From Gracilibacter sp. BRH_c7a (lineage in GTDB: Bacteria; Bacillota; Desulfitobacteriia; Desulfitobacteriales; Syntrophobotulaceae): a stretch of DNA of 64,000 nucleotides. Position numbers and translations under genes: made by a program. The stretch spans positions 1-64,000 of the forward strand of contig LOEZ01000096.1 of assembly GCA_001516055.1 (NCBI GenBank), written 5' to 3'. The notes beneath the pieces are model-generated. The model saw only the letters and a list, made by a program, of their open reading frames with translations. It did no database searches and was not told the origin of the DNA. Of the stretch, positions 1 through 64,000 are shown piece by piece; within the stretch, counting starts at the first letter, position 1; each line of letters opens with the position of its first letter.

Positions 1-3000
1 ACCTATGGGCCGGAAACAGGGACCAAGACCATCCAAGGTAGTGTTATCATCAGCTCGCCGGATGTCATCCTGCGCAACACCATCATTGAAGGAGACCTGC
101 TCTTAGGCAGTAGCATCGGAGATGGAGAGGTCGAACTCAGAGATGTCACAGTACAGGGCAAGACCATAGTTAATGGTGGTGGACCAAATTCCATCATCAT
201 GTATAACTTCAATGGACAGACCGTCGTAATAGATGTACCAGACGGTGCCAATGTCAGACTGGTCGCCCAAGGCAGTACCAGTGTTGATAATGTCTCTATG
301 GAAGGGAACGGGACCTTAGACCAATCCGATGTCACAGGTACAGGATTCGTCACAGTAGAGATACCTGCCGGAGCCCAAGTCACCTTGAATGGAGACTTCA
401 ATGAAGTCAATGTTGAAGCCGCAGGGGCTAACGTAACTGTAACCAGTGGCAATATTACAACTATGAATATCTCCGATACGGCCGCTGGAGCAGGGGTAAA
501 TCTGGCGAGTGGGTCTAGTGTAGGCACACTTAATGCTAATGCAGAGTCCAACATAACGGGGCAGGGACAGATTACCACTGCCAATGTCTACACGAATGGT
601 GTAACTATAGCCCAGAAACCGACAACCACCAACGTTGCCGAAAATGTTACGACCAATGTTGATGGCGAAGAGATTGATGAATCGGATACACAACCTCCAC
701 CTCAGCAGAATCAAGGAAGCGGAAGCAGTGGGCCGAGCACAGTACATGTAAGTAGTATTAGCGTTACAGGTGAAAATGGATCATTAATAGTTGTAAAAGA
801 CGGGACATTGCAGATGAATGCAAACGTATCTCCAGGAAATGCCTCAAATAAGAATGTAACATGGAGTGTGGATGAAGGAACAGGAAATGCAACGATTGAC
901 CAAGATGGTTTACTGACAGGCACAGAAATTGGGACAGTAACTGTTAAAGCAACAGCTAAAGACGGTTCTGGAAAAGTAGGAACCAAGGAGGTAGCGATAG
1001 CCTGGGAAGTTACCGATGGAGAAGTAATTCAAGATGCTATCGATGAAGCATCAGAAAATGAAACCATCTTAGTAGGACCGGGAACCTATAAAGAAAATAT
1101 TATTTTAGATAAAGAAGGGTTAACACTTATAGCTATGGGCGATGTAACGATAGAAGACATAGATAGTCCTTCAGAATGGACCGAAAGCTGGACTGCAGAT
1201 GCTCATAAACCAGGGAGAATGCCTATTGTCTTTCTCAAAGCCGATGGCGCGAAAATCGATGGATTTAAGATTAGGGAATACCAGCCGATAAGCAACATCT
1301 CTTCCATAGTAAGAGTTGAGGGAGATAGTGTAACAGTCGAAGGATTGGATATTCTCACTATCGTGGATGCGGATGCAAAGTATGAAGAGATTGTTATAGC
1401 AAGAGGAGATAATATAGCGATAAAGGATAACACTATTATCAGAGAAACGTTACCAAATCACGGACATGCAGCGATTAAAGCCGAAAGGGAATTGAACCCT
1501 GGAAATATCGTTGGGGATGTTCTGATAGAAGGTAACGTAATCACAGGAGGCCCTATTGCAATACGATTAGGGGCAGAGGCTACGGCTACAGTCCAAAATA
1601 ACACCGTTGATAAAGTATGGCAAGAGGGTATCTGGGCATGGCCAGTTGATACTCCAGGGACAGGCAATTTATTTTTAACTAATAATACAGTCACGAACGA
1701 GAACAGAAGCGGACAAGAAGGTATCTCGCCTCTCAAAATCGTAAGCAGGCCAGCCTCGGTCAACGGCATCACCAACGATAACCTGATGGCAGGAACAGTC
1801 TTAGGGGCTAATAATAGAATCGAAGCAGTAGAGCTAAGTTGGATTAAAACTATGAATGCTGAAGAAACCCTACAAGCTGCTATTGATGCAGCTGTACCTG
1901 GTGATACAATTATGGTAGATTCAGGAACCTATGTAGAAGATGTGATAATAAGCAAAAATGCACTGACGCTTATGGGTGCTCAGGTAGGCATCGATGCACG
2001 TAATCCAAGAGGCGAAGACGAATCTGAAATCATTGGTAGTGTTACTGTCACAGATGCAGTAGGGATAGTCAAGATTGATGGGTTCACACTGACTTCCAAT
2101 TCTACTGACAGGAAGTCTTTGTTGGTAGAATCTAAAGAAGCTATTGTGAATAACAATATCATTAGTGCACAACAAACGGCTACTATCGGACAGCCAGCAA
2201 CGGTTTGGTTTAAAAATGTTGAAGCTCTTACCTTTAAGTATAATAATGTTAATCATATGGATATTGACCGTGACTCATTTGCTGTTTACGTTGGAGACAT
2301 AGCAGCTGATGGCTCTGCCACCATAGAGAATAATACGCTTATAGGTGCATTGGGGGTAGGAGTTAGTACAAACGCAGAAGCCGTTATTAGATACAATACA
2401 GTAAATGATGCGGTTACAGAGGGCATCTGGTTTTATCCGGTGGCAAATACGGCAGTATTGACCATCGAAGATAATACAGTGCTAGAGTATGACAGAGCTA
2501 ATGAAGGTGTTAAAGCCCTCAAAATAGTAAGTAAACCTTCTTCAGTCAACGGCATCACTAATGATAGTCTGATGGAAACAGCTATTGGTAGTGCTAATAC
2601 GGGCATTGACTCCGTAGAGCTGGGATGGATTAATACCGTCAGTGATGGTGAAAGTATCCAAGACGCTATCGATAGAGCATCACCAGGCGATACTATCTTA
2701 GTGAGTGAAGGAACATATGTAGACAATCTAGAAATAGGTGTAGATAACCTCACATTATTGTCTACTGTAAAACATGGTGCTGTTATCCAAACCGAAGCTG
2801 GTTTTAATGCAGGAAGCGGATATGGTGGTATAACAGTTTTAGCCGATGGTGTTACAATAGATGGCTTCACAATAGAACAAAATGTCGGCCAAGCGGTAAT
2901 ACACACACATGACTCACATGATGTGACCATTAAGAATAATAGTATCGTTAGTACGGCTGGTGCTCGTGGAATAGATGTCGGATATGCGTCTAGTGCATCG

Positions 3001-3966
3001 AATAATGTTACTGTTGAAGGTAATGACTTTGAAGATTTATATTGTGGTGTATATTTAAATCAGGGTTCTAATTTAGAAATCGAGGATAATCAATTTGACG
3101 AGATGGTTGACGGTGCTATAGTGTTTGATGGTACGTGGGGCAACACAGATAACATTGATGTCCGAGACAACGTAGCGACAGATTCAAATTACCTTCTCTA
3201 TTTCTTTGATGTTGTTGGGGCGGTAACTGCTGAGGATAACACATTAGTTGCTACTGATCTATCAAACTATGGCGTAGTAAATATGGATGAGAACGTATAC
3301 TGCGAAACCATACAATCAGCTATTGATGCTGCCGGAGAAGGTGATACTATTCTCGTTACAGATGGGACCTATGTTGAAAATATAACTATCCCTAATGCAA
3401 TGACAAATCTCACATTAGAAGGTGCGAATGCTGGAGTAGTCGCTGGTACCAATCCTGGTGAAAGAGGCGAGGAGAGTATTGTTAAGGGCACCATTTCTAT
3501 CGGAACCAGTACATTGAATTTAACAATCGATGGATTGAAGTTTGTATATGAGACTGAGGGAACAACAAAAGCAAGAGCAATTTCAATTAAAGGTGGAGAG
3601 CAAATTACCATTAAGAATAGTATGTTTACAGGTAGTCTAATGCAAGCCATAGTTGCAGATGGCAGTAATGTAACGAATACAAATATTACTATCAACCATA
3701 ATACATTTACGGATGTTGATATAGCAGTAATGCTAAATGAAGGTGCATCAGCAACTATAACAAACAATATTGTAGATGGCACTAGAAAAGGTATTAGTGT
3801 TAGTGAAGATGCTTTTACAATCCGCAGTAATGAATTAATCGACTGTATAATAGGAATAGAATGGTTTCCAGATAAACCAACACTAGTAAATGAAGATATA
3901 GAAACAGCTAATACGTTTACGAGATGTGGTACAGATATAACACCTCCCATACCTGATGATGTATAG
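1..3966 (+). CDS. Giant parallel beta-helix surface protein (5' partial)
   Basis: The frame is open from base 1, so the start lies upstream; 1321 residues are visible. The first ATG in the window (199) is not the true start, because the frame before it encodes the same repeat style (e.g. GSVIISSPDVILRNTII). Visible order: short beta-strand ladder (codons 1-220), a Gln/Pro/Ser-rich linker, one BIG2/Ig-like domain (about codons 250-335, ending in VTVKATAKDGSGKVG), then four pectate-lyase-like right-handed beta-helix blocks. Each helix block opens with a motif of the type IQDAID-A--GDTILV--GTYVENI. Two blocks end in a shared SSVNGITND-LM unit, showing internal duplication. Such folds are typical of secreted carbohydrate-binding or carbohydrate-degrading proteins; no catalytic residues can be assigned. 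CWB2 or SLH anchoring may lie in the missing N-terminus. A terminator follows at 4106-4138. Confidence 0.85.
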   Translation, partial: TYGPETGTKTIQGSVIISSPDVILRNTIIEGDLLLGSSIGDGEVELRDVTVQGKTIVNGGGPNSIIMYNFNGQTVVIDVPDGANVRLVAQGSTSVDNVSMEGNGTLDQSDVTGTGFVTVEIPAGAQVTLNGDFNEVNVEAAGANVTVTSGNITTMNISDTAAGAGVNLASGSSVGTLNANAESNITGQGQITTANVYTNGVTIAQKPTTTNVAENVTTNVDGEEIDESDTQPPPQQNQGSGSSGPSTVHVSSISVTGENGSLIVVKDGTLQMNANVSPGNASNKNVTWSVDEGTGNATIDQDGLLTGTEIGTVTVKATAKDGSGKVGTKEVAIAWEVTDGEVIQDAIDEASENETILVGPGTYKENIILDKEGLTLIAMGDVTIEDIDSPSEWTESWTADAHKPGRMPIVFLKADGAKIDGFKIREYQPISNISSIVRVEGDSVTVEGLDILTIVDADAKYEEIVIARGDNIAIKDNTIIRETLPNHGHAAIKAERELNPGNIVGDVLIEGNVITGGPIAIRLGAEATATVQNNTVDKVWQEGIWAWPVDTPGTGNLFLTNNTVTNENRSGQEGISPLKIVSRPASVNGITNDNLMAGTVLGANNRIEAVELSWIKTMNAEETLQAAIDAAVPGDTIMVDSGTYVEDVIISKNALTLMGAQVGIDARNPRGEDESEIIGSVTVTDAVGIVKIDGFTLTSNSTDRKSLLVESKEAIVNNNIISAQQTATIGQPATVWFKNVEALTFKYNNVNHMDIDRDSFAVYVGDIAADGSATIENNTLIGALGVGVSTNAEAVIRYNTVNDAVTEGIWFYPVANTAVLTIEDNTVLEYDRANEGVKALKIVSKPSSVNGITNDSLMETAIGSANTGIDSVELGWINTVSDGESIQDAIDRASPGDTILVSEGTYVDNLEIGVDNLTLLSTVKHGAVIQTEAGFNAGSGYGGITVLADGVTIDGFTIEQNVGQAVIHTHDSHDVTIKNNSIVSTAGARGIDVGYASSASNNVTVEGNDFEDLYCGVYLNQGSNLEIEDNQFDEMVDGAIVFDGTWGNTDNIDVRDNVATDSNYLLYFFDVVGAVTAEDNTLVATDLSNYGVVNMDENVYCETIQSAIDAAGEGDTILVTDGTYVENITIPNAMTNLTLEGANAGVVAGTNPGERGEESIVKGTISIGTSTLNLTIDGLKFVYETEGTTKARAISIKGGEQITIKNSMFTGSLMQAIVADGSNVTNTNITINHNTFTDVDIAVMLNEGASATITNNIVDGTRKGISVSEDAFTIRSNELIDCIIGIEWFPDKPTLVNEDIETANTFTRCGTDITPPIPDDV

Positions 3967-3984
3967 TATTAGTAGTAACACTAG

Positions 3985-4080
3985 TTACCACAATAAGGTT
4001 TTGCTAAAACCACTTGGGTGGAAATGCTTTCCCGTACTCGAGGAGAAAGTCGCCTAGCGCTTTTTACCCTCATCGTATTC
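3985..4080 (+). other. Hairpin-rich 3' noncoding stretch
   Basis: Just after the beta-helix gene there are consecutive small inverted repeats: GGTTTT/AAAACC, CCAC-TTGG-GTGG, CTTT/AAAG around a CTCGAG-like loop, and CGC-CTA-GCG followed by T5. No ORF or known RNA family is recognised. It could be 3' UTR structure or a small RNA. Low confidence. Confidence 0.25.
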
Positions 4081-4105
4081 CCTCATAATCCAACAAACCA
4101 AACTT

Positions 4106-4138
4106 AAAACCTGATCACTACACATGATCAGGTTTTTT
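4106..4138 (+). terminator. Intrinsic terminator after beta-helix gene
   Basis: CCTGATCA (4110-4117) pairs with TGATCAGG (4125-4132), flanked by AAAA and TTTTTT. It ends transcription of the beta-helix gene and could also act on the opposite strand for the minus-strand oxidoreductase gene. Confidence 0.8.
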
Positions 4139-4206
4139 ATACTTCAAAATATTCCCTAAGTACATCCTCAATGCGATTTCAGTTTAATGAATATTTGATA
4201 ACATCC

Positions 4207-5403
4207 CTACCCAAGTGACTGAACATACTCATCTATAGCATCCGCAACAATCTTGGATAGTCTTACCGCTTCCACAACTGTCTTGGCTCCTGTTACCACA
4301 TCTCCGGAGGCAAACACCCCTTCCCGAGTTGTCAGTCCTGATTCGGTAGTATTTATCAGGCCTCTTTCGTCTACATCTATCCCTTTGGTATTAGAGACAA
4401 TATAATCTCTTGGTCCCTGACTGACTGCGATGATTACTGAATCTGCCTTGAACAAACGATCAACGGATTCTATATTATCGTGATAGAGAACCCCTTCATC
4501 GACGATTTCCAAAGGTGATTTATTTAATTCAAGCTTAACTCCATCTGCTTCAGCAAGCTCCACCTCATGCTTATCGGCGCTGATTGCGTCGCGTCCCTTT
4601 CTGTACATGATCGAAACTTCCTTGACACCGTTTCTCGCAGCGGTTCGGGCAGCATCCATAGCCACGTTACCGGCCCCAATTACACAGAGCCTATCACCTA
4701 ACTGGTAAACAGACGGATTCTTCAGGTAATTAATAGCAAAATGAACATGTCCCAGACTTTCACCTTTGATTCCCAGGGCCTTCGGTCTCCAGACACCCGT
4801 GCCTACGAACACGGCCTTGTAGCCATCCCTGAAAAGATCGTCAACTGTAAGCACATGACCGATCAAGGTATTGAGTCTGATCTTTATCCCCATCTCCAGG
4901 AGTTTATCTTTTAGCTTATCCAGAAGGTCTTTGGGAAGCCGGAACTCAGGGATGCCATAGCGCAGTATCCCGCCAATCCTTTCATGGGCTTCGAATATCG
5001 TTATGTCATACCCACGGGAAGCCAGGATTACCGCTATTGTTATTCCGGCGGGTCCGGAACCAATAATAGCAACTTTTTTGTCAGGGGATTTTGTAAACTT
5101 CGGTTTCATGGTATCTAGATAATAATTGGAAATATGATGTTCGATTGAACCGAAATTGACCGGCGTCCCCTTTTTCCCTACTACACAAGAGCCTTCACAT
5201 TGCTTCTCATGAGGGCAGACCAAAGAGCAGATTACGGAAAGTGGATTATTGGCAAAAAGGAGTTCACCCGCTTCTTGGATATTACCCTTGAGAAACATGT
5301 TGATTACTTCATTGATAGGGGTATCAACAGGGCATCCACTCTGACAACGGGGCTTTTTACATTGAAGACATCTATTTGCCTCTTCAACCAAATGCTTTTG
5401 CAT
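4207..5403 (-). CDS. GltD-like FAD/Fe-S NAD(P)H oxidoreductase
   Basis: 398-aa protein of the glutamate-synthase small-subunit family (GltD, NfnB, SudA-like). The N-terminus carries Cys clusters for two [4Fe-4S] centres (CLQCKKPRCQSGCP and CSLVCPHEKQCEGSC). Then come an FAD Rossmann motif GSGPAGI, an NAD(P) motif GAGNVAMDAARTAARNG, and the C-terminal FAD motif around GVFASGDVVTGAKTVVEA. These enzymes move electrons between NAD(P)H and Fe-S partners. No gltA-type large subunit is adjacent, so the partner is unknown. The ORF extends 27 codons upstream, but ATG 5403 is preferred: it has AAAGGA upstream and MQKHLVEEANRCLQC is the usual family start. It stands alone, with a terminator-like hairpin upstream. 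Confidence 0.85.
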   Translation of the reverse strand: MQKHLVEEANRCLQCKKPRCQSGCPVDTPINEVINMFLKGNIQEAGELLFANNPLSVICSLVCPHEKQCEGSCVVGKKGTPVNFGSIEHHISNYYLDTMKPKFTKSPDKKVAIIGSGPAGITIAVILASRGYDITIFEAHERIGGILRYGIPEFRLPKDLLDKLKDKLLEMGIKIRLNTLIGHVLTVDDLFRDGYKAVFVGTGVWRPKALGIKGESLGHVHFAINYLKNPSVYQLGDRLCVIGAGNVAMDAARTAARNGVKEVSIMYRKGRDAISADKHEVELAEADGVKLELNKSPLEIVDEGVLYHDNIESVDRLFKADSVIIAVSQGPRDYIVSNTKGIDVDERGLINTTESGLTTREGVFASGDVVTGAKTVVEAVRLSKIVADAIDEYVQSLG

Positions 5404-5545
5404 GGTATAACTACATCCTTTCGCAAAGTTTAGTATAGATGACATGATTCGATTGAAAAGAATGCTATGCATTCTTATAGACATATCTTAAAGTGAGGAC
5501 AAAAAACAGTTCTACTTATATATTTACCCCTCTTCTAAATTCTTA

Positions 5546-5582
5546 ACAAAAAAACTCCTCAAGACATAATTTCTGGGGAGTT
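5546..5582. terminator. Bidirectional terminator hairpin
   Basis: AAAACTCC and GGAGTTTT arms flank an A/T-rich loop between the oxidoreductase and the small HTH gene. In minus orientation it sits directly after the HTH gene stop (5612) and probably terminates it. Confidence 0.6.
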
Positions 5583-5611
5583 TTCATTTGCGCCTTATTT
5601 CTTTCTTTAGC

Positions 5612-5800
5612 CTAATCCTTCAACACCGGAACTAACTTAGACTGCAGCGGATCAGGTACATGTTTCAGCTTGCGGTCATCTACTCGAAGAATCAGACTCT
5701 CGCTTACGTTGATCTGAAGAGCAAGCTCCTTGGCCGTAAATCCTTTATTCTTACGCAATTCTTTGACAGTCTTATTCTTAAACCCAAAACTCGAAAACAT
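5612..5800 (-). CDS. Small HTH (XRE-like) protein
   Basis: 62-aa protein. Residues about 12-40 (VKELRKNKGFTAKELALQIN followed by VSESLILRVDD) read as an XRE/lambda-repressor helix-turn-helix. The C-terminus (LKHVPDPLQSKLVPVL) resembles the tail of small clostridial Cro-like proteins. A purine-rich GAAGTGATT lies upstream of ATG 5800. It is probably a DNA-binding regulator. Target unknown; no toxin or phage partner is adjacent. Confidence 0.65.
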   Translation of the reverse strand: MFSSFGFKNKTVKELRKNKGFTAKELALQINVSESLILRVDDRKLKHVPDPLQSKLVPVLKD

Positions 5801-5890
5801 AATTAATCACTTCTTAATTTTATTGGAAATAGGTTCCTCGTAATAATTATAAACTATCTTTTTTTCTCTGGAAAGATAATTATTCGCGAA

Positions 5891-5920
5891 AAGACAGATA
5901 GAAGAACCGTCCCCTTGTCT
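5891..5920. repeat. GTCCCC-type dispersed inverted repeat, copy 1
   Basis: AGACA-GA at the left and TTGTCT at the right flank GAAGAACCGTCCCC. The right arm touches the stop codon of the HD-GYP gene (5919). It shares the GTCCCC core with elements at 11643, 17912 and 26049. Confidence 0.5.
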
Positions 5921-6983
5921 AGAAAACAAAATTTGTTTTGGCGAAATCACCACTAATCACAAAATCAACTTCAGAGCGTTCGAATAGGCGTAAACAAGCT
6001 TCGGCCACATCTGAATCATAGAGAATACCTGAATTCTCTCTTATCTCTTTAAGTGTTGCTTCTATCCCGAGACTTGAACGGTAAGGACGATGAGATGACA
6101 TAGCTTCTACCACATCTGCCACAATCAGGACACGAGCCTCCATCATGATCTCCTGATTTTTTAAGCCATCAGGATAACCACTGCCATCTTTTCTCTCGTG
6201 GTGCTGATAGATCACCTCAGCCACTGACCATGGAAGTCGTAGATCCTTTAGAATCTCATACCCTTGAGCAGCATGGGTCTTAATAATTTCAAACTCTAGC
6301 TTGGTTATTTTGCCGGGCTTGGCTAAGATCTCCGCAGGTAATGTCACCTTCCCTATATCATGAAGATAGCCGGTAACTCGAAGTCCTTCAACCATACTGG
6401 GAGCCAAATCCATTTCTTCGCCGATCGCAGCAGCTAGATTTCCTACTCTCATTTGATGACCCGCAGTGTAAGCATCCCGTAGACTTACCATAGAAGCCAA
6501 GACCATGATAGTACTCTGCATAGAGTTATGAAGAGCCTTAGTCCGCTCTTCGACAAGCTGTTCCAGATTCTTCTGATATTGATGGTTTTTGTATTCAAGC
6601 AGCTTCTTTTTGTCTGTGACACCTTTCAGGTGGATAGCTTGTTTTACCACTTTAATCAGCATACTTTTTACGATAGGCTTACTGATGTAATCATAGGCTC
6701 CGACCTGGACTGCTTTGACCGCAGTATCAACCGTCGGTTCACCAGTCATAATTATCACCTGTATATCAGGATTGCTTTGGCGAATCTGCTGAAGGAGTTC
6801 GATTCCTGAGATACGTGGCATTACGATATCGGTAATCACCAGATCGAATTCAGTAACTCGCAATAGTGCTAAGGCTTGATTTACTTCTTCCGCAGTTTCT
6901 ACCTCATATCCTTCTTTACGCAGAAATTCTGCAAGAGTATTTCGGATGCTTTTTTCGTCATCAACAATCAAAACTTTAGCCAT
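5919..6983 (-). CDS. Response regulator with HD-GYP c-di-GMP phosphodiesterase domain
   Basis: 354 aa. Residues 1-120 form a CheY-like receiver (acidic pair DDEKS, phospho-acceptor Asp in LVITDIVMP, conserved Lys in YISKP). A short coiled linker (about 125-160) leads to an HD-GYP domain (about 165-345) with HD in GYLHDIGKV, the HHE motif in YQHHERKDGSGYPDGL, and the GYP signature. HD-GYP proteins hydrolyse cyclic di-GMP when phosphorylated. It lies 33 bp downstream of the frameshifted sensor kinase gene, its likely partner. Start ATG 6983 has GAAAGGATT upstream. The last residues overlap repeat copy 1. Confidence 0.9.
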   Translation of the reverse strand: MAKVLIVDDEKSIRNTLAEFLRKEGYEVETAEEVNQALALLRVTEFDLVITDIVMPRISGIELLQQIRQSNPDIQVIIMTGEPTVDTAVKAVQVGAYDYISKPIVKSMLIKVVKQAIHLKGVTDKKKLLEYKNHQYQKNLEQLVEERTKALHNSMQSTIMVLASMVSLRDAYTAGHQMRVGNLAAAIGEEMDLAPSMVEGLRVTGYLHDIGKVTLPAEILAKPGKITKLEFEIIKTHAAQGYEILKDLRLPWSVAEVIYQHHERKDGSGYPDGLKNQEIMMEARVLIVADVVEAMSSHRPYRSSLGIEATLKEIRENSGILYDSDVAEACLRLFERSEVDFVISGDFAKTNFVF

Positions 6984-7016
6984 AATACAATCCTTTCAGT
7001 ATCTCACTGGAGGTGA

Positions 7017-9457
7017 TTATTCTTTTTCCTTAGAATCTTCGATGTTCCAGCCGTTATCCACTGGCAAATCAAGATGGAAATGGGTATATTCTCCCAGCTT
7101 GGTGTCAAAGGTGATTTCCCCATGGTGATCTTTTACAATTCCGTAGCTGATGGAGAGACCTAACCCCGTACCTTGATCCCGTGATTTCGTCGTAAAGAAT
7201 GGTTCGAAAATCTTCTCGTAATTATTGTTATCAATACCAGACCCATTATCTTCGATTGTAATCCTTATCCACCGCCTGCCATCTCGATGGAATAATGAAC
7301 AGGCGATACTGATTATCTTATTTTCATGGTAACTTGGATATTTATTATTCAAAGCATCCCGGGCATTGGTCAAAAGATTCATTAATACCTGTTCTATCTG
7401 CTGACTGCGGCATTTATATTAGGTAGATTTAAGGGTATATCCAACTCCAGTATAATCTGATCCCGTCGAAAAAGAGTTCTTATTAGCGAAAGGGTACGCT
7501 GAATTATATCTTCTATTCGAGCAGGGCTGTGAGACTGTTTCTCCTGACGGGAGAAATGCAGGAGATTACTAACAATGGTCGATACGCGCTCCGTCTCGTT
7601 GATTATCTCACTTGCGTATTGTGCACTATAGCCATTCGTCTCAGTATCTAGAATCAATTGAGCATAGTTCATTATGCCATTAATAGGGTTATTAATTTCA
7701 TGAGCTACTCCACTGGCCAAGACTCCAATAGCCTCCAGTTTCTGTTGTTGCCGGAGGCGAGCCTGCTCCTTAATCTTTTGCCGCTCTGACTGCTTGCGCT
7801 CGGAGATATCACGGACATAAACTAAAGCACCGTCTTGAGTCTGATATTTAATAGGGACAGCTTCCACTTCAACATCCACCAATGTTCCATCTGATTTCAC
7901 AGATACCTGCTCAGTTCTGGGTGCAGCATGACCTTTCTCTCTTAAGTAGTCAATCCTCTCTAAAATCTCTTCATGGTATTGTGCATGGAAATGTTCCACC
8001 ACCGATGTTCCCAACAGATCTTCTTCCGATTGTACTCCGAAAAGACGCAACGCAGCTTGGTTCACATAAGCGAAGCACTTGTCTATCCGAACAAAGATAG
8101 CATCAGGAGCCATCTCCACCAGTTGTCTGAAGCGATGTTCACTTTCCAGCAAATTGGATTCCATCTGCTTACTCTCAGTAATGTCCGTTCCAACCTTAAC
8201 CAAACCTATTAATTCATTATGTTTATTTAGAGTAGGATACCCTCTTAAATACCGAATGCGGCCATAATCCGTTATGACCTCACCCTCCTCCGGCCGTTTG
8301 GTGGTCGTCACCTTAACAACAGGGCAATCTTTACAAGGTTCTTGCCGATTATTCCATAGTTGGTAACAGAACTGACCACCTATTTCTTCCAGTGGCTTCA
8401 TAAGTGAGTTAGCTGTTATTTGATTAGTCCAGATTACACGTAATTCGGGGTCTAGATAGACTACACTCTCGGAAATCGTATCAAGAATCAGATGTTTCTC
8501 GCTCTCCGATTTTTGTTTTGCTAAGGTATTAGCGATAATCTCACTAATCAATTTTAAAAGGGATACCTGTTCCCCGGTCCATGATTTCTTCTCCTTCACG
8601 AAGTCGACACCGAAAAAGCCAAAGAGTTTATCATCACTGACCATGGGGATAGAAATAAGGGAGCGAATACCCTGCAGTTGAAATTCCTCTTTTTCCGCTG
8701 TTCCTTCTGGAGGAATGTCTTCCACATCGAAGATTTCGATTTGTTCTTTATTGCGTATCTGTTCCGTCCACCAAGGAATATTGTCCATAGGGAAATCTTG
8801 CATTCGCTCTATCTGGGGTTCGATACACGGAGCACACCATTCGTGGGTATTATCCATGGTAGTGCCGTTAGCAGAAAAAATAAAAATATAACTTCGGTCT
8901 GCATCAAAGAATTCTCCGATTTTATGTAAGGCGGTATTTAGAGAAGAATCCATTCCAGGAGCTGGTGTGTTAACAAAGCTGGCAGAAATATCCGATATCA
9001 GCTCCTCAAAGGCAAGCTGATATTCCAGACCTTGCTGGATAGATTTACGTTCTGTGATATCCTGTACAATCGTCACAAAGAAGCCGTATTCATCGCTATA
9101 GGCCTTAACCCCATACCAGCGCCTCAAGGGTTCTGAATACTCTTCGAAATCAAGCACTTCTTCTCTGGCGGCTACCTTTCCGTAAGCTTCAATCCAATCA
9201 AATCCGGAGTCTCGAATATCCGGCAAAACCTGTGTCACCCTTCGGCCGACAATCTCTTCCTTTATAAGCCCAGTCATCTCCTCGAAAGCAGGATTGACAT
9301 CCACAAAAATATAATCTATCGGCCTGCCTTCATCGTCCAGAACTATTTTGTGATAGGCGAAGCCATAGGGAAGTTGTTCAATTAACAAACGATATTTGTC
9401 TATCTCAGTAATTATAAGAAGCACCTCCTGAAATGGTATTGGCATTGGTAAATGCAC
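7017..9457 (-). CDS. PAS/GAF sensor histidine kinase interrupted by a frameshift
   Basis: Two adjoining frames together encode one kinase of about 810 aa. The first part (7394-9457) has PAS, GAF, PAS and PAS domains, then HisKA with the phospho-His in GVAHEINNPINGIMNYAQL. It stops at 7394 just before the ATPase domain. The second part (7017-7382) supplies that domain: N-box MNLLTNARDALN, G1 DNGSGID, F-box and GTGLGLSISYG. At about 7410-7413 one extra base would restore ...NIN-CRSQQIEQVLMNLL..., so a single nucleotide appears missing; it could be a real mutation or a sequencing error. The start is uncertain: the best ribosome site (AGGAGG) lies inside the annotated N-terminus and is followed only by ATA/ATT codons. 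It precedes the HD-GYP regulator and probably phosphorylates it. Confidence 0.8.
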
Positions 9458-9464
9458 AAACAGA

Positions 9465-9497
9465 AAGACACTATTCCATAATCATGAATAGTGTCTT
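9465..9497 (-). terminator. Terminator of the CWB2-GH18 gene
   Basis: Perfect 12-bp arms, AAGACACTATTC (9465-9476) and GAATAGTGTCTT (9486-9497). They lie between the stop of the CWB2-GH18 gene and the histidine kinase gene, separating the two units. Confidence 0.7.
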
Positions 9498-9532
9498 ATT
9501 CGACAAGGAAACAATTTTTTCCTCTATTTTCC

Positions 9533-11551
9533 TTAATTCAGACGTTCCTTCAACAGTGGAAATAACTCCGGAGCACTAACCTCATTGATCCATCTCATCG
9601 ACCAAGAACCTATACCTCCAAGATTGAATTCATCCAGGAGATCGAGCTTAGCTGCCCAGCTCTGACCATCATCGAAGTACGCTGTCCGGCGGTACCCGTT
9701 TTCATCTGTATACTTGAATGTAGGAACACCAACTGGATCAGTAGGAGTAGTCTTCCGAGTTATGGTTGCTCCGTATTTGGCAGCAGTTTGGGTAGCTACA
9801 GCCCAACCGAAGGCCTGAGAATCCCAATCTTCTCCGTCATAAGTCCAAGTACGTCCGTAATAAGGGATGCCCATCAGGATTTTTTCCTCAGGAATTTGAG
9901 TAACAGCGTAAGCCATGACCTTTCTTACCCAGTCCAGTGGAGCAATCGGGCCGGGAGCGGAGGTCTTCCAGTGCATATCATAGGACATAATCTGGATGTA
10001 ATCAGCATATTTGGATAGCTCGCGGTAATTATACTCGGCAGTCCAAGGTTCTGCTGTACCTGAAGTCTTGGACATCACTGATATCATCACCAACTTACCT
10101 TGTGGACTAAGCCTTCCATAAATATCTTTCATCAGGGCAGTAAGACCGTACTCAGTATCATCAGCAAGACCTTCCAAATCTACCAGGAAGCCGTCGGCAT
10201 TCGTTTCCTGAACTATCTTTACTACACTGTCTGCGTAGTTCTTACGCTTAGTAGGACTGCGGAGCATATCACTCGCAATCTTTCCACTACTGTATAACAT
10301 GGGAACAACCTTGGCACCCTTGCTCTGTCCCAGGGCGACCAGATATTTTGGTATAGAGGAATTACTGAAACTATAGCCGAAACTGCCATCACTCCGAAGA
10401 TCACCTGCCAGGGTAGGAGAAAGAATATGAATATAATCCGTCAGATTCTCAGGAACATAGGATAAAATTCTTTCATAAGTTCTCAGATCACCATAACCAT
10501 CCCAGAACTGCAAAGATATCCTGGGGGTAACCTTCCCGGTGCGAATCAAACTTTCTGTTTTATAATTGACTGCTCCTGAACCGCCCAGAATAAAGAAATT
10601 ATTCACTAAAGACCGATAATTATTCAGATAAGAAGCCGTGGAAGTATTAAGAAGTCTATATTCATCTTTAGGTACAAGCAGGATAGGATTATACCCTCTG
10701 GCTGCTAAGACTGAACCGGCCAAGGCATCAGGAAAAGAAGCACCTGTGGCAATGATCATCTTATCCAGATTAAAATCTAAGCTGTTAAGGATAGCAGTAT
10801 TGGTCTCATACCTGTCACTACCGCTCAGACGATTCACTTTATATCCAGCCTTCTTCAGCTGATCTTCAGAAGAGACACCGATAACACCCTTTCCTCCAAT
10901 CAGAGTAACTTCAGTCACCCCAAGGGTTTGTAGTGCTTGCATAGTTTCTGCAGGAATGTACTTGGAAGTAGTGAGCAGAAGGGGAATACCGTTGGCCGCT
11001 GCATAAGAGGAGATACTCAAAGCATCCGCATAACTTTCACCAGATACCAAAAAAGCCTTAGTACTATTACTAACGGCTGTAATCGCAATCTTACCAGCGG
11101 TTGCATATCTATTAGCACCTTTGATCCGATAGGTCTGAATGCCGTTTGACTCGAGTTTCTCTTCCACGTTAGTGGATATAGCTCCTGTACCTCCTAAAAT
11201 ATAGACTGAATCGACTCCTAAACGTTTCATCTCTTGGAGTACTTCAGATCGCAGATACTCGGAATTAGTCAGAAGAAGTGGTCCACCTACTGTATCACTG
11301 TTAGCCAGCACTGCACCTGCCAGAGCATCAGGAAAATCATCTCCCCTGGCCAGAACAACGCTTGAGGATTCATCCCAGTTTTCGCTAGCGATATTCACCG
11401 CGGTCTCATACCTTGTACTACCGGAAAAACGTTCTAGATCGATAGCTATATCATCAGCATGGACAGGAGACATGGTGCTGCCCAATCCTGATAAGACACT
11501 ACTTATAAAAAGTAAAGTTAGTATCAAAGTGGCAGTAATCTTTTTAAACAT
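9533..11551 (-). CDS. CWB2 wall-anchored GH18-like protein, copy A
   Basis: 672 aa with a signal peptide (about residues 1-32). Three CWB2 repeats (about 38-325) have the hallmark FSGSTRYETA, FPDALAGA and ILGGTGA-style motifs. A C-terminal GH18 domain of YaaH/SleL type (about 340-672) includes YIQIMSYDMHW, GIPYYGRTW and SWSMRWI. CWB2 modules bind wall anionic polymer non-covalently; GH18 domains of this class act on peptidoglycan N-acetylglucosamine. The active-site strand reads DGFLVDLEG: the Glu is present, but the middle Asp of DxxDxDxE is Leu. A close paralogue with the same change is at 23785-25899. RBS GGAGAGGAG precedes ATG 11551. Wall remodelling, or a lectin-like role if activity is lost, are both possible. 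Confidence 0.88.
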   Translation of the reverse strand: MFKKITATLILTLLFISSVLSGLGSTMSPVHADDIAIDLERFSGSTRYETAVNIASENWDESSSVVLARGDDFPDALAGAVLANSDTVGGPLLLTNSEYLRSEVLQEMKRLGVDSVYILGGTGAISTNVEEKLESNGIQTYRIKGANRYATAGKIAITAVSNSTKAFLVSGESYADALSISSYAAANGIPLLLTTSKYIPAETMQALQTLGVTEVTLIGGKGVIGVSSEDQLKKAGYKVNRLSGSDRYETNTAILNSLDFNLDKMIIATGASFPDALAGSVLAARGYNPILLVPKDEYRLLNTSTASYLNNYRSLVNNFFILGGSGAVNYKTESLIRTGKVTPRISLQFWDGYGDLRTYERILSYVPENLTDYIHILSPTLAGDLRSDGSFGYSFSNSSIPKYLVALGQSKGAKVVPMLYSSGKIASDMLRSPTKRKNYADSVVKIVQETNADGFLVDLEGLADDTEYGLTALMKDIYGRLSPQGKLVMISVMSKTSGTAEPWTAEYNYRELSKYADYIQIMSYDMHWKTSAPGPIAPLDWVRKVMAYAVTQIPEEKILMGIPYYGRTWTYDGEDWDSQAFGWAVATQTAAKYGATITRKTTPTDPVGVPTFKYTDENGYRRTAYFDDGQSWAAKLDLLDEFNLGGIGSWSMRWINEVSAPELFPLLKERLN

Positions 11552-11578
11552 TATCTCCTCTCCTTCCTATGATTAATA

Positions 11579-11607
11579 ATAAAAATGATGGCACACCGAC
11601 CATCATT
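11579..11607 (-). terminator. Terminator-like hairpin between two-component operon and CWB2-GH18 gene
   Basis: AATGATGG (11584-11591) pairs with CCATCATT (11600-11607). On the minus strand it is followed by TTTTTATTATT. It probably ends the regulator/kinase operon read from 13874, but it lies just upstream of ATG 11551, so attenuation of the GH18 gene is also possible. Confidence 0.6.
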
Positions 11608-11642
11608 ATAAGAGAGGGATATTTACTTGTATACAGGTAATG

Positions 11643-11710
11643 TGTGGCAAGGGGACGTTTCGTTTGCCACGCTCGTCCCCTTGCCACACCGCTCGCTATC
11701 CTTTGTCCCC
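11643..11710. repeat. GTCCCC-type dispersed inverted repeat, copy 2
   Basis: Arms TGTGGCAAGGGGACG (11643-11657) and CGTCCCCTTGCCACA (11674-11688) enclose TTTCGTTTGCCACGCT; a further TGTCCCC follows at 11703-11709. The core GGGGACGTTTCGTTTGCCAC recurs, inverted, at about 17929-17948. Confidence 0.7.
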
Positions 11711-11722
11711 GAGTAACTTGGG

Positions 11723-13174
11723 CTACGCTATCGGTAAGGTGAAGCTGAAGATAGAACCTTTCTTGGGGATACTTTCTACGGATACGCGGCCTTTATGCAT
11801 TTCCACGATTTGTTTGACTATAGCCAGGCCGATACCTGATCCGGTATCTGTTCTCGTCCTGGCCTCTTCTACTTTATAGAACTTATCCCAAATATGTTGG
11901 AGGTGATTAGACGGAATACCTTGGCCCGAATCTTGGACATAGATGGTAATCTCGTTAGCGTCAGGAATAACTTGCGCATAGACTTTTATTACTTCAGCCG
12001 TAGTGGTATAACGGAAGGCGTTATCAATAAGGTTGATTAAAACCTGATGAATTCTGTCCTTGTCAACAGTTATTAGCGGAGAATCAGCCAGCAGAGATAC
12101 ATTTAGAGATATTCCTTTCTCTTCTGCTTGCGGGATATAGCGTTGTTGAATCCACTCTAGAAGCTCATTGGCCATGATTGGAGAAAGCTTTAAGCTAATA
12201 TGGCCGGACTGTAAGCTCGAAAGATTAATCAGGTCTTCAACCAGGCGGTTCAAATGCAAAGTGTCTTGAAGCATGATATTGATATAATTGCGATCTTCCT
12301 GAGGATTAATCTTATTATCCTCTAACAATTCCAGGAAACCCCGAAGAGAAGTAAGAGGAGAGCGGAACTCGTGGGAGATATTAGAGAGAAAATCATTTTG
12401 CAATTTCATCAATTTATCTTTTTCCTCGAGACTTTCAACCACTTTGCTAACCGCTAGATTAAAAGTGCCGATTAGATGTTCTAATTCCCCATTCGCTTTA
12501 TAGTCTACGCGTTTTGTGAAATTACCGTCAGAGATCTCTTGGGCTACCTCACTCATTTTTTCAATCGGCCTAGAGATGATTCGGGAAATTATTGTTCCTA
12601 CGATCAGGGCAAAAGGAATTAAGACTATGATGGCATAAAAGGCATACCGCGCCATATTAGCCATGATATTATTCAGGCGTCCTAACGAAGAAGTGACAGC
12701 AACGGCTCCGACCACTGTCTCGGATTCACCATCCCGAATAGGGACGACATTAAAAACAATGTTGTGGTTAGGGCCTGCAACTTGCTTGGTTACAACATTA
12801 CCATTTAGAACACCTTTGATCTCTGGCTCTTCCAGATTCAGGTTATTGCGGACATCTTCATTGGTAGCGGCGATAACCTCTCCATCTTTGTTAATCACCC
12901 AAATAGTGGATCCATACGTGAAGGAAAGAGTCTCGGTAAGCTCTTGAATTTTTTTAGGGGAATTACTAACCATAGGTTCAGTTAACAGTGAACTAATCTT
13001 TTGGACGCGAGCTCCTACTTCAATTCCTTCCATGCTAAAGAAATACTTCTGAGCCAGATTGAAAAAAATCAGGTAGAGGATGGCTACGGTTAAGAGAAGC
13101 AGGCCCAAAAAACTAATCGTTATTTTAAAGGACAGCTTTCTATCTGTGAAGAGAGAAGGTATCTTAGCAAACAT
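11723..13174 (-). CDS. Membrane sensor histidine kinase (HAMP, HisKA, HATPase)
   Basis: 483 aa. First TM segment about 17-38, extracytoplasmic Cache-like sensor about 40-165, second TM about 170-195, HAMP about 195-245 (IISRPIEKMSEVAQEIS). HisKA has the phospho-His in SNISHEFRSPLTSLRG, and the ATPase domain has N-box HQVLINLIDNAFRY, DSGQGIP and GSGIGLAIVKQIVEMH. Its start overlaps the regulator stop by 11 bp, so the two are translationally coupled. It resembles PhoR/ResE-type envelope-stress or nutrient sensors; ligand unknown. Confidence 0.92.
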   Translation of the reverse strand: MFAKIPSLFTDRKLSFKITISFLGLLLLTVAILYLIFFNLAQKYFFSMEGIEVGARVQKISSLLTEPMVSNSPKKIQELTETLSFTYGSTIWVINKDGEVIAATNEDVRNNLNLEEPEIKGVLNGNVVTKQVAGPNHNIVFNVVPIRDGESETVVGAVAVTSSLGRLNNIMANMARYAFYAIIVLIPFALIVGTIISRIISRPIEKMSEVAQEISDGNFTKRVDYKANGELEHLIGTFNLAVSKVVESLEEKDKLMKLQNDFLSNISHEFRSPLTSLRGFLELLEDNKINPQEDRNYINIMLQDTLHLNRLVEDLINLSSLQSGHISLKLSPIMANELLEWIQQRYIPQAEEKGISLNVSLLADSPLITVDKDRIHQVLINLIDNAFRYTTTAEVIKVYAQVIPDANEITIYVQDSGQGIPSNHLQHIWDKFYKVEEARTRTDTGSGIGLAIVKQIVEMHKGRVSVESIPKKGSIFSFTLPIA

Positions 13175-13874
13175 CTTCAGTCACCTCGAATTTATAGCCT
13201 ACTCCCCAGACGGTATGAATATAGGCCAGAGAGCTTTCCTCCCAAAGTTTTTTGCGTAAGTTTTTAATGTGCTCATCAACGGTACGGGTACTCTCTGTAA
13301 ATTCATAGCCCCATATCAGGTTAAGAAGCTGCTCGCGCGAAAAGACCTGCCCTCTGTTCTGAGCCAGGAAATATAGCAGTTCAAACTCCTTAGGCGTTAA
13401 TGGCATGGTTTTTCCATTAATCGATACAATATGTTTAGAGTTATCTATTCTCAATCCGTTGAAATCAATAACGCGACTGGGCTCGGGAGACTTCGTTGCA
13501 TTAGTCGTTCTGCGGAGGATAGCCCGAACTCTGGCCACCAGCTCTCTGGGACTAAAAGGTTTTACCACATAATCGTCTGCTCCCATTTCCAGCCCTAGAA
13601 TGCGGTCATTCTCATGACTTTTAGCAGTTAACATCAGGACGGGTACCCAGGAATCTTTTCCTCCTGTAATCTGGCGGCATACTTCCCAGCCATTCTTTCC
13701 GGGAAGCATAATATCTAGAATGATAAGGTCATATTCATTCTCAGAAGCGAATTTCAGGCCTGTAAGTCCATCTTCAGCCGTGGTTACCCAGAAGCCTTCC
13801 TGCTTCAGACAGAGCTTTAATAATTCGAGAACATGTTTATCATCTTCAATAACTAAAATACGGTATTCTTTCAT
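13164..13874 (-). CDS. OmpR/PhoB-family response regulator
   Basis: 236 aa. Receiver domain (1-120): acidic EDD, phospho-Asp in LIILDIMLPGKNGWEV, Lys in DDYVVKPFSPREL. Winged-helix DNA-binding domain (about 135-232): LTPKEFELLYFLAQNRGQVF and TVDEHIKNLRKKL. First gene of the two-gene operon with the kinase at 11723. A minus-strand sigma-A-like promoter is suggested upstream (TTGACA at 13951-13956, 17 bp, TAATTC). It likely controls envelope genes, but no binding site was identified. Confidence 0.93.
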   Translation of the reverse strand: MKEYRILVIEDDKHVLELLKLCLKQEGFWVTTAEDGLTGLKFASENEYDLIILDIMLPGKNGWEVCRQITGGKDSWVPVLMLTAKSHENDRILGLEMGADDYVVKPFSPRELVARVRAILRRTTNATKSPEPSRVIDFNGLRIDNSKHIVSINGKTMPLTPKEFELLYFLAQNRGQVFSREQLLNLIWGYEFTESTRTVDEHIKNLRKKLWEESSLAYIHTVWGVGYKFEVTEDVC

Positions 13875-13928
13875 CGAAGGCTCTCCTCCTCGACTATAAT
13901 ATAAGCTATTAATATCTTAACATATTAG

Positions 13929-13956
13929 AATTAGGAACGGTTCAATTAAATGTCAA
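13929..13956 (-). promoter_or_regulatory. Candidate sigma-A promoter for the OmpR-type operon
   Basis: On the minus strand TTGACA (13951-13956) is followed after 17 bp by TAATTC, 55-60 bp upstream of the regulator ATG. The -35 coincides with the edge of the repeated small-RNA-like element, so the two signals may share bases. No transcript evidence. Confidence 0.35.
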
Positions 13957-14115
13957 GAATTTGTAAGAAGGATAAACCTTTTGCAAAAGCCATAGACATC
14001 AGTCTTCAGTAATGCTATTCTACGAGCAAGTTAAGTAATGAATTCATCACTTTCTCCTCCTCCCGTAATATAAATATAAGGGCACAGCGTCTCAACATAC
14101 GCTGTGCCCATTTTC
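13951..14115 (+). ncRNA. Candidate small RNA, copy 1
   Basis: About 165 bp that recurs at 21186-21357. Conserved blocks are TGTCAAGA, ATAAACCTTTTG-AAAAGCCATAGACA, GCTATTCTAC-A-CAAGTTA, and CATCACTTTCTC-TCCTCCC, then a terminator. The C-rich tract complements Shine-Dalgarno sequences, as in many Firmicute regulatory RNAs. The terminator stem differs in sequence but keeps pairing (GGGCACAGCG/CGCTGTGCCC here). The layout recalls the endospore-former RNA CsfG; that link is a guess from memory of its architecture, not a search result. Plus orientation is chosen because only that side of the hairpin has a T-rich tail. Confidence 0.5.
14080..14115 (+). terminator. Terminator of small RNA copy 1
   Basis: GGGCACAGCG (14080-14089) pairs perfectly with CGCTGTGCCC (14100-14109), followed by ATTTTCT. 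In minus orientation it could also slow readthrough from the DoxX gene. Confidence 0.7.
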
Positions 14116-14195
14116 TATTAATTGCCGGGAAGAAGATGTTCAGATTCTAACCGACAGAGGGAGGACTTAATCTTCTGCTTATTAAGCTGAAAGTA

Positions 14196-14765
14196 TTACT
14201 TAGATGCTTGAGAGGCAGTTCTAAGGCTTCTAGGTAATACGAAATTAAATACATCAATTCCTTTAAACCTAAGGTATCCTTCTAATCCGATCAGTTCAGC
14301 ATATCTGGCAAAGTACATCATAGGTAAATTCGTCCAAATGTAGCCAAAATTGTTAAATGAGCCTCCGGCCATGAACTGAGTATTCATGAACATTGCGATG
14401 AAAGCAGCCAAGAATATTTTAAATCCAAATATCATAAATAATCCAACTGTAATTTCAAAAACAACGACTAGCAAATCAGTGAATGCCGGGGTACCTAAAA
14501 AGATATGATCTGCAACCCAGCCAAAAACCTTGTTAATATAAAGTGGATCAAAACGCGTAACTTCTGGACCTGCAATGTTACTAACAACTGTTTCAATTTT
14601 TCCGGCTGAATTAAGTTTACCATCACCTAACCATGCTAACTTACCCCATCCGGATTTAAGCCATGCCCATCCATAGATTACTCTTGCTACTGTAAGAATG
14701 AGTACGAGAGCTGCAACCTTCCAATCCTGTAACTGTTTTTTCACTTCATTAATATAGGCAGCCAT
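14196..14765 (-). CDS. DoxX/TQO-small-subunit family membrane protein
   Basis: 189 aa with four predicted membrane spans (about 15-40, 88-110, 112-135, 140-160). The opening VKKQLQDWKVAALVLILTVARVIYGWAWLKSGWGKL is typical of the DoxX family, as is the G-x-F-N-N-F-G-Y-I-W-T-N segment. The family includes the small subunit of thiosulfate:quinone oxidoreductase and proteins tied to redox or membrane stress; the electron donor here is unknown. GGAGGAGG lies 7 bp before ATG 14765. Expression almost certainly uses sigma-54: a perfect -24/-12 element lies about 95-110 bp upstream and a sigma-54 activator gene is divergent. Confidence 0.8.
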   Translation of the reverse strand: MAAYINEVKKQLQDWKVAALVLILTVARVIYGWAWLKSGWGKLAWLGDGKLNSAGKIETVVSNIAGPEVTRFDPLYINKVFGWVADHIFLGTPAFTDLLVVVFEITVGLFMIFGFKIFLAAFIAMFMNTQFMAGGSFNNFGYIWTNLPMMYFARYAELIGLEGYLRFKGIDVFNFVLPRSLRTASQASK

Positions 14766-14859
14766 ATTTGAAAACCTCCTCCAAAAAATTATTTAATAGT
14801 TTTAACAAAAAAACAAAAAAATGATAAAAGCAATAAATCTACCTGCCACTATTTAATAA

Positions 14860-14875
14860 TGCAAATTTCGTGCCA
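14860..14875 (-). promoter_or_regulatory. Sigma-54 (-24/-12) promoter of the DoxX gene
   Basis: Read on the minus strand the 16 bases are TGGCACGAAATTTGCA, an exact match to TGGCAC-N5-TTGCA. The expected transcription start is near 14848, leaving a leader of about 80 nt before ATG 14765. The only sigma-54 activator gene in the window lies divergently at 15216. Confidence 0.88.
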
Positions 14876-14917
14876 ACTATATAAAACAGCTCATTTTACA
14901 GGTTTTTCAATAATGGT

Positions 14918-15194
14918 GTTAACTAACTTATTCCTATATAGTTAACGCAGCTACTGCTTGAAAAATATTGAAAGTATAGATAGTTTTCCTCAAAAGTTTG
15001 ATGTGAATTCAATTATTTGAGATAAAGCAATACTATTAAAACTATAGGATTAGTTGACTTCTAAAGCTTCTTTTTTGTATGATGTGTTATAAGAAAATAG
15101 TTATTTGGGGAATGTATAAAATTCTCTTAGATAGTAGCAAAGTATGAATAAATAATACGTTAACTGAACTGTTAACCTGATAACCAAAGTTAAC
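14918..15194. promoter_or_regulatory. Five GTTAAC sites, putative enhancer elements
   Basis: GTTAAC occurs at 14918, 14941, 15159, 15171 and 15189. Two lie 43 and 66 bp behind the sigma-54 promoter; three cluster just ahead of the activator start. GTTAAC-TGAACT-GTTAAC (15159-15176) is a spaced pair. The arrangement fits upstream activating sites for DoxX induction plus autoregulation. A role as binding sites is inferred. The intervening DNA (14950-15150) is A/T-rich with no ORF. Confidence 0.55.
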
Positions 15195-15215
15195 AGAAAG
15201 AGAGAAGTTGATTGA

Positions 15216-17324
15216 ATGAAGCCGGAATTATTAAAAAAATTTCCGAGATTCTTGCGCTATGATTCGGAAGACAAGATCGAGTTTGCTTGGGGAATAGATA
15301 ATGACTTAAAAGTTGGGCAAGAAATGTTTGAACACTATCATATCCCAGGGAGTATAAAACGATTAGAGCTTCTCAAGGAAGATCTCGATCAGCTCTTTCT
15401 TGTCGAGAATCTTGCGAATTACGCAACAGCTCCCCAAGAAATCATCGATGCCATCGTGGAGAGAGTCAAGCAGGCAGTTCAGTTTGAACGGTTTGACCTT
15501 GTCAGAGTCAACCGGTCGTTGCGCCACTTCAATTTTGAATACTCCATCGGGGTTGATGTCGAAGGTGTAATCCGTACAGCATATAAAGGTATATCCGAAT
15601 CATCATTAGGTTGGATATTCAATAATGAACAATCCTACCTTGTCGAGAACTTCACGCCGGAAACTCATCGATTCAGTGAAGACTCACAGCTCTATCAGAC
15701 AGGTTTTCGTTCCGTGCTCCGGGTACCTATTATTTTTAACCATGGGGTTATCGGAGTAATTCTGCTTGCCAGTATGGAGCCTGAACATTATCAATTAGAA
15801 GATGCTTTCTTACTTCAGAAACTTTCTCAATCAGTGGCCCAAGCTTTTTTTCATGCCGGGGTACAGCAGGAACAAGAGTACAATACCTTAGCTTCCTCTA
15901 CTTTGCTGCAGACGGTTGTCAGCATGAATCGAGTAGGAGATAGAACTGAATTTTTAAATGCCTATTGCCAGACGTTACAACAGTTGGCGAAAACGGATAG
16001 AGTCGGACTATTTCTTGTTGATGATGAGAAAGATGAATACTGCTATATTGCAGAGGCTGGGAAGAAGCTGGCGATTGCGGTGGGGGAATGGCTTCCGATT
16101 AGCAATCTACCTTTTAGAGAGATGCTTAAGTCCCAGAGCATCGTGGCTTTTAACCTTGCTGATCCCCGCTATGGGAATATGGATGAATTACTTGGCAGAG
16201 GGTTTACAGCAGCACTCTATGCACCTATCAAAAATTCCCAAGGACGTATTAAAGCTTGTCTGGGGACCGCCACAGCAGATGAAAGTGCCATGTCCAACGG
16301 AATGGCGGGGTTATTTAAAGTCGCATCTGAACAATTATCTTTTATCATGATGCAGAGTACCCCCGATATAGCCGATAATAAGAAAACCGAGCAGACCACC
16401 TTGGTAAAACCAGAAGGATTCGAAGAAATTATAGGATCTTCAAAAACCATGCAGGATACCATTCAGAAAGCGGCTACAGTTTCACACTATGAATTTCCGA
16501 TTCTTCTTTTAGGGGAGACGGGAACGGGGAAAGAATTGTTTGCCAAAGCAATACATCGTTCCAGTGCCGTTTCCAAGGGTCCATTCATCGTGGTCAACTC
16601 TGCCGCAATTCCAGATAACCTGCTTGAATCTGAACTCTTCGGTTATAAAGAAGGAGCTTTTACAGGAGGATTAAAAGGCGGCAAAAAAGGGAAAATACTA
16701 CTTGCACATGGGGGCACCCTTTTTCTCGATGAGATTGGAGAGCTGTCCTTAGAGTTACAGGCTAAACTCCTGCGCGTTATTCAAGAAAAGGAAGTTGAAC
16801 CGTTGGGTTCGGAGAAACCTATCCCCATTGAGGTCAGAATTATCTCGGCAACTCACCGAAATCTTAAGGAAATGGTTAAGAATCACGAGTTTAGAGAGGA
16901 CCTGTATTATCGACTTAACAGTATTGAAATAAAAATACCCCCGCTCAAGGAACGGGGCCAAGATATCATCGAGCTCGCAGATAACATGCTCCAAGACTTG
17001 TCAAGGCGCAATGGTAAACGTACGAAGCGATTATCCAGCGAAGCAATCCAAGCTCTCTTAGACTGCGATTGCCCAGGAAATGTCCGGCAGCTGCAAAACA
17101 TTATTAACTGGGCTTTTGCATTTGCTGATAGTGACGTCATTAAGATCGAAGACCTGCCACCAGAGATGCAGATAAAAGTCAGGGAGAATGAAGAGGAGTC
17201 CGAGGTAGAAGAACTCGCCAGACTATTAGAAGAATTCAAGGGTAACAAGACAGCCTTAGCCAACTATTTAGGAATCACCAGGACGGGGTTATGGAAGAAG
17301 CTGAAGCGGTTGGGATTACAGTAA
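15216..17324 (+). CDS. Sigma-54-dependent transcriptional activator (GAF-AAA-Fis)
   Basis: 702 aa. Two GAF-type sensory regions (about 70-215 and 225-385) precede the AAA+ domain (about 405-640): Walker A GETGTGKE, the sigma-54 contact loop ([15 protein letters not shown]), Walker [13 protein letters not shown], and R-fingers in [10 protein letters not shown] Fis-type HTH closes the protein (about 665-702, [20 protein letters not shown]). The loop reads GAFTGG rather than GAFTGA. The activator hydrolyses ATP to open RNA polymerase-sigma-54 complexes. The divergent DoxX gene is the obvious target. Start: ATG 15216, preceded by AGAGAGAAG. Confidence 0.93.
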
Positions 17325-17442
17325 AGTTGAATAAGATTGCAGTCACAACAGCAGCCCCATCACTAAAGTGCTAACATTACTCAATAAGTAATTAGCGATA
17401 TGGGTAGAAGGCCCCAGTACTAGATGTGCAAGGGAAATCAAG

Positions 17443-17488
17443 GCCCCGCAGGCAGAGTCGAATTAACTCACCTGCGGGGCTTTTTTTA
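17443..17488 (+). terminator. Terminator after the sigma-54 activator
   Basis: GCCCCGCAGG (17443-17452) and CCTGCGGGGC (17471-17480) form a 10-bp perfect stem followed by seven T. Confidence 0.9.
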
Positions 17489-17518
17489 CTAAGAAATAAC
17501 TTGAAGGACATGATCACT

Positions 17519-17791
17519 CTAAGAAATTTCCTCTTTCTTCTCATCCAGCTTATTATTGATTTCAACCAAGTTCTCGTAAATTTTGAAAATAACCATAAGT
17601 AATTCGCAATAAATCCTTGTACCTATAGGGCCTAGAATCATAGTTGCAAGACCCATCAAAACCGCAATCCCGCCCTCGGTTAAAATGGCAATGCCTATCA
17701 ATACAGAAATAACGGTACCTATCCAGAATATAATTTTAATAAAAGGTGGAGTAATCATTTTGTCGAATTTAACAAATTGGCTGAAACTCAT
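17519..17791 (-). CDS. DUF4282 small membrane protein
   Basis: 90 aa. MSFSQFVKFDKMITPPFIK followed by two membrane spans (about 18-40 and 45-65), RIYCELLMVIFKIYENLVEI and a charged Lys/Glu tail match the DUF4282 family (N-terminal F-FDK-ITP, then R-Y-E). Function unknown. Monocistronic; AAGGGGA lies just upstream of ATG 17791. The terminator at 17443-17488 could serve both strands. Confidence 0.8.
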   Translation of the reverse strand: MSFSQFVKFDKMITPPFIKIIFWIGTVISVLIGIAILTEGGIAVLMGLATMILGPIGTRIYCELLMVIFKIYENLVEINNKLDEKKEEIS

Positions 17792-17911
17792 AGCAATCCC
17801 CTTCCATTTTTTAGAAATTACCCTATCACATTATAGGGAGTAATAGGTGTTAATTGGTACTATTTATATGTCAAGTGAGGAGTATAAAGACCCTGCTTCA
17901 GTTTAAATATC

Positions 17912-17984
17912 GGTAGGGTGGCAGGGAGGTGGCAAACGAAACGTCCCCCTGCCACCCTACCCCTGCCACCCTGCCACCATTTTT
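17912..17984. repeat. GTCCCC-type dispersed inverted repeat, copy 3
   Basis: Perfect 15-bp arms GGTAGGGTGGCAGGG (17912-17926) and CCCTGCCACCCTACC (17947-17961) enclose AGGTGGCAAACGAAACGTCC. Extra CCTGCCACC units and seven T follow. The inner GTGGCAAACGAAACGTCCCC is the reverse complement of the core of copy 2. It lies about 100 bp upstream of the DUF5667 gene. Confidence 0.7.
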
Positions 17985-18087
17985 TTATCCCAAAATCATA
18001 AAAAGGTACCAAAATTTAACGAAGACTGCGAATCACTATGGTGTACAAGTTGTACAAGAATAAAACGCAAGGGAGTAGAAAAAAAGG

Positions 18088-19425
18088 ATGAAAATTAAAA
18101 AGATACTAATACCATTTCTTTGTCTCCTGGTAATCTTTGCAGTTGGCCCCACTTATGCTTTTGCTGAGGAGACTCCGGTATCTGTCACAGAAACTGATAC
18201 CGATACAGAAACTACAACGGATTCAAATGATACTGACACGACTACTGATACTGACACAACTACTGACACTGATACCGACAGTACATCAGACACCGCAACA
18301 GATTCGGAGACAGACACGAATACGGAAGTAGACACAGAAGCGGATGATGAAGAAACCGAGACAGATGAAAATCTTGAGGAAGAAGCAGGCGTCACCCCCG
18401 ATAGCTGGTTGTATTCCATAGAACAAATGATTGAGAGCGTTCAAGTTGCGGTTACTTTTTCAGCTGATGGCAAAGCTGAATTACTGATAGAATTCGCGAA
18501 TGAAAGGCTTGCCGAAGCTCAGATTATGTCAGATCAAGATCAGCAGGACTTAGTGGAGAAAGTAATTCTTGCTTATTCAGAGACAATCAAAAAAGCAAAC
18601 TTCCAAGTCCAAAAGATTATTGAGGATACCGAAAGCGTTTCTGAGGAAAGCGAAGATATTTTAGATGAAACTACTGGAGAAACAGAAGAGGAAACAGCTA
18701 CTGAAGATACAGAAGTAACTGAAGATACAGAAGCTGCTGAAGATACAGAAGTTACAGAAGTTACAGAAGAACAAGCCAGAATCAGTAGCCTTATTGAGAA
18801 GATCGAACTTGTCCAGAGTGATGCCGATAAAATTGCTATCAAACTGACGGGAAATCTTTCTGAAGAACAAGCTGAACTTATGGCGAATGTTATTAAAGCT
18901 GAAGTTCAAAACACTATCGCCCTTAGAACTTATGTAACTGCTAAAAAGACCTATGTAGATTCTGTAAAACAATTTGCCACTGCTAAAAAAGAGCTTGGAC
19001 AGGCCCTTAGTACGGGTGATGAAACTGTAATTCAAGCCGCCCGGGAAAAAGTGGAGCTGGCAGAACAAAATAAAATTCAAATGAAAGAATTATCTAAAGA
19101 TGTGCATGAGCTGCAAAAAGAAGTTGCAAAAGAAAACCGGGAAGTAATGAAGGAACAAAAAGAAGAAATCAAAGAGCTTAAGAAAGCCAATAGAAACGAT
19201 GACGATGACGATGACGACGACGCAGACGACGCAGACGACGCAGATGATGCAGATGACGCAGATGACGCAGACGACGCAGATGATGCAGACGACGAGGCAG
19301 TAGAAGATGAAGATGGGGAAAATGATAATGAAGATAATGAAGTTGTGGTAAATAACACCGAAAAACAAAATAATGATAAGGATTCCAAATCAGATAGAGG
19401 AAATAACGGTAAAGACAAAGGCTAA
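18088..19425 (+). CDS. Secreted DUF5667 protein with Thr/Asp and Asp-rich repeats
   Basis: 445 aa. Signal peptide (about 1-27, ending YAFAEE), a Thr/Asp/Ser/Glu linker (about 30-105), then a DUF5667 domain (about 108-340) starting PDSWLYSIEQMIESVQVAV and broken by a Thr/Glu/Asp insert (about 190-230). Coiled-coil (about 300-370) and a strongly acidic Asp-Ala tract follow, with a charged C-terminus. The Asp tract is built from GACGCA/GATGCA hexamers and a nonamer at 19197-19295. Family function unknown; the acidic tracts suggest an extracellular cation-binding or spacer role (inference). RBS is AAAAAAAGG before ATG 18088. Confidence 0.8.
   Translation: MKIKKILIPFLCLLVIFAVGPTYAFAEETPVSVTETDTDTETTTDSNDTDTTTDTDTTTDTDTDSTSDTATDSETDTNTEVDTEADDEETETDENLEEEAGVTPDSWLYSIEQMIESVQVAVTFSADGKAELLIEFANERLAEAQIMSDQDQQDLVEKVILAYSETIKKANFQVQKIIEDTESVSEESEDILDETTGETEEETATEDTEVTEDTEAAEDTEVTEVTEEQARISSLIEKIELVQSDADKIAIKLTGNLSEEQAELMANVIKAEVQNTIALRTYVTAKKTYVDSVKQFATAKKELGQALSTGDETVIQAAREKVELAEQNKIQMKELSKDVHELQKEVAKENREVMKEQKEEIKELKKANRNDDDDDDDDADDADDADDADDADDADDADDADDEAVEDEDGENDNEDNEVVVNNTEKQNNDKDSKSDRGNNGKDKG
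19197..19295 (+). repeat. In-frame Asp/Ala codon repeat
   Basis: Short tandem units (GACGACGCA, GATGACGCA, GATGATGCA) encode poly(Asp-Asp-Ala). Units stay in frame with third-base variation, so selection acts on the peptide. Confidence 0.8.
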
Positions 19426-19444
19426 AATAGAATTACAAGTATCA

Positions 19445-19493
19445 AAAAAGCCCTCTCGCCCGCTTTTTCATCAATGGGAGGGGAGGGCTTTTT
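19445..19493. terminator. Bidirectional terminator between DUF5667 and GGT genes
   Basis: AAAAAGCCCTC (19445-19455) pairs with GAGGGCTTTTT (19483-19493). Both convergent genes end into it. Confidence 0.85.
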
Positions 19494-19506
19494 CTTATCC
19501 TTTTAA

Positions 19507-21114
19507 CTAATATACAGCTATCGTCCCGTCAGTTCTTGGCTCCGTGCCGCCTACGAGTATACCGTCTTTCGTTCTCCAAATAATTTGACCGCGACCAAAA
19601 CTGGTTGAACCCACAGAGTATTGCATTTGGTGACCAAGATTTCTCAGGGATAAGGTAAGATGCTCCTGGAAACTATGTTCCACTTCTACGACTTTTTCCG
19701 TTTTCCACTGCCATCTTGGGGCATCCAAACTGGCTTGGGGGTTAAGTCCAAAATCAATAGTATTCATGATAACCTGGATATGGCCCTGCGGCTGCATGAA
19801 TCCTCCCATTACTCCAAACGGGCCGATAGCTTGATTATCTTTAGTTAAGAAGCCCGGAATAATTGTATGATATGGTCTTTTCCCGGGCTTTAGATAATTA
19901 TCATGGGACTTGTTAAGCGAGAAGTTATTCCCGCGATTATGTAGGCTAATTCCGGTACCCGGAACTACTAGACCTGAACCAAAACCCATGTAGTTACTTT
20001 GAATAAAGGAGACCATATTTCCTTCACCATCTGCTGTAGCTAGATATACCGTTCCTCCTTTGGAAGGATTACCGGCTTCAGGAAGCAAGGCTGATTTCCC
20101 GATTAGCTTTCTTCTTTCTGCAGCATAGTCATCTGACAGAAGATCTTCCACCGTAACACTCATCTCAGATGGTTCAGCGATATATTTTAAGCCATCAGCA
20201 TAGGCAAGTTTCAAGGCTTCGATCTGTTTATGATAGGTGTCAAGAGAATCCTTATATTCGAAATCAAATCCTTTTAATATATTTAAGGCTATCAGTGCCA
20301 CAAGACCATGCCCGTTAGGTGGAATTTCCCAGACATTGTAGCCCCTATAATTAATGTTAATAGGCTTGACCCATTCCGGCTTATAATCCTCCAGATCCTT
20401 CTTCCGAAGATATCCGCCATACTGCCTGGAAAACTGATCTATCTTATCTGCAAGATCTCCCTGATAGAAGGATTGAGCATTGCTTTCAGCAATAGATTTT
20501 AAACTGTCGGCATGATGCTGAGAAGACCAGACCTCTCCAACTTCCGGTGCTCTCCCTTGGGGAGCAAACATCTCGAACCAATGTCTGAACTCCTCACCCT
20601 GAAGATTTTGTTTATAAGTACGATAGGAGTTTTTCCATAACCTCCCGACAGAAGGGGAGACAGGGTAACCTTGCTCGGCATATCTAATGGCTGGCTCCAA
20701 TACTTGAGTCAGTGGAAGTCTGCCAAAACGACCGGATAACTCTCTCCAGGCCGCAGGTGTTCCAGGAACTGTCACGGGAATCCATCCATATTTGGGCATT
20801 TCTGCATGACCCAACCGTTCAAGCACCTCAGCCGAGAGCCCGGATGGAGCAGGTCCACTTGAGTTTAAACCGTAAAGTTCTCCCTTTGTCCATATTAGGG
20901 CAAAAGCATCACCGCCAATTCCATTGGAGGTGGGGTCTACCACTGTAAGACAGGCAGCCGTGGCAATTGCCGCATCTATAGCATTTCCACCCTTTTTCAG
21001 AATGTCCAATCCTGCTTGAGCCGCCAAGGGCTGGGATGTTGCCACCATTCCATTCTTGGCGTATACAGACATCCGTTGGGAAGGATACGGATAATATAAC
21101 GAATCGAAATTCAT
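19507..21114 (-). CDS. Gamma-glutamyltranspeptidase-like Ntn hydrolase
   Basis: 535 aa without a signal peptide. GGNAIDAAIATAACLTVVDPTSNGIGGDAF is the GGT N-domain signature. The nucleophile Thr is in the processing region (GNPSKGGTVYLATADGEGNMV), followed by SNYMGFGSG and GMGF-like/PGTGISLHNRG motifs. Length and lack of a leader fit the cytosolic YwrD branch rather than secreted GGT. GGT enzymes autocleave and transfer or hydrolyse gamma-glutamyl groups (glutathione, gamma-Glu peptides). RBS AGGAGGTTATATTA precedes ATG 21114. Small RNA copy 2 lies upstream. Confidence 0.9.
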   Translation of the reverse strand: MNFDSLYYPYPSQRMSVYAKNGMVATSQPLAAQAGLDILKKGGNAIDAAIATAACLTVVDPTSNGIGGDAFALIWTKGELYGLNSSGPAPSGLSAEVLERLGHAEMPKYGWIPVTVPGTPAAWRELSGRFGRLPLTQVLEPAIRYAEQGYPVSPSVGRLWKNSYRTYKQNLQGEEFRHWFEMFAPQGRAPEVGEVWSSQHHADSLKSIAESNAQSFYQGDLADKIDQFSRQYGGYLRKKDLEDYKPEWVKPININYRGYNVWEIPPNGHGLVALIALNILKGFDFEYKDSLDTYHKQIEALKLAYADGLKYIAEPSEMSVTVEDLLSDDYAAERRKLIGKSALLPEAGNPSKGGTVYLATADGEGNMVSFIQSNYMGFGSGLVVPGTGISLHNRGNNFSLNKSHDNYLKPGKRPYHTIIPGFLTKDNQAIGPFGVMGGFMQPQGHIQVIMNTIDFGLNPQASLDAPRWQWKTEKVVEVEHSFQEHLTLSLRNLGHQMQYSVGSTSFGRGQIIWRTKDGILVGGTEPRTDGTIAVY

Positions 21115-21185
21115 TAATATAACCTCCTATCATAAATATTAACATTAATATACAGTATATCAGAAATCTTCGGGAGTGTAGCAAA

Positions 21186-21357
21186 TGTCAAGATTCTGTA
21201 ATAACAATAAACCTTTTGTAAAAGCCATAGACAGCAAGTGTAAGCAGTGCTATTCTACAAACAAGTTAGTAATGAATTTCATCACTTTCTCTTCCTCCCA
21301 TATATATACTTAATGGCACAGCGAACTAGAAAGTTTAACTGTGTCAGTTTTCTTTTA
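21186..21357 (+). ncRNA. Candidate small RNA, copy 2
   Basis: About 172 bp matching the element at 13951-14115 over its full length. It has the same blocks, ATAAACCTTTTG-AAAAGCCATAGACA, GCTATTCTAC-A-CAAGTTA and CATCACTTTCTCTTCCTCCC, and ends in a terminator. Its terminator has diverged in sequence yet still pairs. It sits between the divergent GGT and CWB2 genes, about 95 bp upstream of the latter. Function and promoter unproven. Confidence 0.5.
21315..21357 (+). terminator. Terminator of small RNA copy 2
   Basis: GGCACAG (21315-21321) pairs with CTGTGTC (21339-21345), with an inner AACT/AGTT stem, then AGTTTTCTTTT. It isolates the element from the downstream CWB2 gene. Confidence 0.65.
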
Positions 21358-21452
21358 ATCCTAAAAATAGGTATCGAACTTAGGATGGGAGGAGTTGGTC
21401 TGAAGTGTTATAATGATAAAAGACCCAATATATTGCTAAGGAGAAGGGAAGA

Positions 21453-22976
21453 TTGCTAGTGCCAAGAATCATAATTGTACTAAAAGAATCTCTGCTTCTG
21501 ACATTATTTCTAATCGTATTTGCAATGCCTTTATACGCATCAGACTACCAGATCGCATCTTTAGATGAGACGAATCGACTCTATGGAGATGATAGATATA
21601 AGACAGCGCAGGCTATAGCCGAGCAGATTAACAATGAAACTGTTGACTGTGTAGTCTTAGCTCCAAGCAATTATGCTAATGCTTTACCGGCGAGTGTCTT
21701 AGCTCATAAGAATAATGCTCCTTTGTTATTACTTAACAGCACTGCCAAAAGTACAAAGGAAGCATTCGACTATATTAACAGTCATCTTACTAAAACAGGA
21801 AAAATCTATCTCGTTGGTGACAGTAGATTAATCGGTTACGACTTTATTGCCGAACTTGATCTCTTAGGTTATAAAAATATAATTAGTATCTCTGGTACCG
21901 ATAAATATCAGACTGATTATTTAATAGCGCGAGAGTTAAATATATCAGATGGAACACCTGTAGTAATCAGTTCAGCTGAAGACTTCCCTGATGTAATCGC
22001 AATATCCAGCTTTGCAGCAGCTAATGGCTGGCCGATGCTGCTTACTGATGGAGAAGTATTAACATACAACATTAAGAATTTCATCGTGGAGAAACAGCCT
22101 TCAGAAATCTATATTACAGGTGGAGAAGGAGCAGTCTCTAAAGTTATTGAAGATGAACTTGTAAACATAGTTCCAAACACAAAGATTACAAGGTTTGCAG
22201 GTAATCAGAGAGATGAAACCGCTATGAAGATAACTAACCATTTTGCCCCCCAACCCCAGAACATCTATATTGTTTCTAACTATCTTGATGCCTTAGCCGG
22301 CAGTGTTTTAGCTGCCAAAACAAAGAGTCCAATTATATTGGTGAACTCGGCAACCAAAAGATCTCTTCCTAAAGACATAGTGCGTTATATGGCCGATACG
22401 AGAAAACGCCAAGCAAATACCAACATCATAGCACTTGGAGGATTAGCAGTTCTACCAGACGAGACATTTACCTTTGCCGCAAGTCTGGGTGGACAAATCA
22501 ATAGCATTGGTCAGCCAGTGGAGTTTAGTTATACAATAGAAAAAGATTATTGGTGGCTCTCAAGCAAAGCATTCGAGGAACATAAAGGAGAACTATCCGT
22601 AGAACAAGAATTAGCTTTAATGACTGCAGTGAATTTCTATAATGAATGGCTCTCCATAGACTACAGCACATTGGGCGAGAGTACTTTTGGTTTACAATAT
22701 GCCACCCAGAGATTTGCGCAAGGAGAACGAGAGAAAATAACAAATTTAACGGATATATATAATAGGCAGAGATATGTTAATCGAGTAGAAAAACTAACCG
22801 TATCAAGCATTGGAACTTACTATATGCTGCAAGATACTCCTTATACGTATGTTAGAATACGTGCTGACTCAGTTACCTATAATGCCGAAAGGGGAGGTAA
22901 TAATAAACGGTCTGATACTCATATCGTTTGTTTATATAACATCCACGGCTATTGGGAAGTCGATTTGGTGCAATAA
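21453..22976 (+). CDS. CWB2 wall protein with unclassified C-terminal domain
   Basis: 507 aa. Start is TTG 21453 after AGGAGAAGGGAAGA. A signal peptide (about 1-30) is followed by three CWB2 repeats (about 42-340): LYGDDRYKTAQAIAE, FPDVIAISSFAAANGWPMLLT, IYITGGEGAVS, LDALAGSVLAAKTKSPIILV. The last ~165 residues (VEFSYTIEKDYWWLSSKAF... to ...YNIHGYWEVDLVQ) resemble a small alpha+beta fold with Trp/Tyr-rich strands; I do not recognise the family. It is probably displayed on the wall and may bind a ligand. Monocistronic, with its own terminator. Confidence 0.8.
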   Translation: MLVPRIIIVLKESLLLTLFLIVFAMPLYASDYQIASLDETNRLYGDDRYKTAQAIAEQINNETVDCVVLAPSNYANALPASVLAHKNNAPLLLLNSTAKSTKEAFDYINSHLTKTGKIYLVGDSRLIGYDFIAELDLLGYKNIISISGTDKYQTDYLIARELNISDGTPVVISSAEDFPDVIAISSFAAANGWPMLLTDGEVLTYNIKNFIVEKQPSEIYITGGEGAVSKVIEDELVNIVPNTKITRFAGNQRDETAMKITNHFAPQPQNIYIVSNYLDALAGSVLAAKTKSPIILVNSATKRSLPKDIVRYMADTRKRQANTNIIALGGLAVLPDETFTFAASLGGQINSIGQPVEFSYTIEKDYWWLSSKAFEEHKGELSVEQELALMTAVNFYNEWLSIDYSTLGESTFGLQYATQRFAQGEREKITNLTDIYNRQRYVNRVEKLTVSSIGTYYMLQDTPYTYVRIRADSVTYNAERGGNNKRSDTHIVCLYNIHGYWEVDLVQ

Positions 22977-22995
22977 GACATAACACGCAAGAAAC

Positions 22996-23042
22996 GAAGA
23001 GGTTAAAGAGGCATTGATAACTCTTTAACCTCTTTCTTATTT
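22996..23042 (+). terminator. Terminator after CWB2 gene
   Basis: GAAGAGGTTAAAGAG (22996-23010) pairs with CTCTTTAACCTCTTTC (23021-23036), then TTATTT. Confidence 0.88.
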
Positions 23043-23126
23043 GCCTTGCACGGATTACAGCCAGATGTTATTCTACGGAGGATTAGTTAAAACGAGTCAC
23101 TACAAAAAATATCAGGAGGAATTATA

Positions 23127-23693
23127 ATGAAAGAAAATATGAAGTGTATTGTTAACGGCCAGGCTCTATCAAAGACTGAGTTCAACAGGCAAAAAGAATA
23201 TTTGAAAGCTAGCTTTAACCAACGGCAAATGGAATGGAAGGAAGAAGAAATAGAAAATTTGGCTCTGGAACAGATGATCGGTCAGGCTTTATTACTGCAA
23301 GAAGCAGGAAAAAAAGAGATAAAACCAAGTGCTGAAAAGATTGAGCAAAATGTTGAAAATGTTAGATCGCAGTTTTCTACGGAAGAGGAATTTAATCAAG
23401 CCCTGGAAAGCCAGAATATGACTCTTGAACAATTGGAAGCCGATATCTCCAAAGAACTTAGCGTTAATGATTTCTTGGAACAAACTATTCCACGTGAAGA
23501 AACCGTAGTTACTGAGGAAGAGATCTCAGCTTTTTATGAACAATATAAAGCAAATGCCGGAGATCAGGCCCAGAGTCTTGAGCTAGTGAAGGGACAGATT
23601 GAACAGATTCTTTCTCAACAAAAAGTTGGTCATGCCATAGGCAAAGTCGTCGAGAAATTAAAGACTGAAAGCCAAATAGAAACTTTTATTTAG
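23127..23693 (+). CDS. SurA-N-like chaperone-domain protein
   Basis: 188 aa matching the SurA/PrsA N-terminal chaperone domain: opening VNGQALSKTEFNRQKEYLK, LALEQMIGQALLLQEA, and the downstream helices EEEFNQALESQNMTLEQLEADI and EEEISAFYEQYK. The parvulin PPIase domain is absent and there is no signal peptide, so it is probably a cytosolic or trigger-factor-like chaperone. Strong RBS AGGAGGAATTATA precedes ATG 23127. Substrates unknown; nearby wall proteins are candidates by position only. Confidence 0.75.
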   Translation: MKENMKCIVNGQALSKTEFNRQKEYLKASFNQRQMEWKEEEIENLALEQMIGQALLLQEAGKKEIKPSAEKIEQNVENVRSQFSTEEEFNQALESQNMTLEQLEADISKELSVNDFLEQTIPREETVVTEEEISAFYEQYKANAGDQAQSLELVKGQIEQILSQQKVGHAIGKVVEKLKTESQIETFI

Positions 23694-23725
23694 AATAATA
23701 CAATAGAAGCGAATAACAATGAAGC

Positions 23726-23775
23726 TAAAAGCCCTCCCCGCTACTTTAATGAAAAGATGGCGGAGAGGGCTTCTA
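23726..23775. terminator. Bidirectional terminator
   Basis: AAAAGCCCTC and GAGGGCTTCT arms lie between the convergent SurA_N and CWB2-GH18 genes. Confidence 0.8.
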
Positions 23776-23784
23776 TGGTTAATC

Positions 23785-25899
23785 TTAGTTCATCCGTTCC
23801 TTCAACAGCGGATACAATTCCGGTGCACTGACCTCATTGATCCAACCCATGGACCAGCCACCGATACCGCCCAGAGCGAACTCGTCAAGCAAGTCGAGCT
23901 TGGCACCCCAGCTCTCTCGATCATCGAAGAAGGCAGTTCTCTGGTACCCATCCTCATCGACGTACTTGAAGGTAGGGACCCCTACAGGGTCACTGGGAGT
24001 AGTGTGTCTGGTTATGACAGCCCCGAACTGATTAGCTGTCTGAGTAGCAATAGCCCAGCCGAAAGTCTTGGATACCCAGCCATTACCTTCAGTCCTCCAG
24101 GTACGGCCGTAATAGGGTACCCCCATCAGGATTTGTTCCGAGGGTATCTCGGTTACTGCATAAGCCATAACCTCTCGTACCCATTCCACAGGAGCTATCG
24201 GTCCTGGAGCAGAAGTGGAATAGTGCTTATCATAAGACATGATCTGAATATAATCGGTGTATTTAGCTAGATCACGATAATTGTACTCATCATACCAAGG
24301 CTGGGCGGTGGCTGAAGTCTTAGACATTACCGAGACCATCACTAACTTACCCTTGGGATGAAGCTTCTCATAGAGTTCTTTCATTAGACTGGTGAGACCT
24401 TCCTCTGAATCGTCAGAGAGAGCTTCCATATCCACCAGGATACCATCAGCATTAGTTTCTTGTACCAGTTTCACAGCACTATTAACGAAATTACCTCTTT
24501 TCCCCGAGTCAGTAAGCATACTATCGGCAATCTTGCCAGAACCCATCACCATGGGGACGACCCTGGCGCCATAACTCTGGCCCAGATCAACAAGATATCT
24601 GGGAGTCTCCGCACTGGAGAACCTATAGGCGAAGCTTCCGTCGTTCTGTAGTCCTCCCGCCAGATTAGGTACCAGGATATGGATGGAATCGCTAAGACTT
24701 CCCGTTACGAAGTTCAGCTGATTTTCATAGGTGGTTTTGTTAGCATATCCATCCCAGAACTGCAGAGAAATCCTTGGATTTATCTTACCTGTACGTACAA
24801 TGTTCTCTATTTTATAATTAATGACTCCCCAACCTCCTAATATAGAGAATTTATTCACTTCTTCTCTATTATTATTCAGATAGGAAGCTGTAGGTGAATC
24901 CAGCATAGCATTCTCATCCTGTGGAACGAGAACTATAGGATTATTCTCCCGAGCCGCCAGCACAGAACCGGCTAAGGCATCAGGGAAGCTCATCCCTGTA
25001 GCTACGACTACCTTATCCATATTGAAGTTTAGGCTGTTCATGATCTCGATGTTGGTTAAGAACCGATTACTGCCGCTAAGACGGTCGACGCTGTATCCGG
25101 CCTTGGTTAGTTCATCGGCAACTCCAGCGCTTACTGCTCCTTCTCCGCCAATCAGGGTCACTTCCGTTACTCCCATCCTCTCCAGGGCATCTAAGGTAGC
25201 AGCAGGTAGCTGCTTGGGATCGGTGAGCAGGAGAGGAATACCGTTAGAGGCGGCGTAGGAAGAGATACTTAGAGCATCAGCGAAAGCTGTGCCTGAAACC
25301 AGGAAAGCCTGAGAACTATTTTCGACAGCCGTGGTAGAGATATTGGCGGCTGTCTCGTAACGGTTTTTACCATCGATACGATAGACCTGAATATCGTTGT
25401 CTATCAGTTCCTCTTCTACCTCGGTAGAGATAGCACCTGTGCCACCCAAGATGAAGACAGAATTGGTTCTGAGACGTTTCATCTCTTCCAGTACTTCAGG
25501 ACGCAGGCGTTTGGATTCCGTTAACAGCAGGGGGCCGCCTCCCACCACCGCACTATTGGCGAGTACTGCACCGGCTAAGGCGTCAGGGAAAGAATCTCCC
25601 CTGGCTAGAACAACATTATAAGCTTCAATCCAGTTCTTACTGGATATATCTACTGCAGTCTCATATCTGTTTCCCCCCGCGAAGCGTTCGAAGGTCTTGC
25701 TAACAGATTCACTATCCCCATATGTAGGTATGACTGAGCCGAAGAAAGCACCTGTAGTCAAGAGGGCCGCCGCTGTCACCATTGCCGCACCCTTCTTGAA
25801 CAGCTTACCAGCGTCAAGTCTTTTATTCTCTAATTTACCTTTGATTATTTCCTTCCAAATGTGGTAAGATTGCTTTGAGAAAAAATGGTTTCTGAACAT
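23785..25899 (-). CDS. CWB2 wall-anchored GH18-like protein, copy B
   Basis: 704 aa, close paralogue of 9533-11551 across its length. N-terminus has a long basic region and a membrane-type signal (about 34-62). Three CWB2 repeats (about 68-355) precede the GH18 domain (about 370-704): DGILVDMEAL, YIQIMSYDKHY, GVPYYGRTW, WSMGWINEVSAPELYPLL. As in copy A, the active-site strand lacks the middle Asp (Leu instead) but keeps the Glu. RBS AAGGAGAT lies 5 bp before ATG 25899. It likely acts on or binds wall glycan. The N-terminus is longer than copy A's and unusually hydrophilic. Confidence 0.87.
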   Translation of the reverse strand: MFRNHFFSKQSYHIWKEIIKGKLENKRLDAGKLFKKGAAMVTAAALLTTGAFFGSVIPTYGDSESVSKTFERFAGGNRYETAVDISSKNWIEAYNVVLARGDSFPDALAGAVLANSAVVGGGPLLLTESKRLRPEVLEEMKRLRTNSVFILGGTGAISTEVEEELIDNDIQVYRIDGKNRYETAANISTTAVENSSQAFLVSGTAFADALSISSYAASNGIPLLLTDPKQLPAATLDALERMGVTEVTLIGGEGAVSAGVADELTKAGYSVDRLSGSNRFLTNIEIMNSLNFNMDKVVVATGMSFPDALAGSVLAARENNPIVLVPQDENAMLDSPTASYLNNNREEVNKFSILGGWGVINYKIENIVRTGKINPRISLQFWDGYANKTTYENQLNFVTGSLSDSIHILVPNLAGGLQNDGSFAYRFSSAETPRYLVDLGQSYGARVVPMVMGSGKIADSMLTDSGKRGNFVNSAVKLVQETNADGILVDMEALSDDSEEGLTSLMKELYEKLHPKGKLVMVSVMSKTSATAQPWYDEYNYRDLAKYTDYIQIMSYDKHYSTSAPGPIAPVEWVREVMAYAVTEIPSEQILMGVPYYGRTWRTEGNGWVSKTFGWAIATQTANQFGAVITRHTTPSDPVGVPTFKYVDEDGYQRTAFFDDRESWGAKLDLLDEFALGGIGGWSMGWINEVSAPELYPLLKERMN

Positions 25900-26048
25900 C
25901 TCATATCTCCTTCTTTACTTAAGTTATTTAAAAAAATTTGTTAGTGCACAAATAATTTGAACTTATATTTCTTATTTCGCCAAAATAAGTTAAAATCCTG
26001 TATAAATTAACCATCCATTAATTACAAATTACAAAAAGTACAATCATT

Positions 26049-26099
26049 GGGGACATTCCTGCTTAATAGATTTTCCCTAACTTCAGCAGGTGTGTCCCC
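26049..26099. repeat. GTCCCC-type dispersed inverted repeat, copy 4
   Basis: GGGGACA (26049-26055) and CCTGCT (26058-26063) pair with AGCAGG (26085-26090) and TGTCCCC (26093-26099). It lies 37 bp upstream of the CWB2-subtilisin start. Only the GTCCCC arms are shared with the other copies, so membership is tentative. Confidence 0.45.
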
Positions 26100-26135
26100 T
26101 TACCGCTAATCCAGGTGCCATCGAGAGGAGAAAAA

Positions 26136-28982
26136 ATGTTTAAATTTAAAAAATATCTTATTGTTGTTTTATCCTTGACCTTATTATTGTCAGGACTGAC
26201 TCCAAGTACCGGCTGGGCTGTGACTGACGATAGTTCTACCGCCCTCGTTACCAGAAGTTATGATCCTGAGGGGATTCGATTGGTAGTGGAGATAAGCCCC
26301 GGATTGGAGCTGGAGGCTTTAGCCTCAGCCAGCGGCGGAGAACTTGTCCGAACCGGACCACTGAACTATGCTACTTTAGAATTCAAGACCATCCTTAATG
26401 AAAAACCACATGATTCAGTATATTATAAGGAAGAAAAGTTACAGGAAGTCCTTGATTACCCTGGTGTATTAAGTGCCCAGTGGAGCGAGACTTTCACCGT
26501 CCACAATGAAATTATCCCCTTGGAAGACAACTCATTCACTGCGACAGGTAGCTTTTCCGTTATGGATATTGACCCCGAATACTCACTCCAATGGTACCTG
26601 AGAAATATCAGAGCTGATAAAGTTTGGGATACAGGGACTACCGGAGAAGGTATTATAGTAGCAGTCGTAGATACGGGCGTAGATCTGACGAATCCGGAAT
26701 TTAAAGATCCCAGTTCAGGAAGGAACAATCTTGTCCAAGGCTATAACGCTTTTACCAGAAGCTCTGATTCGGAAGATGTTCAGGATGATAATGGCCACGG
26801 TACGGCCATGGCCGGAGTGATCGCTGCCCTAAAGGATAATAACAAAGGGATAGTCGGTATCGCCCCTGATGCCAAGATTATGCCGATTAAGGCAATGGAT
26901 GCAGATGGTGAGGGCGAAGACAGCATTATTGCCGACGGCATTATTTGGGCTGTCGATAATGGAGCTAAGATTATTAACTTAAGTATAGGATCAGAGGAAC
27001 AATCCAAGATACTCGATGATGCCCTGAAATATGCTGCGGATAAAGGATGCCTCTTGGTTGGGGCTTCTGGGAATAAGAAGGGCTTTGACGATGGCCAACC
27101 GATTCAGTCAGACCAGACCCAAGAGCCCATCAGTAACGAGGTAGCCTATCCTGGGGCTGATCCTAATGTTCTGGCAGTTTCTGCCGTGGACAGATATGAC
27201 CGAATCACTGACTTCTCTCTAATCGGACCGGAAGTAAGACTTAGTGCTCCGGGAAATCGAATCCTGACTACTTTTTGGTCCCCTGATGAGATAGGACTGG
27301 CTTATTCCACAGGGACATCTATTGCTACACCCTTAGTATCGGCCTCTGCTGCTCTGCTCTGGAGTGGATATCCAGAACTTACAGCTCAAGACATCGAGCG
27401 GGCACTCTTCAGCTCAGCCTCCGACCTGGGAGCCAGAGGACAGGACGATCAGTACGGTTTCGGCAGAGTGGATGTCTACCGTGCTTTCCAGACCCTGCAG
27501 GAACAAGAGTCTTATTCCTCTCCTGCCAGCCTGGGTTGGGAAGGCGGCAAGATTTATACAGGGGGCACAGCCGCAGAACCCACAGCCGAACTCACGGTCC
27601 AGCCGGGAACATTCAGCCTTCAGGTAGATAACCAGGGCAGGGATGAGAGAATCAGCTTTTCTATAGGTGAGGATACTTCTCCGGCAGATTTCCCGACAGG
27701 GATTATCCCCGCCGGTGATACCTATAGCATCAGTCCCTGGGGGGAAGAACTTGTCTCCAAACCGCTCACCCTCACCCTTAAGCTGACACCTCTTGAAGTA
27801 CAGACTGAAGAAACAGATAATCAGGAAGCAGTTGAGACTGAAGATCCATCTGAAGCTGAAGGGATGACTGAAGCAGAAGAAACACCTCAAGCAGAAGAAA
27901 CAGGCGCGAATGAAGAAGCAGTTGAAGAAGATTCACCGATAACAGAAACGAATGATCCCACAGAAAAAAATATTTCCTACTTATATAAATGGAGCAAAGA
28001 CAGATGGATTAGAGTAGGGGGAGGTGTCTCCCAAGACTCACCAACCATGCAAGTCACTATCTATGAACCCGGTACCTATCGAGCAGGCTGGAGCCCAGAA
28101 CCGGAAAGCAATCGTATTTCCGGCAGTAATCGTATCTCTACCGCTTTGGAGATTGCTAAAGAAGCTTTCCCTACAGGAGCGGATACAGTCATAGTCGCCA
28201 GAGCCGATACTTTTCCCGATGCTTTGGCAGGAGCACCATTGGCCTACCAACTTCATGCACCCATCCTCCTGACATTCCCTGAACAGCTTCCCCTGGAAGT
28301 CTACCAGACCATAGAAGAACTTGCGCCTGAGAATATTATAATCCTAGGCGGTACTGGAGCGGTCTCCCCAACCGTGGAGAACCAACTGGCGAACTTTACT
28401 TATGTATCTCGAATAGCGGGAACTAACCGTTATGGAACAGCTGCAGCCGTAGCGGAGATCATGGGTAACAAAGGCCAGGCTGTCGTTGTCAATAGCCTTG
28501 ACTTCCCTGATGCCATAGCTGCGGCCTCTCATGCCGCCTATCAGGGGAAGCCTATCCTTCTCACCCCAGCGGGTGACCTTAACAAAGAAACGGCAGATGT
28601 CCTGAAGAGACTGTCCGTTACCGATATCCAAGTCATAGGGGGAACCGGCGTCATCACCCCTGAGGTCTTTGACCAACTCATTCATCCCACCAGACTAAGC
28701 GGTATTAATCGTTTCGCCACCTCGGCAGAGGTCATCCAAGCTAATCCTCCCGAAGGCAGGATTCTCTATATCGCCACAGGGCTGAACTTCCCCGATGCCC
28801 TTACAGGTGGAGTAATTGCTACCACTAACTTATCTAATATTCTCCTTATCCCTCAAGCCGGGCCTACAGAGATACAGATTCAGCTCCTTCAGACCTTGCA
28901 AGGCAGAAAAGTTATAGCCTTAGGAGGCGAAGGTGCGGTAAGTATCGATGCCTTGCAGAAGGTACAGGAATTAGTCGAATAA
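26136..28982 (+). CDS. CWB2-anchored subtilisin-like serine protease
   Basis: 948 aa. Start is ATG 26136, just after the site GAGAGGAG; the upstream GTG (26115) would place that site inside the gene. Signal peptide about 1-30; propeptide-like region to about 145. Peptidase S8 domain (about 150-450): Asp in VAVVDTGVDL, His in DNGHGTAMAGV, Ser in STGTSIATPLVSAS. An acidic Glu/Thr linker (about 560-610) leads to three CWB2 repeats (about 665-948), e.g. RISGSNRISTALEIA, FPDALAGAPLAYQL and IIILGGTGAVS. It is likely a wall-tethered protease for maturation or turnover of surface proteins; S-layer substrates are inferred from position. It is the last gene before the S-layer locus. Confidence 0.92.
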   Translation: MFKFKKYLIVVLSLTLLLSGLTPSTGWAVTDDSSTALVTRSYDPEGIRLVVEISPGLELEALASASGGELVRTGPLNYATLEFKTILNEKPHDSVYYKEEKLQEVLDYPGVLSAQWSETFTVHNEIIPLEDNSFTATGSFSVMDIDPEYSLQWYLRNIRADKVWDTGTTGEGIIVAVVDTGVDLTNPEFKDPSSGRNNLVQGYNAFTRSSDSEDVQDDNGHGTAMAGVIAALKDNNKGIVGIAPDAKIMPIKAMDADGEGEDSIIADGIIWAVDNGAKIINLSIGSEEQSKILDDALKYAADKGCLLVGASGNKKGFDDGQPIQSDQTQEPISNEVAYPGADPNVLAVSAVDRYDRITDFSLIGPEVRLSAPGNRILTTFWSPDEIGLAYSTGTSIATPLVSASAALLWSGYPELTAQDIERALFSSASDLGARGQDDQYGFGRVDVYRAFQTLQEQESYSSPASLGWEGGKIYTGGTAAEPTAELTVQPGTFSLQVDNQGRDERISFSIGEDTSPADFPTGIIPAGDTYSISPWGEELVSKPLTLTLKLTPLEVQTEETDNQEAVETEDPSEAEGMTEAEETPQAEETGANEEAVEEDSPITETNDPTEKNISYLYKWSKDRWIRVGGGVSQDSPTMQVTIYEPGTYRAGWSPEPESNRISGSNRISTALEIAKEAFPTGADTVIVARADTFPDALAGAPLAYQLHAPILLTFPEQLPLEVYQTIEELAPENIIILGGTGAVSPTVENQLANFTYVSRIAGTNRYGTAAAVAEIMGNKGQAVVVNSLDFPDAIAAASHAAYQGKPILLTPAGDLNKETADVLKRLSVTDIQVIGGTGVITPEVFDQLIHPTRLSGINRFATSAEVIQANPPEGRILYIATGLNFPDALTGGVIATTNLSNILLIPQAGPTEIQIQLLQTLQGRKVIALGGEGAVSIDALQKVQELVE

Positions 28983-29294
28983 AAATAAGATATCCTTCAT
29001 ATTATAGTCGTCAGGAATTTATCTGTTTTCCGTCTAATAATATAGAAGAGATGTAACATTATCGACCTGTACTGTACTAAAACAGATGAGGATAATTTGT
29101 CAGGAAATTATAAAGAATTATTAATATTTACCAAATGTACTAGAAATAAATCAATTATTATTGTAAAATACTTACACATACTGTCTTCTACTTATATAGG
29201 TACCAATAACTAACATATTCTTCTATTCCTTGAAAAAGTTATTCTGAACAAGCAGGAATATTGAACTCTTTACAGAATATTATCATGGAGGTAT

Positions 29295-29565
29295 AGAAGC
29301 CTTTATTTGTGCTTCTTTTACCATAAAGGCAGTCTAGAGGGATAGCCGCCCCTGGGGAACGAGGCTCAGAGGGGGGACGCCCCCGTTTGGGTGGTGCCTT
29401 TAGATATTGCGCAATGTCTGAAGATTAACTTCGCGACACTACCAAGGAGGTGAATTAAGCGTAACACGCATCCAAGGCAGGAAAGCAGATAAATACAAAA
29501 CCTAACAAGTATCTGTTCTTCCAAGACACAATTACCCTTTTTAGAAAGAGAGGAGATTAGACTAA
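29295..29565 (+). ncRNA. Structured 5' leader of S-layer gene 1, copy 1
   Basis: This leader shares a core with the leader of S-layer gene 3 (60128-60311): CGAGG loop, GGGTGGTGCCTTTAGATATTG, a GATATT-GCGC-AATGTC hairpin and AAGGAGGTG. In the first hairpin CCCCTGGG (29349-29356) pairs with CTCAGAGGGG (29365-29374); in copy 2 the matching arms are CCCCTAAG and CTTAGAGGGG, so paired bases changed together. TAAAGGCA (29324-29331) can pair with TGCCTTTA (29395-29402) or, via ATAAAGGC, with GCCTTTAT (29299-29306), a switch-like choice. No match to a riboswitch I know. It could equally be an mRNA-stabilising leader. Confidence 0.5.
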
Positions 29566-32500
29566 ATGATTAGAACGAAGAAGATAGCAATTTTAGCTAT
29601 CATCGCTATGGTTTTGACTATGATGCCTGCTGCAATGTTCGCAGCTGACAGCGACAGACTTGCAGGTGCTAACCGTATTAGCACAGCAATTGCAATCGCT
29701 GACGCAGGTTGGGAAACTGCTGACGCAGTAGTACTTGCTCCTGCCGACCAAGACAACCTCGTTGACGCTCTGGCTGCAGCTCCATTGGCAGGCCAGGAAG
29801 ATGCTCCGATACTATTAACTTACAAAGGTGCTCTCAGTGCTGACGTTCAAGACAAAATTGAAGCTCTGGGTGCTACCACAGTTTATGTAGTCGGTGCTAT
29901 CTCCGCTGACGTATTGGCTGCTGTAGATGCAATCGATGGTGTGACAGCTGTACAACTCTCTGGTGCAAACCGTTGGGCTACTGCTGATGCTATCAATGCT
30001 GAATTAGACAGCCCTGCTGGAACATTCGTAGTTGGCTACGATGCTATCGCAGATGCTCTTTCAGTAGCTTCCTATGCTGCTGCAAACGGTTTTGCTATCG
30101 TATTGAGCAAAGCTGATGGTACAGTAGATGAGTCCAAACTTGTTGGCGACGTAACCTACCTGGTAGGCGGAACCGCAGTTGTTAAGGACTATGAAGGCGC
30201 TACCCGTCTTTCCGGTGCTAACCGTTTCGCAACTAACGCTGCTGTTGCAGAAGGTCTATCCTTCGAATATGACGATGTTTATGTCGCTAATGGTGTAAGC
30301 CTGGTTGACGCTCTTGCAGTTGCTCCTTTAGCAGCTAAAGCTAATGCTTTCGTACTGCTTGCTAGCACTTCAGACGTTGAATCAATCGATGGTGTTACTG
30401 CTGCTACTAACGTTATTGCAGTTGGTGGAACTAGTGTTGTTCCTGCTAGTGTTGTAGCTGATGTTTACGATGCTGGTGGTGAATTCGCAGTTGAATCTGC
30501 TGAAGCTTCTAACCTTATCCAGGTCGTTCTCGAATTGAGCAACGATAATTACTATGATGAGGACGAACTCAAAGATGAAGATAACTATGAGTTCGAAGGC
30601 GAAGTCGGTAACAAAACTGGCGTCGAAATTCTCGTCGATGAAGTTGTAGTAGATGGAACTACAGTTACTCTTAACCTTGATGAAGCTGTCGACAATCAGA
30701 CTGTTGGCGAACTTGTCATCGATAAGAAAGTAACTGGTACAGAAGTTGTCTTCGAAGACATTGAGTTCTTTGACAAAGACATCCCGACAATTGAATCAGT
30801 TAAAGTTATTGGTGAAGATTTAGTTAAAGTTACTTTTAGTGAGCCAATTAACTTCTATGCTGATGGTGACAAGAAAAGTGATGCTACTGCACCTGCAGTT
30901 CTCGCTGCCTTACCTGCTTTAGAAGACGAGTTTGATTTTGAACTTGACAGCAAATCCTACAGTGTTGATGTATTGGGACCAACAGAAAACGATACCGAAG
31001 TAAACATCGTGGTATATGGTTCATTCAAAGAGGGTGAACTGACTGTTGAAGTTGACAACGGTTTAGAAGACTATGCTGGTTTCAATGTAACAGCTAAGAC
31101 ATTTACAATGGATGTAGTTGAAGATGTTGATGCTCCTGAAGCAAATGGCTACAAGGATGCTGAAAGAGATGAAGTTACTCTTATCTTTAACGAAGCTGTA
31201 AAATTAACCAGTGATGCTGAAAAAGAAGACTTCTATCACACTAATAGTAATGACCATGTGAATGATCTTACTGATGTAACTTTTGATGATAACGAAGTAA
31301 CAATGGTCTTTGACCAGGAGCTACCAGAAGGTACTGCTTATGTTTACATCAAGAGTGGTGCTATCGAAGACTACTGGGGTAATGAAAACAGCACAGTAAA
31401 AGTTAAAGTTCAAGTCGACGTCGATGAGACTGCTCCAACTATTGAGGAAGTCGAATTTGATGGCGATGACATCGTAATTACCTTCTCTGAAGAACTCGAT
31501 TCCGATTCTGCTGCAGATGAAGATAACTATGTTGTGCTTAATGCCACTGACAGTGACGATGAAGTTAACATCCGTAGTGCGGTATATACTAAAAACAGTG
31601 ATGATGAAGGCGTTGTTACTCTTAAACTAAGAGACCCAGCCGATGACCTCGACGAAGGCGATACCTATGAGATTTCTATCGTAGACGTTGAAGACCTTGC
31701 TGGTAACGAAGTAGAAGATTATTCAATCGAGCTTGAATACACTGATCAAAATGAACCCACATTACGTGGCGTCTATGTTGACTTATCAGATGCTGCTAAA
31801 GACGAGTATGTTATCTATGCTGAGTTCAACGAAGCGTTGACTGACGAAGGTGCCTATGCTGCTGATGATCTCTATAAATATGAGCTCATTATTAACAGCG
31901 GGGCTACTCAAGAAGAGTACAATCTCGGTGAAGCAGCTGATGATGATGATGACAATATCGATGTTGAAATCGAATTAGCGGACAGTAACAAAACTGTTAA
32001 GATTACAGTTGACACTGCCGAATTTGCCATCGCAGGTGGTAGCGATGATACTATCGATAATGGAGACTCTGTTCTCACTGTCGGTAGAGTAGCAGATACA
32101 GATGATAACTATACAGCGTTTGCAACAAGTAAACCCATCAAAGACCTCGAAGAAAGATCTATTGGTTTTGCAGAAGTAAAAGCTACAGCAAAAGATACTA
32201 TTGAAGTTAAATTTAATGGTAACCTCGATGATTACGAAATTGAAGATTTCTATGTATCACTGGGTACATTAAGTACAACTACCACTTTAGATATTGAATC
32301 AATTGATGTAGTAGATGCTGACGAGATTATTGTCTATATGGATGATAAACTTCCTGCTGATACCACAAACTATTGGTTGAATACTATATCTTCAGGAGTC
32401 GAAACAGAGAACGCTTTTGGTGCTAAAATTGCTACCAATGCTACGATGGAAATTGAAGATGAAATTGTACCTGCAGTCGCTGAGCTAGATAATGAAGATA

Positions 32501-32856
32501 CCGATGAGACTTATTCCTGGAACCGTGTTACTACTCACGAAAATATAGGTTCAGAAGATGATGTTCAGACTGTATATGCAGCATATGATGGAACAACAAC
32601 TTCCACTATTACCATTGTATTTAATGAGGCACTCGTAGCCGGTTATATTAACGGTAACTTAAGTCTTGTTGAACTTAATGGAGACGACAGTGATCTTGTA
32701 GTAACTGACGTTCAATTAACCTCAGCTGATACAATCGAAATTACTGTTACAGGTGAAGTTCTCAGAGGTGACGACATTACTATAGAAGTAGTTCAAGATA
32801 CTAATGGTAATCGTGCCTATGATATCGACCTGAACGTTGAATACGCTATTCAGTAG
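29566..32856 (+). CDS. CWB2 S-layer protein 1
   Basis: 1096 aa. Signal peptide (about 1-27, cleavage near AMFAAD). Three CWB2 repeats (about 28-310): RLAGANRISTAIAIADAGW, DNLVDALAAAPLAGQEDAPILLT, SYAAANGFAIVL. Then several Ig-like/SbsA-type domains with recurring VKVTFSEPI, DDIVITFSEELD and VYIKSGAIEDYWGNEN motifs. The composition is strongly acidic (Asp/Glu) with almost no Cys. N-terminal CWB2 and size are typical of clostridial S-layer proteins such as SlpA/Cwp. RBS AAAGAGAGGAGATT. Long structured leader upstream; terminator at 32904. Its first 900 bp are nearly identical to gene 3 (60312). Confidence 0.92.
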   Translation: MIRTKKIAILAIIAMVLTMMPAAMFAADSDRLAGANRISTAIAIADAGWETADAVVLAPADQDNLVDALAAAPLAGQEDAPILLTYKGALSADVQDKIEALGATTVYVVGAISADVLAAVDAIDGVTAVQLSGANRWATADAINAELDSPAGTFVVGYDAIADALSVASYAAANGFAIVLSKADGTVDESKLVGDVTYLVGGTAVVKDYEGATRLSGANRFATNAAVAEGLSFEYDDVYVANGVSLVDALAVAPLAAKANAFVLLASTSDVESIDGVTAATNVIAVGGTSVVPASVVADVYDAGGEFAVESAEASNLIQVVLELSNDNYYDEDELKDEDNYEFEGEVGNKTGVEILVDEVVVDGTTVTLNLDEAVDNQTVGELVIDKKVTGTEVVFEDIEFFDKDIPTIESVKVIGEDLVKVTFSEPINFYADGDKKSDATAPAVLAALPALEDEFDFELDSKSYSVDVLGPTENDTEVNIVVYGSFKEGELTVEVDNGLEDYAGFNVTAKTFTMDVVEDVDAPEANGYKDAERDEVTLIFNEAVKLTSDAEKEDFYHTNSNDHVNDLTDVTFDDNEVTMVFDQELPEGTAYVYIKSGAIEDYWGNENSTVKVKVQVDVDETAPTIEEVEFDGDDIVITFSEELDSDSAADEDNYVVLNATDSDDEVNIRSAVYTKNSDDEGVVTLKLRDPADDLDEGDTYEISIVDVEDLAGNEVEDYSIELEYTDQNEPTLRGVYVDLSDAAKDEYVIYAEFNEALTDEGAYAADDLYKYELIINSGATQEEYNLGEAADDDDDNIDVEIELADSNKTVKITVDTAEFAIAGGSDDTIDNGDSVLTVGRVADTDDNYTAFATSKPIKDLEERSIGFAEVKATAKDTIEVKFNGNLDDYEIEDFYVSLGTLSTTTTLDIESIDVVDADEIIVYMDDKLPADTTNYWLNTISSGVETENAFGAKIATNATMEIEDEIVPAVAELDNEDTDETYSWNRVTTHENIGSEDDVQTVYAAYDGTTTSTITIVFNEALVAGYINGNLSLVELNGDDSDLVVTDVQLTSADTIEITVTGEVLRGDDITIEVVQDTNGNRAYDIDLNVEYAIQ

Positions 32857-32903
32857 TATTCCGCAGTAATTAAGACCATCTTAGGTAGGTTTAATTATTA
32901 ACG

Positions 32904-32945
32904 AAATAGGGGCGATCGCTTTTAGCGATTGCCCCTATTTATACT
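32904..32945 (+). terminator. Terminator after S-layer gene 1
   Basis: AAATAGGGGC with GATCGC pairs with GCGATT-GCCCCTATTT, followed by a T-rich tail. The glycan genes therefore probably have their own promoter in 32950-33110, where I can see only A/T-rich DNA. Confidence 0.88.
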
Positions 32946-33129
32946 TTATATACGAAGCTCAAGATATTGGCCATATAATAAAAAATGAGATATAGCATAT
33001 AGCAAGTAGGAAAACCAAGTCAAGCTATTACTGGTATTTCTTTAGGAAAAATTGTTATTGCAAAATATCTAAATAGAAAATACAATAATAATGTAGAAAA
33101 ATATATATATAGAGGATTTAGGAGTGAAA

Positions 33130-33645
33130 ATGAAAAAAATCTTGGAACTGAGGTTTTTTAGGCATATTTTAATAGTGGTCTGCTTAGTGGTTGTTCTGAC
33201 CACTATTTATGTTAATCAAGTAGGCCAGAAACAAGACGAAGTTTGGTTAGCTGACTATAAATCCTATACAAAAGCAATAGACGACTTCAAAGAGAAAGAG
33301 TATGCCAAGTCAATCCTAGCGTTAAACAATCTTGCTGAAGAATATAATAGTGCAACGATTTATTGGTCTCTAGCAAGAAATAAAGTAATGGTCAGAAATT
33401 ACGATGAGGCTCAGGAATACTTTGAAATGGCTAGAGAGATTTATCCGGCAATAGTTCTTAAGTTAGCTTATTTAAAAGACTATAGCAGTATACTGGCTAA
33501 GAATAAGAACTATGATAAAGCTCTAATGTATTTTGAAGTTATTGAGAAAAGAAGCACAGACGAGGATGATAAAGAATTAGCTAGAGATTATATTGAGCAT
33601 ATTAAAAGTCGAATAAATAATGAAGGGGTAGACACTAATGGATAG
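33130..33645 (+). CDS. TPR-containing membrane-anchored protein
   Basis: 171 aa. N-terminal membrane anchor (about 8-28), then TPR-like helical pairs (about 50-150): YAKSILALNNLAEEYN, YWSLARNKVMVRNYDEAQEYFEMAREIYP, YDKALMYFEVIEKR. ATG 33130 is preferred over GTG 33124 because AGGAG would abut the latter. Its stop overlaps the next gene by 8 bp. TPR partners often accompany O-antigen ligase/polymerase proteins. First gene of the glycan run. Confidence 0.75.
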   Translation: MKKILELRFFRHILIVVCLVVVLTTIYVNQVGQKQDEVWLADYKSYTKAIDDFKEKEYAKSILALNNLAEEYNSATIYWSLARNKVMVRNYDEAQEYFEMAREIYPAIVLKLAYLKDYSSILAKNKNYDKALMYFEVIEKRSTDEDDKELARDYIEHIKSRINNEGVDTNG

Positions 33646-35266
33646 TAAAGTTCAGCTAACAAACTTGGAAGTAGATAATAAAGCTATTAATAATCTAATT
33701 TTAGCAATACTTGCTGTTATTCCCTTGGTTACTCATCTAAAGCAATTACAATTTATCTCTCCCAATATAGATCCATTCATTACTCTTTCAACGGGAACTC
33801 CTACTGACTTTTTTACTTATTATAAATTCATTCTACTTTTTTTATTTACAAGCATCTTGATTATTTTGTTTGTTTATAATATATACATAAGCAATCCGAC
33901 ATTAAAGATAAATAAAATGAATATTTTCCTGATTTCTTTTTTATTATCCTTAGTAATATCTTTATTAGTATCCGAATACAAAACCATAGCACTATGGGGT
34001 AGTTACAGTAGACACGGTGGGTTTCTGACATACTTCAGTTTAATTTCTTTGATGCTTGTTATAATAAATACGAAGTATAAGACCATAAATATTGATAAAA
34101 TATTTTATGCGCTTTACCCTTTTACCATTATAAACTCGATACTTGTAGTCTTACATTTTTTTAATTTCAATGTATTAAATAGCAGTCTAGTTAAGCTGGT
34201 GATTCTTGGTAAATATGCGGGTACAAGATTAACTGAAGGGTCTTATATAGTTGGTACGGTGGGTCACTATAACTACACCAGTGCCCTAGGAGCAATTGTT
34301 TTTGCAATATTTTGTACTAAAGCATTATTAGTTGCGAATAACCGTATGGAAAAATTGATCAACTTAAGTATGGCAATTTTAGGTGGAACAATAGTTTTTG
34401 GTTCAGGTGCTTTAAATGGTATGATAACACTTATATTTATGTTAATTATTATTGCCGGGCTAATTTTTGAGAGGAAATCTCTGCAGGAAATATATATTTT
34501 TATTGGGTTAGTTTTCGTTTTAACTTTTGAATTTTATCTATTCAATTTATATGATTCTACATTGATAAAGGATGTTGTATCTAACTATGTAATACTTAGT
34601 CTAACCTTTATTCTTTCCGTCCTTGCCCTGTTAGTGTTCTTTTACTTTAAATATAGACCAAAGGTAACAGTTAAAAGAATACTAACTTCCTTAACAGTCA
34701 TTTCTGTTTTAGTAGTCAGTTTAACATGGAGTATTGGTGATCAAATCGTTAGTAAAATAGATCAGGAACTTACAAAGATGGATTCGGAAACAACATACCA
34801 AAATCTAATGACGGATGATTTCGATATGCCAGAGTATAGTTGGACAATAGGAACAGGGAGACTTTATATATGGAAGGAAACGCTTGAGCTAATCAGTAAA
34901 AAACCTCTTTTGGGATATGGTCTTGATACTCTAACCTTTACCCTTGATCAAGGAGACCCAGCTAAAATATCTTCGATGAACAAGGAAGATGTGATAATTG
35001 ATAAACCTCATAATACCTATCTTGGAGTACTCTATGGTTCTGGCTTAATAGCTTTTCTAGCTTATCTGTTAATAATTTCTCAAGTACTTATAAAGGGATT
35101 TAAAATGGTTATCAGAAAAACAAGTGATTATGAGTTACAATGGCCACTGCTTTTGGGTATTATAGCTTATTTATACCAAGGAATGTTCAATGATTCTGTA
35201 ATTGGATTACAGATAGTATTCTGGGTATTTATGGGGTATTCATATTTACTAGCGGTCAAAGAATAA
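33638..35266 (+). CDS. O-antigen polymerase/ligase-like membrane protein (Wzy/WaaL type)
   Basis: 542 aa with about ten to eleven hydrophobic spans. The segment GTGRLYIWKETLELISKKPLLGYGLDTL followed by DKPHNTYLGVLYGSGLIAF is the Wzy_C signature (loop with R/H residues). Such proteins polymerise lipid-linked repeats or transfer them to an acceptor; in Firmicute S-layer loci a homologue (WsfB-type) joins glycans to the S-layer protein, which is the role suggested by this context. Overlaps the TPR gene. It is the only Wzy/ligase candidate in the window. Confidence 0.83.
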   Translation: MDSKVQLTNLEVDNKAINNLILAILAVIPLVTHLKQLQFISPNIDPFITLSTGTPTDFFTYYKFILLFLFTSILIILFVYNIYISNPTLKINKMNIFLISFLLSLVISLLVSEYKTIALWGSYSRHGGFLTYFSLISLMLVIINTKYKTINIDKIFYALYPFTIINSILVVLHFFNFNVLNSSLVKLVILGKYAGTRLTEGSYIVGTVGHYNYTSALGAIVFAIFCTKALLVANNRMEKLINLSMAILGGTIVFGSGALNGMITLIFMLIIIAGLIFERKSLQEIYIFIGLVFVLTFEFYLFNLYDSTLIKDVVSNYVILSLTFILSVLALLVFFYFKYRPKVTVKRILTSLTVISVLVVSLTWSIGDQIVSKIDQELTKMDSETTYQNLMTDDFDMPEYSWTIGTGRLYIWKETLELISKKPLLGYGLDTLTFTLDQGDPAKISSMNKEDVIIDKPHNTYLGVLYGSGLIAFLAYLLIISQVLIKGFKMVIRKTSDYELQWPLLLGIIAYLYQGMFNDSVIGLQIVFWVFMGYSYLLAVKE

Positions 35267-35325
35267 GTCGATATAGTATGCAGGGCACAATATGCATTCT
35301 AATGTATGAAGTTTGGAGCTAAAAA

Positions 35326-36717
35326 ATGATAAACACGAATCGCAAAGTCATAATAAAAGTCCAAATACTTATAGACGTCTTTACGTTAGTTATATCCCTC
35401 TTAAGTGCCTATTATATTAGATTCTTTGACTCTAACGGTAACCATCTTGATATTACTTATTACTTAAAGACCTTAGTAGTATTAATACCTTTACAATTAA
35501 TAATCTATACGTTTCTTGGTATATACAATGAACAAAAAAGAAAAGCGTTTACGAATGACTTATATAAGATAATAAGTGCAAATATATTAGGGATTACCAT
35601 TCTACTTAGTATCCTCTTTGTAATGAAACTGATGGATTATTCTAGGCTTGTTTTTGTCCTATTTGTACTTATAAACTGTTCTCTTGCATTACTACAAAGG
35701 GCTTCAATAAAAGTATTAATTACAAAGAAGAGAAAACAAGGGGATAGCATTAAACGCTTGCTTATAATTGGTGGAGGTGGACTAGGTAGAAAGATAACGC
35801 AGAGAATAAATGAGATAAATACTTACGAATATGAGATAATTGGGATACTAGACGATAATATTAGCGAAGGTAAAAGCGTAAGTGGAATTAAAATATTAGG
35901 AAGTATTGATAAACTTGACTCTTACCTGATAGAACATCATATTGATGAAATAATTATTGCCTTACCCCTTAAACAATATGATAAATTGAAATATATTTTC
36001 GGAATAAGTGAAAAAAATGGTATTCGTACTAATATTATTCCAGACTATGCTAGATATATTCCGGCACGCCCACTGGTAGATGAAATTGCGGGTATTCCAT
36101 TGATAAATACAAGGTACGTTCCTTTAGATAATGTTGCGAATAACACTCTTAAAAGAATCTTTGATATCCTGCTCTCCACCATAGGAATAATATTTTGTAG
36201 TCCAATCCTAATAATTGTTGCTGTAGTGATAAAAATTGAGTCACCAGGCCCCTTATTATTCAAACAAGAAAGGGTAGGGCTTAATAGAAGAGCTTTCATG
36301 ATGTATAAGTTCAGATCGATGAGAGTCCAAGAAGAGAAGTCTTCTGATACCAACTGGACCACTCAGAATGATCCCAGGAAAACAAGGGTTGGAGCATTAA
36401 TAAGAAAAACAAGTATTGATGAATTACCTCAACTATTCAATGTGCTGAAAGGCGATATGAGCCTCATCGGGCCAAGACCTGAAAGACCATTCTTTGTAGA
36501 GCAGTTTAAAGAAGAGATACCAAAATACATGATTAAACATCAAGTAAGACCTGGTATAACGGGTTGGGCTCAAGTTAACGGCTGGCGTGGCGACACGTCT
36601 ATCAGAAAAAGAATAGATTGCGACTTATACTATATTGAAAACTGGACATTTATGCTTGACATCAAAATTATATTTTTAACCTTTTTTAAAGGATTTGTCA
36701 ATAAGAATGCATACTAA
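35326..36717 (+). CDS. Polyprenyl-phosphate hexose-1-phosphate transferase (initiating enzyme)
   Basis: 463 aa. Four to five N-terminal membrane segments, a Rossmann-like central domain (about 140-265), then the bacterial sugar-transferase domain (about 265-463): SPGPLLFKQERVGLNRRAFMMYKFRSM, DELPQLFNVLKGDMSLIGPRPERPFF, RPGITGWAQVNGWRGDTS. It places the first sugar phosphate on undecaprenyl phosphate, starting glycan assembly. RBS GGAG. Sugar specificity cannot be read from the sequence; WbaP/WcaJ and WsaP are relatives. Confidence 0.92.
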   Translation: MINTNRKVIIKVQILIDVFTLVISLLSAYYIRFFDSNGNHLDITYYLKTLVVLIPLQLIIYTFLGIYNEQKRKAFTNDLYKIISANILGITILLSILFVMKLMDYSRLVFVLFVLINCSLALLQRASIKVLITKKRKQGDSIKRLLIIGGGGLGRKITQRINEINTYEYEIIGILDDNISEGKSVSGIKILGSIDKLDSYLIEHHIDEIIIALPLKQYDKLKYIFGISEKNGIRTNIIPDYARYIPARPLVDEIAGIPLINTRYVPLDNVANNTLKRIFDILLSTIGIIFCSPILIIVAVVIKIESPGPLLFKQERVGLNRRAFMMYKFRSMRVQEEKSSDTNWTTQNDPRKTRVGALIRKTSIDELPQLFNVLKGDMSLIGPRPERPFFVEQFKEEIPKYMIKHQVRPGITGWAQVNGWRGDTSIRKRIDCDLYYIENWTFMLDIKIIFLTFFKGFVNKNAY

Positions 36718-37882
36718 AGAAGATAGGTTAAACAGAGATAAAATGAGGATATTATTGGCAACTGAAGCCGCCGGTGGTGGAGTAGGAAGGCATATTCTTG
36801 ACCTTGCGGATGGACTGAGTAAAAAAGGTCACGAAGTACATGTTATCTACTCACCATTACGTATGGATAAAAAGTTTGCTCAGAGAAAAGAAGAGCTAAA
36901 TAATGTAAATTTTAGTAAGCTTCCTGTCAAGCATGAGATGAGTTTAGCAGACATTAAGATGGTTATTCAATTAAGAGCCTATATAAAGGAAAATGGCCCC
37001 TTTGATATTGTACACGGGCATAGCTCGAAAGCGGGAGCTTTGATGAGATTATCTGCTTTAGGATTGAATACTGTGTCCTTTTATACACCACATGCCTTTA
37101 GTACCATGAACCCCAACCTTAACTGGGTCAAGAGGAAATTATATAGTCTTATCGAACAACTACTAGCCCTTATTAGTGATGGTATTATACTGGTCTCAGA
37201 AGACGAGTATGGACATGCAAATTCTCTTGGGCTTAATGAAAAAAAACTCCATATTGTTCATAATGGAATAGCACCAATCAAATTTCAATCCCGGATTACA
37301 ATTAGAAAAGAGCTAGGAATATCTGGAAATGAAGTAGTTATTGGTTTTGTGGGAAGACTAGTGCCACAAAAAGCTCCTGATTTACTTCTTAAAGCCTTTA
37401 AATTAGTGGAACAGGAATTTGACAACATTCGTCTTATATATATTGGTGATGGGCCTTTAAAGTCTGACTTAGAAGAAATGCTGACAGACAATATATTAAA
37501 GGGTAAGGTTTATTTTTTAGGTGAGGCTGATGGTCAAGAACTAATTTCAGCTTTTGATATATTCGCACTACCTAGCCTCTATGAAGGGATGCCATATGTT
37601 CTACTTGAGGCTCTTTCTGCAGGTTTGCCGATTATAGCTACACGAGTTGGTGGAGTTAGAGAATTGGTTGAAGATGGTGTAAATGGTTACTTGGCTTTAT
37701 ACGATAAGGTTAATTTTGCCGATAAAATAAAAAAGGTTATTATGGACACTAGCATGAAGCAAATGTTTTCTTTCAATTCGAGAGAGAAATCAGAAATCTA
37801 TACTCTTGAAAGAATGACTAGAGAAACAATAAATGTTTATATGAATAATACAGAGCTAAAGAAGGTGATATACACTGATTAA
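36707..37882 (+). CDS. GT4-family glycosyltransferase
   Basis: 391 aa, GT-B fold. N-terminus MRILLATEAAGGGVGRHILDLADGL, donor-binding half VIGFVGRLVPQKAPDLLLKAF, and the EX7E motif in YEGMPYVLLEALSAGLPIIATRVGG. It transfers an activated sugar to lipid-linked glycan. The start is uncertain: TTG 36695, ATG 36707 and ATG 36743 (MRILLAT) are all in frame; the ribosome site AAAGGA favours 36707 by spacing. It overlaps the initiator gene by 11 bp, consistent with translational coupling. Confidence 0.85.
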   Translation: MHTKEDRLNRDKMRILLATEAAGGGVGRHILDLADGLSKKGHEVHVIYSPLRMDKKFAQRKEELNNVNFSKLPVKHEMSLADIKMVIQLRAYIKENGPFDIVHGHSSKAGALMRLSALGLNTVSFYTPHAFSTMNPNLNWVKRKLYSLIEQLLALISDGIILVSEDEYGHANSLGLNEKKLHIVHNGIAPIKFQSRITIRKELGISGNEVVIGFVGRLVPQKAPDLLLKAFKLVEQEFDNIRLIYIGDGPLKSDLEEMLTDNILKGKVYFLGEADGQELISAFDIFALPSLYEGMPYVLLEALSAGLPIIATRVGGVRELVEDGVNGYLALYDKVNFADKIKKVIMDTSMKQMFSFNSREKSEIYTLERMTRETINVYMNNTELKKVIYTD

Positions 37883-38774
37883 AATCTTATTTATAAGAAC
37901 TAAAAATGCATTTCTACCAGAAGTAGATGCTTATATTCAATACTTTAATAAGACGAATGATTTTAAAGCCTTTGATTGTTCTAAACTAGATGAGTATCAA
38001 TTAAAGGATTATGATGTTATATGGGAATTTAAAGGCTTTGGTGGGGCAAAAATTAAGGACCGGATTCTCGTACATGAATATGCATCGTTGTCTGTAGGCC
38101 CATTTGCTAAGATAAAAAACTCTTTAAAAGCTAATGTAAACCCAAGGCCTGATTTAAGAATATTTTTAAATGAGAATGTTAAGTCTGGATTTGATTTTAA
38201 TGATTGTATCGATTATTGTCTTCGAGATATGGGGATAGATGAAAGATTTCTTCAAATAAAAAATCCAAAAAAAGAATATGACTTTGTATATGTTGGATCT
38301 ATATGCAGAGGTAGAGAGATAGACAAATTCTTAAAAAAATTTACCGAAAGGAAAAATGGTAAACTTTGCTTGGTTGGAAATGTTGAGGATGATATATATA
38401 AAGCTTATAAAAACAATAAAGATATTATTTTTACTGGAAAGATATCATATTCGGATGTTCCCCAAATAGCATCTAAAGCTATATATGGTATCAATTTTAT
38501 CCCCGACAAATATCCATTTAATATACAAACATCTACTAAGCTACTCGAATACCTTGCTCTCAAACTAAAAGTAGTTACAACAAGTTATAAATGGATTAAA
38601 CAATTCGAAGAAAATTACAACTGTTCATTTTATAAACTTAATCATCATAGCGAATTTGATATTGAAAAAATAGAAAAACATAAATTTATTTCGGAATTTA
38701 GGGCTGAAGATTTTCTTTGGGAGACAATTATAAAAAGAACAGGAATTTTGAAAAAAATAAAAGAATTATTGTAA
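37875..38774 (+). CDS. Glycosyltransferase-like protein with non-standard start
   Basis: The frame is coding well upstream of its only ATG/GTG/TTG option, TTG 38088: the 70 codons before it read IKILFIRTKNAFLPEVDAY and LKDYDVIWEFKGFGGAKIK without a stop. An AAGGTGAT site sits at 37863-37870 and a CTG (37875) or ATT (37878) follows, so the gene most likely uses a rare initiation codon. With CTG it is 299 aa. The C-terminal half (YDFVYVGSICRGREI, IIFTGKISYSDVPQIASKAI, KLLEYLALKLKVVTTS) is GT-B-like. It overlaps the preceding gene by 8 bp. The domain call is moderate. Confidence 0.65.
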   Translation: MIKILFIRTKNAFLPEVDAYIQYFNKTNDFKAFDCSKLDEYQLKDYDVIWEFKGFGGAKIKDRILVHEYASLSVGPFAKIKNSLKANVNPRPDLRIFLNENVKSGFDFNDCIDYCLRDMGIDERFLQIKNPKKEYDFVYVGSICRGREIDKFLKKFTERKNGKLCLVGNVEDDIYKAYKNNKDIIFTGKISYSDVPQIASKAIYGINFIPDKYPFNIQTSTKLLEYLALKLKVVTTSYKWIKQFEENYNCSFYKLNHHSEFDIEKIEKHKFISEFRAEDFLWETIIKRTGILKKIKELL

Positions 38775-38876
38775 ATTATGATTCTATTAGTAAAGAGTAT
38801 TTAAATGACTGTGGAAAGATAAACAGAAAAGATATTGTGTATAAGCTAATAAAGGATGACATAAGGATGGAATTGC

Positions 38877-39863
38877 ATGTTCACATTTTTAACTATTTCA
38901 TATAATCAAGAAAAATATATAATTGAACATTTAGAAAGTATTAAATATCAGATATTAAACTTTGGGAATAGACTGCAATTTCAATACATAATTAGTGATG
39001 ATTGTTCAACAGATAATACTATTTTTCTAGTTAATGAATGGGTAAAAAGGAATAAGTTTCTATTTGAAGAAATAATAATACTAACTAACAGTGAAAATAA
39101 AGGAATTGTATCAAATTACTTAAAAGGTATTAGTTCAATTGTTACTAATTACTACAAATCATTAGCAGGAGATGACTTATATTATAGGAACAATATTTTT
39201 GAAGTAATAGAGGATAACGAATTGGTATTTACACCAGTAATTCGGTTTGGTCAATGCGAAAAGATTAGAAGTAATGGAGATATTAACTTTAAAAAATTAA
39301 TCAGGCTTGAAAAAATAGAAGAAATTAAAAAACGACTCACTTTTGGAAATTTATTTGATGCTCCAGGAGCATTTATGAAAACTGAGATTATCCAAGATAA
39401 AGGCTTAATGAGCTTTCTTTCAAACTATAGTTGGATAGAAGACTTACCTCAATGGTATTATATATTTAAAAATGTATCTAACTTGAAATTGAATATTAAA
39501 GAAAAACCTTATATTTTGTATAGAACAACAGATGGTATTTCAAATAAAAGAAGCAAACATAATCAATATAATCTTGAAAGTCTTAAGATAATGAAACAGT
39601 TTTACCCTAAATCTGCAAAATATCCAAAGTATATTAATCCGTATAAATACTACTCAAAGTTCCAAAGCATTAAGATAAAGTATTTTGATTCAAAAATGAA
39701 TCTAAGAATTAAAGGATTTACTAACATTATGAAAGAAGAAAGAAAGAACGCTCCTAAGTATTTAACCCACATTAGGAATGAGGCTTATAACTTTTATAAA
39801 CAAATTGGAGAGGAACAATTATATGATTACAAACCCATTATTGAATCTAACAACTCGCGGTAA
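38877..39863 (+). CDS. GT2-family glycosyltransferase
   Basis: 328 aa. GT-A fold: MFTFLTISYNQEKYIIEHLESIK at the N-terminus, FQYIISDDCSTDNT as the nucleotide-sugar region, and LAGDD as the DXD-like metal site. It transfers a sugar from NDP-sugar to the growing glycan. AAGGATGGAATTGC before ATG 38877. The 100-bp gap upstream carries no convincing ORF. A/T-rich and Lys/Asn-rich, as are its neighbours. Confidence 0.82.
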   Translation: MFTFLTISYNQEKYIIEHLESIKYQILNFGNRLQFQYIISDDCSTDNTIFLVNEWVKRNKFLFEEIIILTNSENKGIVSNYLKGISSIVTNYYKSLAGDDLYYRNNIFEVIEDNELVFTPVIRFGQCEKIRSNGDINFKKLIRLEKIEEIKKRLTFGNLFDAPGAFMKTEIIQDKGLMSFLSNYSWIEDLPQWYYIFKNVSNLKLNIKEKPYILYRTTDGISNKRSKHNQYNLESLKIMKQFYPKSAKYPKYINPYKYYSKFQSIKIKYFDSKMNLRIKGFTNIMKEERKNAPKYLTHIRNEAYNFYKQIGEEQLYDYKPIIESNNSR

Positions 39864-40251
39864 TTCTGAAATAGGATATCTTTCTTTCTTTGAGTCATGT
39901 AAAGATATTCCATTCCTTATTAAACGTATTTATTTTACATACGATGTACCGAATGGGAATAGGAGAGGGATGCATGCTCATAAAAAATTACAACAGGTCC
40001 TTTGGTGCCCATACGGTAAGATAGAGATAATGCTTGATGATGGAAATAATAAGAAGATTTATTTGTTAGACTCACCTAACAAAGGCCTATTTGTTGAGTA
40101 TGGATTATGGCGTGAGATGCAATGGCTAGAAAAAGGATCAGTCCTTTGTGTAGCAGCTTCAGAATATTATAAAGAAGATGATTATATAAGAGACTATGAT
40201 GAATTCTTGGAATATGTACAAAAAGGTTGGAAAGAAAAAATTATTATTTAG
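39823..40251 (+). CDS. fdtA: dTDP-4-keto-6-deoxyhexose 3,4-ketoisomerase (FdtA/QdtA type)
   Basis: 142-aa single-domain cupin. The signature RGMHAHKKLQQVLWCPYGKI carries the HAH pair used for catalysis in this family. It isomerises dTDP-4-keto-6-deoxyglucose to the 3-keto isomer, feeding an aminotransferase. FdtA (galacto, toward Fuc3N) and QdtA (gluco, toward Qui3N) cannot be told apart by eye. ATG 39823 follows GGAGAGGAAC; the longer ORF from 39778 lacks such a site. It overlaps the previous gene by 41 bp. FdtA was first described from an S-layer glycan cluster of Aneurinibacillus, which fits this context. Confidence 0.85.
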   Translation: MITNPLLNLTTRGNSEIGYLSFFESCKDIPFLIKRIYFTYDVPNGNRRGMHAHKKLQQVLWCPYGKIEIMLDDGNNKKIYLLDSPNKGLFVEYGLWREMQWLEKGSVLCVAASEYYKEDDYIRDYDEFLEYVQKGWKEKIII

Positions 40252-40426
40252 GATCGTAATAAAAGATGTTCTTCTTGGAGTGTGATGATTAGAGGGCCTA
40301 TCCAGCCAAGGTTATCAAAAAAGAGTAAAACCTATAGGCACATAAACAGTATTATTATCATTAGATACTGTTAATGTCGTTAATAAAACTATCGTTTTTT
40401 GCAATCAACAAATAGGGGGTGAGTAT

Positions 40427-41302
40427 TTGAAAGGGATTATTCTTGCGGGAGGAAACGGCTCAAGATTATACCCAATAACTAAAGGTATTAGTAAACAACT
40501 CTTGCCAATTTATGACAAGCCAATGATATACTACCCATTATCAGTTTTAATGTTATCAGAAATTAAAGAAATTCTTATTATTACCAATAAAGAATATAAA
40601 GAGTTTTTTAACAAACTTTTAGGAGATGGGTCTGATTTTGGTATCCAGCTTTGCTATAAAATCCAAGAGGAACCTAAAGGTCTTGCTGATGCCTTTATTG
40701 TTGGTGAAGATTTTATAAATGAGGATAGTGCATGTTTAATCCTCGGAGACAATATATTTTATGGACAAGGATTTGTGCCAATCCTAACAAGGGCTGCGAG
40801 TATTAAAGGTGGGGCAATAATATTTGGTTACTACGTGCCAGACCCTAGAGAATTTGGAGTAGTTGAATTTGATAAAGACTATAATGTATTGTCTATTGAA
40901 GAAAAACCAACTAATCCAAAATCACACTATGCTGTTCCAGGCTTATACTATTATGACAATACAGTTATAAAAAAAGCTAAAAAATTAGTGCCTTCAGATA
41001 GAGGGGAAATTGAGATTACTGATTTAAATATAGAGTATTTAAAAGAAGGTAACCTTAAGGTTGAACTTTTAGGACGAGGGTTTGCATGGCTAGATACTGG
41101 AACATATGACGGGCTTTCGAATGCTTCAAACTTTGTTAAAACAATACAGGAAAGAACCGGCCTTTATATATCATGTCCTGAAGAGATAGCCTACAGGAAT
41201 AGATGGATTTCTAGAGAACAGCTTATTTCTATCGGAAAAAGATATGAAAAGAATAGTTACGGACAATATTTGATACACGTAGCTAATGAGGTGAACATAT
41301 AA
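40427..41302 (+). CDS. rmlA: Glucose-1-phosphate thymidylyltransferase
   Basis: 291 aa, full length. N-terminal nucleotide-binding loop GGNGSRLYPITKGISKQLLPIYDKPMIYYPLS and ILGDNIFYGQGF, VVEFDKDYNVLSIEEKP are RmlA hallmarks. It makes dTDP-glucose from dTTP and glucose-1-phosphate. Start is TTG 40427 after AGGGGGTGAG. It begins exactly the dTDP-sugar branch; rmlB follows with no gap. The 175-bp upstream gap has no ORF. Confidence 0.93.
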   Translation: MKGIILAGGNGSRLYPITKGISKQLLPIYDKPMIYYPLSVLMLSEIKEILIITNKEYKEFFNKLLGDGSDFGIQLCYKIQEEPKGLADAFIVGEDFINEDSACLILGDNIFYGQGFVPILTRAASIKGGAIIFGYYVPDPREFGVVEFDKDYNVLSIEEKPTNPKSHYAVPGLYYYDNTVIKKAKKLVPSDRGEIEITDLNIEYLKEGNLKVELLGRGFAWLDTGTYDGLSNASNFVKTIQERTGLYISCPEEIAYRNRWISREQLISIGKRYEKNSYGQYLIHVANEVNI

Positions 41303-42358
41303 GTGAAGAATTTATTAATAGCGGGAGGAGCAGGATTCATAGGTTCCAATTTTATTAAACATTTATTATCTAACTATGATTACAATATTTATAATCTAGA
41401 TAAACTGACTTATGCAGGGAATTTAAAAAATCTGGATAATATTAAGAATGATAAAAGATATCATTTTATTAAGGGTGATATTTGTGACAGACAATTATTG
41501 GGAAAGATATTCGACGATTATAATATTCACATAGTTGTTAATTTTGCTGCTGAATCTCATGTCGATAGGAGTATAGAAGATCCAGAGGTATTCTCAAAAA
41601 CAAACATACTTGGAACCCAGGCACTGATGGACACAGCAAAAAGGTATTGGAAAGTAAAACCATATGACAGGTATTGTAGAGAATATAAAGACGGTGTTAA
41701 ATATATTCAAATTTCAACGGATGAAGTATATGGTTCATTAGGTATAACAGGGAAGTTTACTGAAGAAAACCCGGTGTCTCCGAATAGTCCATATTCAGCA
41801 TCTAAAGCATCAGCGGATATGATAGTTAGAGCATATTATGAGACATATTGTTTTCCCATAATTATTACGCGTTGTTCTAATAATTATGGTCCTTATCAGT
41901 TTCCGGAAAAGTTAGTACCCTTGATGATAAATAATGCATTGAAAGAAAAACCCCTGCCTATATATGGAGATGGCAAACAAGTAAGGGATTGGATTTTTGT
42001 AAAAGATCATTGTACTGCTATTGACACAGTCTTACACAAGGGGAAACTAGGAGAGGTATACAATATTGGAGGAAATAATGAAAGAGAAAATATTCAAATA
42101 GTAAAATTACTTTTAAATTATTTGGGAAAAAGTGAACAGTTGATAGCATATGTAAGGGATAGGTTAGGGCATGACAGGAGATATTCTATTGATAATACTA
42201 AAATCTCAACGGAACTAGGCTGGTTTCCTTCTTATACTTTTGAAAAAGGCCTTGAGGAAACTATTAAATGGTATTTAGATAATCAAGAGTGGATGGATGA
42301 AATAGTATCTGGAGATTATATAATGTACTACGAACAGATGTATAGTACTAGTTTTTAA
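41303..42358 (+). CDS. rmlB: dTDP-glucose 4,6-dehydratase
   Basis: 351 aa, extended SDR. GGAGFIGSNFIKHLL binds NAD; catalytic TDEVYG and YSASKASAD are present. It converts dTDP-glucose to dTDP-4-keto-6-deoxyglucose, the substrate of the ketoisomerase. Start is GTG 41303, adjacent to the rmlA stop, after GAGGTGAACATATAA. rmlC and rmlD are not present in the window, so the pathway probably leads to a 3-amino sugar rather than rhamnose. Confidence 0.95.
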   Translation: MKNLLIAGGAGFIGSNFIKHLLSNYDYNIYNLDKLTYAGNLKNLDNIKNDKRYHFIKGDICDRQLLGKIFDDYNIHIVVNFAAESHVDRSIEDPEVFSKTNILGTQALMDTAKRYWKVKPYDRYCREYKDGVKYIQISTDEVYGSLGITGKFTEENPVSPNSPYSASKASADMIVRAYYETYCFPIIITRCSNNYGPYQFPEKLVPLMINNALKEKPLPIYGDGKQVRDWIFVKDHCTAIDTVLHKGKLGEVYNIGGNNERENIQIVKLLLNYLGKSEQLIAYVRDRLGHDRRYSIDNTKISTELGWFPSYTFEKGLEETIKWYLDNQEWMDEIVSGDYIMYYEQMYSTSF

Positions 42359-42463
42359 CCTTGAGAAGCGAATTGATTCTGTGTAAGTAACTTTAGACTT
42401 TTATGACGATAGTGATTACATCAGTATTATGTCGTATATTAAATGGTAAAGAGGGTTACTAGA

Positions 42464-43570
42464 ATGAGTAGATTAAAGATAGAGTTTAACGTGCTTGATA
42501 GGCAATATAGAATGTATGCAGATGAGTACAAACAAGCTGCTATACGAGTTTTAGAATCCGGACAGTACATTCTTGGCCAAGAGGTGGAAAATTTTGAGCT
42601 TAAATATGCAAAATATACTGGAAGCAAATACTGTGTGGGAGTTAATTCAGGGCTTGATGCTCTAGTATTAGCGTTTAGGGCTTTAGGCATAAATAAAGGC
42701 GATGAAGTCATTGTTCCGGCAAATACTTATATTGCCTCCGTTTTAGCAATCACAGAAAATGGAGCTATTCCAATCTTTGTAGAACCTGATGAGTATCATA
42801 ACCTAGATGATAGAAAAATTGAAGATGCAATTACAAATAGAACAAAGGCAATCTTAGTAGTTCATTTGTATGGTCAAGCTGCTAATATTAGAAAGATAAA
42901 AGAGATCGTAGATAAATATAACTTGTTTCTAGTGGAGGATTGTGCCCAATCGCACGGTTCAAAGTTTGATGGTCAGTTGACCGGAACTTTCGGAGACATA
43001 GGGTGTTTCAGCTTCTTTCCTACTAAAAACTTAGGAGCTTTTGGTGATTCGGGGGCGATTATAACAGATAATCAAGCGATTGCAGACCTAGTTAGAATGC
43101 TTCGAAATTATGGAAGTAAGGTAAAGTATCAGTATGAGATAGAAGGTGTGAATTCAAGATTAGATGAGTTGCAGGCTGCTTTACTGAGCTCTAAGTTGTC
43201 TCATTTGAGTGAATTGACACAAGATAGAGTACGCATAGCCATGCGGTATTTAAAAGAAATAAAAAATACGAGAATAAATATGCCAATAACAAGGGATATG
43301 GTAGACCACGTATATCATCTTTTTGTAGTCCAATGTAAGGAGAGAGACGACTTCCAAAAATACTTACTAGAATGTGGAATAAAGACGCAAATTCATTATC
43401 CCATACCTCCACATTTGGCTGAGTGCTATCGTAGATTAGGATTTGGAATGGGGGACTTTCCAATAACAGAAAAGTATGCAAATGAAGTAATAAGTTTGCC
43501 TTTGTACAATGGAATGACTGATGAAGAGATTGATTATGTTGTTGAAGCTGTCAATAAGTGGAGCAAATAA
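42464..43570 (+). CDS. fdtB: DegT/DnrJ-type sugar aminotransferase (FdtB/QdtB type)
   Basis: 368 aa PLP enzyme. The PLP-binding Lys is in GCFSFFPTKNLGAFGDSGAI; VNSGLDALVLAFRALGI and VEDCAQSHGS line the cofactor site. With FdtA/QdtA it should aminate dTDP-3-keto-6-deoxyhexose to Fuc3N or Qui3N. ATG 42464 is chosen for its AGAGGGTTACTAGA site; an earlier ATG at 42443 lacks one. It has a 3-residue MSR leader and the core starts IEFNVLD, as in related enzymes. Confidence 0.9.
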   Translation: MSRLKIEFNVLDRQYRMYADEYKQAAIRVLESGQYILGQEVENFELKYAKYTGSKYCVGVNSGLDALVLAFRALGINKGDEVIVPANTYIASVLAITENGAIPIFVEPDEYHNLDDRKIEDAITNRTKAILVVHLYGQAANIRKIKEIVDKYNLFLVEDCAQSHGSKFDGQLTGTFGDIGCFSFFPTKNLGAFGDSGAIITDNQAIADLVRMLRNYGSKVKYQYEIEGVNSRLDELQAALLSSKLSHLSELTQDRVRIAMRYLKEIKNTRINMPITRDMVDHVYHLFVVQCKERDDFQKYLLECGIKTQIHYPIPPHLAECYRRLGFGMGDFPITEKYANEVISLPLYNGMTDEEIDYVVEAVNKWSK

Positions 43571-44954
43571 AGTAATAAACAGAAGAAGGATTATTAAAGC
43601 AGAAAGTTGGAGCATAGAGATAAAACTTGATAAAGTATTAGGCTTCTCAGCGTTGAAGAAAGGAATGTACACCTTGGATAAAAAAATAATTGTAGCAATT
43701 AAAAAAAAAAATCGGATATTGATCGAGGTATATAATATAATTATCAGATTTGTAAGGGATAGACATCTATTGTACATAACTGCTCTAAAAATAAAAGCAA
43801 AGATGAATCCTCCCAATGAGCTATATCAATATTCAATAATGGGAGTGAAAGAATACTGTCACAAGAGCCAGTTACCTATTAGAGTGTTAGAAAAAGAGAA
43901 GGAAAGATTGATATATACCCCTGAATACTTTGGTATCAAAAAAGCAGCGGAAATACAAACTCGAATGTCACCAGAAATCTATTTAGTAGAGATGAGTGAC
44001 GTTGACATAATCGGCTCAAATAGCTTTTTAATTAAAGATAAATACTGCTTATATGATATGTTTTCTATAGATTATTACAACCGTTATGATTTAAGGTTTG
44101 CATCACTTAAAAGTATCTATAAAAATAAAGATGTAGCAATCATGGCGAAAGATGCAAAGCAAGAAATTAAAGAAGCGATTTTTCTACTGGGATTTGCATC
44201 CTGTAATTATTACCACTTAACAGTTGAGTTATTAGCTAAACTAGAGTATATTGATAAAAATCATGATCTTTGTCATCTACCGATAGTCGTAGATGAAATT
44301 ATAGTTAAAACGCCACAGCTCAAGCAATTACTACAGGTTATGAATGTAAAAAATCACCCTATAATTCCTATCAAAAATGAGTATAAATATCGCGTCAAGA
44401 AGCTCATATATTTATCTGACTGCTCATGGATGCCAGTAAACATAAAGGACAATACAAGTTTAATAAATGAAGATTTTCGGGTGTCTGAAAGAAGCCTTAA
44501 ATATATCCGTGATACGGTAATTGCACAATTACAAATAGGAAAGACTGATGCTAGAAGGAATATTTTTATATCTAGAAAAAGCACAAAGAACCAGCGACTT
44601 ATTAATGAAAAAGAAGTAGCTGACCTATTTTGCCAATATGGATTCGAAGTGATTTGTCCAGAAGAGCTTTCTTTTAAAGAACAGGTGAAAGCTTTTTCTG
44701 AAGCTTCTTACGTTGCAGGAACCAGTGGGGCAGCACTGACTAATATTATTTATTGCCATCCCGAGGCAACGTTTATTTGTATTATTCCAAAAGAGTATAA
44801 TTTTAATATGTATGCTACAATAGGAAAAACAATGGATCTTCAGTCAATTTTCTTAGACGCTCATGTTGTTAATAAAGGCGAGAAATTTTATGCTAATCAG
44901 TTTGAACTTGAAATAAATTATTTAAGGGAGTTTCTAGACAAGTTAAAAATCTAA
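43521..44954 (+). CDS. GT61-family (DUF563) glycosyltransferase
   Basis: Up to 477 aa. The C-terminal half has the GT61 features: NIFISRKSTKNQRLINEKEVADL, FEVICPEELSFKEQVKAFSEASYVAGTSGAALTN. The N-terminal ~70 residues are basic and poorly conserved. The start is unclear: ATG 43521 overlaps fdtB by 50 bp with no ribosome site, while AGAAGAAGG near 43580 precedes only ATT codons. Probably adds a sugar to the glycan; acceptor unknown. Confidence 0.8.
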   Translation: MKRLIMLLKLSISGANKVINRRRIIKAESWSIEIKLDKVLGFSALKKGMYTLDKKIIVAIKKKNRILIEVYNIIIRFVRDRHLLYITALKIKAKMNPPNELYQYSIMGVKEYCHKSQLPIRVLEKEKERLIYTPEYFGIKKAAEIQTRMSPEIYLVEMSDVDIIGSNSFLIKDKYCLYDMFSIDYYNRYDLRFASLKSIYKNKDVAIMAKDAKQEIKEAIFLLGFASCNYYHLTVELLAKLEYIDKNHDLCHLPIVVDEIIVKTPQLKQLLQVMNVKNHPIIPIKNEYKYRVKKLIYLSDCSWMPVNIKDNTSLINEDFRVSERSLKYIRDTVIAQLQIGKTDARRNIFISRKSTKNQRLINEKEVADLFCQYGFEVICPEELSFKEQVKAFSEASYVAGTSGAALTNIIYCHPEATFICIIPKEYNFNMYATIGKTMDLQSIFLDAHVVNKGEKFYANQFELEINYLREFLDKLKI

Positions 44955-45015
44955 AGGCGATCAATGATTTTAAGAATGATCCAAACTAAAAAAATATACT
45001 CTATAGGAGTAACGT

Positions 45016-46494
45016 GTGCTTGAAAAAGACTCTTTAAAGAATAAAACGATATCAGCGTTATTTTATAGCTTTAGTGGTTTTATTGCCCAAAGTGGTGTGC
45101 AGTTTGTTTTCGCAATAATTCTAGCTAGGTTGTTGTTGCCTCAAGACTACGGGATTCTAGGCATGACAATAATCTTTTTAGCCATTTCACAAATATTTAT
45201 TGATGGTGGAATGACCACGGCCTTGATCCGAGAAAAAGAAGTCAGTGAGGAAGACTACTCCACAGTCTTTTATTATAATTTTGCAATTGCTGTTATCATA
45301 TATTGTATCTTATTTATTTCTGCACCTGCGATAAGTAACTTCTTCCGAGAACCAATACTGTTGGTCATAATACGTGTCCTTAGTCTTAATATAATCATTG
45401 GATCTATTGGGCTAATCCAAAGAACAATACTAGTTAGAAAATTGAATTTCAAAACACAAACAAAAATCGATGTTATTGCATTAGTTTTAGCCGGTATACT
45501 AGCAATAATTTTGGCCTATAATGGATTCGGGGTTTGGAGTCTTGTGATTAATGGATTAGCGAAACAACTTATTTCCTCATCCCTGTTAGTAGCATACAAT
45601 AAGTGGACACCGTTATTAGTATTTGACTTCAATTCTTTTAAAAAACTATTTGGTTTTGGTTGGAAGATGATGGTCACTGGAATCCTATCAACGATCTATA
45701 ACAACGTCTATAACATCATAATCGGCAGGTTTTACTTAGCAACGATGCTGGGATATTATACAAAATCCTTGGAACTAAGAGACGCAGCTGCAAACTCAAT
45801 AACATCATCCGTAGCTAAGGTGAGCTATCCAGCACTCAGTAAACTACAAGATGACCATCAAAGATTTAAGGCGGGTTTTAAAAGAATAATCAAAAACTCT
45901 AGCTTTTTAACCTTCCCGATGATGATAGGATTGGCAGCTGTCGCGAATCAGCTAATTCAGCTCCTTTTTGGTACCAATTGGCTTCCTATGGTTCCATACT
46001 TCCAGATTCTTTGTTTGAGTGGGATGACATTGCCCCACCGAGCATTAAACTTAAATATCTTGCAGGTAAAGGGCCGTTCTGACTTATTTTTAAAGTTAGA
46101 TATTCTTAAAATGGTTATTGGCTTAATCTTTATTAGTGTAGTAATTATCTTAAACCTGGGAATTTATGGACTTCTTTGGACCACGTTCCTCAATGCACAG
46201 ATTGCTTTGATTGTGAATTCACATTATTCTAAAGAGCTTATTTCATACTCTACAAAGGAACAGATAATAGATATGATACCGACTGTTATTATATCAATCA
46301 TAATGGGGATTTTAGTTTTTGCTGTTGGCGGACTACTTCCCTTTAGCAACGCAATTATACTTCCTATACAAGTAATAACTGGGGTTACTATATACGTTAT
46401 CATTAGTAAATTGGCGAGAATCAAAGAGTTTGATACTGTTTACCAATTAACAAAACAAATGTTTCAAAAGATGTGGAAGAGGTTAACTGTGTAG
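45016..46494 (+). CDS. wzx: Wzx-like lipid-linked oligosaccharide flippase
   Basis: 492 aa, about 12-14 membrane segments, PST/MOP superfamily. Typical opening TISALFYSFSGFIAQSGVQFVFAIILARLL, then FFREPILLVIIRVLSLNIIIGSIGLIQRTIL. It moves undecaprenyl-linked oligosaccharide to the outer face of the membrane. Start is GTG 45016 after AGGAGTAACGT. It pairs with the Wzy-like protein at 33638. Specificity unknown. Confidence 0.9.
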   Translation: MLEKDSLKNKTISALFYSFSGFIAQSGVQFVFAIILARLLLPQDYGILGMTIIFLAISQIFIDGGMTTALIREKEVSEEDYSTVFYYNFAIAVIIYCILFISAPAISNFFREPILLVIIRVLSLNIIIGSIGLIQRTILVRKLNFKTQTKIDVIALVLAGILAIILAYNGFGVWSLVINGLAKQLISSSLLVAYNKWTPLLVFDFNSFKKLFGFGWKMMVTGILSTIYNNVYNIIIGRFYLATMLGYYTKSLELRDAAANSITSSVAKVSYPALSKLQDDHQRFKAGFKRIIKNSSFLTFPMMIGLAAVANQLIQLLFGTNWLPMVPYFQILCLSGMTLPHRALNLNILQVKGRSDLFLKLDILKMVIGLIFISVVIILNLGIYGLLWTTFLNAQIALIVNSHYSKELISYSTKEQIIDMIPTVIISIIMGILVFAVGGLLPFSNAIILPIQVITGVTIYVIISKLARIKEFDTVYQLTKQMFQKMWKRLTV

Positions 46495-46555
46495 CAGCGA
46501 AGTACTTTGTGTATTATTTGATTTAATTTAGCTATTGGGATAGAAAAAGGTCGTG

Positions 46556-47881
46556 ATGATAGTAAATACGACAATTAAAACTGTTTTGCTGGAGGGAATA
46601 AAGAATCTTCTTAGAGTAATCAGTAAACGGATTACTTCTATTAAAGAATATCTAGCCATAAAAGTACAGCCTCTGCGCCACAATCATGCACTTAAACGTC
46701 TTAGGATTAAAAGCAAAGAGGATAAAGTAAAAGTTGCTTTTTTTGTAACTCATTCTTCCGTCTGGAAGTACGATGGTGTTTATCGGCTGATGGCACAGGA
46801 TTCAAGATTTTACCCCATTGTGGTAATTTGCCCTGTTGTCAACTACGGAAGAGCAAACATGTTGGAGGAAATGAGAAAATCTTATCAACTCTTTAAAAGT
46901 AAAGGTTATAATGTAATCAAAACATACACTGAAAATGATGATAGTTATTTGGACGTAAAACATGAGTTAAAACCAGATATTATCTTCTATACAAACCCTT
47001 ATCAAGGTTTAATAAAAGATGAATACTATATAACAAATTTCAATGATACGCTTACTTGTTATGTGCATTATGCTTTTTTTGTCTCAAACTTATGTAAAGA
47101 ACAGTATGACGGATTATTTCACAATGTTCTTTGGAAAGCTTTTTATGAAACAGATATGCATAAACAAATGGCAAAAGAGTATGCGAGGAATAAAGCTAAA
47201 AATGTTATCATTACTGGATATCCAGGGGTAGACGGGTTTGTTTATGGTATTAGAACAGGAGAATATTTATGGAAAGATTCTAACAAATCATTAAAGAGAA
47301 TCATTTGGGCTCCGCATCATACAATTGAGCAAGAAGGGTGGTTAAGATACTCGAACTTTTTAAGACATTATAAAATAATGTTAGATTTAGCTGAAGAATA
47401 TAAAGATAAAATTCAAATTGTTTTTAAGCCACATCCGTTATTGAAGGTAAAATTATTTCGTCATAAAGATTGGGGTATTGATAAAACTAATAATTACTAT
47501 AAGCAATGGGAAGATCAAAGCAATACCCAACTTGAGACGGATCAATATATTGATCTATTCAATACCTCAGATGCTATGATATTTGACAGCGGTTCTTTTG
47601 TTGCAGAATACTTATGCTGTGGAAAACCTTCAATTTTTGTTTTTGCAGATATTAATGTAAAAGAAAGATTCAATGAATTTGGTAAGCTTGCTTTAGACCA
47701 ACACTATCATGCTTATAATGAAATAGATATCTTGAGGTTTGTTGATACAGTAGTCTGTGAAGGGCAGGACGAAAAAAAAGAGAAAAGAAATAGATTTTAT
47801 AAACGTTTTTTGGAATCTCCTAACCAAAATACTGCATCAGACAATATTTTTGAACTAATATGCAAAGAGATTTTCAAGTAG
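46556..47881 (+). CDS. CDP-glycerol glycerophosphotransferase family protein
   Basis: 441 aa matching the TagB/TagF family (PF04464). Key pieces: IIWAPHHTIEQEG, IVFKPHPLLKVKLF, TDQYIDLFNTSDAMIFDSGSFVAEYLCCGKPSIFVF. The enzyme moves glycerol phosphate (or a related polyol phosphate) from CDP-glycerol to glycan or wall polymer. tagD at 48001 would supply CDP-glycerol. ATG 46556 follows AAAAGGTCGTG; the preceding GTG is also possible. It suggests a phosphoglycerol-decorated glycan or wall polymer. Confidence 0.85.
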   Translation: MIVNTTIKTVLLEGIKNLLRVISKRITSIKEYLAIKVQPLRHNHALKRLRIKSKEDKVKVAFFVTHSSVWKYDGVYRLMAQDSRFYPIVVICPVVNYGRANMLEEMRKSYQLFKSKGYNVIKTYTENDDSYLDVKHELKPDIIFYTNPYQGLIKDEYYITNFNDTLTCYVHYAFFVSNLCKEQYDGLFHNVLWKAFYETDMHKQMAKEYARNKAKNVIITGYPGVDGFVYGIRTGEYLWKDSNKSLKRIIWAPHHTIEQEGWLRYSNFLRHYKIMLDLAEEYKDKIQIVFKPHPLLKVKLFRHKDWGIDKTNNYYKQWEDQSNTQLETDQYIDLFNTSDAMIFDSGSFVAEYLCCGKPSIFVFADINVKERFNEFGKLALDQHYHAYNEIDILRFVDTVVCEGQDEKKEKRNRFYKRFLESPNQNTASDNIFELICKEIFK

Positions 47882-48000
47882 TTGAATTTTCATTGGACTG
47901 CCTTGCTCTACTAAAAGATAACTGTATTGTAGTATCCAATTTTCTACGCATCCATGAGATTAATTGCAAATTATTAACTAAAGACTGGAGGTGAAAAAAT

Positions 48001-48423
48001 ATGAAATATAAAATAGGTTATACAACAGGTGTTTATGATTTATTCCATATTGGACATCTTAACCTACTAAAAAAATCTAAAGAAATGTGCGACTATTTGA
48101 TAGTTGGAGTGAGCTCGGATGAACTGGTTCAATATAAACATAAGCGGTCAGTAATACCTTTTTCCGAACGTATTCAAATTATTGATGCAATCAAATATGT
48201 TGATAAAGCTGTTATTCAGGAAAATATGGATAAAATGGAAGCGTGGAAGAGGTTTCATTTTGACGTAATGTTTGTTGGAAATGACTGGAAGGGTACAGAT
48301 AAATGGAATAAGCTGGAGAAAGATTTTGACGAGGTTGGAGTAGATATAATATACTTTCCTTACACTAAGGGAACATCATCAACATTACTGAATCAAACTT
48401 TAATCAAACTAAGAGATGAATAA
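48001..48423 (+). CDS. tagD: Glycerol-3-phosphate cytidylyltransferase
   Basis: 140 aa, full length. TTGVYDLFHIGHLNLLKKSK contains the HIGH nucleotidyltransferase motif; the second substrate motif reads YFPYTKGTSSTLL, close to the family RTxGISTT. Makes CDP-glycerol from CTP and glycerol-3-phosphate for the transferase just upstream. Strong GGAGG site before ATG 48001. An alternative substrate such as another polyol phosphate cannot be excluded. A hairpin with GTTGG/CCAAC arms near 48439 may terminate. Confidence 0.9.
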   Translation: MKYKIGYTTGVYDLFHIGHLNLLKKSKEMCDYLIVGVSSDELVQYKHKRSVIPFSERIQIIDAIKYVDKAVIQENMDKMEAWKRFHFDVMFVGNDWKGTDKWNKLEKDFDEVGVDIIYFPYTKGTSSTLLNQTLIKLRDE

Positions 48424-48540
48424 GGTTCCTTTTAAAAGTTGGTAGAATGCCAACTTTTTAGCGAGACATAACCCCATAAGAATAGTATAGTTGGAAGGAA
48501 GTAATTAGTAATCCATCATTCAATAAAGGGGGAAACTAAT

Positions 48541-49596
48541 ATGAAAAACAGAGAATATTGTAACAGCTGTTATTTAGCATTTAGATGGATTCCTAAACAA
48601 GATATATGTTGGTCAGAAGCATGGAAACCAGTGTATCCTGTATTGGACAAAGATGACCAGACGTCAGTAGAGACTTATCATGAGGTTGAAGAATTTATAG
48701 AGAATTATTTAAAAAGCAGTATAGATAATGAGACAGGAATATTATTAAGCGGGGGAATTGATTCTGCAATATTAGCGTCTTTTTTACCAGAAAACACTAA
48801 AGCTTATACAATTAAGTTTATTGCAAAGGGTGCTATTGATGAATCAATAATTGCTAGTCAATATGCTAAAAAGAATAAATTGGATCACAAAGTCGTTACA
48901 GTTACCTGGAAAGACTATCTAAGGTATATGCCAGTACTAATGAGAAATAAAAAAGCACCTTTACATGCTGTAGAAGTTGGTCTATATAAAGCGGCTAGAC
49001 AAGCAAATAAAGATGGTATATCTAAACTTGTAATAGGTAATGGTGCAGATTCAACGTTTGGTGGAATGGACAAGTTACTGTCAAAAGATTGGAATTTTGA
49101 TGAATTTGTAAAAAGATATAGTTTCATAATGCCGAATGAAGCGTTAGTAAATCCAGTATCTATCTTAGATATCTATGAAGAGTATAAGGAAGGAAATAAT
49201 AAAATCGATTATATTTCCTTTTTAAAATATACCCATGGTCTTGGAGTCGTACAAGCTTTTGACAATGCTATTAGAAGTGCTGATTGTAAAACTATTGAAC
49301 CATATGAACATTTGAAACTAGAAACACCTTTAGATCTTAATAGAATTAGAAACGGTGAGCCCAAGTACATACTTTATGAATTATTTAGAAAAAGATATCC
49401 TGATATGATGGAAGTAAAAAAGATTCCATTTGCGCGTCCCATGGATCAATGGTTAAAAGACTGGTCTGGACCAAGAAGGTCAGAGTTTCTACAGGGTTGT
49501 ATTGGTAAGATGACCGGAGATCAAAAATATTTGGTTTATACTTTAGAAATGTTCCTAAATCTAATTGATGAAAAGGGTGAATTGACTAATGAGTAA
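48541..49596 (+). CDS. Asparagine-synthetase-like amidotransferase (no glutaminase domain)
   Basis: 351 aa. Synthetase core with the PP-loop LLSGGIDSAILASF, GNGADSTFGGMDKLL and EPYEHLKLETPLDLNR. The N-terminal glutaminase domain of AsnB is absent, so it uses ammonia directly or a partner. Such enzymes activate a carboxylate with ATP and make an amide. Within a surface-glycan locus, amidation of a uronic acid or joining of an acid to an amine is plausible. Good RBS AAGGGGGAAACT before ATG 48541. It overlaps the DUF362 gene by 8 bp. Confidence 0.75.
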   Translation: MKNREYCNSCYLAFRWIPKQDICWSEAWKPVYPVLDKDDQTSVETYHEVEEFIENYLKSSIDNETGILLSGGIDSAILASFLPENTKAYTIKFIAKGAIDESIIASQYAKKNKLDHKVVTVTWKDYLRYMPVLMRNKKAPLHAVEVGLYKAARQANKDGISKLVIGNGADSTFGGMDKLLSKDWNFDEFVKRYSFIMPNEALVNPVSILDIYEEYKEGNNKIDYISFLKYTHGLGVVQAFDNAIRSADCKTIEPYEHLKLETPLDLNRIRNGEPKYILYELFRKRYPDMMEVKKIPFARPMDQWLKDWSGPRRSEFLQGCIGKMTGDQKYLVYTLEMFLNLIDEKGELTNE

Positions 49597-50797
49597 GTAT
49601 TCTGTTTCTATTTCAAATGCTAATGATTATACCGAAGGGGAAGTAAACCGTTCCATAGATGATTTATTAAGTAAACTTGGATATGATATTGATAATCCAT
49701 TTTCTGAATTTATCAAACCAGGAATGAAAGTTTTTATTAAACCAAATTGGGTTGCTTCTAGATGGAGAAAATCATGCGATCATGTTGATGACATTTATTG
49801 TGTTATTACACATCCATATGTTATTGAAGCAGTTGCTGATAGAGTTGCGAAAGCACTTAACGGCAACGGAGAAATCATCATTGGTGATAACCCTTCTATT
49901 GACGCGGATTTTGATGAACTAATGAATCTAACCGGAATTAAAAAACTAGAGAAAAAATATAATGTAACTTGTAGAGTTATAGATCTAAGACCACTTGTAT
50001 GCAAAGATTTAAAAGACTATGGTAAAAAATATAAAATGCATTCACAGGTCGGAGATCCTATTGGAGAAGTTGAAATAAATTTGGCGAATAAATCGTTACT
50101 ATATTCAGTTGATTCAACGCTTTTTAGAGGCGTATTTGATGAAAGAGAAGAAACTGTAAATCTTCACACAGGTGAGATGCAACTTTATACATATTCCCGT
50201 AGCTTATATGATGCAGATGTTTATATTTCTATACCAAAACTTAAGACACACCATAAAGTAGGAACAACACTAAACCTAAAAGGACTTGTTGGAAGTATTA
50301 CTAAGAAGAATCAACTTGTGCACTGGCGGGTGGGTTCACCAGAGACAGGTGGAGATGAGTATCCAGACAAACAAAGTTTGGAAGAGAGTAAGAATGTAAA
50401 GGTTACGCACCGGGGCTCTTGGCCTGGTAATGACACTATATGGAGAATGGTAGTTGATTTGTACCAAGGAATGCTTGAGAGAGATAGAAAGTATTTCACT
50501 ATTATTGATGGGATTCTTGCAGGAGAAGGAAAAGGTCCGTTTTGTCCTTATTCTAAACACGCTAACGTTTTATTAGCAAGTGATAATTTACTTGCAGCTG
50601 ATATTGTTGCTACAAGGTTAATGGGACTTAATCCAGAGAAGATTAAATACTTAAAATACTTTATTGATAACCTTCCATTGAGATATGACGAAATTAAGGT
50701 GTATTCTGACTTTATTACTAGCAAAGAATATTTTACTTCAGTTAATAAATATTTAGATTTTAAAGTACCTAGAATATGGGAAGATATAAAAATCTAA
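49589..50797 (+). CDS. DUF362 family protein
   Basis: 402 aa. DUF362 core: IKPGMKVFIKPNWV near the N-terminus, VIGDNPSID-like segment, PKLKTHHKVGTTLNLKGLVGSI, and IIDGILAGEGKGPF. The Fe-S ferredoxin domain often fused to DUF362 is missing. Function unproven; some DUF362 proteins occur beside carboxylate-activating or Fe-S enzymes. It overlaps the asparagine-synthetase-like gene by 8 bp, so the two likely work together. Start is ATG 49589. Confidence 0.8.
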   Translation: MSKYSVSISNANDYTEGEVNRSIDDLLSKLGYDIDNPFSEFIKPGMKVFIKPNWVASRWRKSCDHVDDIYCVITHPYVIEAVADRVAKALNGNGEIIIGDNPSIDADFDELMNLTGIKKLEKKYNVTCRVIDLRPLVCKDLKDYGKKYKMHSQVGDPIGEVEINLANKSLLYSVDSTLFRGVFDEREETVNLHTGEMQLYTYSRSLYDADVYISIPKLKTHHKVGTTLNLKGLVGSITKKNQLVHWRVGSPETGGDEYPDKQSLEESKNVKVTHRGSWPGNDTIWRMVVDLYQGMLERDRKYFTIIDGILAGEGKGPFCPYSKHANVLLASDNLLAADIVATRLMGLNPEKIKYLKYFIDNLPLRYDEIKVYSDFITSKEYFTSVNKYLDFKVPRIWEDIKI

Positions 50798-50898
50798 ATA
50801 CTACATTTCAGGTCTTAACTGGTATAATGTTGGTTATATTGCGATTTGTCCATTTACCCTTAATTGTTTAGATTGTTATATAAATTTTAGGAGAAACT

Positions 50899-52194
50899 AT
50901 GAAAATAAAAGTAATTACTGTAATTGGAGCAAATGGCACCATTGGGAGTAAAGTTTCAGGAATATTTGCTTCTTTTGGGGATACAAAAGTCTATATGGTT
51001 TGTAGGGAAATGAAAGATGCAAATGAAGCTGTCAAGAAAGCTGCATTGTCTGTAAGAGCAAATTCGATAACTAATAATTTAATTCCAAAAACTTATGAAG
51101 ATTTAGAGGAATGCATTAAGAATTCTGACCTAATATTTGAGAGCGTTTCTGAAAATATTGAAACAAAAAAGAACGTTTATACTCAGATAATACCCTTAAT
51201 AGATTCTAACAAAATAATTGCAACTGGTACTTCGGGTTTGTCTATAAATGCTTTGAGCGAAAGCTTTAGTGACGAAATAAAACCATTTTTTATGGGAATA
51301 CATTTTTATAACCCACCCTACAGTATGATTTTATGTGAAGCTATATCTTCAAAATATACTGATAAAGGATTATTCGGTAAAGTTAAAAAATATCTGGAAA
51401 ATAAACTCTATCGTAATGTTGTAGAGGTAAAAGATTCTCCTGCATTTTTAGGTAATAGAATAGGCTTCCAATTTATTAACGAAACTATGAAATATGCAGA
51501 AGTATATAAAGATAATGGTGGAATTGATTATATTGATGCAATATTAGGAAACTTTACAGGTCGTAGTATGCCTCCACTCGTGACTTCGGATTTTGTAGGA
51601 CTTGATGTCCATAAAGCCATAGTTGACAATATTTATTTAAATACGGCTGATTATGCTCACGAGACGTTTAAAATGCCTATTTTTGCGGAGAAGTTAATCC
51701 AAGAAAATAAGCTTGGAAGAAAATCAGGATGTGGTTTATATAAAAGTGTACCTCACATTGATGGAACAAATACTATTCATGTATACGATATTGCATCAAA
51801 CGAATACAGACAAATAGAAAAATTCAGTTTCCCATTTGCGAAAAAAATGATTAAAGAATTTAGAATTGGTTGCTACGAAAATGCCTTTATATCACTAGTG
51901 AAGAATAATTCTACCGAGGCTAGTATTTGTCTTAATTTTTTAATTAAGTATGTAATTTACTCACTTTTTGCCTCTAAGGAAGTAGGGTTTAGTATATATT
52001 CTTGTGATGATGTGATGGCAACGGGTTTTAATTGGATTCCCCCCCTTTCTGTCATCGATGCATTTGGTGGACTTTTAACATTCAAGAAAATAATTGAGGA
52101 TCAAAGATTAGATTTAAATATTAATATTGAAGAATTATTAAAAGATGTCCCAGAATCAAAATATGATTACAGACCTTTTTTGAAAGCAAACTAG
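50899..52194 (+). CDS. 3-hydroxyacyl-CoA dehydrogenase-like protein
   Basis: 431 aa. NAD-binding N-terminal domain (VIGANGTIGSKV, FESVSENIETKKNVYTQI, HFYNPPYSM), followed by the C-terminal helical domain (FLGNRIGFQFINE, KLGRKSGCGLYK). The catalytic His is likely in MGIHFYNPP. It should reduce 3-ketoacyl-CoA to 3-hydroxyacyl-CoA (or oxidise it). The C-terminus beyond 300 aa is longer than in the usual short-form enzyme. Start is ATG 50899 after TAGGAGAAACT. It sits beside a thiolase, which together could make 3-hydroxybutyryl-CoA. Confidence 0.8.
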   Translation: MKIKVITVIGANGTIGSKVSGIFASFGDTKVYMVCREMKDANEAVKKAALSVRANSITNNLIPKTYEDLEECIKNSDLIFESVSENIETKKNVYTQIIPLIDSNKIIATGTSGLSINALSESFSDEIKPFFMGIHFYNPPYSMILCEAISSKYTDKGLFGKVKKYLENKLYRNVVEVKDSPAFLGNRIGFQFINETMKYAEVYKDNGGIDYIDAILGNFTGRSMPPLVTSDFVGLDVHKAIVDNIYLNTADYAHETFKMPIFAEKLIQENKLGRKSGCGLYKSVPHIDGTNTIHVYDIASNEYRQIEKFSFPFAKKMIKEFRIGCYENAFISLVKNNSTEASICLNFLIKYVIYSLFASKEVGFSIYSCDDVMATGFNWIPPLSVIDAFGGLLTFKKIIEDQRLDLNINIEELLKDVPESKYDYRPFLKAN

Positions 52195-52206
52195 GAGGCT
52201 CTATGA

Positions 52207-53466
52207 ATGAATAAAGTCTTTGTTTTAGGCGGATCTCAAACAGATTTTGAAAGAAGTTGGAGCAAAGAGGGCAAAAGTGTTGTTGCTCTATTAAAAGAAG
52301 TAATCGATGATTGCTTGGAAGAAACTAACCTTAGTTATAAGAATATTACAGCACTGAATAGACAAAACAAGGTGGCTTGTTTTGTCGGAAATTTTTTGGC
52401 TGAATACTATGTAAATCAAGGACATTTAGGTTCCCTGTTAACAGAGGTGGATGATGCATTTTATGGTGTGCCCTCTGCAAGATACGAAGCAGCTTGTGCA
52501 TCCGGATCAACGGCATTAGATGCAGGAATTACTAAGATTAGAACAGGTGATTATGATGTTGTGATTGTGATTGGTTGGGAGCTTATGAAAACAGTCGATT
52601 CGAAAGTTGGAGGCGACTTTCTAGGACGAGCTGCTCTATATGAGGAAGAAGCTGTAGGAATAAATTTTCCATTCCCAAAACTATTTGGGAGACTTGCTGA
52701 TGAAATTTTAAAAAAGTATCATACCCCTGAAAATCTATTTATGAAGAGTTTAGCTACTATTTCTAATATTAACTATTCTAATGCCAAAAGAAATGGAAAA
52801 TCTCAAACAAGAAAATGGTTTATGAGCGAACTACAGGCCAACCTAAGAGGGGATGACACTAATCCTATTGTTGCAGGAAAACTTGCGAGTTCTGACTGTT
52901 CGCAGATTACTGACGGTGCAGCAGCGGTTGTCTTAATTTCTGAAAGATACAAACAAGAGCATTATAAAGATCAAGAATTACCAATCGTTAAGGGTTTTGG
53001 GCATAGAGTTGCTCCTTTAGTATTTAATAAAAAAATTATAGAAAGTAAACCAAATAAATATATTTTACCTTGGACAAGAAAAGCTGTAGTTGATGCATAC
53101 AACCGAGCAAAGTTAACTGTATCGAATATTGACTTTTTTGAAACTCATGATTGCTTTACATCTAGTGAATACGCTACTATTTCTGCTTTCGGTCTTACAG
53201 AACCGGGGAAAGAGTATGAAGCCATATTAGAAGGGGATATTGCCTTTGAGGGTAAATCACCAATAAATGTAAGCGGGGGACTTATCGGCTGTGGACATCC
53301 TGTAGGTGCTACTGGGGTTCGAATGTTTTTAGATTTATACAAACAAGTTAGTCGTAAAGCAGGTAAATATCAGCTCCAAAAAGCAAATAATGGTCTGATG
53401 TTAAATATTGGTGGATCAGCAACTACAAACTATGTATTTATTGTTGGAAAAGAGGATAGGTTTTAA
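52207..53466 (+). CDS. Thiolase family protein (SCPx type)
   Basis: 419 aa. The nucleophile Cys is in [16 protein letters not shown], the His/Asp region in [14 protein letters not shown] (SCPx-like EVHDCFT pattern), and the C-terminal site is [17 protein letters not shown]. Thiolases condense two acyl-CoA molecules or cleave 3-ketoacyl-CoA. It follows the dehydrogenase by 12 bp, with AGGAGGCTCTATGA upstream, so the two are co-transcribed. Acetyl-CoA substrate is an inference. Confidence 0.85.
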
Positions 53467-53479
53467 AGGGGAGAGTCAT

Positions 53480-54229
53480 ATGTTAAATAGAATTGCACAA
53501 GACGCAACGGTTTCGCAGAGTGCTACTATTGGTGAAAATGTAACAATTGCAAAAGGTGCACTAATTTATCCAAATGTAATAATTGGAGACAATACTTTTA
53601 TAGGTCCTTACTGTATAATTGGAGAACCTGGAGGAGATTATTACAAACATAATGATAATTATATATTTGCTGAGACAATTATAGGAAAAAATTGTATTAT
53701 CCGTTCCCATAGTATTATTTACGAAAAAGTAATAATTGGGGAAAATTTCCAAACTGGTCATCATGTTGCTATTCGGGAAAATACTGACATAGGTAACAAC
53801 TGCAGTGTAGGAACATTTGCAGACTTGCAGGGGAATATTAAAATAGGGAACCATGTAAGGTTACACTCTAATGTTCACATAGGTCAACTTACGGTTATAG
53901 AAGATTACGTTTGGATATACCCGTATGTTGTTACAACTAATGACCCCTATCCGCCTATGGGAAACCTCATAGGGTCTCATATTTGCCAATATGCACAAAT
54001 AGCAACAGGAGCAATCATATTGCCAGGTAAAATAATAGGCGAAAACTCTTTAGTAGGAGCTGGGTCAGTTGTGACAAAAGATGTTCCACCAGAATCAGTA
54101 ACTACTGGTGTTCCAGCAAAGATAATCTGTTCAGTTCGCGAAGTTAAAGATAATAATGGAAATTATATATACCCTTGGAAGGATTATCTCAAAGAGTATA
54201 GAGGTTATCCCTGGCAAAGGGATGTTTAG
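53480..54229 (+). CDS. LbH (hexapeptide) acyltransferase
   Basis: 249 aa. Left-handed beta-helix hexad repeats run from residue 15 to about 205 (IGENVTIAKGALIYPNVIIGDNTFIGP and VIIGENFQTGHHVAIREN with an H motif like LpxA/LpxD). It most resembles acyl-CoA- or ACP-dependent sugar N- or O-acyltransferases. The ribosome site GGGGAGAG and ATG 53480 fix the start; the longer ORF from 53408 overlaps the thiolase. Placed directly after thiolase, it may transfer the acyl group they produce to a 3-amino sugar such as Fuc3N/Qui3N. Confidence 0.85.
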   Translation: MLNRIAQDATVSQSATIGENVTIAKGALIYPNVIIGDNTFIGPYCIIGEPGGDYYKHNDNYIFAETIIGKNCIIRSHSIIYEKVIIGENFQTGHHVAIRENTDIGNNCSVGTFADLQGNIKIGNHVRLHSNVHIGQLTVIEDYVWIYPYVVTTNDPYPPMGNLIGSHICQYAQIATGAIILPGKIIGENSLVGAGSVVTKDVPPESVTTGVPAKIICSVREVKDNNGNYIYPWKDYLKEYRGYPWQRDV

Positions 54230-54390
54230 AGGATAAAGGTTTAGTCCGAAATATTCCGTTTAATAGAGAAAATGTTATTGTAAGTATGTATTTGTTCTTA
54301 GAGTAAGACTTCAACCTTAATATAGGGAATCTTGTCTTATCTAACTTTTAATAGTTGATATCACAAAAGAAAATGTGGAGGTACTACTCG

Positions 54391-55386
54391 TTGAACATTT
54401 TAGTAACCGGCGGTGCTGGGTATATAGGGTCACATACTTGTGTAGCTTTGCTTGAAGCAGGCTATACGGTCATTATTGCGGATAATCTATGCAATAGTAA
54501 TGTGGAAACCTTAGAACGTATTGAGCATATAACCGAAAAAAAGATAACTTTTTATCAGATAGATGTGACTGATGAAATAGCAATTAATACCGTCTTTACT
54601 AATCATTCTATTGATGGTATCATCCACTTTGCCGGGCTTAAAGCAGTAGGTGAGTCTGTAGAGAAGCCACTGATCTATTATTACAACAACGTAGTTAGCA
54701 CCATGATCCTTTGTAAAGCATGTCTGAAATTTGGTGTGAAGTACTTTGTATTCAGCTCATCAGCTACGGTTTATGGTGATAATGAAGTTCCCTTCCTGGA
54801 GACCATGGAACTTCTTCGTACAACTAGCCCATACGGTGAAACAAAAGTCATGAGCGAACGGATTTTAACCGATATGGTTAAAGCAAATCCAGACTGTTCT
54901 GTTGCATTGTTAAGGTATTTCAATCCGGTTGGAGCACACGAGAGTGGTTTGATTGGAGAATTACCTATCGGTATCCCTAACAACTTAATGCCTTATGTAA
55001 CTCAGGTGGCAAAGGGCAAGTTAGATAAATTGCGTATTTTCGGAAATGACTATCCGACTGTGGATGGCACAGGTGTTCGAGATTATATTCATGTAAGTGA
55101 TTTGGCTGAGGGGCACGTGGCAGCGTTGGATAAACTCTCTGAAGGTGTCCATATCTATAATCTGGGCACCGGTTATGGAATTAGTGTACTGCAATTAGTA
55201 AAAACTTTTGAAGAGGCCAATGGTTTGAAACTCCCTTATGAAATAGTAGCAAGAAGGCCAGGTGATATCGCGGAATGTTACGCTGATGTTTCAAAAGCCA
55301 AGAGTGAATTGGGATGGACAGCTAAACGGGATTTAATGGATATGTGCCGGGATGCTTGGAAGTTTGAGAAGAACTACGAATCTTAA
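54391..55386 (+). CDS. galE: UDP-glucose 4-epimerase
   Basis: 331 aa, complete. NILVTGGAGYIGSHTCVALLEAG, SSSATVYGD and YGETK are GalE motifs. Interconverts UDP-glucose and UDP-galactose (possibly UDP-GlcNAc/GalNAc). Start is TTG 54391 after GGAGGTACTACTCG. Provides sugar donor to the glycan machinery. The run before (54230-54390) has no visible ORF. Confidence 0.93.
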   Translation: MNILVTGGAGYIGSHTCVALLEAGYTVIIADNLCNSNVETLERIEHITEKKITFYQIDVTDEIAINTVFTNHSIDGIIHFAGLKAVGESVEKPLIYYYNNVVSTMILCKACLKFGVKYFVFSSSATVYGDNEVPFLETMELLRTTSPYGETKVMSERILTDMVKANPDCSVALLRYFNPVGAHESGLIGELPIGIPNNLMPYVTQVAKGKLDKLRIFGNDYPTVDGTGVRDYIHVSDLAEGHVAALDKLSEGVHIYNLGTGYGISVLQLVKTFEEANGLKLPYEIVARRPGDIAECYADVSKAKSELGWTAKRDLMDMCRDAWKFEKNYES

Positions 55387-55411
55387 CAACAAGTACTGAG
55401 GAGATTTGGTA

Positions 55412-56470
55412 ATGAAAGCAATGATTATGGCAGCGGGAGTTGGATCCAGACTTATGCCTCTTACAGCTACCATACCAAAGCCTATGGTTTCTATTGTGAA
55501 TAAGCCGGTGATGGAGTATTGTGTTATACTGTTAAAGAATCATGGAATAAAAGATATAATAGCCAACACGCATTACCTTCCGGATTGTATTACGAACTAT
55601 TTCTCAGATGGACAAGTCTTTGGTGTGAATCTATCATACTCCTTTGAGAAAGATCTTTTAGGAACTGCAGGTGGGGTTAAGAACAATAAGTGGTTTTTAG
55701 ACCAGAAATTTATTGTTATCAGTGGGGATGCTCTAACTAATGTTAACATTTCTGAGATGCTAACCTTCCATAAGCAGAAGAAAGCTTTAGCTACCCTAGC
55801 CCTGAAGTCTGTTAGGGATGTTACCCAGTATGGTGTAGTTGTGACAGATGATAATAATCAGATTACTGCTTTTCAGGAGAAGCCTAAGAAAGAAGAAGCA
55901 TTGAGCAACTTGGTAAATACAGGCATTTATATCTTTGAACCGGAAATATTTGATTATATCCCTGATGGTTTTTATGATTTCGGCAAAGGGTTGTTTCCTA
56001 AACTTGTCAGTCTTAACGGAGCTATCTATGGATATGAAACCAAAGATTACTGGTGTGATGTGGGTAATATCGACGTATATAAAACCTCAAATTGGGATGT
56101 TATAAACGGTAAGTATAGAATTGAGAATTTGAAGGTAGAGCCTCTAGGGAGTAATGTCAGGCTTAGTGACCGTAACATGCTATCTGGTAATACCATGACC
56201 CTAGGCAATAACTGTGAGATACGGAAAAGTGTTACTCTTAAGCAGGCTATCATCCTGGAGAACACTATAGTCAGCGAAAATGTCCAGATAGATAATTCAA
56301 TAATCGGTCCTGACTGCTTTATCGGCAAGAACACTATAATCGAGTCGGATGTATTAGTAGGAGCTGGATGCAGAATTGGTAATAATGTTCATATCAAAGA
56401 TGGTGTCACTATCCCACCTGGAAAAGTTATCGGTGATGGCAGCATCATAAAAGATAATATAGCGGTATAG
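55412..56470 (+). CDS. NDP-sugar pyrophosphorylase with LbH tail
   Basis: 352 aa. Nucleotidyltransferase half (MAAGVGSRLMPLTATIPKPMV, FIVISGDALTNVNISEML, NTGIYIFEPEIFD), then a C-terminal hexapeptide helix (NCEIRKSVTLKQAIILENT). Similar to mannose-1-phosphate guanylyltransferases and glucose-1-phosphate UTP enzymes; the nucleotide and sugar cannot be decided. GAGGAG site and ATG 55412. Last gene of the glycan run, with a terminator at 56472. Confidence 0.88.
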   Translation: MKAMIMAAGVGSRLMPLTATIPKPMVSIVNKPVMEYCVILLKNHGIKDIIANTHYLPDCITNYFSDGQVFGVNLSYSFEKDLLGTAGGVKNNKWFLDQKFIVISGDALTNVNISEMLTFHKQKKALATLALKSVRDVTQYGVVVTDDNNQITAFQEKPKKEEALSNLVNTGIYIFEPEIFDYIPDGFYDFGKGLFPKLVSLNGAIYGYETKDYWCDVGNIDVYKTSNWDVINGKYRIENLKVEPLGSNVRLSDRNMLSGNTMTLGNNCEIRKSVTLKQAIILENTIVSENVQIDNSIIGPDCFIGKNTIIESDVLVGAGCRIGNNVHIKDGVTIPPGKVIGDGSIIKDNIAV

Positions 56471-56471
56471 T

Positions 56472-56508
56472 AAAGCCAATTACCTTCCAGTAATTGGCTT
56501 ATTTTTAT
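56472..56508 (+). terminator. Terminator closing the glycan run
   Basis: AAGCCAATTAC pairs with GTAATTGGCTT (56490-56500), then ATTTTTATT. Confidence 0.88.
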
Positions 56509-56630
56509 TAATAAAATTTTAGAAGAAAATCAGATTACTTAAAGGAAATTGGCAAAAAATAGAGAAAAATAGAATGTAGAATATATCGGAGACGAAATAT
56601 AGCTTATATACAAAGAGAGGAGATGTAATA

Positions 56631-59600
56631 TTGAATAAAAAGAAAGCAATAGCTGTTATAGCTATCATTGCGATGGTTTTCACGATGATGCCTGTTGCAT
56701 TGTTTGCTGCAGACACGGAGAGTACAAGACTAGCAGGAGCGAGCCGGGTGGAAACTGCTCTTAAAGTATGTGACGCCGGTTGGCAATCTGCAGAAACAGT
56801 AATCCTCGCCCCTTCCGACCAGGAGAATCTTGTTGATGCTCTGGCCGCTGCTCCCTTGGCCGGGCAGGAAGAAGCTCCCATCCTCGTAACTCCCAAAGGG
56901 TCCCTAGATCCTTCTGTTAAAGCGAAGATCTCCAGTCTTGGAGCTAAAAAGGTTTATGTTATCGGGGCAATCTCTGATAAAGTGAAAAATGAAGTCGCTG
57001 CTTTGAGCGGTATTACTGTGATTAAACTTGCAGGTTCTAATAGGATTGCCACTGCCAAAACGATTACTGCTGAACTTGATAATCCTTCGGGTACTTTTGT
57101 CGTCGGTGTTGAAGGAATGGCAGATGCCCTCGCGGTAGCCTCCTATGCTGCGGCAAATAACTTTGCTATAGCTATCGCCAATGCTGACGGCAGTATTGCC
57201 CAGGCTGACTTAGTAGGAGACATCACCTATATCGTAGGCGGAAAAACTCGTGTGAAAGATATCCCTGGTGCCAAACGGTTTGCAGGCAATAACCGCTTCT
57301 TGACCAATGCCGAGGTAGCGAAAGGTTTATCCTATAACTTCGATAACGTATATGTAGCCAACGGAATCACCCTTGTAGATGCTTTATCCGTAGCTCCTTT
57401 GGCTGCCAGGAATAGGTCCTTCGTCTTACTGGTAAGCACAAATGAGGTTCTTTCCATAGAAGGTATCACCAATTCTACCAGGGCTATAGCAGTTGGTGGG
57501 ACGGCTGTAGTTCCTGCCAGGATCATAGATAGAGTCGGCTCTGGCAACAGTCAGCCGGATGCAGAGTTTGAGGTTCAAGCACTTAATCTTCTTCAGCTGA
57601 CGGTAGAGCTGGACGATAGTGACTATGATAAAGAGGCCCTGGAAGATGTGAACAATTATGACTTCGAAGGCTATGTAGATGATGCACGCAGAAGTATTAA
57701 TATCGTTGATGCAGAGATTGACAGGTCTATCGTTACCTTGACCCTGAAAGAGTCAGTAGATAATCAGAGTGAAGCCACCTTGGTTATCGATGAAGATCTC
57801 GCCGGGAAAGAACTGACCTATAAGAATATCGAATTTCTGGACAGAAAGGTCCCTGAAGTCGAAAGTGTCGAAGTCATCGGCAAGGATACTGTTAAAGTGA
57901 TCTTCAGTGAGCCTATGACCGATCTGGATGATATGGAAGATGAATTCGAACTGGAGATGGATAGTAAGGAGTATAGTGTCGATCAGGTAGTAGGCCTGGA
58001 TCATAATTATGAGGCCAATATCACTGTCCGTGGGGAATTTGAAGAAGATACTCTGGCGGTGGCTGTCGGCAGCGGTCTGACAGATCATGCCGGTTTCAAA
58101 GTGGAGGCTGAATCCTTCGAGATAGAGGTGGAGGAAGATACCGATCCACCAGAGGTTATAGGTTATAAGGATGCCACCAAGCAGGGTGTCACCCTGATCT
58201 TCGACCAGGATATCAGGATCGAAGATGATGACCGGGATAACTATTACCATACCAATGATGATAATCATATCGATGATGATATCGATGAAGATGTGGACTT
58301 GAATGGAAATGAACTGACTCTGAAATTCACAGATAATCCTCTTCCAGAAGGGCGGAGCTATGTCTATGTATCCTCCGGTGCGGTGGCTGACCTCTGGGAT
58401 AATGAAAACAATCTGCTTAAACTCAGGGTAGATATCGAAATGGATGAGGTAGTTCCCATTGTTAACAAAGTAGAATACGATAGCGATAGTAACGTAATAA
58501 CCGTGATTTTCTCCGAAGATATGGATGATGACAGCGCCGAAGGTGCAGATAATTACACCTTGGTCGATGAGGATGGAGAAGATGTCAGAATAAGCAGCGC
58601 TGAACTGGACGATGATGAAGTTACGCTGGAGCTCAGAGACAGTAATCCTGAGCTAGGTACCTACAAGCTGACTATTCAGGATGTGGAAGATATCGCTGGG
58701 AATCCGATTGCAAAGGTAACATTTAATGTAAAGATTGATGATACCAACCCACCTGAATTTCCTGATTCTGTCTATTATCAGGGCTCAGGCTCGGATTACA
58801 CATTTTATGTAGAATTCAGTGAAGCGATGGCTGTAAGTGGCAACTATTCGATTAAGGATCTCTCTAAGTATGCTATCTTTGATGAGTCCGAGGACAGGTA
58901 TATTGACCTGGAGAGTGCTGAAGAGGATGGCGAATTCGATGTAGATCTGTCTCTTACCGATGGCAATAAGTCTGTTAGGATTGCTGTTGATGGTTTTGAT
59001 CTTGATCCTGAGGAAGATACCTTTATTATTAACCGGGTGGCAGATCTTCGGGGCAATTATACAGAAAGATTCAGCAGTAGTAACCTTGAATTCGTATCTA
59101 TGGAGAATAAAACCATTGAGATTGCAGCGGATGGGGTATTTGCCACCGATAGGACTACCATCGAAGTAGAATTTGAGGAGAGCCTGGATGTTTATGAGGT
59201 CGATGATTTCTTCATCGAAGTAGATGGTGAGGAGAGCGATTATATCATCGCCGGCCTGGAAGTAGAGGAAGACAATAAGATTATCCTCTATATCGATGAG
59301 GATACCATGCTGCCTTCCGATCTCAACGATAGCGGGGAGATCCTCAGCCTGGCCACCAGAGGTGGAGACGGGGATGAGGATTATACCATCGAATCTGAGA
59401 ATTCTTATGGTTCCAAACTAGAGGCCGGGCAGTCTAAGCCTATCGTCGATAAGATATTACCGGGTCTGGTGGAACAAAATGATAAGGATACCGACCGGCC
59501 ATATGCAGGCAGTGGAAAAAATGGATCGGATGATGGAGTTCCAATCGTCTATGGGGTTTATTCCGAGGCTTCAGACTTCACTATGGTAACTGCAGAGTTT

Positions 59601-59828
59601 GATGAGACCTTGAAAGCAATCGATGAAGATATTATCAATGTCAACGATGGTGATAATGAGGTATTAAATGTCCTGAGTGATGGGACCAGTGGAACATTGA
59701 TATTCATCGTGGATGGAGAATTGGATAGAAGAGACGATATCGAGATCGCTATTATCCGGGATGAAGCTGGTAACTACGAAACGGACTTTGAGTTCGAAAT
59801 TGAATACGAGGTAGAAATAGAAGACTAA
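56631..59828 (+). CDS. CWB2 S-layer protein 2
   Basis: 1065 aa; TTG start 56631 with AGAGAGGAGATGTAATA. Signal peptide about 1-26. Three CWB2 repeats (about 30-305; NLVDALAAAPLAGQEEAPILVT, SYAAANNFAIAI) then Ig-like modules with VKVIFSEPM and VITVIFSEDMDDDSAE. Same architecture as genes 1 and 3, but the sequence and codon use are more diverged and the conserved leader RNA is absent. It may be a minor or differently regulated S-layer subunit. Confidence 0.9.
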   Translation: MNKKKAIAVIAIIAMVFTMMPVALFAADTESTRLAGASRVETALKVCDAGWQSAETVILAPSDQENLVDALAAAPLAGQEEAPILVTPKGSLDPSVKAKISSLGAKKVYVIGAISDKVKNEVAALSGITVIKLAGSNRIATAKTITAELDNPSGTFVVGVEGMADALAVASYAAANNFAIAIANADGSIAQADLVGDITYIVGGKTRVKDIPGAKRFAGNNRFLTNAEVAKGLSYNFDNVYVANGITLVDALSVAPLAARNRSFVLLVSTNEVLSIEGITNSTRAIAVGGTAVVPARIIDRVGSGNSQPDAEFEVQALNLLQLTVELDDSDYDKEALEDVNNYDFEGYVDDARRSINIVDAEIDRSIVTLTLKESVDNQSEATLVIDEDLAGKELTYKNIEFLDRKVPEVESVEVIGKDTVKVIFSEPMTDLDDMEDEFELEMDSKEYSVDQVVGLDHNYEANITVRGEFEEDTLAVAVGSGLTDHAGFKVEAESFEIEVEEDTDPPEVIGYKDATKQGVTLIFDQDIRIEDDDRDNYYHTNDDNHIDDDIDEDVDLNGNELTLKFTDNPLPEGRSYVYVSSGAVADLWDNENNLLKLRVDIEMDEVVPIVNKVEYDSDSNVITVIFSEDMDDDSAEGADNYTLVDEDGEDVRISSAELDDDEVTLELRDSNPELGTYKLTIQDVEDIAGNPIAKVTFNVKIDDTNPPEFPDSVYYQGSGSDYTFYVEFSEAMAVSGNYSIKDLSKYAIFDESEDRYIDLESAEEDGEFDVDLSLTDGNKSVRIAVDGFDLDPEEDTFIINRVADLRGNYTERFSSSNLEFVSMENKTIEIAADGVFATDRTTIEVEFEESLDVYEVDDFFIEVDGEESDYIIAGLEVEEDNKIILYIDEDTMLPSDLNDSGEILSLATRGGDGDEDYTIESENSYGSKLEAGQSKPIVDKILPGLVEQNDKDTDRPYAGSGKNGSDDGVPIVYGVYSEASDFTMVTAEFDETLKAIDEDIINVNDGDNEVLNVLSDGTSGTLIFIVDGELDRRDDIEIAIIRDEAGNYETDFEFEIEYEVEIED

Positions 59829-59850
59829 AGTTTATATAAGAATATTATTT

Positions 59851-59898
59851 TTAGGAACAATAATTTGGCAAAACTAGCCAGTTATTGTTCCTTTTTTT
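59851..59898 (+). terminator. Terminator after S-layer gene 2
   Basis: AGGAACAATAA (59852-59862) pairs with TTATTGTTCCT (59881-59891), then a T7 run. Confidence 0.88.
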
Positions 59899-60127
59899 GT
59901 TAAAATATAAAGAATAAAGAATTGTTGTTGCTGTTAAATTATTACATATAATTAAAAATAGATAAAATTTGGTTTTAATATGCCCTTAAACATTATAACT
60001 TACCATTTATAGTTAAGAATACCCACAAATTACTATTTGCACGTGAGTATATTTTAAGGTTTAATATTAAATATACTAGTTACATATCCGAAGAGTTTTA
60101 TGTACTAGTATAAACTTAATTTCTATT

Positions 60128-60311
60128 GGCCACTGCCCCTAAGGACGAGGCTTAGAGGGGGACGCCCCTGCTTGGGTGGTGCCTTTAGATATTGCGCAAT
60201 GTCTGAGGATCAATTCTGTGACGCAAAACAAGGTGGTGAGACGCGCTTCTTTTACAGTTTAATAGTTTCACAGCTGAATTGACCCCTAAAAAAGAGAGGA
60301 GATTAGACTAG
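60128..60311 (+). ncRNA. Structured 5' leader of S-layer gene 3, copy 2
   Basis: Counterpart of 29295-29565. Hairpin CCCCTAAG (60136-60143) with CTTAGAGGGG (60151-60160) around loop GACGAGG, then GGGGG-ACG-CCCC, GGGTGGTGCCTTTAGATATTG and AGATATT-GCGC-AATGTCT. GGC-CAC at 60128-60133 can pair with GTG/GCC near 60176-60183. Upstream DNA (59900-60127) is A/T-rich with no ORF. Copy 1's alternative pairing region is not conserved here, which weakens a switch model for it. Confidence 0.5.
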
Positions 60312-63300
60312 ATGAACAAAAGTAAGAAAATAGCAATTCTCGCTATTATCGCTATGGTTTTGACCCTTATGCCAGCTGCACTGTTCGCAGCAACAGCTGA
60401 CAGTAACAGACTTTCAGGTGCTAATCGTATTGGCACAGCTCTTGCAATCGCTGACGCAGGTTGGGATACTGCTGATACAGTAGTACTTGCTCCTGCAGAT
60501 CAAGACAACCTCGTTGACGCTCTGGCTGCTGCTCCATTGGCAGGCCAGGAAGAAGCTCCGATTCTTTTAACTTACAAAGGTGCCCTTAATGCTGATGTTA
60601 AAGACAAAATTGAAGATTTGGGTGCTACCACAGTTTATGTAATCGGTGCTATCTCAGATGCAGTACTAGCTGAAGTTGATGCAATCGATGGCGTTACTGC
60701 GGAAAAGCTTTCCGGTGCTAACCGTTTGGCTACTGCTGATGCTATCAATGCTAAACTGACCAGCCCAGCTGGATCATTCGTAGTTGGCTACGATGCTATC
60801 CCAGATGCTCTTTCCGTAGCTTCCTATGCTGCTGCAAATGGATATGCTATCGTATTGACTAAATATGACGGTACAGTTGATGCGTCTAAACTCGTTGGTG
60901 ACGAAACTTATTTGGTAGGTGGAACCGGAGTAGTTAAAAACTATGCTGGTGCTACTCGCCTTTCCGGTGTTAACCGTTATGCTACTAACAAAGCTGTAGC
61001 TGAAGGTCTGACCTTTGAATATAGCAAAGTATATGTTGCTAATGGCACAAGCCTGGTTGATGCTCTTGCAGTTGCTCCTTTAGCAGCTAAAGCTGATGCA
61101 TTCGTACTGCTAGCCAGCACTACTGCTGTTGAAGCTATCGATGGCGTTACAGCTGCTACTGACGTTATCGCAGTAGGCGGTACCAGTGTTGTTCCTAATA
61201 GCATAATAGACAAAGTAACTGCTGGTAATGACGAAGATTTCGACGTTAAATCCGTTGAGACTTCTAACCTTATCCAGATCGTTCTTGAACTGAGCAACGA
61301 TGATTACTATGATGAAGATGAGCTCAAAGATGCTGACAACTATGTGTTCGAAGGTGATGTAGAAGGTACCAACAATAAAGAAATCGGCATTGCTGATGTT
61401 GATGTTGATGGTGCTAAAGTTACACTTACACTAGAAGAAGCTGTATTGAATCAATCAGATGCAACACTCGAGATTGATGACGCTGTAACAGGCGAAGAGC
61501 TTGAGTTTGATATCGACTTCTTCGATACTACTCTTCCTGTTATTAAAGATGTACAAGTAATTGGTAAAGATACAGTAAAAGTTACTTTCAGTGAACCAAT
61601 CGCTAACCTTGCCGACAGCGATGACGAATTTGACTTCGATCTGGATGGCAAGTCCTACAGTGTGGATACCGTTACCGCAGCTAAGAATGACACTCAAGCT
61701 AAAGTATCAGTGTATGGAAGCTTCTCCGAAGGTACACTGACTGTAGAAGTTGGCAATGGCTTTGAAGACTATGCAGGTTTCAATGCTGCAGCTAAGACTT
61801 TTGAAGTAGATGTCGTAGAAGACTCAGCAGCACCTGAAGTAGTAGGCTATGAAGATGCCAGTCGTGACGAAGTTACTTTAATCTTTGATGAAGACGTAAG
61901 ATTCACCGGATCTGAAGAGATCGCTGACTTCTATCACACCAATAGTGGTAACACTGTTGATAATGATGGCGGCGAGCCTGATGTATCCATCAGTGGTAAA
62001 AAAGTTACCCTGAACTTCTCAAGCAATGAGCTTCCAGAAGGTTCTGCTTATGTTTACATCAAGAGTGGTGCACTTGAAGACTTCTGGGGTAACGACAACA
62101 GTACTATTAAAGTTAAAGTCGAAGTAGATCTTGATGACACTAAACCAGTAGTAGAAGAAGTCGAATTCGATGGTGAAGATATAGTAATTACCTTCTCCGA
62201 AGAATTAGATGGTGATTCTGCTAAAGATACTGATAACTACACCGTAGTTAACCCTGAAGGTAAAGAACTCTCTATCCGTACTGCTTCTTATGAAGCTAAT
62301 GCTGATGACGAAGGTGTTGTAACCTTAGATATCAGAGATACCAATCTTAAAAAAGGTAACTACGAGCTAACCATTGAAGGTGTAGAAGACCTAGCTGGTA
62401 ACACAGTGGTCAAGTATGACACCGAGTTGGAGCTTGAAGATTCCGCTGCTCCTGTATACCCAAGTAAGATTTTCGTAGATGAAAAAGAAACTGATGAGTT
62501 CATCCTCTATGTGGAATTTAATGAAGCTATGGCCATAGATGGTCAATACTCTGTTAAAGACCTGCACAAGTATGAAATCACTGATGATTCTACTGGTGAT
62601 GTAATCAACCTTGGTGATGCAGCTGAAAAATCTAATGATGGAATCGATGTAGTTCTTGCTATGATCGATGGCAACAAGACTGTTAAGATTACAATTGAAG
62701 GCTTTGAACTCGAAGTTGGTGTAGATACACTTCAAATCGGTCGTGTAGCTGATACTTTAGGTAACTTAACCGCTATGGTAAGTGCTAATCTTGACACAGC
62801 CACACTTGACGCGAAGGAAATCCTCATCGAAGAAGTAGTTGCTACTGCTAAGGATAAGCTAGAAGTTGAATTCAATACTAACCTTGATTCTTACGAAGCC
62901 AATGACTTCATCGTCTGGGCAGATGCTGACACCGATGGTGTTGTTGATGCAGGAGAAACAGTCTATAACGTTGAGTCTCTCGAAGTTGTAGATGGTGATG
63001 AGATTATTCTTGAGTTAGAAAATAATCTCCCAACCGGTGTTGAAGCTGCAGATATTAAAGTTACTACCGAGGCTGATGCCAACATTGGTACCGAAAATAT
63101 CTTTGGAGCTAAACTTAAAGGCGATCATATTGCTAAAGTGGTAGTTGATGAAGTAGATGTAGAAGTAGTTAAGGATAATAATGTTAAAACTACTGACGTT
63201 TATGGCACAGCCGGTACTGAAGACAAGGTTGCAGCAGTTTATGCAACTTATAACGGTACTACTACTAATAGCACAATTACCATTAAATTCTCTGAAGCAG

Positions 63301-63524
63301 TCCAGTATGTTAACGAAGCTACTTTCATTGTAAACGGCGGAGATAACACAGTTCTTTCAATTGTCGATAATGGTGATGACGATGGAACAGTTATCTTTAC
63401 TGTAGAAGGTGAAGTACTCAGAGGCGATGATATTAGCGTAGTTATCCTTCAGGATGCTGCAGCTAAAGCGAACTCCGTAAAAGATCTAGCATTACAAATT
63501 GAATACCATGTTCCAACTGTATAG
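60312..63524 (+). CDS. CWB2 S-layer protein 3
   Basis: 1070 aa; ATG 60312 after AAAAGAGAGGAGATT. Signal peptide about 1-27, three CWB2 repeats (about 29-310), then acidic Ig-like modules (VKVTFSEPI, IVITFSEELDGDSAK, VYIKSGALEDFWGND). Close paralogue of gene 1 with long stretches of near-identical DNA over the CWB2 half. Probably the main S-layer subunits are 1 and 3. The direct-repeat arrangement could recombine. Confidence 0.92.
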   Translation: MNKSKKIAILAIIAMVLTLMPAALFAATADSNRLSGANRIGTALAIADAGWDTADTVVLAPADQDNLVDALAAAPLAGQEEAPILLTYKGALNADVKDKIEDLGATTVYVIGAISDAVLAEVDAIDGVTAEKLSGANRLATADAINAKLTSPAGSFVVGYDAIPDALSVASYAAANGYAIVLTKYDGTVDASKLVGDETYLVGGTGVVKNYAGATRLSGVNRYATNKAVAEGLTFEYSKVYVANGTSLVDALAVAPLAAKADAFVLLASTTAVEAIDGVTAATDVIAVGGTSVVPNSIIDKVTAGNDEDFDVKSVETSNLIQIVLELSNDDYYDEDELKDADNYVFEGDVEGTNNKEIGIADVDVDGAKVTLTLEEAVLNQSDATLEIDDAVTGEELEFDIDFFDTTLPVIKDVQVIGKDTVKVTFSEPIANLADSDDEFDFDLDGKSYSVDTVTAAKNDTQAKVSVYGSFSEGTLTVEVGNGFEDYAGFNAAAKTFEVDVVEDSAAPEVVGYEDASRDEVTLIFDEDVRFTGSEEIADFYHTNSGNTVDNDGGEPDVSISGKKVTLNFSSNELPEGSAYVYIKSGALEDFWGNDNSTIKVKVEVDLDDTKPVVEEVEFDGEDIVITFSEELDGDSAKDTDNYTVVNPEGKELSIRTASYEANADDEGVVTLDIRDTNLKKGNYELTIEGVEDLAGNTVVKYDTELELEDSAAPVYPSKIFVDEKETDEFILYVEFNEAMAIDGQYSVKDLHKYEITDDSTGDVINLGDAAEKSNDGIDVVLAMIDGNKTVKITIEGFELEVGVDTLQIGRVADTLGNLTAMVSANLDTATLDAKEILIEEVVATAKDKLEVEFNTNLDSYEANDFIVWADADTDGVVDAGETVYNVESLEVVDGDEIILELENNLPTGVEAADIKVTTEADANIGTENIFGAKLKGDHIAKVVVDEVDVEVVKDNNVKTTDVYGTAGTEDKVAAVYATYNGTTTNSTITIKFSEAVQYVNEATFIVNGGDNTVLSIVDNGDDDGTVIFTVEGEVLRGDDISVVILQDAAAKANSVKDLALQIEYHVPTV

Positions 63525-63565
63525 TATAATGTCTTTGTTTCCAGTATCGTAATGTAGTTATCTAC

Positions 63566-63603
63566 GAAGGCCATCCTAGTAATTACTGGGATGGCCTTTT
63601 CTT
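63566..63603 (+). terminator. Terminator after S-layer gene 3
   Basis: GAAGGCCATCC (63566-63576) pairs with GGATGGCCTTTTC (63589-63601); the tail is TTTTCTTC. Confidence 0.85.
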
Positions 63604-63667
63604 CACAGAGTTATCAGCAGCTAATTATTAAGAAAATATTAAAAATATTGGAAATACCATACAAGTA

Positions 63668-63696
63668 TTGACTATATATGTGTACGGAAGTAAGAT
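63668..63696 (+). promoter_or_regulatory. Sigma-A-like promoter for the last gene
   Basis: TTGACT (63668-63673), 17-bp spacer, TAAGAT (63691-63696). It lies 57 bp upstream of ATG 63753. A close match to the housekeeping consensus. Confidence 0.6.
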
Positions 63697-63752
63697 TAAG
63701 ACAAAACCGACTGATTAAGAGTTTGTCAGACTACCTGGGAGGGTTATACAAA

Positions 63753-64000
63753 ATGAATAAAATGAAGAGAGTTTTAAGTATCGGTTTGACATTATTACTA
63801 GTGCTTCCTTTCAATTTGATGGCCGATTCTAAGCCGCTAGTTACTAGTATTGAATTCTCAGAGATAGACCCTTTAATGGAAATACGTAACTTAACAGTAG
63901 AGATGGCAGAAGATGGCTATGAAGATGCTGAGGATGGTGTACAAAATCAATTGCAAGCTATCAATAAAGCTATAGCGGATTTAGATGCCATTGGCTTCGC
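63753..64000 (+). CDS. Secreted protein, partial at window end
   Basis: 82 codons visible. Strong GGGAGGGTTATACAAA site before ATG 63753, then a signal peptide (MNKMKRVLSIGLTLLLVLPF, Ala near 25) and an acidic, helix-prone region (LMEIRNLTVEMAEDGYEDAEDG). The 3' end is outside the window. The N-terminus resembles that of TolC-like or other helical secreted proteins of Gram-positives, but the family cannot be assigned. Confidence 0.7.
   Translation, partial: MNKMKRVLSIGLTLLLVLPFNLMADSKPLVTSIEFSEIDPLMEIRNLTVEMAEDGYEDAEDGVQNQLQAINKAIADLDAIGF

Follow-up and report, generated by a model that had tools for sequence, protein, structure and literature searches.

Two paralogous predicted small RNAs in Gracilibacter may feed back on the response regulator divergent from one of them

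The 64,000-nucleotide stretch of Gracilibacter sp. BRH_c7a that we analyzed (contig LOEZ01000096.1; "the window") carries the same intergenic element at two places, raising the question of what the element encodes and what it might regulate. A first-pass annotation had described it as a duplicated small-RNA-like element flanked by unrelated genes, and that description held. Copy 1 (positions 13950 to 14119) and copy 2 (21185 to 21357) are homologous and alignable over their whole length, and a BLAST search with copy 1 found copy 2 at 82% identity over 140 nt (E=1.3e-31). Their neighbors are indeed different, copy 1 lying between a response regulator gene and a DoxX-like gene and copy 2 between a gamma-glutamyltransferase gene and a gene for a CWB2 protein. 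Both copies lie next to genes of the cell envelope. The same query found no third copy in the organism's own 4.1-Mb assembly.

A second Gracilibacter species, represented by the metagenome-assembled genome (MAG) LH_M27, the one further genome of the genus in the search, also has two copies, each the syntenic ortholog of one window copy; in both species, the order is DoxX-like gene, element, and response regulator at copy 1 and CWB2 protein, element, and gamma-glutamyltransferase at copy 2. The duplication therefore predates the species split. The idea that the element is a mobile or selfish repeat and regulates nothing, which could appeal to the two copies carried by one genome, is scarcely credible, because each species has exactly two copies, at orthologous positions, and no others; because terminal inverted repeats are absent; and because conservation is nonuniform, tracking the promoter, tract, and terminator described below.

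Searches with the RNA and its promoter block outside the genus (up to 80 relatives) gave only chance-level matches, and when 84,980 species genomes were scanned for the exact pattern, the element turned up in the LH_M27 MAG alone. One other exact-pattern match (L046) appears to be coding on inspection, and matches L047 to L049 were at chance level, model scoring giving no good match. Weak covariance-model matches were likewise rejected: L072 and L073 lie inside apparent coding sequence, G010 lies within a coding gene, and L074 lies upstream of a CobT-like gene. A scan of viral contigs returned four short matches. None of the 4227 Rfam families matched at the gathering threshold, and only chance-level matches were seen at E values up to 10.

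The layout of the element points to an RNA gene. About 7 nt past a TATTCT hexamer, the plus strand presents in turn a short hairpin, a CU-rich tract, an A/U linker, and a second hairpin, this one ending in a T-rich tail. The predicted sRNA1 transcript (14028 to 14119, plus strand; start placed from the −10 element to within ±2 nt), which is delimited by its flanking promoter and terminator and has an ortholog in LH_M27, would consist of a 5′ hairpin at 14033 to 14052 (AAGTAATGAATTCATCACTT), a CU-rich anti-Shine-Dalgarno tract at 14050 to 14064 (CTTTCTCCTCCTCCC), and a terminator at 14080 to 14119, detected by consensus scan, in which an 11-bp stem (14080 to 14109) is followed by a T-rich tail. 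The predicted sRNA2 transcript (21263 to 21357, plus strand; start ±2 nt) scored 196 bits with model R1, which was itself built partly from copy 2, and would have a 5′ hairpin at 21268 to 21286, seen by folding, a CU-rich tract at 21285 to 21299 (CTTTCTCTTCCTCCC), and at 21314 to 21357 an interrupted terminator stem with a T-rich tail, which is predicted by folding only and is not listed by the consensus scan. The tract is conserved in all four copies, as the first-pass annotation had claimed for the two in the window. In sRNA1, it is mostly unpaired in the predicted ensemble, with part of it held by a weak helix. The stem of the 5′ hairpin is retained in copies 1 and 2 and in LH_M27 copy 1 despite indels that shift the loop length by 0 to 2 nt, and the hairpin is weaker in LH_M27 copy 2.

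Fold z-scores for the four copies were −6.5 (sRNA1), −2.2 (sRNA2), −5.5, and −5.1. The terminator had been described as covarying, which was half right: the two stems have diverged in sequence without losing their pairing, yet the amount of true covariation is modest. Across the four sequences, the whole structure shows two pairs with two-sided changes, and 88.5% of cells are paired; the covariation score was reached by 5 of 500 shuffles, and the RNAalifold covariation term is about zero. This support is thin because just two species and four sequences are available. No conserved open reading frame was found on either strand, the length and frame of mini-ORFs differing between copies. Since no plus-strand gene lies between copy 1 and the convergent gene, copy 1 is best viewed as a stand-alone RNA and not as a leader. 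We infer that both elements are paralogous noncoding sRNA genes of about 90 nt on the plus strand, each with an anti-Shine-Dalgarno tract. Both genomes encode Hfq.

Alternatively, the minus strand might be the functional one, serving as a leader in which a strong ribosome site (GGGAGGAGGAGAAAGTG) is followed by a short peptide, located upstream of the genes for the response regulator and gamma-glutamyltransferase. The ribosome-site-like sequence is followed by an ATG, the element lies about 75 nt upstream of a minus-strand gene at both loci, and a promoter-like minus-strand site at copy 1 scores 10/12. However, the peptides (MNSLLNLLVE, MKFITNLFVE, MKVHY, and MKCFTCI) vary in frame and length, the terminator T-tract is on the plus strand in four of four copies, and by inspection the promoter-like −35 is missing from the other three copies, making a minus-strand function very improbable.

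Each plus-strand sRNA gene appears to have its own promoter. That of sRNA1 (13993 to 14021, plus strand) consists of TAGACA, a 17-bp spacer ending in TGC, and TATTCT, scoring 9/12 in the scan with an extended −10; that of sRNA2 (21228 to 21256, plus strand), also found by consensus scan, has the same hexamers, spacer length, and TGC end. Across the four sRNA copies, the −35 is TAGACA, except for TATACA in one, and spacers of 17, 17, 18, and 17 bp, variable in sequence and nearly fixed in length, end in TGn and are followed by TATTCT. Judged by sequence, this combination of fixed hexamers and variable spacer is characteristic of a sigma-A-type promoter that has an extended −10. A related promoter remnant (23043 to 23082, plus strand) precedes the window's SurA-N-like gene (23127 to 23693) and reads TTGCAC, 17 bp, TATTCT, and then CGGAGGATTAG; it retains TGTTATTCTACGGAGGATTAG, preceded 17 bp upstream by TTGCAC, but not CATAGACA. 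Because the −10 (TGTTATTCT) is retained there without CATAGACA, the −10 is TATTCT and CATAGACA spans the −35.

This assignment bears on the earlier suggestion of a CsfG-like sporulation RNA, one that a sigma-F/G promoter at ATAA...CATAGACA would switch on in the forespore. Both genomes encode sigma-G, which leaves room for sporulation as such; CATAGACA is vaguely like sporulation −10 boxes, and C-rich regions occur in CsfG too (PMC8216469). Nevertheless, CATAGACA holds the −35 TAGACA and is followed by a spacer of near-fixed length and TGnTATTCT, and TTGCAC takes its place in the surA-like promoter, so the forespore-type promoter was rejected. Kinship to CsfG found no backing in Rfam either, although the presence of a CsfG model there is unconfirmed, and overall we regard a CsfG-kind RNA as highly improbable.

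Upstream of each sigma-A-type promoter lies a conserved control block (13950 to 13992 for sRNA1 and 21185 to 21227 for sRNA2, both on the plus strand) containing a repeat with an 11-bp period (TGTCAAGAATTTGTAAG at 13951 to 13967; TGTCAAGATTCTGTAAT at 21186 to 21202) and a palindrome (CTTTTGCAAAAG at 13978 to 13989; CTTTTGTAAAAG at 21213 to 21224). In LH_M27, a fifth, full copy of the block, without the RNA, sits before the SurA-N-like gene (C116:6227-6301; L051, minus strand), where promoter model R2, built including this site, gave it 63 bits and the earlier R1, built without it, gave 33 bits. The repeat, TGTnAAGAnTnTGTnA, is invariant in the five promoter copies of the two species and in most of them is about one letter per half away from the WalR motif, in the form quoted from PMC9210968 (TGTWAH-N5-TGTWAH).

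The gene divergent from sRNA1 encodes an OmpR/PhoB-family response regulator (13164 to 13874, minus strand; Pfam Response_reg plus Trans_reg_C), for which PhoB, MtrA, and YycF are the nearest NCBIfam models, all below cutoff. The partner sensor histidine kinase (11723 to 13174, minus strand) completes the two-component system; among 74 genomes of the order, it occurs in this genus only, the next best match having 34% identity. The histidine kinase and the sRNAs are thus both confined to the genus within the order, a shared range that, over two species only, is consistent with a connection but weak evidence for it. PhoB/WalR-like repeats number three in the window against 2.6 expected, which is not significant alone, and it is therefore from linkage, co-distribution, and the repeat together that we infer promoter control; these suggest that the neighboring response regulator drives the sRNA promoters.

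The same gene emerged from the search for targets. In a duplex screen of 44 translation starts in the window, copy 1 ranked the response regulator first, at −29.0 kcal/mol versus −21.9 for the next start. In the predicted pairing site (13881 to 13906, minus strand), the CU tract would base-pair with the ribosome site GAGGAGGAGAG (13881 to 13891) and the A/U linker with UUAUAUUAUAG upstream of it. The LH_M27 site is GGGGAGGAAGAG, of which GGGAGGAAGAG is an exact 11-nt match to the copy 2 tract. Against backgrounds of about a quarter of the own genome (968 starts) and about a third of LH_M27 (724 starts), both drafts treated with a simple gene caller, the response regulator site ranked 1/968 and 5/724 with copy 1 and 21/968 and 7/724 with copy 2, and its geometric mean put it at the head of 181 ortholog pairs (second in a rerun with shorter seeds). 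With the cost of opening the site included, its ranks were 8/968, 73/968, 10/724, and 3/724; by cofold gain, its ranks in the own genome were weaker (53/968 and 149/968). The ribosome sites of CWB2/S-layer genes, previously put forward as targets, did not stand out, with duplex ranks of 42, 234, and 807 of 968 for copy 1.

Composition contributes to these ranks, since CU tracts pair with many ribosome sites, and the response regulator site still came first in 10% of within-tract shuffles of copy 1 alone. When the tract columns were permuted jointly in all four copies (with shorter seeds), none of 200 permutations equaled the real score of the response regulator; by this sequence measure, the complementarity exceeds composition. 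It could still be argued that the RNAs are a general anti-Shine-Dalgarno, C-rich pair of the RsaE/RoxS/FsrA type with many metabolic and envelope targets, that the match to the regulator is incidental, and that the promoters answer to another regulator. Many ribosome sites do score nearly equally, among them those of CopA and two-component genes, and C-rich motifs are frequent in the sRNAs of low-GC Gram-positive bacteria (PMC4132741). We consider this argument unlikely, because it leaves to chance that the site ranks first or second across species and outscores every one of those permutations, that the gene concerned is the adjacent, divergent one, and that the RNA and the two-component system have the same range. 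The divergent response regulator gene is the best-supported predicted target. One candidate promoter of this gene would give a leader of only about 12 nt, and pairing of the A/U linker with the leader may be unavailable.

Our preferred reading, to which we assign a probability of roughly 0.55, is that the sRNA pair, probably driven by the divergent regulator, blocks ribosome sites, including the regulator's own. Each sRNA would be made from its own sigma-A-type promoter, under a common conserved upstream control region, and would end at an intrinsic terminator, and the CU-rich tract that follows the 5′ hairpin would pair with purine-rich ribosome-binding sites and so block the start of translation, most plausibly on the mRNA of the response regulator divergent from copy 1. 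If that regulator does drive the sRNA promoters, an envelope-stress two-component system would be subject to a negative feedback loop. A fuller scenario is tentative and, taken whole, rather doubtful: a duplicated envelope-regulator promoter region, whose control element additionally acts on a SurA-like chaperone gene, would have given rise to an sRNA pair specific to the genus. The two RNAs would close the loop on the divergent regulator through a bipartite interaction, in which the CU tract binds the ribosome site and the A/U linker binds the upstream leader, and this interaction would have moved in step with its target between species. If the preferred reading is right, it adds an uncatalogued sRNA family tied to a two-component system, a csRNA/LhrC/Omr design carried by a sequence family that appears unrelated, and a compact regulator-sRNA-regulator loop. 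To our knowledge, few trans-acting sRNAs have been characterized in the strictly anaerobic clostridia of this order.

Several known systems have a comparable design. The csRNAs of CiaRH in Streptococcus are several similar short RNAs with an unpaired anti-Shine-Dalgarno region between a 5′ stem-loop and a terminator, and CiaR binds direct repeats with N5 spacing, TTTAAG-N5-TTTAAG (PMC3091779). The elements described here resemble them in being similar RNAs with a predicted unpaired anti-Shine-Dalgarno region between the 5′ hairpin and the terminator and in their linkage to a response regulator, but the block holds TGTCAAGANTNTGTAA, a repeat of the form TGTnAA-N5-TGTnA(G/T), and one of the copies both diverges from the regulator gene and is complementary to it. 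In Listeria, LhrC1-5, linked to the envelope-stress two-component system LisRK, are multicopy RNAs with a UCCC motif between two stem-loops that block Shine-Dalgarno sequences (PMC4132741); here, too, there is a multicopy design with an anti-Shine-Dalgarno motif and a two-component connection, in our case linkage plus shared range, although the copies are more divergent and lie at separate loci. The paralogous enterobacterial sRNAs OmrA and OmrB repress OmpR, their own activator, and pair via their 5′ tails (PMC7549644); our two paralogs are likewise predicted to repress the regulator that would activate them, but they are not homologous to OmrA/B, do not share the 5′-tail mode, and have an activator that is proposed from the evidence above. 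RoxS, FsrA, and CsfG of Bacillus subtilis have a C-rich region that is reported to be a likely partner of ribosome sites (PMC8216469), a likeness accompanied here by differences: there are two copies with a two-component linkage, and neither an Rfam match nor a forespore promoter was found. No sequence kinship to the csRNAs, LhrC, or OmrA/B was found, because nothing in Rfam matches, the presence of LhrC and CsfG models in that database being unconfirmed. The best reading of these comparisons is that the RNA pair would work like the CiaR csRNAs, LisR-LhrC, and OmpR-OmrA/B yet apparently belongs to a separate sequence family; it is uncatalogued and probably adds a genus-specific case to a type of regulatory-RNA feedback already known.

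Some smaller observations concern the surroundings and other possible members of the system. The window's SurA-N-like ortholog retains just the −10 and the first part of the leader and is possibly a lost regulon member. Two further ribosome sites have at most two mismatches to the anti-tract sequence and are possible additional targets, namely, those of a CopA-like copper ATPase gene in the own genome (L128 7859-10321, minus strand) and a PSP1/RicT-like gene in LH_M27 (L065, around 1501, minus strand). The region from 9533 to 25899 contains a cluster of CWB2 protein genes, two of them fused to glycosyl hydrolase family 18 domains, along with the two-component system, a DUF5667 Asp/Thr-rich exported protein, and the gamma-glutamyltransferase. 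Past the sRNA1 terminator, at 14149 to 14168, the patch AACCGACAGAGGGAGGACTT (AACCAACAAAGGGAGGACTT in LH_M27) is kept in an otherwise diverged spacer; within it, GGGAGGA complements the CU tract, and in LH_M27 this stretch falls within a hairpin loop (L050, minus strand, downstream of the element). The patch may be a sponge-like site; alternatively, it may represent a UCCUCCC loop in the 3′ region of the DoxX-like gene.

What the first reader, a model, noticed from the sequence alone, without database searches (positions are those of the whole stretch)
29295..29565. Paired S-layer leaders with base-pair-preserving changes
Leaders of genes 1 and 3 share a core. In the first hairpin an A-U pair in copy 2 is G-C in copy 1, and a neighbouring A-U is G-U, while the loop (CGAGG) and the GATATT-GCGC-AATGTC hairpin stay constant. 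One compensatory pair is modest but points to conserved RNA structure over about 180-270 nt. It could stabilise very abundant mRNA or sense a ligand.
Basis: seen in the sequence. Interest (0 to 1): 0.72.

Follow-up and report, generated by a model that had tools for sequence, protein, structure and literature searches.

The report
Conserved RNA leader of S-layer genes
The stretch of messenger RNA in front of this bacterium's cell-coat (S-layer) gene carries an intricate folded structure that evolution has kept, pair by pair, across a whole order of anaerobic bacteria, and it matches no catalogued RNA family, so it is probably an undescribed control element for one of the cell's main surface proteins.

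Summary
The two leaders (cores 29332-29426 and 60121-60211) share 84% identity over ~108 nt, and P3 shows exactly the changes described (CUGGG/CUCAG versus CUAAG/CUUAG). Homologues occur in 52 of 73 genomes of the order (17 of 22 genera). Every copy with a readable downstream gene (about 70 of 74 examined) precedes the same kind of CWB2 S-layer-like gene. None was found elsewhere in the phylum. A covariance model built only from another family finds both window copies. P2 is supported by an alignment-free permutation test (0/20000) and, for two pairs, a tree-aware test. The structure is P1 closing P2, a variable P3 hairpin and an invariant-loop P4 (GACG). The 3' strand of P1 can instead pair with a downstream repeat, giving two near-isoenergetic folds. 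A sigma-H-like promoter lies at a fixed place upstream (47 primary copies), so the core is probably transcribed. A start-less Shine-Dalgarno-like AAGGRGGUGA follows, 122 nt before the AUG, as in the cry3A STAB-SD stabiliser. No Rfam match, no terminator, no predicted switching of SD access. Best reading: an order-specific orphan cis-acting leader RNA, most likely raising mRNA stability or output; sensing is possible but unshown. Identity with the published 'SLH motif' could not be tested.

The parts
29140..29168 (+). distal promoter-like block (CTAGAAAT...TTGTAAAA), conserved in 35 of 47 relatives
   Evidence: background 61 of 1581 random stretches; role inferred
29252..29280 (+). sigma-H-like promoter GCAGGAATA-N11-ACAGAATAT; predicted start of transcription about 29287
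   Evidence: same motif at a fixed place in 47 primary leaders, background 0.3%; only consensus match in the window
29290..29322 (+). P0, hairpin near the predicted 5' end (GGUA..GAAGC/GCUUC..UACC); strong in the window's family, weak in Desulfosporosinus
   Evidence: single-sequence folds; consensus fold failed on a poor alignment
29333..29340 (+). strand A, 5' side of P1 (UCUAGAGG)
29346..29394 (+). P2 (29346-29351 with 29389-29394), closing the junction that holds P3 and P4
29352..29369 (+).
29371..29384 (+). P4 hairpin GGGGG-GACG-CCCCC, loop nearly invariant
29397..29404 (+). strand B (CCUUUAGA): pairs with A (P1) or with C (hairpin)
29398..29423 (+). hairpin CUUUAGAUAUU-GCGC-AAUGUCUGAAG; its 3' part 29417-29423 is strand C, a copy of A
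29444..29453 (+). element D, AAGGAGGUGA: perfect Shine-Dalgarno sequence without a start codon, 122 nt before the AUG
   Evidence: at least 9 of 10 matches in 62 of 74 leaders at fixed distance, none in 1189 background stretches
29548..29555 (+). true Shine-Dalgarno sequence GAGAGGAG
29566..32856 (+). S-layer-like protein: signal peptide, 3 CWB2 repeats, Big_5 Ig-like domain
60121..60211 (+). second copy of the RNA core (A strand decayed, P2-P4 and hairpin B:C kept)
60230..60239 (+). element D of copy 2 (AAGGUGGUGA)
60312..63524 (+). S-layer-like protein downstream of copy 2

Best explanation
This is a cis-acting structured 5' leader RNA, specific to one order of anaerobic Firmicutes, that is transcribed from a sigma-H-type promoter as the first ~280 nt of the S-layer-like mRNA and acts after transcription on that mRNA. 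Shown here by comparison: the P1/P2/P3/P4 fold, the alternative hairpin, element D, and strict linkage to one gene type. Inferred: the folded 5' domain shields the transcript, and a 30S subunit docked on the start-less Shine-Dalgarno element D blocks 5'-to-3' decay (the STAB-SD principle of cry3A), giving the long-lived mRNA a major surface protein needs. The competition of strands A and C for strand B would let a protein, a processing enzyme or a ligand tune this state.
For: Found in 52 of 73 genomes and 17 of 22 genera of the order, always upstream of the same type of gene. A model built from another family finds the window's copies genome-wide at E 1.8e-10 and 1e-5. 93% of cells paired, 19 of 31 pairs with double changes, though on an alignment fitted to the structure. 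Two P2 pairs significant against a tree-aware null among all column pairs. P2 permutation on 21 genus-level representatives 0/20000, no alignment needed. Sigma-H-like promoter at a fixed distance. Element D far above background and without a start codon, at the distance of STAB-SD in cry3A (129 nt; PMC4113751). No terminator, and no change of SD or D access between the two folds.
Against: No transcript, half-life or probing data. Element D and the folded core may do separate jobs. In folds of the free RNA, D is often predicted partly paired (mean 24% unpaired), which would hinder docking. Secondary copies in Desulfosporosinus have the core without the sigma-H-like promoter.
Confidence: 0.5

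Rival explanations
1. Riboswitch or other sensor: the P2-P3-P4 junction binds a small molecule (or an envelope signal) and P1 (A:B) versus hairpin (B:C) is its switch.
For: B can pair with A (6-8 of 8) and with C (8-12 pairs) in almost every copy; changes in A, B or C keep both (L051, L056, L001). The two folds lie within about 2 kcal/mol on average. P4 loop and junction bases are nearly invariant. An S-layer leader RNA, the SLH motif, was proposed as a riboswitch candidate (PMC6429828).
Against: No expression platform found: no terminator and no difference in SD or D access between the folds. Only one gene type is controlled and it makes a structural protein, not an enzyme or transporter. P1 is imperfect (A:B 6-7 of 8) in much of Desulfosporosinus. 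A and C could be alike because both must pair with B in a transient folding path.
Confidence: 0.25
2. Autogenous or protein-mediated control: the S-layer protein or an RNA-binding protein binds the P4/junction and represses or protects the mRNA when export is saturated.
For: Strict one-to-one association with one protein type, including paralogous genes with their own copies; confinement to one order; invariant GACG loop and GCGC loop.
Against: No binding partner known; gene 56631 of the same type lacks the leader. The idea of S-layer autoregulation through a leader is from memory (Thermus slpA) and no held paper confirmed it.
Confidence: 0.17
3. DNA-level element: the palindrome TTTAGATATTGCGCAATGTCTAAA is an operator for a transcription factor and the rest is leader by chance.
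For: The hairpin is a near-perfect, strongly conserved inverted repeat.
Against: P2 and P3 covary and lie outside it. The repeat keeps an asymmetric T-G (a wobble in RNA, a break in DNA) in almost all copies, and lies ~120 nt inside the predicted transcript.
Confidence: 0.05
4. A short upstream reading frame started from element D attenuates the gene.
For: D is a perfect Shine-Dalgarno sequence.
Against: No ATG, GTG or TTG is conserved at a usable distance after D.
Confidence: 0.03

Closest known systems
SLH motif RNA (riboswitch candidate, Stav et al. 2019, PMC6429828)
   Same: conserved structured RNA in leaders of S-layer protein genes in anaerobes, function unknown
   Different: that motif sits before genes with SLH domains in Synergistaceae, Clostridia and Negativicutes; this one was found only before CWB2-type genes of one order; the published consensus is a figure and could not be compared
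cry3A 5' mRNA stabiliser (STAB-SD), Bacillus thuringiensis (PMC4113751)
   Same: start-less Shine-Dalgarno sequence 122 nt (cry3A: near -129) upstream of the start codon of a very abundant protein
   Different: cry3A is not reported in that review to have a conserved folded domain upstream; stabilisation not shown here
Lactobacillus acidophilus slpA untranslated leader (cited in PMC6482533)
   Same: S-layer mRNA leader predicted to fold and to protect the mRNA
   Different: a large stem-loop predicted by computer in one species; no family with covariation; a different organism and gene

Membership tests
Any Rfam 15 family | covariance-model score at or near the gathering cut-off | tested here: not met
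   no hit in the window at gathering, nothing relevant up to E 10 at 29000-29600, none in the leaders of 20 diverse relatives up to E 1
SLH motif RNA | consensus sequence and structure of the published model | not testable with these tools
   the model is a figure; no representative sequence was held
SLH motif RNA | upstream of genes with SLH domains (about 60% of members) | tested here: not met
   both downstream window genes have CWB2 (PF04122) repeats and no SLH hit; relatives begin alike
SLH motif RNA | occurs in Synergistaceae, Clostridia and Negativicutes | tested here: inconclusive
   no hit outside the order in 398 genomes of the phylum; exact-core scan of genome contigs gave 35 hits, none titled as Synergistaceae or Negativicutes; those groups were not searched with the model
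Riboswitch | ligand binding | not testable with these tools
   needs in-line probing
Riboswitch | expression platform (terminator or masked SD) coupled to the aptamer fold | tested here: not met
STAB-SD stabiliser | Shine-Dalgarno sequence in the leader that does not start translation | tested here: met
   (sequence only)
STAB-SD stabiliser | 30S binding and longer mRNA half-life | not testable with these tools
   needs toeprint and decay assays
Sigma-H promoter | match to RnAGGAwWW-N11/12-RnnGAATww (consensus from memory, not confirmed in a held paper) | tested here: met
   the literature look-up found nothing

The most novel reading that the evidence does not exclude
A new class of two-state leader RNA that senses the state of the cell envelope or a signalling molecule and, by switching strand B between A and C, controls the lifetime of S-layer mRNA rather than its termination or start-site access.
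Probability: 0.2. Interest if true: 0.78.

Novelty: new member of a known kind. Interest (0 to 1): 0.55.

Why it matters
S-layer proteins are among the most abundant proteins a cell makes, yet how their output is set after transcription is poorly known. Here is a compact, testable RNA shared by the order that includes Desulfosporosinus (about 70 natural variants collected), with a clear anatomy: promoter, folded domain, alternative helix, ribosome-docking-like element. It gives an orphan RNA family for ligand screens and a natural test of whether start-less Shine-Dalgarno elements stabilise mRNA outside Bacillus.

Tried and rejected
Known RNA families: rejected. Pairing of element D with the P4 3' strand: considered by eye because GGRGGUG complements CGCYYCC, but the A/G variant of D does not follow the Y in P4 (mismatches in L001, L035, L051, L056); not pursued. 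Pairing of an AGACA site near the true SD with strand C: present in 29 of 71 leaders versus 17% in shuffles, mostly absent from Desulfosporosinus; too weak. Intrinsic terminator: none. SD masking by either fold: not predicted. A consensus fold of P0 from a MAFFT alignment failed, so P0 rests on single-sequence folds. Plasmid and viral collections: no match.

Full report
Observation. The leaders of the two S-layer-like genes at 29566 and 60312 were compared directly: one block of 91/108 identities (E 1e-25) and one around the Shine-Dalgarno sequence and signal peptide; the rest of the intergenic sequence does not align.

Distribution. A 151-nt probe found matches in 52 of 73 genomes of the order, 17 of 22 genera, up to 93% identity. 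I collected 74 copies in all. Wherever a downstream gene could be read (some copies sit at contig ends), it encodes a protein with the same start (M..KKTKKALASLAIAGM...A.VFA), followed by the CWB2-like repeats where I read on. In the window both proteins carry three CWB2 repeats and a Big_5 domain. A covariance model (R1) was built from 15 sequences of the other large family only. It finds the window's own copies genome-wide at E 1.8e-10 and 1e-5, recovers the whole order and adds paralogous copies in several Desulfosporosinus-like genomes, but finds nothing in 9 genomes of the rest of the class, nor in the members outside the order of a 398-genome sample of the phylum. An exact-core scan of 84,980 species gave 35 stretches. 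Their titles name mainly Desulfosporosinus, with Acididesulfobacillus, Paradesulfitobacterium, Ca. Dichloromethanomonas and several 'Peptococcaceae', 'Desulfitobacteriaceae' or 'Bacillota' assemblies.

Structure. P1 pairs strand A (UCUAAAGG) with strand B (CCUUUAGA). P2 (for example CCACCC/GGGUGG, CCACAGGA/UUCUGUGG, CCACUGGA/UCCAGUGG, CUGC/GCAG) closes a junction with a variable hairpin P3 and P4 (GGRGG-GACG-CYYCC, loop nearly invariant). On 57 distinct sequences 93.2% of cells pair, 19 of 31 pairs show double changes, and none of 500 shuffles reaches any of the five measures. That alignment was fitted to the structure, so I added two checks. A tree-aware null (changes of each column re-placed at random on the tree) left two P2 pairs significant among all ~5000 column pairs (E 0 and 0.04). 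Several P3 pairs had E of 1-8 over all pairs; if only the 31 proposed pairs are tested these would fall below about 0.05 (that rescaling is mine). An alignment-free swap test on 21 genus-level or paralogue-level representatives gave own P2 strands a summed duplex energy of -300 against -249 +/- 12 for permuted partners, 0 of 20000 permutations as low.

Alternative helix. Strand B also forms the 5' arm of the hairpin CUUUAGAUAUU-GCGC-AAUGUCUAAAG, whose 3' arm (strand C) repeats strand A. Nearly all haplotypes keep both pairings. In L051 and L056 strand B has changed and both A and C still match. In the L059 group A/B changed from GG/CC to AA/UU. Changes in C in the primary copies are mostly A-to-G opposite U. 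The two folds differ by about 2 kcal/mol on average. This is consistent with a switch but does not prove one, and folding does not predict that either state changes access to the Shine-Dalgarno sequence or to element D. No intrinsic terminator was found.

Flanking signals. A motif AGGAATATT-N-GAATA lies at a fixed distance (148-166 nt before the hairpin loop for nearly all) in 47 primary copies, against 0.3% of random stretches. In the window it is the only literal match to RnAGGAwWW-N11-RnnGAATww (29252-29280, expected 0.11). I take it for a sigma-H promoter; the consensus is from memory and I could not confirm it in a held paper. A second promoter-like block lies ~110 nt further up in 35 of 47. 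About 20 nt after the hairpin follows element D, AAGGRGGUGA: at least 9 of 10 matches in 62 of 74 leaders, never in 1189 background stretches, 73-201 nt before the AUG in all but degenerate cases and 122 nt in copy 1, with no conserved start codon behind it. The cry3A stabiliser STAB-SD is a Shine-Dalgarno-like sequence near -129 that binds 30S without starting translation and blocks RNase J1 (PMC4113751).

Comparison. No Rfam 15 family matches. The nearest published thing is the SLH motif, an orphan riboswitch candidate upstream of SLH-domain genes (PMC6429828). Its gene type differs, but I could not compare structures, so identity is open. Three other RNA surveys I checked do not mention an S-layer motif or these genera in their main text. 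A slpA leader in Lactobacillus acidophilus has been predicted to protect its mRNA (PMC6482533).

Verdict. A real, order-specific, structured cis-acting leader RNA (about 0.93). Mechanism: mRNA stabilisation or output with ribosome docking on D 0.5; sensor 0.25; protein-mediated feedback 0.17.

Noticed in passing
29140-29168: Second conserved promoter-like block about 110 nt upstream of the sigma-H-like promoter; tandem promoters would give a longer leader.
   Followed up: partly
56631-59828: Third paralogous S-layer-like gene (3 CWB2 + Big_5) with a Shine-Dalgarno sequence but no structured leader.
   Followed up: partly
26115-28982: Subtilase with three CWB2 repeats directly upstream of the leader; CWB2-like proteins also precede the leader in many relatives.
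   Followed up: partly
33638-56470: Long run of genes between the two S-layer copies that looks, by a glance at the reading frames only, like a polysaccharide or glycosylation cluster.
   Followed up: no
L026 and relatives (Desulfosporosinus), upstream of the sigma-H-like site: GUCCGA...UCGGAC inverted repeat between the two promoter-like blocks.
   Followed up: no
L096: Paralogous copy in which the RNA core runs almost directly into the Shine-Dalgarno sequence, without C and D; probably decaying.
   Followed up: no
L051:1618-1887: Bacterial large SRP RNA next to the leader on the other strand.
   Followed up: no
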